Shown here: one piece after another, positions 1 to 21,435 of the stretch
Layout: every line of letters starts with the position of its first letter
How positions within the stretch are numbered: position 1 is the stretch's first letter
IMG/VR virus record: IMGVR_UViG_3300032006_000952
Span: 1 to 21,435 of that record
Source: a virus
Direction: 5' to 3' (one strand)
Length of the DNA stretch: 21,435 nucleotides
Translations under genes and position numbers: made by a program
Notes under the pieces: model-generated
The model's database searches: none
Told to the model about the DNA's origin: nothing
The model's input: only the letters and a program-made list of their open reading frames with translations

Positions 1-3000
1 ATGAGTCTGAATCTTATAATCCTGACCATTTCTACGAGGACTTAACTGGAATACAGCAGCCTTCACATAGTTCTTACCAAGGAATATATCACCTGTCTCT
101 CTTGGGTTAAATGATGCTCTATCAAGTAGAGGGTCATTCTTAGATCCATCAGGGTTAGAATTATTAACACGAGATCTAATGAGTAGAGGTGTGTTCTGAT
201 TTGTTAAGTCAGCATTATCTACACTTATCAGTATAGGTGCGTTAAATGCACTTACCTTATCACCATCACCACCATTAACTGTGATGTTCTGGTTAAATGT
301 AACAGGAACATCAAATGTGGTGACGAGTGAACCAATATCATCCTCGTCATCATCAGAGTCAACTAACTGTGCTCTCTCTAAGAACTCTTCTTCACCAGTG
401 ATAGCATTGATCTTACGATTACCAATGTATAGTTCACCGTTGGAGTTGATACCAGTATAGAATACTATACCACCATCTTCTTTCTTGGACTGAGCATAGA
501 AGTCTTGAGTAGAAGTTAATACAACTTCCTGTCTTGCAGGTAGACCAGTTGAATAGTTACCTGGTCCGAAACCTAGGTATTCAAATGTGTGGTTACCTGC
601 TCTTGCGATAGACGGTCTTCGTAACTCAACATAGAATCTCTGTTGTGATGCAACTCTGTTGTCACCAGAGATAGGAATTAATCTATCCTCAGCACCAGCA
701 GATGCATTACCAACCTGTGCCTGTATCTCATTAGTTCCAGTGTAAGTATTAGCAACAAATGCTGGAGTTTCAGTTAAATCAGCAATAGTTTCTCTAGTAA
801 CATTAGCCTTAGAGTCATTAGTTCTAACTAAACCATGAACATAGTTGTCAGCAGCACAAACTGTTGCTGGTGGATCAATTAATGTATTAGCAATTGCTTT
901 CTCTTGTGAACTTGTACCATTGTACTTGAACCAGAATGGATCATTCTTATAGTTCTGTGGATACAAGTATGAAATAGGTTGTGAGAACTTAAAGTCACGG
1001 AAATTATTTTGGTTACCAGCACCAGTTGGAAGTGGAGATATGTTACCACGAAGTAGTGTTAAGTAGTAAATACCTTCTTGTTGCTTCGCAATTCTACGCT
1101 GTAATGTTTCAACATCATAGATGTAGAATGTATCCTCAATCTCACCAGCATCCTCAACAGAGTGAATGTAGTAAGTATTATCAGATCCATCTTCTTTAAT
1201 GGTATCGCCTGGTGTTAACTGATAAACAGGTGCGTTGCTCTGCTTATAGTAGTACTTGTTAAGACTATTCTTAATCTGATCTTTAAGATCCAAAGACTTA
1301 CCAGCATCAGGATGATCTAATACATCAGCAAAGATTGTACCCTGAGTAATTCTTGTGTTAGTATATTGACTGTAAACTAAGTTCTTATCAATTGCACTAC
1401 CCTTAAGAATTAGGTAATGATCAGATCCAACACTCATATATGCCTGAACATATGCAGTACCAGAACTATTACCAGCCCATGTTACTTTGTTATCATTAGT
1501 TCTCTGTGAAGAGTTAGCAACGAATGATCCACCTTGAGGTGATGTGATCTTAACCGTTCTGAAATACTCATCAGCAAGAGATGCAACAGTAGGATCTGGT
1601 GTGAAGTCAAATGCTGTGATTTCTAAGAAATCATCACCATCTATATTGGTTAGTTTAGCAGATTGAATTGTAAACTGTACCTTACCAGTCTTAGTAGTAA
1701 TCTTCTTAGGATATGTGATTCCTTGACCTTCTATATCTAAACGATATGGGTCATATGCATTAGCATCATCACCTAGTGCAGTGATAATTTGTTGGTTAGT
1801 CCAACCAATTCTCTCGCCAGCATTAGCAGTGTTCTCGAAATAAGCATCTGTCTTAGTAGTACCAGGTGCAGGCTTAAGTAGAATCTTCTGTGGCTTTAAC
1901 TTACGAAGTGAGTCTGTTCTGTTCTTGATAACAAATCCGTTAATTGGATCTCTTACACCTTCAAGATACTTAGGAATAACATAACGGACACGATATACTC
2001 TATCCTTAGCTGGTCTAGCATCAACCTGACGGTTGTAGTAAGAGTCATCAGACTTAGGTGGTACAGATAATAAGAAGTCACTTTGCTGGAATCTCCACAA
2101 GATGCTATCTTGGTTAGATCCATTTGCACCAGCACCATTACTGGAAGTATCCTTAACCTTAATGAACCATCTACCTGTTGTACTATTAGAGTATGCTGTA
2201 CCTCTTGGGTCAAATGCTAATGGTGCATTCTTCTTAGATGCATAGAGTACAAAGTCCATTGTCTGAGCAGCGACAAAGTTGATTCTATTAACATCATTAA
2301 TAGCATCTGCATGTGTCTTATAGATGCAAAGAACCTTGTTCTTATAAACTGCACTATAAACAAATCTTACATAGAACTCATACTCAGGGTTCAATCTACC
2401 TGAAGCATCAGCAACACCAGCAGTTGAATCACCACCATTAGCATTAGCATTATCACCATTATATGTGGCAGACAATGTAGGTAAATTTGTTACGGCATCC
2501 TTCTGTCTGAAGAATACACGCTGTGGAGTAACATTAGAGAATGGAACATCAAAGATGTGAGCAACATTAGTCTTAATACCACCATTGATATTACCATCAA
2601 GAGATGTCTTGTATGAATGTAGATCATACTTCTCATCTAATACAAATTGATATAGATCAATTTCTACATCAGGGTCAATTGAATCTGCTTCAGCAGAATA
2701 GATGTAGATACCAGATGCAGCATTCTCTTTGCTTTCTGCTAACATTAAGTTCTGGTTGGTATTACCACTACCATTAAACTCAGTAGAACCACTATAATTG
2801 AATGGAGTAGTTCTCCTACCAGGAGCAATTACATAGTATGTTCTGTTAGTCTCAAATCCATTTGGAAGACGAACAGCTCTCTTATCTACCTCAACATACT
2901 TACTAGTACCAATATCAAAACGAGGACGAGGAACCAATCTTACAGGTGTTCCAGTCTCAAAGTTATGTGGGTTTGTAGATCCAGCACCAGTGACATCAAT

Positions 3001-6000
3001 TGACCATAGTGTAGATCTAGAAGAGTAATCAGAAGATGTGTAGGTTGGTTCTGTTCTTTGTACAGAGTTAATTCCATTGTTAATAACAAAGATAACATTA
3101 TCAACTAATGTATCAACTGCTGATACAACAGCAGCACACTCTGGATAACCAGCACCAACGCTATTAAGAGAACTATCTGTAGACGGAATAGTATCTGCCC
3201 ACTGACCCTTCTCAAATGTGAAGTATAGTGTAGCATTAGTATTGGTAGCAGTAGCAACTACAGTATTACCTGTAGATAACCTAGCATTCTCTACACCAAT
3301 CTCGATAGAATCATTTCCAACAAGTTTCTTAATGTAAGTACCAGCAGGAATATTTGTTGTGATTGGAGAACCAGATGTTAATTGACCATCAGAGTTAAAT
3401 GATGAAGGAGCATATTCTTCAACCTTCATACCAATAGCAAGACCAGTGTTACTTCCAACACTAATTGTTGCAGAGTTGAGTGTGATGTTACAACCATTTA
3501 ACTGCTGTGTGTGATTACGCAAAGCAGAAATTGCAATGTTCTTAACAACACCCCAAGCATCTATGGTTTCATTCTTCTCATTGTTGATGAAGTCTAAGTT
3601 ATTACCAGAGTAATATGCTTCACCTGCCTGTACAGAATTGATGTTACCACCAAACTTAAGGTCATTAGCAACAGCATCAACGATGTATCCTACATCACGA
3701 TAGCACTTAGAAGCACTCAAGTTATTCTTGAAGTCTCCATAGTTAAGAGTTGGGAATCCAGTCATGGATCCAGCTGCTATCGCATCGTTAATGATACTTA
3801 CTAAGTTATCAATTGAAGTTCTTACATTAGCACAATCCCACTCACCGTTACTTATAGGTGGAAGATCATTTAGATTTCCAGCATTAAGTGAATCAATGAA
3901 TAGACCGATTAATGTATCAACTGTATTGAGAACATCAGCACAATTACCAGCAGTGTATGATCCTGGTTGTGTTGGTTCTGTCCTTGTAATGCTAGTTACA
4001 CTACCAGCACCACCATCATCACCGATACCTTGCTCAATAATATCGAATAAGGTATTGATTGCAGATGCAATTCCTTGACATGCAGGGTTAGAACCATCAG
4101 CAATAATAGTTGTGTCTGTTACCTGTACACTATCACCAGAAGGTGTCCAGTTAGTTGGAGTAACAGTAAGGTTTCTTATTACACTAACAGCAATATCTTT
4201 TGCTTCTGTGTATACACGCTTAACTTCAGTTCTCTCATTAACAGGCATTGCCAATGGAACACCATTGAAGTCGTTAGTAGCGAAACCATTACCAATATCC
4301 CATGTCTTATGGTTACCACCAAACTTAATGTTATATCCTAAATCTCTTATAACATCATAGACATCATCCAAGCAGTCCTGCATTGTATATCCAGCAGCAA
4401 CTGAATATGATGGATGTGCAACCTTCATACGCTCATATGCTTCTCTAGCAATGAACTTTCTGTTTGATTGTAATAAGTTATAAGCATCAGCATGTGCATC
4501 AGATACAATTGCTGGATCAGCAGCATTGTCTAATGTTATTGATGTATCAGTACTTGCTAATTGATTGTTAATGGCAAGGTTAATTTGATCTTGAACCTTA
4601 TTCAAACCAACAATAGTCTGAGGTACTTCACCTTGAACACCATTGCTAAGGAGAGAATTACCATCAAAGTAAGTCTTAAGGTAAGAAATAGTATACTCGT
4701 TACCACCGAACCAAAGGTCTTGTAGAACAGCATCTATGATTAATCCTAAGTCTCTCTCACACTTGGTTGTATATCCTGAAGAAGCATGAGAAGGATAAGC
4801 AGCATCAATAGCAGCAATACCAGAAGTTATGATAGCAGCCTTATTTGCTGTAACTAAATTGTAAGCATCCTTATTACGACTTGCGGCATTAGTAACAACT
4901 GCTGGATAAACTTTAACACCATTTGCTGCTGCCTTAATAAAGGTATGAGCATAGTTACCACCACCTGTAATTGCACCAGTTGTAGCAGACTTAAAGGTGT
5001 GTGTATAATTACCACCAGTTACTACAGCGTTAGTTGCAGCAGATACAAATGTATGAGTAGTTGTGTTAGAAGAAATACCAACATTAACTGAAACTATTCC
5101 AGTCTGTCTTGTTAAACCACCAGATGCAGCAGACACGAAAGTATGTGTCGAAGTATTAGTGGAAGGTGCTGTAGTTAGAACCTGAACATCAAATGTATTT
5201 GTAGTTGCATTTGAAATTGTTAACCACTTACCACTAGAAGGATCGGATGTTCTAGGATATGTGTGGTTGGTTGCATTCTGATCCTTAGCACATGTAAATG
5301 TCAATGAGTTGTCAGCCAACTTAATCTTATTACCATTGGCAAACCCATGACCATTTACAGTAAGGGTCATTATACCTGTTGTTGGATTATATGATGCACC
5401 AGTTACAGTATGAACTGTTGTCTCAACAGCAGTGATTGGTACTGCGGTATTATATGATCTGTCACGCTTTTGCTTAATACCATTAGCAGCAGCAGATACG
5501 AATGTATGTGTTGTGGTATTTGTTGAAGGTGCAGAATCTAATACTTGAATATCAAATGTGTCTGTAGTTACAGCAGCAACTTGTACATACCTACCGCTTA
5601 TTGGGTCAGATGATCTTGGATATGTATGATTAGTTCCGTTACCGTCTTGAGCACAAGTGAATGTTAAAGAATCATCATCTAACTTAACCCAATCTCCAGC
5701 CTTTATTCCATGAGCAGCAACAGTAAGTGTTAGAATACCTGAGGTAGGATTATAAAGAGCATTAGTTGCTGTATGATTATCAATATTAGGTCTTGGATAA
5801 GTATGCTGAGTAGCATTACTATCCTGACTACAAGTGAATGTTAATGAGTCATCCGCTATCTTAACAGCAGTTCCAACTTCTAACCCGTGAGCACCTATGT
5901 TGAGGTTCATAATACCCGTTGTTGGGGTATATGTAGCATCAGTTGGTGTGTAGTTTACAAGTGGAGAAGAACCAACATTAACTGTTATAGTACCATCTTG

Positions 6001-9000
6001 TCTTGTAATACCATCAGCAGTAGCAGATACAAATGTATGTGCTGATACATCAGGAGAAATACCAATATTTACATTAAATGTATTAGTTGCAACTCCAGAT
6101 ATAGGTAACCAGTTACCACTGCAAGGGTCAGTTGCTCTTGGGTATGCGTGGTTAGTAGCGTTATTATCCTTAGCACATGTAAATGTTAATGATCCATCAG
6201 CAATGATAACTCTGTCACCATTACCATAACCATGATTAGCAATGGTTATTGTTAATACACCAGTTCCAGGATCATATGCTGCGTCTGTTGCTGTCTTAGT
6301 AGCAGATCCAACACTAACAATCTCAACTGGCTTACCGTATACTGGATCAGTTGAACGAGGGTAAGTCTTAGTGCTAAAGTTTCCATCCATGTCACAAGTA
6401 AATGACAAGGAATCATTAGCAATCTTTATATTAGTTCCTGCATATAGATCATGCTGACCTACAGTAAGAACCATGTTACCAGTAGATGCATCGTATGTTG
6501 CACCAGATGGTGTATAGTTAGTTAAAGCAGTTGTTCCAACATTTACAGTGATAGTATCATTTGTTGTTGAAGCAATAGCAAGTTTCTCTCCAGATACAGG
6601 ATCACTTGTACGAGGATAAGTATGCTCAGTAGCAAATCCATCCATTGCACAAGTAAATGTTAGTGCATTATTATCAATGGATAGAGTGTCACCTTGCTTA
6701 GTAATACCATCAGCAGTTGCACTTACAAATGTGTGAGTATAACTTCCTCCAGTTACTACAGCACCAGAATCTGCACTTACAAATGTATGAGTATATGAAC
6801 CGCCACTCTTAATTCCACCAGCAGTTGAGGATGCGAAAGTATGAGCTGTTGTGTTAGAGGAAATACCAACATTAACAACTATTGATCCATCTTGCTTAAG
6901 CACTCCATTATTAGTTGCTGAAACAAATTGGTGAGCATGTTGTCCATTAGGACCAGCAACACCTACATTGATCTCAAATTGATCTGTTGTTGCATTACTG
7001 ATCTGTAACCACTCATCATAGAATGGATCTGTCTTACGAGGATATGAATGGTTAGTAGCATTGCCATCCTTAGCACATGTAAATGTTAAGGATCCTTCTG
7101 TTATCTTAACTCTATCTCCATTGCTGTATCCATGACCAGGAATTGTTAAGGAAAGAATACCACTAGAAGGAGCGAATGCTGCATTAGTTACTGTGGCTGA
7201 TGAAGATCCTACACTTACTACATGAACTGCATTACCTTGTGCTGGATCTTTCTTCGTAGAAATTCCATTAGCACTTGCACTAACAAATGTATGTGCAGTA
7301 GTATTAGTAGAAGGTACTGTATCAAGTACTTGTACATTAAATGTATTAGCTGTTGCACTTGATATTGTTAACCACTTACCACTTACAGGGTCAGTTGCTC
7401 TTGGATAAGTATGCTGAGTACCACCACCATCTTGAGCACATGTAAATGTTAGAGAATCATCTGCGATCTTAATCTGATCACCATTTATTAATCCATGACC
7501 AGTTATAGTAAATGTTATAATACCTGTTGTTGGATTATAATCAGCATTAGCAGCAGTTGTAGTATTTGTCTGTGCTCTAGGATATGAGTGGTTAGAACCA
7601 TTTCCGTCCTGAGCACATGTAAATGTCAAAGAATCATCAAGTATTCTAAGAGAATCACCTGCCTTAGTAATACCATTAGCACTTGCACTTACAAATGTAT
7701 GAGCAGTGGTATTAGTAGAAGGTACATTAGATAAAACCTGAACATCAAATGTATTTGTAGTTACATTAGATATTGATATCCAAGAATTAGAAACTGGGTC
7801 ACCTGCTCTAGGATATGTGTGGTTTGTAGCATTGCTATCCTCAGCACAAGTAAAGGTTAAAGAATCATTTGCAATCTTAACCTTGTCACCATTAATTAAT
7901 CCATGATCATTAACAGTTAATGTTACTATACCTGTAGTAGGATTGTATGCTGCATCAGTAGCAGTATATGATGAATATCCACGGAAGTTATGATCTCCAA
8001 TGATCAAATCCATATCACCTGTTGTAGGTGTATAGTTAGCATTGGTAACAGTATGAGAAACTTCTGGAGATGAACCAACATTAACCGTAATTGATGTTGA
8101 AGTTACAGCAGTAATAGGAAGTGAAGTCTGAGATGCTGGATCTGTTATTCTAGGATAACTATGAACACTACCATGATCATCCATTGAGCAAGTAAAGTTC
8201 AATGAATTATTATTGATACTAATATTAGTTCCTGCAACTAAAGTATGAGAACCAATAGTTAATACTAGATCTCCTGTAGCAGCATTATATGTTACTCCAG
8301 TAGGAGTAAACGAAACCTCAGGAGAAGCACCGACATTTACATCGAAGGAGTTAGTAGTTACATTAGTAATTGCTAACCAGTTACCACGAGAAGGGTCGGA
8401 TGTTCTAGGATAAGTATGCTGACTAACATTACCATCTTGATTACAAGTAAATGTTAGTGAATTATCAGCAATTTTAACTCTATCACCAGCAACAAAACCG
8501 TGGTTAGCGATTGTTAGAGTCATTACACCTGTAGTAGGTGTGTATACAGCATTAGTGGCACTATAAGTGGATATTCCACTCAAACCATGAGAATTAACTG
8601 TTAAGACTAAATCACCTGTTGTAGGACTATATGAAGCACCTGTAGGTGTGAATGAAGTACTTGCAGAGTTAGAAGGATCAACCGTAATTGTGTTATCCTT
8701 AAATGTCAATAGATTAGCAATTGCCTTCTTAGCAAAGTCTGCACCTCTATAGAATGCATATATTGCTTGATCTTCTTCACCAACAATACCGTTTATTAAT
8801 GGAGTGCCATCATCATTGAAGAATGTCTTAGTTGCAGCGATAATATTAGAGTTACCACCATCACGAAGATCTTCCGCAATAGCATCAACAACATACCCAA
8901 TATCTCTCTTACATTTAACCTCTGCGGAAGAATGTGTGGGGTAAGTTTCGACTGTTCTTGTCCACGCGGAGTTAACAATCTCACTACGGTTAGCAAGAAT

Positions 9001-11148
9001 TAGGTCTCTAGCGTCTTGGAACCTATTCGCGGCAGGGTCGAGACTAGGATTTACATAGGAAATGTTCTGAAGTGCAGGATACTTTTCTAAAATATATCCA
9101 AATGTTTCCTCTTGAATGAATACTTTATTAGCAGTAATCAAATTCGCAGCATCTTGCTTCTTATTAAAAGCAGGATCACTAGCAGGAGCACTTGCTGGAC
9201 TTAAAACTTGTGGCTTAGCAAGATACTTCTTATATCCAGTAATTGCTAACTCAGATTCATAGTTACCATCATCACCAATATAAGCAGTTTCTAACTTAGT
9301 GAAAATCTTTTCATCTTGTCTAGCACCAAGTCTATATCCATCAATAGATACAGCAGGACGCTTGGCAGGATCCAAAGCATCATCTTGAGAATCTATGTAT
9401 AATCTAGCATCATTTCTTGTTCTTGTTCCAGAAATAGGAAGTTGCTGTACACCTTCAACACCAGTGATACAAGCAGGTCCATTAAATGGATAGTAATTAA
9501 CCTTTTGGTCAGTTGTTTCAATAACTTTAGGTGGTATAATACCATCAATAAATCCACCTTTGTCACTATTAAAGGAGTATCCTTTATGTCCTTTAGCATG
9601 TAAAGATGTATTACCAAAGTTACTATTAGAGTTGGTGATACTCATATCACCACCACTTTCCATTAGGAAGTGATCAGCATAACCAACAGCGAAGATACTA
9701 ACACACTGAATGAATGCATCTTCCGAAGCACGAACGTGGAAGTTTCTCCACTCATCCTTCCAGTAACTATCACCTTTAGCATGGTATGGTACACTATCAA
9801 GTGCATCTGTTAGAGATGCTTGATTAAATGTATTTGTGAACTCATCATATCTGATGAATGCTCTATCATCTCTCTGTAGAGATACACCTGTATACTGAGC
9901 AATAACAACTGACTTAAATCCAGTTGCCTTTAATCCATTTGCCCAGATACCACAAATACCCCATGTTGAACGGATAGAGCAGTTAAAGACATATGGAGAT
10001 GCAGATTCAACTGTATCAACTTCAGCTAGAACCTGTGCATTTTGACTAAGAGGTGGAGTTGATGTTTCTGTTAATACATTTCCAGAGACAATACCACTAC
10101 CAATTGAATTTACTGTACCAGGAACACGATAAATGAACTTACGAGTGTTATTGGCATCAATAGAGAATACCTCAAATGTACCTTCCAATACATCATCAAT
10201 GTTTGTATCAGAAATTGCAACAAACTGCTTAGGGAAGTAACCATGATCTGTTGTGGTTGTAACTTCTACCTGTGTAACTGATCCTGGTAAACTAGGAATA
10301 GTTGTTGCATCATCTAACTTTATACTCTCAATACCTCTAGAGTCAGAAAGAGGTCCAACAATCCTGTTTTCCTGAATTGACGTCTCGAACTCGCCTGGAT
10401 CATCGATTGTTGGTTGGTATCCAGAGAAAGCCTTACCAACCTTCTGATATAGAAGATCTAGTTCAGGTTTATCTGCATATTCAAATACTGTTAACTTATG
10501 GTGAGAGAAGTTAGGAGCATTCTTCTGAGTAAAGTCTGTAGCAGAAGTATAAACCTCACCAGTTCCTTTAGTAGAATTGTATAATGGTGAATATATGCCT
10601 GTTTCACCATCTCTAATAGTAAACTGCCAGAAGTAACAACCACCTGTTACATTAAAGATTGCTGATCTAGATTCTCCTGAATCCGCAGGATCTGGTACAT
10701 ATAATGGTTTGACCATCGTTCTACGAAGATCATAACCAACAAGAGAAGTACCACGAGGAATGATTGCACCACCCTCAGTATTATTAAACTTATAGAGAAT
10801 ATTTTCTGAGTTTGAGAGATCTAGAATCGAACTATCAGTCCACTCATTGATTGATTGATCGAATCCAAATACATCTATACCACTGGTATTTCCTAGTCCT
10901 GGACGGTTATCTATGTAATGTTCACCAGGCATCAGCATGATAGTGAACTGTGAGAACCTATCCTTTTGATTTGGTAAATACGAGAACCTTGCTACCTCCA
11001 AGAAAGCACGCTGAATGCTCTTAAATGGTCTTACAGGAGAATTACCTCTGTTATTCAACTCATCCGATGCATTAAAATCATCGGGAGAAACATACAGATA
11101 CCTACCTGTTTTACTGGTAATCAGGTTATCCAGTCTAGTGAGTGGCAT
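1..11148 (-). CDS. Giant repetitive virion structural protein (tail-fibre or adhesin-like), 3' end outside window
   Basis: One minus-strand frame runs from ATG at 11148 to the left edge, 3,716 codons with no stop in the rows I read (nearly all), so the C-terminus is missing. The protein starts MPLTRLDNLITSKTGRYLYV, a type of start I associate with very large structural proteins of cyanomyoviruses. Roughly the first 700 residues look beta-rich. They are followed by helical modules with the pattern KCxRDxGYxVDAxxxDLxFGGN, then about 1,200 residues of mosaic beta-type repeats (motifs LTFTC, HTYPR and HTFVSA), then more helical modules and a long non-repetitive part. Near the left edge are stretches such as DFYAQSKKEDGGIVFYTGIN and GNRKINAITGEEEFLERAQ. 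I infer a tail or baseplate appendage exposed on the virion, possibly contacting the host surface. Gene-level confidence is high; the exact location in the particle is not shown by the sequence. A perfect late promoter precedes it, and only a weak AGGG stands 10 bases before the ATG. Confidence 0.9.
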   Translation of the reverse strand, partial: MPLTRLDNLITSKTGRYLYVSPDDFNASDELNNRGNSPVRPFKSIQRAFLEVARFSYLPNQKDRFSQFTIMLMPGEHYIDNRPGLGNTSGIDVFGFDQSINEWTDSSILDLSNSENILYKFNNTEGGAIIPRGTSLVGYDLRRTMVKPLYVPDPADSGESRSAIFNVTGGCYFWQFTIRDGETGIYSPLYNSTKGTGEVYTSATDFTQKNAPNFSHHKLTVFEYADKPELDLLYQKVGKAFSGYQPTIDDPGEFETSIQENRIVGPLSDSRGIESIKLDDATTIPSLPGSVTQVEVTTTTDHGYFPKQFVAISDTNIDDVLEGTFEVFSIDANNTRKFIYRVPGTVNSIGSGIVSGNVLTETSTPPLSQNAQVLAEVDTVESASPYVFNCSIRSTWGICGIWANGLKATGFKSVVIAQYTGVSLQRDDRAFIRYDEFTNTFNQASLTDALDSVPYHAKGDSYWKDEWRNFHVRASEDAFIQCVSIFAVGYADHFLMESGGDMSITNSNSNFGNTSLHAKGHKGYSFNSDKGGFIDGIIPPKVIETTDQKVNYYPFNGPACITGVEGVQQLPISGTRTRNDARLYIDSQDDALDPAKRPAVSIDGYRLGARQDEKIFTKLETAYIGDDGNYESELAITGYKKYLAKPQVLSPASAPASDPAFNKKQDAANLITANKVFIQEETFGYILEKYPALQNISYVNPSLDPAANRFQDARDLILANRSEIVNSAWTRTVETYPTHSSAEVKCKRDIGYVVDAIAEDLRDGGNSNIIAATKTFFNDDGTPLINGIVGEEDQAIYAFYRGADFAKKAIANLLTFKDNTITVDPSNSASTSFTPTGASYSPTTGDLVLTVNSHGLSGISTYSATNAVYTPTTGVMTLTIANHGFVAGDRVKIADNSLTFTCNQDGNVSQHTYPRTSDPSRGNWLAITNVTTNSFDVNVGASPEVSFTPTGVTYNAATGDLVLTIGSHTLVAGTNISINNNSLNFTCSMDDHGSVHSYPRITDPASQTSLPITAVTSTSITVNVGSSPEVSHTVTNANYTPTTGDMDLIIGDHNFRGYSSYTATDAAYNPTTGIVTLTVNDHGLINGDKVKIANDSLTFTCAEDSNATNHTYPRAGDPVSNSWISISNVTTNTFDVQVLSNVPSTNTTAHTFVSASANGITKAGDSLRILDDSLTFTCAQDGNGSNHSYPRAQTNTTTAANADYNPTTGIITFTITGHGLINGDQIKIADDSLTFTCAQDGGGTQHTYPRATDPVSGKWLTISSATANTFNVQVLDTVPSTNTTAHTFVSASANGISTKKDPAQGNAVHVVSVGSSSATVTNAAFAPSSGILSLTIPGHGYSNGDRVKITEGSLTFTCAKDGNATNHSYPRKTDPFYDEWLQISNATTDQFEINVGVAGPNGQHAHQFVSATNNGVLKQDGSIVVNVGISSNTTAHTFASSTAGGIKSGGSYTHTFVSADSGAVVTGGSYTHTFVSATADGITKQGDTLSIDNNALTFTCAMDGFATEHTYPRTSDPVSGEKLAIASTTNDTITVNVGTTALTNYTPSGATYDASTGNMVLTVGQHDLYAGTNIKIANDSLSFTCDMDGNFSTKTYPRSTDPVYGKPVEIVSVGSATKTATDAAYDPGTGVLTITIANHGYGNGDRVIIADGSLTFTCAKDNNATNHAYPRATDPCSGNWLPISGVATNTFNVNIGISPDVSAHTFVSATADGITRQDGTITVNVGSSPLVNYTPTDATYTPTTGIMNLNIGAHGLEVGTAVKIADDSLTFTCSQDSNATQHTYPRPNIDNHTATNALYNPTSGILTLTVAAHGIKAGDWVKLDDDSLTFTCAQDGNGTNHTYPRSSDPISGRYVQVAAVTTDTFDIQVLDSAPSTNTTTHTFVSAAANGIKQKRDRSYNTAVPITAVETTVHTVTGASYNPTTGIMTLTVNGHGFANGNKIKLADNSLTFTCAKDQNATNHTYPRTSDPSSGKWLTISNATTNTFDVQVLTTAPSTNTSTHTFVSAASGGLTRQTGIVSVNVGISSNTTTHTFVSAATNAVVTGGNYTHTFKSATTGAITGGGNYAHTFIKAAANGVKVYPAVVTNAASRNKDAYNLVTANKAAIITSGIAAIDAAYPSHASSGYTTKCERDLGLIIDAVLQDLWFGGNEYTISYLKTYFDGNSLLSNGVQGEVPQTIVGLNKVQDQINLAINNQLASTDTSITLDNAADPAIVSDAHADAYNLLQSNRKFIAREAYERMKVAHPSYSVAAGYTMQDCLDDVYDVIRDLGYNIKFGGNHKTWDIGNGFATNDFNGVPLAMPVNERTEVKRVYTEAKDIAVSVIRNLTVTPTNWTPSGDSVQVTDTTIIADGSNPACQGIASAINTLFDIIEQGIGDDGGAGSVTSITRTEPTQPGSYTAGNCADVLNTVDTLIGLFIDSLNAGNLNDLPPISNGEWDCANVRTSIDNLVSIINDAIAAGSMTGFPTLNYGDFKNNLSASKCYRDVGYIVDAVANDLKFGGNINSVQAGEAYYSGNNLDFINNEKNETIDAWGVVKNIAISALRNHTQQLNGCNITLNSATISVGSNTGLAIGMKVEEYAPSSFNSDGQLTSGSPITTNIPAGTYIKKLVGNDSIEIGVENARLSTGNTVVATATNTNATLYFTFEKGQWADTIPSTDSSLNSVGAGYPECAAVVSAVDTLVDNVIFVINNGINSVQRTEPTYTSSDYSSRSTLWSIDVTGAGSTNPHNFETGTPVRLVPRPRFDIGTSKYVEVDKRAVRLPNGFETNRTYYVIAPGRRTTPFNYSGSTEFNGSGNTNQNLMLAESKENAASGIYIYSAEADSIDPDVEIDLYQFVLDEKYDLHSYKTSLDGNINGGIKTNVAHIFDVPFSNVTPQRVFFRQKDAVTNLPTLSATYNGDNANANGGDSTAGVADASGRLNPEYEFYVRFVYSAVYKNKVLCIYKTHADAINDVNRINFVAAQTMDFVLYASKKNAPLAFDPRGTAYSNSTTGRWFIKVKDTSSNGAGANGSNQDSILWRFQQSDFLLSVPPKSDDSYYNRQVDARPAKDRVYRVRYVIPKYLEGVRDPINGFVIKNRTDSLRKLKPQKILLKPAPGTTKTDAYFENTANAGERIGWTNQQIITALGDDANAYDPYRLDIEGQGITYPKKITTKTGKVQFTIQSAKLTNIDGDDFLEITAFDFTPDPTVASLADEYFRTVKITSPQGGSFVANSSQRTNDNKVTWAGNSSGTAYVQAYMSVGSDHYLILKGSAIDKNLVYSQYTNTRITQGTIFADVLDHPDAGKSLDLKDQIKNSLNKYYYKQSNAPVYQLTPGDTIKEDGSDNTYYIHSVEDAGEIEDTFYIYDVETLQRRIAKQQEGIYYLTLLRGNISPLPTGAGNQNNFRDFKFSQPISYLYPQNYKNDPFWFKYNGTSSQEKAIANTLIDPPATVCAADNYVHGLVRTNDSKANVTRETIADLTETPAFVANTYTGTNEIQAQVGNASAGAEDRLIPISGDNRVASQQRFYVELRRPSIARAGNHTFEYLGFGPGNYSTGLPARQEVVLTSTQDFYAQSKKEDGGIVFYTGINSNGELYIGNRKINAITGEEEFLERAQLVDSDDDEDDIGSLVTTFDVPVTFNQNITVNGGDGDKVSAFNAPILISVDNADLTNQNTPLLIRSRVNNSNPDGSKNDPLLDRASFNPRETGDIFLGKNYVKAAVFQLSPRRNGQDYKIQTH
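3643..8916 (-). repeat. Four dispersed copies of a Cys-x-x-Asp ... FGGN helical module in the giant protein
   Basis: Four segments share the pattern K-C-x-R-D-x-G-Y-x-V-D-A-x-x-x-D-L-x-F-G-G-N: 8851-8916 (RDIGYVVDAIAEDLRDGGN), 4699-4764 (RDLGLIIDAVLQDLWFGGN), 4312-4380 (a variant with YDVIRDLGYNIKFGGN) and 3643-3708 (RDVGYIVDAVANDLKFGGN). Three of them are preceded by a helix of the type D-x-Y-N-L-x-x-x-N-K-x-x-I. Two lie close together, one lies on the far side of the beta-repeat block, and one is further downstream. They look like diverged copies of one structural unit placed between beta-rich blocks. The function is unknown. Confidence 0.75.
4920..8660 (-). repeat. Mosaic tandem protein repeats inside the giant virion gene
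   Basis: This stretch encodes diverged copies of a module whose core reads GHGxxxGDxVKIADNSLTFTC, then a DGN-type turn, HTYPR, (T/S)DP, KWL and FDV. I counted twelve copies of the LTFTC-type core, near 5290, 5650, 5830, 6172, 6397, 6649, 7072, 7435, 7612, 7846, 8188 and 8440. They are interleaved irregularly with shorter HTFVSA-type units near 4945, 4993, 5050, 5145, 5505, 6037, 6726, 6780, 6832, 6926, 7284 and 7692. The nucleotide sequences have drifted, but the protein motifs stay clear. Order and spacing vary, which suggests duplication and recombination rather than a simple tandem array. The fold is unknown to me; a beta-sandwich is an inference. Confidence 0.85.
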
Positions 11149-11187
11149 ATCAATCTGACCCTATTTTGCTAATAATCTGCTCGAAGT

Positions 11188-11195
11188 TATTTATA
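11188..11195 (-). promoter_or_regulatory. T4-type late promoter for the giant virion gene
   Basis: The minus strand reads TATAAATA, identical to the T4 late promoter -10 element recognised by the gp55-type sigma factor with gp33 and the sliding clamp. It lies 39 bases before the ATG at 11148 and just after the stop of the oxygenase gene, in the only intergenic gap of this segment. Late transcription fits a structural gene. Confidence 0.75.
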
Positions 11196-11203
11196 CAAGA
11201 GGA

Positions 11204-11812
11204 TTACAAGGAACCCTGAACCTCCCTATTAAAACATGACCATATGATATTTTTAGTACCTTTTACAATAGGAACTGAAGAATGAATAAAATAAGGTCCA
11301 CAAGGACACATAAGTAAACTATTTTTAACTGGTTCAACAGTTATTTTATCCATCATATAGTTAGTACCTCCTCCTTCAAAATCATCATTGAGATATAGAA
11401 TACCTGAAAGGATAAATCTACCAAATTCATACAAATCTACATGGTAATCATACTCATCTCCTTTCTCATAATTTCTAAAAGTAAACTTACTGGATGCTCT
11501 ATTTGCATTAGAAGCACTTAATGTATACTTAAAAAGTTCATTATCCTTACAATAATCATGCTGTACTTTCTCATATATGTTAGTTAAACGCTGATCCAAT
11601 TCATATACTCTTTGTCTTCTTATAAGATCAGGGTATATCCTAGCTAATTCAGTAATATTATAACTGTCATTGCGAACACTATCAGTCCTTGGTCTTGGAT
11701 GAACTCTATAATCATAATGACAATATTCTAAACATTTATCACGAATTTCCTCGATGTCATCAGCGACATCAAGATATTGCCATATAAAAGGAGTATGTTC
11801 TATTTTTTTCAT
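11204..11812 (-). CDS. 2-oxoglutarate/Fe(II)-dependent oxygenase, prolyl-4-hydroxylase type
   Basis: The 202-residue protein has the metal-binding triad of the 2OG-Fe(II) oxygenase fold: H124-V-D126 in DYHVD and H177 in PYFIHSSVP. K187, in VKGTKNIIW, sits where prolyl-4-hydroxylases use Lys or Arg to hold the 2-oxoglutarate carboxylate. Between them is the usual ILYLNDDFEGGGTNY strand-turn. Enzymes of this family couple 2-oxoglutarate decarboxylation to hydroxylation of a substrate; the substrate here is unknown, with protein proline or another amino acid being possible. Such genes are common in cyanophages. The ATG lies six bases after the 3' end of tRNA-Asp, with no Shine-Dalgarno sequence. 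The gene is probably co-transcribed with cpeT and the two tRNAs, and is separated from the giant gene by a late promoter. Confidence 0.85.
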   Translation of the reverse strand: MKKIEHTPFIWQYLDVADDIEEIRDKCLEYCHYDYRVHPRPRTDSVRNDSYNITELARIYPDLIRRQRVYELDQRLTNIYEKVQHDYCKDNELFKYTLSASNANRASSKFTFRNYEKGDEYDYHVDLYEFGRFILSGILYLNDDFEGGGTNYMMDKITVEPVKNSLLMCPCGPYFIHSSVPIVKGTKNIIWSCFNREVQGSL

Positions 11813-11818
11813 AATTTA

Positions 11819-11892
11819 CGGGATTGACGAGGATCGAACTCGCAACTTCCTGCGTGACAGGCAGGTGCTCTAACCAGTTGAACTACAACCCC
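11819..11892 (-). tRNA. tRNA-Asp (anticodon GTC)
   Basis: A full cloverleaf can be drawn: acceptor GGGGTTG with CAATCCC (one G-U), D arm GTTC/GAGC, anticodon stem CCTGC/GCAGG around loop CTGTCAC, T arm GCGAG/CTCGT around TTCGATC, and discriminator G. The anticodon GTC reads GAC and GAT. No CCA is encoded. The 5' end is two bases after the end of tRNA-Thr. GAT is a frequent codon in the structural genes here, so the tRNA may help late translation (inference). Confidence 0.95.
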
Positions 11893-11894
11893 AA

Positions 11895-11966
11895 TGCCAT
11901 CAGACGGATTTGAACCGCCGACCTTGGCTTTACAAAAGCCCTGCACTACCGCTGTGCTATGATGGC
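11895..11966 (-). tRNA. tRNA-Thr (anticodon TGT)
   Basis: The acceptor arms GCCATCA and TGATGGC pair perfectly. The D arm is GCAC/GTGC, the anticodon loop is TTTGTAA (anticodon TGT, reading ACA), the T arm is GGCGG/CCGTC around TTCAAAT, and the discriminator is A. The outermost anticodon-stem pair is a G-A mismatch. No CCA is encoded. ACA is a preferred threonine codon in this AT-rich DNA. The first ten bases overlap the end of cpeT, including its stop codon. Confidence 0.93.
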
Positions 11967-12493
11967 TCAACTTTCTGCCTCTTAAACTCTAGGTGTCCAT
12001 AATTAGAACCCCATATTTTCTGTCCTGTGTCAACTGCTTTACCAATATCCATCACTTTCAACATATCTTCTGTTAATGTAATATCATTCTGAAGATATGT
12101 CTCTTTACCTTCCCATTCTACAAAACATTCACATCCTGTAGTACCTCCTTTAAATGACCCATCTGCCATTTTCTGAAATAACAAATCACAACCAGGACGA
12201 TATTTTAAATCGTCCTCTGTGATTTCATCTAGTTTTTGACCTCCAGCATACTTATCTAGATTACCAAGTAATTCGTGATTTCTTGTTCTAACAAAACCAT
12301 CTTCCAATACAACCTCAATTACATACTGTAAATAAGGTCTTTTCCTCATATAATTATATGCCTGTTCACCATAGTATCTATTATTACCCATTGGTTTATA
12401 GGTAATCCAAATATGTGCATATCTGGTAGGATGACACTGTGCTTGATATTTGTTAGAAAAAGTGCCTTCGATTAATTCTAGAAAATCTTCCAT
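11957..12493 (-). CDS. cpeT: CpeT-type phycobiliprotein chromophore lyase
   Basis: The 178-residue protein matches the CpcT/CpeT family from end to end. Family landmarks are FSNKYQAQ...PTRYAHIWI near the start, the segment YGEQAYNYM...PYLQYVIEV, LKYRPGCDLLF, the GSFKGGTTGCEC turn, ETYLQND and KIWGSNYGHLEFKR at the end. In cyanobacteria these proteins attach phycoerythrobilin or phycocyanobilin to a cysteine of a phycobiliprotein beta subunit. Cyanophages carry shorter versions as auxiliary metabolic genes, thought to act on host light harvesting or pigment handling during infection. The start ATG overlaps the previous stop as TAATG. The TAG stop lies inside the acceptor stem of tRNA-Thr. The assignment to the family is firm; activity in the phage context is inferred. 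Confidence 0.93.
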   Translation of the reverse strand: MEDFLELIEGTFSNKYQAQCHPTRYAHIWITYKPMGNNRYYGEQAYNYMRKRPYLQYVIEVVLEDGFVRTRNHELLGNLDKYAGGQKLDEITEDDLKYRPGCDLLFQKMADGSFKGGTTGCECFVEWEGKETYLQNDITLTEDMLKVMDIGKAVDTGQKIWGSNYGHLEFKRQKVEPS

Positions 12494-12660
12494 TAACTTG
12501 GTTTCTTAGGAGGTGTAGGTATCTTACCTGTTTTTCTAAGTTGTTCATCTCTAAAAGCACGAAGAACTGGACCCTCTTCCCACTCCCATACTTCCTCTCG
12601 ACCTTTTTTGTCAATTTTTGTCCAGGATTTTTTTTCTACTCTATCGGGATTCAATTTCAC
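12493..12660 (-). CDS. Small basic/tryptophan-containing protein of unknown function, upstream of cpeT
   Basis: This encodes 55 residues, starting VKLNPDRVEKKSWTKIDKKG and ending in a proline/lysine tail (PTPPKKPS). I chose the GTG at 12660 because GGAGGAGG lies just before it at 12670-12663, whereas a longer frame from TTG at 12711 would begin inside the terminator hairpin and read through the promoter. The middle is charged and contains three tryptophans (WTKI, VWEWEEG), with no signal peptide or membrane segment. It is translationally coupled to cpeT through a TAATG overlap. I do not recognise the family. Confidence 0.75.
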   Translation of the reverse strand: MKLNPDRVEKKSWTKIDKKGREEVWEWEEGPVLRAFRDEQLRKTGKIPTPPKKPS

Positions 12661-12682
12661 TTCCTCCTCCAGTAATGGAAAA

Positions 12683-12711
12683 ATTATAGCATAAAAAAGG
12701 AGGGGTTGCAA
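12683..12711 (-). promoter_or_regulatory. Sigma70-type promoter overlapping a terminator
   Basis: On the minus strand, TTGCAA (12711-12706, four of six matches to TTGACA) is followed by exactly 17 bases and then a perfect TATAAT (12688-12683). Transcription would begin near 12676, shortly before the ribosome-binding site of the 55-aa gene. It would drive that gene, cpeT, both tRNAs and the oxygenase with the host-type RNA polymerase holoenzyme, as expected for early or middle expression. The -35 box lies within the hairpin of the terminator. Confidence 0.65.
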
Positions 12712-12722
12712 CCCCTCCTTTA
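12692..12722 (-). terminator. Intrinsic terminator of the beta-barrel-like gene
   Basis: A perfect palindrome at 12697-12720 (AAGGAGGGGTTG and its complement), extended by one A-T pair, forms a GC-rich hairpin. On the minus strand it is followed by TTTTTT. It starts about 20 bases after the TGA/TAA-type end of the gene at 12741. The plus strand has only a three-T tract, so the terminator acts on minus-strand transcripts. Confidence 0.9.
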
Positions 12723-12740
12723 AACTTATCTGATTAGAGA

Positions 12741-13124
12741 TCAGAATGTGTACTTAGCACCGATTTTAGCACCCCAGTTAACTTGATCGTCACCAGATAC
12801 TTCGGCAGTGATGCCAGAAAGCTCACCGTATACACCTAGATCAGGTGTTGCAGCGACAGAAACGCCAACTTTTCCAGAGAATTCAGTCTCAGTGTCATCA
12901 GAAGAATCTGTATGAACGAATGAAGGACCGATTTGTGCATAGAAACCAGCAGTCTCTGTTAGAGAACCTTCGTATCCGATATGGATATCGCTAGTTGCTT
13001 CTGAATAATCTCCATCAGGATATGAAAGATTGCTTTCAACATTCACGTATGGACCAGCAAAAGCTGCACCAGCGAGAAGGAATGGAGATGCTGCAATCGC
13101 AGCGATTGTTGATTTGATAGACAT
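12741..13124 (-). CDS. Secreted beta-barrel-like (porin-like) protein with signal peptide
   Basis: The 127-residue protein begins with a clear Sec signal peptide: basic start MSIKS, hydrophobic core, and an AFA site, so cleavage is expected after A23. The mature part of about 104 residues alternates hydrophobic and polar residues in strand-like segments (for example GFYAQIGPSFV, GVYGELSGI, GAKIGAKYTF). It ends in phenylalanine, as do substrates of the BAM machinery for outer-membrane insertion. It is much shorter than a classical porin; about 6-8 strands would fit. It has its own promoter region and terminator, separate from the hub operon, and there is no Shine-Dalgarno sequence before ATG (the bases are A-rich). 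Placement in the host outer membrane is an inference; a periplasmic or virion role is possible. Confidence 0.8.
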   Translation of the reverse strand: MSIKSTIAAIAASPFLLAGAAFAGPYVNVESNLSYPDGDYSEATSDIHIGYEGSLTETAGFYAQIGPSFVHTDSSDDTETEFSGKVGVSVAATPDLGVYGELSGITAEVSGDDQVNWGAKIGAKYTF

Positions 13125-13162
13125 GTTTGTTTTTTTCGAGTGTCTCGCAAGGATACAATAAG

Positions 13163-13218
13163 ACCCTGCGGATGATAGACTTCCCCGACATGGGAGTCTG
13201 TTTACATCTACACAGGGT
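13163..13218 (-). promoter_or_regulatory. Structured 5' leader (extended stem-loop) of the beta-barrel-like gene
   Basis: The leader between the promoters and ATG 13124 can fold into one long interrupted hairpin. ACCCTG (13218-13213) pairs with CAGGGT (13168-13163), GATG (13208-13205) pairs with CATC (13174-13171), and AGACTCCC pairs with GGGGAAGTCT (13199-13177, one bulge) around loop ATGTC. The leader is about 120 nt, long for a phage gene, and lacks a ribosome-binding site. It could control translation or mRNA stability. It does not match any riboswitch consensus I know. Confidence 0.5.
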
Positions 13219-13252
13219 ACGATTCTTTCGGGCCTGATGAGTTATGTAAAGT

Positions 13253-13260
13253 TATTTATA
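13253..13260 (-). promoter_or_regulatory. T4-type late promoter upstream of the beta-barrel-like gene
   Basis: An exact TATAAATA on the minus strand, 128 bases before ATG 13124. It begins two bases downstream of a sigma70-type -10 box, so host-type and late holoenzymes would start within about ten bases of each other. Confidence 0.7.
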
Positions 13261-13261
13261 C

Positions 13262-13290
13262 ATTATGCCATTTTACTGATGTTGGGTCAA
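13262..13290 (-). promoter_or_regulatory. Sigma70-type promoter upstream of the beta-barrel-like gene
   Basis: TTGACC (13290-13285) and CATAAT (13267-13262), each five of six matches to consensus, are separated by exactly 17 bases on the minus strand. Transcription would start near 13255 and run through the structured leader. This would allow expression before late transcription begins. Confidence 0.65.
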
Positions 13291-13298
13291 TACCCCTT

Positions 13299-13320
13299 GT
13301 GACAGTTTGTAAACTGGCAC
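13299..13320 (-). repeat. Inverted repeat between the needle gene and the next promoter
   Basis: On the minus strand GTGCCAGTT and AACTGTCAC pair with one mismatch around TACA. The repeat begins one base after the TAG of the 322-aa gene and ends nine bases before the -35 box at 13285-13290. There is no following T tract, so it is not a standard intrinsic terminator. It may be an mRNA 3'-end hairpin or an operator. Confidence 0.5.
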
Positions 13321-13321
13321 A

Positions 13322-14290
13322 CTAGTTAAGGTTTATAGGAGTACCAGATATAGTTAATGGACCAGCAGACTTAAGATTCATCAATCCAGTCAATGCTTCT
13401 ATGTTAACAATACTACCTGTTACCTTGGCTTCTAACTTAGATGATAGAACATTTTTACCAGCAACAGAGTCAATCTTTATATTACCAAGCAATACATTAA
13501 TTGCTAAACCATTTGTTCTATTCTTAATAAGTTGTCCAGGTCCACCAGCAACCCCAATCTTAGCAGCACCAGCAGTTTCCACACGCCAATCTCCCAGATA
13601 TTTTTCATTACCAGCACCAACTCCAACAGTATTTGTAGATCCTCTAGGATCTAACTCATGTTTGGTATCCTCTCCAATAGATATAACTCTCTTCTGACCA
13701 AACCTTGTGGTACTCTTATTAGTATATAATTCTTCAATATCACCAGAAACTATGGTTAATGAACCACCACCATCTGCACCAGTAACAAGTTGAATACCTT
13801 GTCCTCTTATCTCAATATTTGAAGCATCTAAAATAATCTTCTCTGCTGTAATCATTTTAGTACCAACAACTTCCTCAACAGAGTCACCCCAAACATTAAT
13901 ATCTAATCCATCTGAATCATCTGGATCTTTCTTACCAGCATCAATTACAATACCACGCTCACCTTTAAGTCCTAGCATACCATCAGCTTTCATGCCAATG
14001 TTACCACTTCCCTTACCTAAACTCTTAGTTCTAGGTCCACTATGGAATATAAGCTGTCCTCTTTTAGTCCATACAATTCCTGTTCCACCTGGTCCACGAA
14101 TTTTAAAAGCATCAACCTCTCCATTAGGATATACTCTAAGGTATCCATAGGCAGGTGTATGACGGAACACATCAACAATTTTAAACCCACGATCTACATT
14201 CTGAGAAAAATCAGGGGTTATTTGATCGAATACACTGGTAGGTTGAACCTTAGCAGCTACCTCATTTGGATCATTGACAAGTGATGGCAT
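13322..14290 (-). CDS. Beta-helical tail spike/needle protein (gp5 C-terminal/VgrG-like)
   Basis: The 322-residue protein is dominated by short strand-turn repeats of the kind seen in trimeric beta-helical needles: GGVxIDAxNIEIRGQGIQL-type rungs around residues 145-175, and a C-terminal series (NIKIDSVAG, LEAKVTGSIVNIEALTG, LMNLKSAGPLTISGTPINLN). The N-terminal 60 residues (QITPDFSQNVDRGFKIVDVF) resemble a small folded attachment domain. I infer that it forms the membrane-piercing needle below the gp5-like protein, encoded by the gene just upstream. In T4 both parts are in one polypeptide. AGGAG lies seven bases before ATG, overlapping the end of the previous gene region. No PAAR tip gene is visible downstream. 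Function is inferred from repeat style and context. Confidence 0.7.
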   Translation of the reverse strand: MPSLVNDPNEVAAKVQPTSVFDQITPDFSQNVDRGFKIVDVFRHTPAYGYLRVYPNGEVDAFKIRGPGGTGIVWTKRGQLIFHSGPRTKSLGKGSGNIGMKADGMLGLKGERGIVIDAGKKDPDDSDGLDINVWGDSVEEVVGTKMITAEKIILDASNIEIRGQGIQLVTGADGGGSLTIVSGDIEELYTNKSTTRFGQKRVISIGEDTKHELDPRGSTNTVGVGAGNEKYLGDWRVETAGAAKIGVAGGPGQLIKNRTNGLAINVLLGNIKIDSVAGKNVLSSKLEAKVTGSIVNIEALTGLMNLKSAGPLTISGTPINLN

Positions 14291-14300
14291 AATTTATCTC

Positions 14301-17225
14301 CTATGGGCAGTCAATGTACTTACCTGTACCAATCTTAGTAGATCCAATCTCGGCAAGTTTCGTAGTAGGTAGACACTTGAAGTTAGGAATCCACTTAGCA
14401 GAATTTCCTCCTCCACCAATAATATAAACTTGAGGATGTCCAGACCATGTTGTTTCTCTATCAAGTACTCTCACACTAACAACTCTACCATCCTTAATGA
14501 CTGCTTCAGCAACATCATCTCTTCCATCAACATATACTGTAGGTGTTTCAAAGTATCCTCTACCAGGACGGATCATAGTAAATGAATCTATAATACACCT
14601 GACACCTGTATCTACTGGTTTGTTTAGTTTATATCCAAGTCCAGGAGTAGTAACTCTTATCTCAGTTACAAATCCATCACTATCAAGTAATGCTTCTCCA
14701 GTTGCACCATAACCCTGACCACTAATAACAACATAAGGTGGTTCTACATAAGGACTTCCTGGATTTGCAACAGGAATATCAATGAGTCCACCATCAGGAT
14801 CAGTAATAGGAGTCTCTGTAGTTGGTGGTGTTGGAGTATCTGGTACTGGAGTATCATCACCTACACCAATATCAAAGAATTCACTAGGTTTCTGACTTAC
14901 TATAACAACATCCTTACTTATTCCCTTTCCAGAAAGAGCAAATGTCATCTTCTCTTGAATCTCAATCTTAGCATCATCTTCTATACCAACAACTACAACT
15001 GCTGTATTAGCACTAATTGTAGCAGTTCCTGTTAACTGTCCACCAACAATATCTTCTTTTGTAATATTAGTACCAGAAATAATCCAAGAAACAATCTCAC
15101 CATTTGGTACATTAAGAGTTTCAATAGTAAAGACTACAAACTCACCTTCCTTAACTATATTCTTATCTGCTGTAAGTTTATAAAGAATAGCAAGAGGATC
15201 ATCAGTTTGTCCATCACCATCAAAATCTCCAATTACTTCTGGATCACTGTCCTCAGGGAATGCATCCAATCCTTGTAAAGGATTCTGTGTATTTGGTAAA
15301 TAAGGATCTGCTGGTTTAACTCCATCATCATCTGTAAAACCAGGTTCTTGTGTGTAATCTCTTTGTTTAATTGTACATATACCAATATTCTTTTCAAATG
15401 AAATAGAAGCAAGTGCTTCCTGATTTACTATATTATCTGGCGTTGCATTAGACAATACTAATTCAAACTTCTCTGCATTCTCAGTTATATCACCATCAGT
15501 TAATGTAAACACATCAACATCAGCAGTTATTTGACCTTCTTGGAATACTATGATACCTTCCTTAGGAAGATAGTCAAGATTAGCAATTGCCGTGTCTTCT
15601 GAATCTGAATCTCTAGTCTTATAACTTATAGATGATGTCTTAGTTGTGTTTCCAGATCTGGTTATTACAAACTTAGCTACATCACCTTCTGCTACCTTTG
15701 GATCAGTTACGGTGTATATAATTTCATTATAATTTTTATCTGCACTAGGTTTGTATATTCCACCAACAAAACCTATATTTGTATTCTTTAACGGTGCTCC
15801 TTTATATGCATCATTACAAGTATAGATCTGATTATCAAATCCACTATTAGGAGCTATATCATCAATATTACTATCTAAATCATCTAACAACTTGTCAAGG
15901 AAATTCTTAGTATCTTCTTCTTCCTTCTTCTGTTCATCTCCCTGTAAGCAGATCTGTCTTGCATTAGCACATGTTCTATCACCACCAGTACATGTGATTC
16001 CAAGTAGTGAAAGAATTCTGTTGATTGCACTACCAATTAAATTTAAAGCATCAGCAATTGGTCCAAGCAACTTACTAATAAATCCTAATATATCACCAAG
16101 TAACTCATCCATGAATGATTGGATCTTATTGATAATACCACTAACAAGTAAATCCACTTGACAAATTGCATTCCTATAGATCTCTTGTACATATCCCATC
16201 AATAGATCTGTAAGGAACTTGGCAATTCTCTCTCCAATATCTTCTATAGAACAACCCAACTTCTTGAGCATCTTATTGAAGAACTCTGTAATAGGTGTTA
16301 AAGCATTACCATTATCATCCTGTCTCAATACTGCTTTTACCAAAGCATCAACTGCTTCTTTTAATTTACCAATAATAATTCCTTTAACCTTTGCAAGGAA
16401 TTTCCTAACAAGTGAGATCATCTTCCTGATATACTTTCTAGCAATATCAGTAGCATCACCAACTCCACCAGTTGCTTTGTGTATTAAAGCTGTACCTATC
16501 TTACCATCATTGCGTTGGATCTCAGCAAGCATATCACCAAGAAGTATTGATGAATTTTCAGCAAAAGATGATTCTTTACCACAACGATCTGGAAGAGAAA
16601 GACATATTTCTTCTTGTGCTAAATCTTCTGTGACATTAAGAGGAACTCCTGCTTCGCAAGCATCATCAGCTTTACCTGTTACCTCATTTTGATCATTACC
16701 AGTTAAATTTTGACCTGCTTCACCAGTTGATATTTCTCCTGATTCAACTTGTCCACATTTTACAGTTCCAGTACCATCTTCATATTCATTGTGCTCAGGA
16801 CTTTGTGGTTGCGTTGGTGAGATAGTTGTAAACGATTGACATTCATTAGGATTATATTCGTTAACTACACCAGTTGCTCCAGGAACTTGTCCGATAGCAC
16901 CCATGATAATTGGTTTCTGTCTATCTGGATCCATATAGAATCCAATGACCCAACATCCAACATAAAGCTTTGGAATTCCATTAACCTTTCCACCTGCTGA
17001 CATTGGGTTGTCAACAGGCATTAACACCTGAGCCCACGGTAAATCATCTTTACTGACTATATCGCAGCTCTGTGTATGTTCGCCAACGATTCTTACCTTA
17101 TATCGGTAATTACCTTTGACTTTTCTGTACTTGTCACTTTTATCTTCGACCTGGCCAATCCACCATTGAAATCCATCGGATCCAATCTTATAAGATGGCA
17201 ATAATCGTGACAGTGATTCATCCAT
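14301..17225 (-). CDS. gp5-like baseplate hub/spike protein with Calx-beta domains, no visible lysozyme
   Basis: Residues 18-112 match the N-terminal OB-fold of T4 gp5 (WWIGQVEDKSD, YRYKVRIVGEH, LPWAQVLMPV, GCWVIGFYMD, PIIMGAIG), the part that sits on the gp27 trimer. The T4 protein then has a lysozyme domain; here no lysozyme motif is seen. Residues 225-410 are instead amphipathic helices rich in I, L and K. A typical Calx-beta domain follows at about 498-595 (TDPKVAEGDVAKFVITRSG, DYLPKEGIIVFQEGQ, TENAEKFELVL). Then come an Asp-rich loop DFDGDGQTDDP (667-677), a second Calx-beta-like domain (681-770), a Pro/Thr linker and a Gly/Tyr-rich C-terminus. At 974 aa it is far longer than T4 gp5 (575 aa), and rich in cysteine. 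The start overlaps the CP12-like stop (TAATG). The OB-fold assignment is firm; the roles of the added domains are inferred. Confidence 0.82.
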   Translation of the reverse strand: MDESLSRLLPSYKIGSDGFQWWIGQVEDKSDKYRKVKGNYRYKVRIVGEHTQSCDIVSKDDLPWAQVLMPVDNPMSAGGKVNGIPKLYVGCWVIGFYMDPDRQKPIIMGAIGQVPGATGVVNEYNPNECQSFTTISPTQPQSPEHNEYEDGTGTVKCGQVESGEISTGEAGQNLTGNDQNEVTGKADDACEAGVPLNVTEDLAQEEICLSLPDRCGKESSFAENSSILLGDMLAEIQRNDGKIGTALIHKATGGVGDATDIARKYIRKMISLVRKFLAKVKGIIIGKLKEAVDALVKAVLRQDDNGNALTPITEFFNKMLKKLGCSIEDIGERIAKFLTDLLMGYVQEIYRNAICQVDLLVSGIINKIQSFMDELLGDILGFISKLLGPIADALNLIGSAINRILSLLGITCTGGDRTCANARQICLQGDEQKKEEEDTKNFLDKLLDDLDSNIDDIAPNSGFDNQIYTCNDAYKGAPLKNTNIGFVGGIYKPSADKNYNEIIYTVTDPKVAEGDVAKFVITRSGNTTKTSSISYKTRDSDSEDTAIANLDYLPKEGIIVFQEGQITADVDVFTLTDGDITENAEKFELVLSNATPDNIVNQEALASISFEKNIGICTIKQRDYTQEPGFTDDDGVKPADPYLPNTQNPLQGLDAFPEDSDPEVIGDFDGDGQTDDPLAILYKLTADKNIVKEGEFVVFTIETLNVPNGEIVSWIISGTNITKEDIVGGQLTGTATISANTAVVVVGIEDDAKIEIQEKMTFALSGKGISKDVVIVSQKPSEFFDIGVGDDTPVPDTPTPPTTETPITDPDGGLIDIPVANPGSPYVEPPYVVISGQGYGATGEALLDSDGFVTEIRVTTPGLGYKLNKPVDTGVRCIIDSFTMIRPGRGYFETPTVYVDGRDDVAEAVIKDGRVVSVRVLDRETTWSGHPQVYIIGGGGNSAKWIPNFKCLPTTKLAEIGSTKIGTGKYIDCP

Positions 17226-17452
17226 TAGTCGTCATAAATCAAACATTCTGGTTCATCTGGATGTTGATCACAAAAGAGTTCAATAGTATTAGGATCATGG
17301 TGGTCACCTGCTTCTATCTCATCTTTATGATGCTCAACATATTCTTCTAGATCATGCAACTCATCCTTAATGTGCCGTCTAGCAGCAGGATTAGTTGTAG
17401 GATCGTCAAGGATCTCTTTATCTTTAGCAATGTGCTTTTCTATACTTTCCAT
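17225..17452 (-). CDS. CP12-like small protein
   Basis: The 75-residue acidic, helical protein ends with IELFCDQHPDEPECLIYDD. The two cysteines (C61 and C70) are spaced C-x8-C and followed by a YDD end, as in the GAPDH-binding tail of the cyanobacterial Calvin-cycle inhibitor CP12 (C-x8-C then YD/ED). The upstream helix RRHIKDELHDLEEYVEHHKDE lies where CP12 has its AWD-VEEL core, but the core is not conserved and the N-terminal cysteine pair is missing. Marine cyanophages carry cp12 as an auxiliary metabolic gene, thought to shut down carbon fixation by linking GAPDH and PRK. GGGAGG lies 11 bases before the ATG. It sits between the gp27-like and gp5-like genes, which is an odd place for a metabolic gene, so a baseplate-associated role cannot be excluded. 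Confidence 0.6.
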   Translation of the reverse strand: MESIEKHIAKDKEILDDPTTNPAARRHIKDELHDLEEYVEHHKDEIEAGDHHDPNTIELFCDQHPDEPECLIYDD

Positions 17453-17486
17453 ATTAGAGGATACCTCCCGTCACTTTATTTATTTA

Positions 17487-18875
17487 CTAATCAACATCGC
17501 CACTGTAGGCATCCCTACACAAACGAAGTGTTGTATGGAATATACCGCTAGTACCTTTCATTCTATCAAATTCATGAGTGACCTCACTTATTAGATAAAC
17601 TCCGCTACTTTCACGATCCCAAGGTTCAGACCTTGCCTCAACATCAGGAACTTTATTCCGTATCTTTATTTTAACACGGTCACCAGCACATATCTGCGAA
17701 TTTCCAGGAATCACAACAGTACACTCTTGATTTTGTAGCGTAGAATACCTAGACAAAGATTGTGCTGCAAAGTATTTCTGCCAATCAGCATAAGGTGCAG
17801 GAGCCTTAGATCCTGCCTCTGGATCTGGATCACCTGGAGTAGGTCCAGAGAACCAAGTCTCACTATCCAAAATAGTTGACAATACTCTACTAGGAGACTT
17901 AAAGTTCATATTATTACCTTCTGGTATCCTAAAATCTGCTCCTCCAAGATGATCCATTTTCTCATATGATTTTTCTAAATCAAAATTATACTCATCATAT
18001 TGACCACTAGAAGGATTAAAGAATACCATTAGATTTGAATACTTACCAACTCTAAGATCAGTCATCACATCTGTCTCTGATTTAAACTTAACTTGAATAA
18101 GTTTTAATTGATTTCCTCCAGTTTCATTATTTGCTGATGACTCCTCATAATCTCCCCAAGGTGGTCTATCATCATCTTCTTTACATAAAGAATCTACTGA
18201 ATAAAAATTATATCCTTTATAAGATTCCCAGAAGAAATACCCTGCTGTACCTTCAATATTAGCTGTTGCTTCATCATTAGTTAATGAAGTTATTGAACTC
18301 TCTGTACCATCACCCCATTTCTTCTGTTGAGGTATTGTCTTATTAGTCAACATATTAGCAATATCAAATGGTCTCTTCCGATTACCAAGTAATTTCATCT
18401 GGAACTGAGAAGGATCAGAAGCAAAGTTTTTAGTAGATCCCAATAAATTCTTTATCAACTGTTCATGAATTATCTGTTCTGCTGTACCTTCTAGTGGCAC
18501 ATTAACTCTTGTAGCTTCATTAATCATTGCTTCTCTAGAAACTAAAGCTAATGTATAATGTGACTTTTTATCTTTAACATATCTATTTGCTACCTTCCAA
18601 ACATGCATAACATAAGTGTTACCTTCGGTAGAAGTTCCATCCTGTATAACATCTTCAGTTGTAAGTTCTACCTTCTCTCCACCAACAAATCCAATCTTAT
18701 TGAATAATTGAACACCATCAACAATAAAAAGAGTTCCTACAACAAAAGGACTTGTAATCTTCTCTGAATAGTTAAAGGTAAAAGATTGTGGTAATATATT
18801 ATGAACTTGATTCTTTTTATCTGTAAGAGAACAACTTTTAAACTTAAAAGTCCTTGAGGTTTGTAAATCTGCCAT
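17487..18875 (-). CDS. gp27-like baseplate hub protein
   Basis: The 462-residue protein begins with a domain containing SCSLTDKKNQVHNILPQSFT and GTLFIVDGVQLFNKI. It continues with an ILxSETWF-type central part and ends with a beta-rich domain (CTVVIPGNSQICAGDRVKIK around 395-415, then SGVYLISEVTHEFDRMKGTSG and LRLCRDAYS). This C-terminal pattern, an oil-drop of strands with a GD-V-K-I motif followed by YLISEV-H-F, is typical of gp27/gpD-type hub proteins, which form a trimeric ring between tail tube and gp5. The length is near T4 gp27 (391 aa). Position fits: it is directly upstream of the gp5-like gene. The start overlaps the previous stop (TAATG) with AGGAG at 18885-18889. The hub role is likely; homology is judged by eye. 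Confidence 0.75.
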   Translation of the reverse strand: MADLQTSRTFKFKSCSLTDKKNQVHNILPQSFTFNYSEKITSPFVVGTLFIVDGVQLFNKIGFVGGEKVELTTEDVIQDGTSTEGNTYVMHVWKVANRYVKDKKSHYTLALVSREAMINEATRVNVPLEGTAEQIIHEQLIKNLLGSTKNFASDPSQFQMKLLGNRKRPFDIANMLTNKTIPQQKKWGDGTESSITSLTNDEATANIEGTAGYFFWESYKGYNFYSVDSLCKEDDDRPPWGDYEESSANNETGGNQLKLIQVKFKSETDVMTDLRVGKYSNLMVFFNPSSGQYDEYNFDLEKSYEKMDHLGGADFRIPEGNNMNFKSPSRVLSTILDSETWFSGPTPGDPDPEAGSKAPAPYADWQKYFAAQSLSRYSTLQNQECTVVIPGNSQICAGDRVKIKIRNKVPDVEARSEPWDRESSGVYLISEVTHEFDRMKGTSGIFHTTLRLCRDAYSGDVD

Positions 18876-21181
18876 TATTCTAAACTCCTAAGGTAAGTTG
18901 TCCATAAGACATCACTTTCACTAGTAATTATAACATTCATACTAGTATTTACAGGAACAGCAGAAGTTTCCGATAAAGGTGGTGGCATAGTACTAATAAC
19001 TGCTAATGCATTAGTAGCTGATAATTCCTCATAATCTCCAAAGGTCATCCCAGTTAAATCAGTAGTAAAAGCAAGTGCTGTCAAATCATTATGTATAGTA
19101 CTAGTATCCATAGAGATAGCATTATTAGTATTAGTAATACCAGATTTATCTTCTAGTTGACTCATAATATCATTGGTAATACTATTTACTTGCCTAGTTC
19201 TAGCTTTGGATGCTGCTCTACCAGTTTGATTAGAAACTGTAGGCATGTTATAGATATGAGCTCCTTCAGTTGATTGAGCAGCAATATACTTATCCATTGC
19301 TTCATAACTACTGAAATCCTCTGGAACAACCATCTTAACGTTCACACCATTCCGTGCTAACTGAGTCTTAATTTGCTTAACAGAAGTTTCTATTCTAGCT
19401 CTACTCCCATCTGCTGATGCTGCATTGAAAGTATTACCACCTTCTGTATCAGGAATCTTATCTGGTTCCTTTGCTAATCTTACAGGAATAATTACATCCC
19501 AACCATGTTCTGCTCCATCAGTATTGGCATTATCATTACCACCAAATAATCCTTTAATCCATTCAATACTACTATTCCATATATCAGTAGCAGCATCTTT
19601 AATCTTAGTAATTACCTTTGTAGTACTCTCAACAACCCATTTGAATCCATTCGCAATTGCTGTAGTTACAGTATTCCATATCTTACCAATTCCCTCAGTT
19701 GTCCATTTCCAAGCACCTTTTATACCTTTCCAAAGCATACCAGGAATTCCAGTTATAAGACTTCCAATAGTCTCCTGTAAAGATGAAGTAAATGATGAGA
19801 ATCCACCTCCTGTAAAATACTTACTAAATCCTTCTGTTATAATAGATGCTTCTATCTGTCTTGCTTTTCTACTAGAAACAATTTCCTGTGAATGCCATTG
19901 CATCCAGAATTTTTCGTCTAAGGGTTTTGCACCCATTTTTCTCTTCAATATTTCATTTGTAGAATCTGGTATATTAATTAAACCACCTTCAGCAAATTGT
20001 GGTGCATTTTCTGCTTCTCTTGCTAGTCTTTCATTCTCCTTGGCAACATCTCTTGCCATCAAAGCACCATCAATAGCTAGAGAAAGACCAGTACCAACAC
20101 CAGGAACTATAGATGCCGCACCAGAAGCAACTTCACCAATAGCACCAGTAACATCACCTTTCAGTAATCTTTCAACACCAAAAGCAATACCAGCTACAGC
20201 ACCAAGTATAGGTACTTTTTTAACTAATCCCTTACTAAGTCCCTTTGCACCTAACTTCGCAAGCTTTCTGCCACCAACCCGTAGCATCAACCTTCTTGCT
20301 GTTCTACTTTTGAGTCCTATATTAGCACTATTACGAAGATTTCTAACAATATTCTGTCCAGAAGTTTGACCTCTTCGTAATGATTGTCCTATACCTCTAA
20401 CACCACGAATCCTACGAAATTTTCTACCAGCAAGTCTCCTAAAAGCTCTAGCAGTTCTAATAGGATTTCTAAGTCTTCTCAACACTTTAGGATTAAACAA
20501 AGACTTCATTATTCGCCAAGGAATATTCCATCCTCTTGATCTAAACCCTCTACTATCTAATGGTTTTCTATTTCCTGCAAAAGCATTTTGTAACTCAGAT
20601 TCTTGTTCTTCTAAACGAGCTTTAAGTCTTGATCTTCTACTCTCATCATCACGTAAATCTTTCTGATGAATCTTATCAAAAAGTGAAGTCTGTACATAGA
20701 GTTCCTTTTCTACTTTATTAATTACCGCCTTGGTCTTTCCAACAACAGATCCAATAAGAACACCTTGATTCCTAAGTTCTTGAGCAGTTTGGGTGTATTG
20801 TGTACCCTGTGGAGATACATTATTGGATGATACTGGTGTAAAATCCATCTTATAATTAAATCCACCACGAAATCTATCATCAATATTAGTTAAAGGATCT
20901 ATTCCAGCAGAAGGATTTCTTGCGAACATTCCTCGTGTTCTAGCAATAGCATCTCCACCAAAGTGAGCACCTAATGCATACTTAAAGAAAAATCCTCTTC
21001 CTATACCAGCCTCTGATAACGAAGTTCCTTGTTTCTCTGCTTCTGCTTCTGCAAACGAACGCTCTTTGTTAGCTAACTTAGAAGCCTGAGTAACCTTATC
21101 TCTAATACCCTTAGCTACCTTTTCTCCCAATCCTCCAGAGAAAGATCTAGTATCACTATATCCTACATTTCCTGCTGCCAT
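18875..21181 (-). CDS. Probable tape-measure/tail-hub protein
   Basis: The 768-residue protein has a probable coiled coil (about 165-200), a very arginine-rich stretch (about 205-320, with runs such as RRLRNPIRTARAFRRLAGRK), and a glycine/alanine-rich hydrophobic region (322-380, VPILGAVAGIAFG... GVGTGLSLAIDGAL). It also has the APQFAEGGLI segment often seen in tape-measure proteins, and tryptophan-rich amphipathic helices (480-548). Hydrophobic glycine-rich segments plus that motif suggest a tape measure or the T4 gp29 counterpart, which sets tail length and lies in the tube. At roughly 1.5 angstroms per residue, 768 aa would span about 115 nm, a plausible cyanomyovirus tail. It is immediately followed by the gp27-like hub gene. 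A weak CAGGA precedes the ATG. Assignment is by features and context, not by sequence match. Confidence 0.55.
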   Translation of the reverse strand: MAAGNVGYSDTRSFSGGLGEKVAKGIRDKVTQASKLANKERSFAEAEAEKQGTSLSEAGIGRGFFFKYALGAHFGGDAIARTRGMFARNPSAGIDPLTNIDDRFRGGFNYKMDFTPVSSNNVSPQGTQYTQTAQELRNQGVLIGSVVGKTKAVINKVEKELYVQTSLFDKIHQKDLRDDESRRSRLKARLEEQESELQNAFAGNRKPLDSRGFRSRGWNIPWRIMKSLFNPKVLRRLRNPIRTARAFRRLAGRKFRRIRGVRGIGQSLRRGQTSGQNIVRNLRNSANIGLKSRTARRLMLRVGGRKLAKLGAKGLSKGLVKKVPILGAVAGIAFGVERLLKGDVTGAIGEVASGAASIVPGVGTGLSLAIDGALMARDVAKENERLAREAENAPQFAEGGLINIPDSTNEILKRKMGAKPLDEKFWMQWHSQEIVSSRKARQIEASIITEGFSKYFTGGGFSSFTSSLQETIGSLITGIPGMLWKGIKGAWKWTTEGIGKIWNTVTTAIANGFKWVVESTTKVITKIKDAATDIWNSSIEWIKGLFGGNDNANTDGAEHGWDVIIPVRLAKEPDKIPDTEGGNTFNAASADGSRARIETSVKQIKTQLARNGVNVKMVVPEDFSSYEAMDKYIAAQSTEGAHIYNMPTVSNQTGRAASKARTRQVNSITNDIMSQLEDKSGITNTNNAISMDTSTIHNDLTALAFTTDLTGMTFGDYEELSATNALAVISTMPPPLSETSAVPVNTSMNVIITSESDVLWTTYLRSLE

Positions 21182-21183
21182 GA

Positions 21184-21435
21184 TTATAATCCTGACCTAT
21201 GAATTGGTGCAAATGCAACCATACCAAAATCTTCATGCGTCAATCCTGGATAAACCTCTGGTTCAGTAGGTCCACCAGTTGAACTACCTCTGTTAGGTGT
21301 ATTGACAGGTCTAACACCAGAAGAAATTTGCTTCGCAAAGAAATTATTTTGATCATTATTAAATGATTGAGCATCTCCACTTCTAATACTACCAGAATTT
21401 AATAATGACCCAGGAATAGGTACTGCACCTCTTTC
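21184..21435 (-). CDS. C-terminal part of an unidentified gene, start outside window
   Basis: The frame enters at the right edge and ends at TAA 21184-21186, two bases before the start of the next gene. The 83 visible residues are rich in glycine, serine, asparagine and proline (GSLLNSGSIRSGDAQSF, TPNRGSSTGGPTEPEVYPGL) and end in a hydrophobic/basic tail, FGMVAFAPIHRSGL. This looks like a flexible, low-complexity C-terminus. I cannot name it. Its position suggests a virion or assembly protein of the same operon. Confidence 0.65.
   Translation of the reverse strand, partial: ERGAVPIPGSLLNSGSIRSGDAQSFNNDQNNFFAKQISSGVRPVNTPNRGSSTGGPTEPEVYPGLTHEDFGMVAFAPIHRSGL

What the first reader, a model, noticed from the sequence alone, without database searches (positions are those of the whole stretch)
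17225..17452. CP12-like metabolic regulator placed between baseplate hub and spike genes
A 75-aa protein with a C-x8-C tail and YDD end, as in CP12, is coupled by a TAATG overlap to the gp5-like spike gene and lies 34 bases after the gp27-like gene. Auxiliary metabolic genes would be expected early in infection, but this location would make it late and stoichiometric with tail proteins. Either CP12 acts late, or the protein has been recruited as a virion or assembly factor, or its GAPDH-binding tail serves another partner. The AWD-VEEL core and first cysteine pair are absent, so it could bind GAPDH but not PRK.
Basis: partly seen in the sequence, partly recalled or inferred. Interest (0 to 1): 0.7.

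Follow-up and report, generated by a model that had tools for sequence, protein, structure and literature searches.

The report
Ordinary cyanophage CP12 in baseplate operon
The small gene between two tail-baseplate genes is a real CP12, a well-known cyanophage protein thought to switch off host carbon fixation, and this is its commonest place in these phages, so the position is ordinary, although the late-type promoter just in front of it makes the timing of its action worth testing.

Summary
The minus strand at 17452-17225 encodes a 75-aa CP12 (Pfam CP12, 46.4 bits, cut-off 22.7), 34 nt after a gp27-like hub gene and joined by TAATG to a gp5-like gene. It is not surprising. At least 363 phage records carry a near-full-length homologue. 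In 105 of 133 non-redundant contexts cp12 directly follows the gp27-like gene, as in Syn9, Syn19, S-SM2, S-RSM4, Bellamy and P-RSM6. P-HM2 shows the empty gp27-TAATG-gp5 site, its cp12 lying far away. CP12s from different positions intermingle on the tree and keep the same GAPDH-binding tail, so a hub-specific virion role is unsupported. The missing N-terminal cysteines and AWD core are also missing in all 35 distinct host CP12s examined, so they are inherited. New here: an NATAAATA late-type promoter element lies 30 nt before the start codon; TAAATA occurs upstream of cp12 in 90 of 133 contexts (about 13 expected), nearly always 24-34 nt before ATG, whatever the position. This supports middle-to-late expression, but P-HM2 cp12 is middle-class and a review reports Syn9 cp12 as early. 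Best reading: a normal Calvin-cycle inhibitor, wired to a late-type promoter and parked in the hub operon.

The parts
17225..17452 (-). cp12, 75-aa CP12 protein of the C-terminal-cysteine-only type
   Evidence: Pfam CP12 46.4 bits (cut-off 22.7), PHROG 627; 370 phage records match, 363 over at least 80% of the query.
17228..17272 (-). codons of the C-terminal C-x8-C...YDD tail (residues C61 to D75), the part that binds GAPDH in solved CP12 complexes
   Evidence: CxxxPxxxxC tail conserved in 132 of 133 non-redundant phage copies and all 35 distinct host CP12s; weak sequence match to CP12 chains of GAPDH complexes.
17477..17484 (-). NATAAATA late-promoter element 30 nt upstream of the cp12 start
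   Evidence: Only 3 ATAAATA in the window (9.3 expected), all on the minus strand; two lie within about 130 nt upstream of a gene start in the window. The element is enriched at fixed spacing upstream of cp12 in relatives.
17463..17469 (-). Shine-Dalgarno-like GGGAGGT, 10 nt before the cp12 start
   Evidence: Read directly from sequence; inferred function.
17487..18875 (-). gp27-like baseplate hub protein (462 aa, PHROG 350 / T4-GC15)
   Evidence: AlphaFold model (pLDDT 79) matches T4 gp27, Foldseek E about 1e-17.
14301..17225 (-). gp5-like hub/spike protein (974 aa, PHROG 1922, with a Calx-beta domain), translationally coupled to cp12 by TAATG
13322..14290 (-). second hub/lysozyme-like protein (PHROG 4540), end of the cp12-gp5 unit
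11957..12493 (-). CpeT-like antenna auxiliary gene, a frequent companion of cp12 near gp5
   Evidence: Pfam CpeT E 1.4e-33; adjacent to cp12 in Syn19 and Syn9.

Best explanation
The gene encodes an ordinary cyanophage CP12, acquired from a picocyanobacterial host lineage and long resident in the baseplate-hub operon. The protein is predicted to act as host CP12 does: its C-terminal disulfide loop and YDD end bind host GAPDH (possibly bringing in PRK) and stop the NADPH- and ATP-consuming steps of the Calvin cycle, freeing reducing power for nucleotide synthesis. Shown here: identity, conserved tail, conserved site, and a late-type promoter element at fixed distance. Inferred: that this element (recognised by the phage late sigma factor gp55) drives cp12 together with gp5, so that expression runs from the middle into the late phase. 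GAPDH binding is inferred from homology. The hub position is most likely a tolerated insertion site in a co-directional operon, not a sign of a virion role.
For: Pfam and PHROG matches; 370 phage records. Same place in S-SM2, Syn19, ACG-2014e, S-H9-1, S-RSM4, Syn9, P-RSM6 and Bellamy and in 105 of 133 non-redundant contexts. Empty site in P-HM2, where gp27 and gp5 meet at the same TAATG, its cp12 lying far away at about 177.3 kb with the P-HM1-type upstream sequence; P-HM1 cp12 abuts talC. TAAATA upstream of 90 of 133 cp12 genes, about 13 expected from shuffles, in all position classes, 88 of 92 sites 24-34 nt before ATG. In Syn9 the same motif precedes mostly virion genes, 13 of 30 sites upstream of a start against 1.2 expected. 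Literature: P-HM2 cp12 highly expressed in light infection (PMC5082946); infection with S-RSM4, whose cp12 is in the hub, stops host carbon fixation about 2 h earlier than infection with S-PM2, which lacks cp12 (PMC10665884, PMC10452541; S-RSM4 also carries talC, gnd and zwf).
Against: No experiment on this phage. RNA-seq put P-HM2 cp12 in the middle class, not late (PMC5082946), but its promoter also has a TTGACA box that the window lacks. A review says Syn9 cp12 is co-expressed early (PMC6359870) although it sits in the hub behind the late-type motif. 43 of 105 hub copies have no TAAATA within 70 nt and would have to be read through from upstream. The PDB sequence matches are weak (best E 0.004) and the fold comparison is inconclusive.
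Confidence: 0.85

Rival explanations
1. CP12 has been recruited as a virion or hub-assembly factor, made in step with gp27 and gp5 and perhaps packaged.
For: Tight coupling to gp5 by TAATG; promoter element of the type found before virion genes; most common position is between hub genes.
Against: 28 of 133 contexts were not scored as directly after gp27, six of them beside talC, and these copies intermingle on the tree with hub copies and keep the same tail. P-HM2 has hub genes with nothing between and S-PM2 has no cp12 (PMC3037559). In Sullivan 2010, which merged three virion proteomes, CP12 is listed under carbon metabolism and the neighbours gp5 and T4-GC15 are named as virion proteins; CP12 is not named, but the full table S8 could not be read.
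Confidence: 0.04
2. The hub position makes cp12 a strictly late gene whose job is late in infection, for example shutting residual carbon fixation during assembly.
For: NATAAATA at 30 nt, no sigma-70-like site scored near the gene on its strand, sigma-70-like sites not enriched upstream of hub cp12 (16 observed, 14.4 expected), read-through from a hub operon.
Against: P-HM2 cp12 carries the same element yet is middle-class (PMC5082946); Syn9 cp12, hub-located, is reported as co-expressed early (PMC6359870, a secondary source). Published work suggests middle expression can come from overlapping early and late promoters (PMC2984593).
Confidence: 0.3
3. CP12-like resemblance only: the tail serves another partner than GAPDH.
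For: AWD core and N-terminal cysteines missing; PDB sequence matches weak.
Against: All 35 distinct host picocyanobacterial CP12s examined lack them too; the C-x8-C/YDD tail is conserved in 132 of 133 phage copies; Pfam score is twice the cut-off.
Confidence: 0.04

Closest known systems
cp12 of cyanophages Syn9 (gp17), Syn19, S-SM2, S-RSM4, P-RSM6, Bellamy
   Same: Same protein family and the same slot right after the gp27-like tail protein; in S-SM2 and Bellamy the annotated coordinates show the same one-base overlap with gp5.
   Different: At most 83% identical to this one; in Syn9 and Syn19 a CpeT gene, and in P-RSM6 a 2OG oxygenase plus CpeT, stand between cp12 and gp5; S-SM2 has no TAAATA scored upstream of cp12 itself.
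cp12 of cyanophages P-HM1 and P-HM2
   Same: Same family, tail motif and ATAAATA element 30 nt before the start.
   Different: In P-HM1 placed next to talC near psbA, in P-HM2 also far from the hub genes; both with TTGACA fused to the late element; 70 aa in P-HM1, lacking a 5-residue linker.
CP12 of Prochlorococcus and marine Synechococcus
   Same: Same C-terminal tail; also lacks N-terminal cysteine pair and AWD core.
   Different: Host proteins form one separate clade; most are 72 aa with a shorter linker such as HHPEDKHDP instead of HHKDEIEAGDHHDP.
Canonical CP12 of plants and other cyanobacteria (e.g. T. elongatus, PDB 6gfo/6gve)
   Same: C-terminal C-x8-C and YDD-type end.
   Different: Canonical form has an N-terminal cysteine pair and AWD_VEEL core, both absent here.

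Membership tests
CP12 domain family (Pfam PF02672) | Profile score above the curated cut-off over the domain | tested here: met
   46.4 bits against 22.7, residues 2-74 on profile positions 3-70 of 70.
CP12 domain family (Pfam PF02672) | C-terminal CxxxPxxxxC pair and Tyr-acid-acid end | tested here: met
   C61-x3-P65-x4-C70, end YDD; conserved in 132 of 133 phage copies and 35 of 35 hosts.
CP12 domain family (Pfam PF02672) | Structure like solved CP12 in GAPDH complexes | tested here: inconclusive
   Confident helical model (pLDDT 92); 6gfo_E aligned over 66 residues at Z 4.2, not above unrelated rows.
CP12 domain family (Pfam PF02672) | Binds and inhibits GAPDH | not testable with these tools
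   Complex prediction and biochemistry not available.
Canonical (N/C) CP12 | N-terminal cysteine pair | tested here: not met
   No cysteine before C61; no phage or host copy examined has two cysteines in the first 45 residues.
Canonical (N/C) CP12 | AWD_VEEL core | tested here: not met
   Absent here, in 133 phage copies and in 35 distinct host CP12s.
Cyanophage cp12 auxiliary metabolic genes | Single copy in a T4-like cyanophage genome, host-type CP12 homologue | tested here: met
   One match each in ten complete named phage genomes and in the window; neighbours are T4-like baseplate genes. The window itself is a 21-kb fragment.
Phage virion/hub structural proteins | Present in purified virions and tied to the hub operon in all relatives | tested here: inconclusive
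   Operon linkage is not universal: 28 of 133 contexts not directly after gp27. Virion content could not be tested; Sullivan 2010 text does not name CP12 among virion proteins.

The most novel reading that the evidence does not exclude
CP12 made with the hub proteins is carried in the virion and injected with the DNA, so that it blocks host GAPDH at once, before any phage gene is expressed.
Probability: 0.03. Interest if true: 0.85.

Novelty: new member of a known kind. Interest (0 to 1): 0.3.

Why it matters
CP12 is one of the ways cyanophages are thought to halt carbon fixation in abundant ocean photosynthesisers, so when it is made during infection bears on the carbon budget of infected cells. 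The result here turns a supposed oddity into a simple test: most sampled cyanophages place cp12 in a virion operon, usually behind a late-type promoter, while the phage whose cp12 timing was measured by RNA-seq (P-HM2) has an extra sigma-70 -35 box at a different locus. Comparing the two arrangements would show whether Calvin-cycle shut-off is timed differently among phages.

Tried and rejected
Pfam had no hit for the gp27-like protein, so its identity was tested by structure prediction and confirmed. Foldseek with the CP12 model gave no significant match (best E 3.1), expected for a 75-residue helical, conditionally disordered protein; the VIA second look did include a GAPDH-bound CP12 (6gfo_E) but not above unrelated rows. 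A first genome-contig scan with the S-RSM4 protein found nothing; the alignment query then found 13 loci, some of them phage-like contigs filed under odd organisms. Sigma-70 promoter enrichment upstream of hub cp12 was tested and not found. Thompson 2011 (PMC3182688) and doi 10.1038/ismej.2015.210 (taken from memory as the Syn9 transcriptome paper) are not held, so Syn9 timing rests on a review. The CP12 tree has only 75 columns, so counts of moves between positions are rough. The share of hub copies is probably a lower bound, since a few copies scored 'other' have gp5 directly downstream (L201, L305, L317).

Full report
What is there. On the minus strand, 17452-17225 encodes a 75-residue protein. 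It follows a 462-aa gene by 34 nt and its stop codon shares one base with the start of a 974-aa gene, TAATG. The protein scores 46.4 bits against Pfam CP12 (cut-off 22.7) and belongs to PHROG 627. The upstream neighbour is gp27-like: its predicted structure matches T4 gp27 with Foldseek E about 1e-17. The downstream neighbour is gp5-like by PHROG 1922 and by a near-threshold Gp5_OB match.

How unusual is the place. A tblastn search found a match in 370 phage records, 363 covering at least 80% of the protein. In S-SM2, Syn19, ACG-2014e, S-H9-1, S-RSM4, Syn9, P-RSM6 and Bellamy the gene follows the same gp27-like gene. In S-SM2 and Bellamy the annotated coordinates of cp12 and gp5 overlap by one base, as in the window. 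Across viral contigs and phage records, after removing near-duplicates, 105 of 133 contexts have cp12 directly after the gp27-like gene, 6 have it next to talC and 22 elsewhere. Of the hub-located copies with enough downstream sequence, gp5 is next in 70 and CpeT in 19. P-HM2 shows the empty site: its gp27-like and gp5 genes meet at TAATG with nothing between, while its cp12 lies at about 177.3 kb with nearly the same upstream sequence as in P-HM1, where cp12 abuts talC. Sullivan 2010 (PMC3037559) already stated that cp12 occurs near gp5 or near psbA.

Is it a different protein in the hub. A tree of 125 phage and 35 host CP12s separates host from phage with full support, but copies from the hub, from beside talC and from elsewhere are intermingled, and supported branches force at least 12 changes of the hub label (few columns, so rough). 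The C-terminal CxxxPxxxxC..Y tail is intact in 104 of 105 hub copies, 6 of 6 talC copies and 22 of 22 others. Nothing marks the hub copies as a separate functional class. S-PM2 lacks cp12 (PMC3037559), and P-HM2 has hub genes without cp12 between them, so the hub does not need it. The virion-factor idea is therefore unlikely, though virion content was not testable here.

The missing motifs. All 35 distinct CP12s taken from picocyanobacterial genomes lack both. The trait is thus shared with, and probably inherited from, the hosts. [quoted passage not shown] elongatus PCC 7942 and Galdieria (PMC9406205), and that cyanophage CP12s resemble the C-terminal region of CP12 (PMC3906501). The PRK question is open and cannot be settled from the missing motif.

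Promoter and timing. The 34-nt gap holds AATAAATA on the coding strand (17484-17477), 30 nt before ATG, and a GGGAGGT ribosome-binding site. NATAAATA is the late promoter sequence described for S-PM2 and found in other cyanomyoviruses (PMC2984593). The window holds only three ATAAATA against 9.3 expected, all on the coding strand: one before cp12, one about 130 nt before the outer-membrane-protein gene at 13124, and one at 11188-11194, just past the last ORF examined, whose downstream gene was not worked out. Across relatives, TAAATA occurs within 70 nt upstream of cp12 in 62 of 105 hub copies (8.8 expected from dinucleotide shuffles), 6 of 6 talC-side copies and 22 of 22 others, and 88 of 92 such sites lie 24-34 nt before ATG. 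In Syn9 the same motif precedes mostly virion genes at the same spacing (gp4, gp26, fibres, tail-fibre assembly): 13 of 30 sites lie upstream of a start against 1.2 expected. Sigma-70-like sites are not enriched upstream of hub cp12, and none was scored near the window gene on its strand. The late-type wiring of cp12 is thus well supported as sequence. It does not prove late-only expression. P-HM2 cp12 has the same element 30 nt upstream, fused to TTGACA, and was placed in the middle class by RNA-seq (PMC5082946). A review reports that Syn9 cp12, which sits in the hub, is co-expressed early with other metabolic genes (PMC6359870; the primary paper was not available). Overlapping early and late promoters have been proposed as the source of middle expression in these phages (PMC2984593). 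My reading is expression from the middle into the late phase, unproven for this phage.

Mechanism. The most likely function is the known one: the tail of CP12 engages GAPDH and damps the Calvin cycle so that photosynthetic ATP and NADPH go to phage nucleotides. This rests on homology, on the conserved tail and on published physiology: infection by S-RSM4, which has a hub-located cp12 as well as talC, zwf and gnd, stops carbon fixation earlier than infection by S-PM2, which lacks these genes (PMC10665884, PMC10452541). Because several genes differ, that comparison does not isolate cp12.

Verdict. A real CP12 at its usual place. The finding is a new member of a known kind. The useful residue is the fixed late-type promoter element and the contrast with P-HM2, which make the timing of Calvin-cycle shut-off testable.

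Noticed in passing
L102:3001-3234: A Prochlorococcus chromosome (AG-402-N21, with obgE-like and mutS2-like neighbours) carries a 77-aa CP12 with the phage-type linker KEEIEAGDHHDP that nearly all other host CP12s examined lack, suggesting phage-host exchange of cp12 or loss of the linker in other hosts.
   Followed up: partly
L097:3001-3225: A 189-kb contig filed under Prochlorococcus single cell AG-418-C09 carries a phage-type cp12 and may be a phage genome from an infected cell; phage-like cp12 contigs are also filed under MAGs of Euryarchaeota, Rhodopirellula and Anaerolineales and under Nonlabens.
   Followed up: no
L132:7200-7300: P-HM2 cp12 promoter reads TTGACATAAATA, an early -35 box fused to the late element, also in P-HM1; it fits the overlapping early/late promoter model for middle genes.
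   Followed up: partly
window 14301-17225: The gp5-like protein carries a Calx-beta domain (Pfam E 7e-10) in its middle, and a second hub/lysozyme-like gene (13322-14290) follows it.
   Followed up: no
window 11818-11966: tRNA-Asp and tRNA-Thr genes in tandem between the CpeT-like and 2OG oxygenase genes; other cyanophages also carry tRNAs in this region.
   Followed up: no
window 12696-12721: Strong terminator-like hairpin (11 pairs) followed by a T run, just after the outer-membrane-protein gene; it overlaps the start of the next ORF.
   Followed up: no
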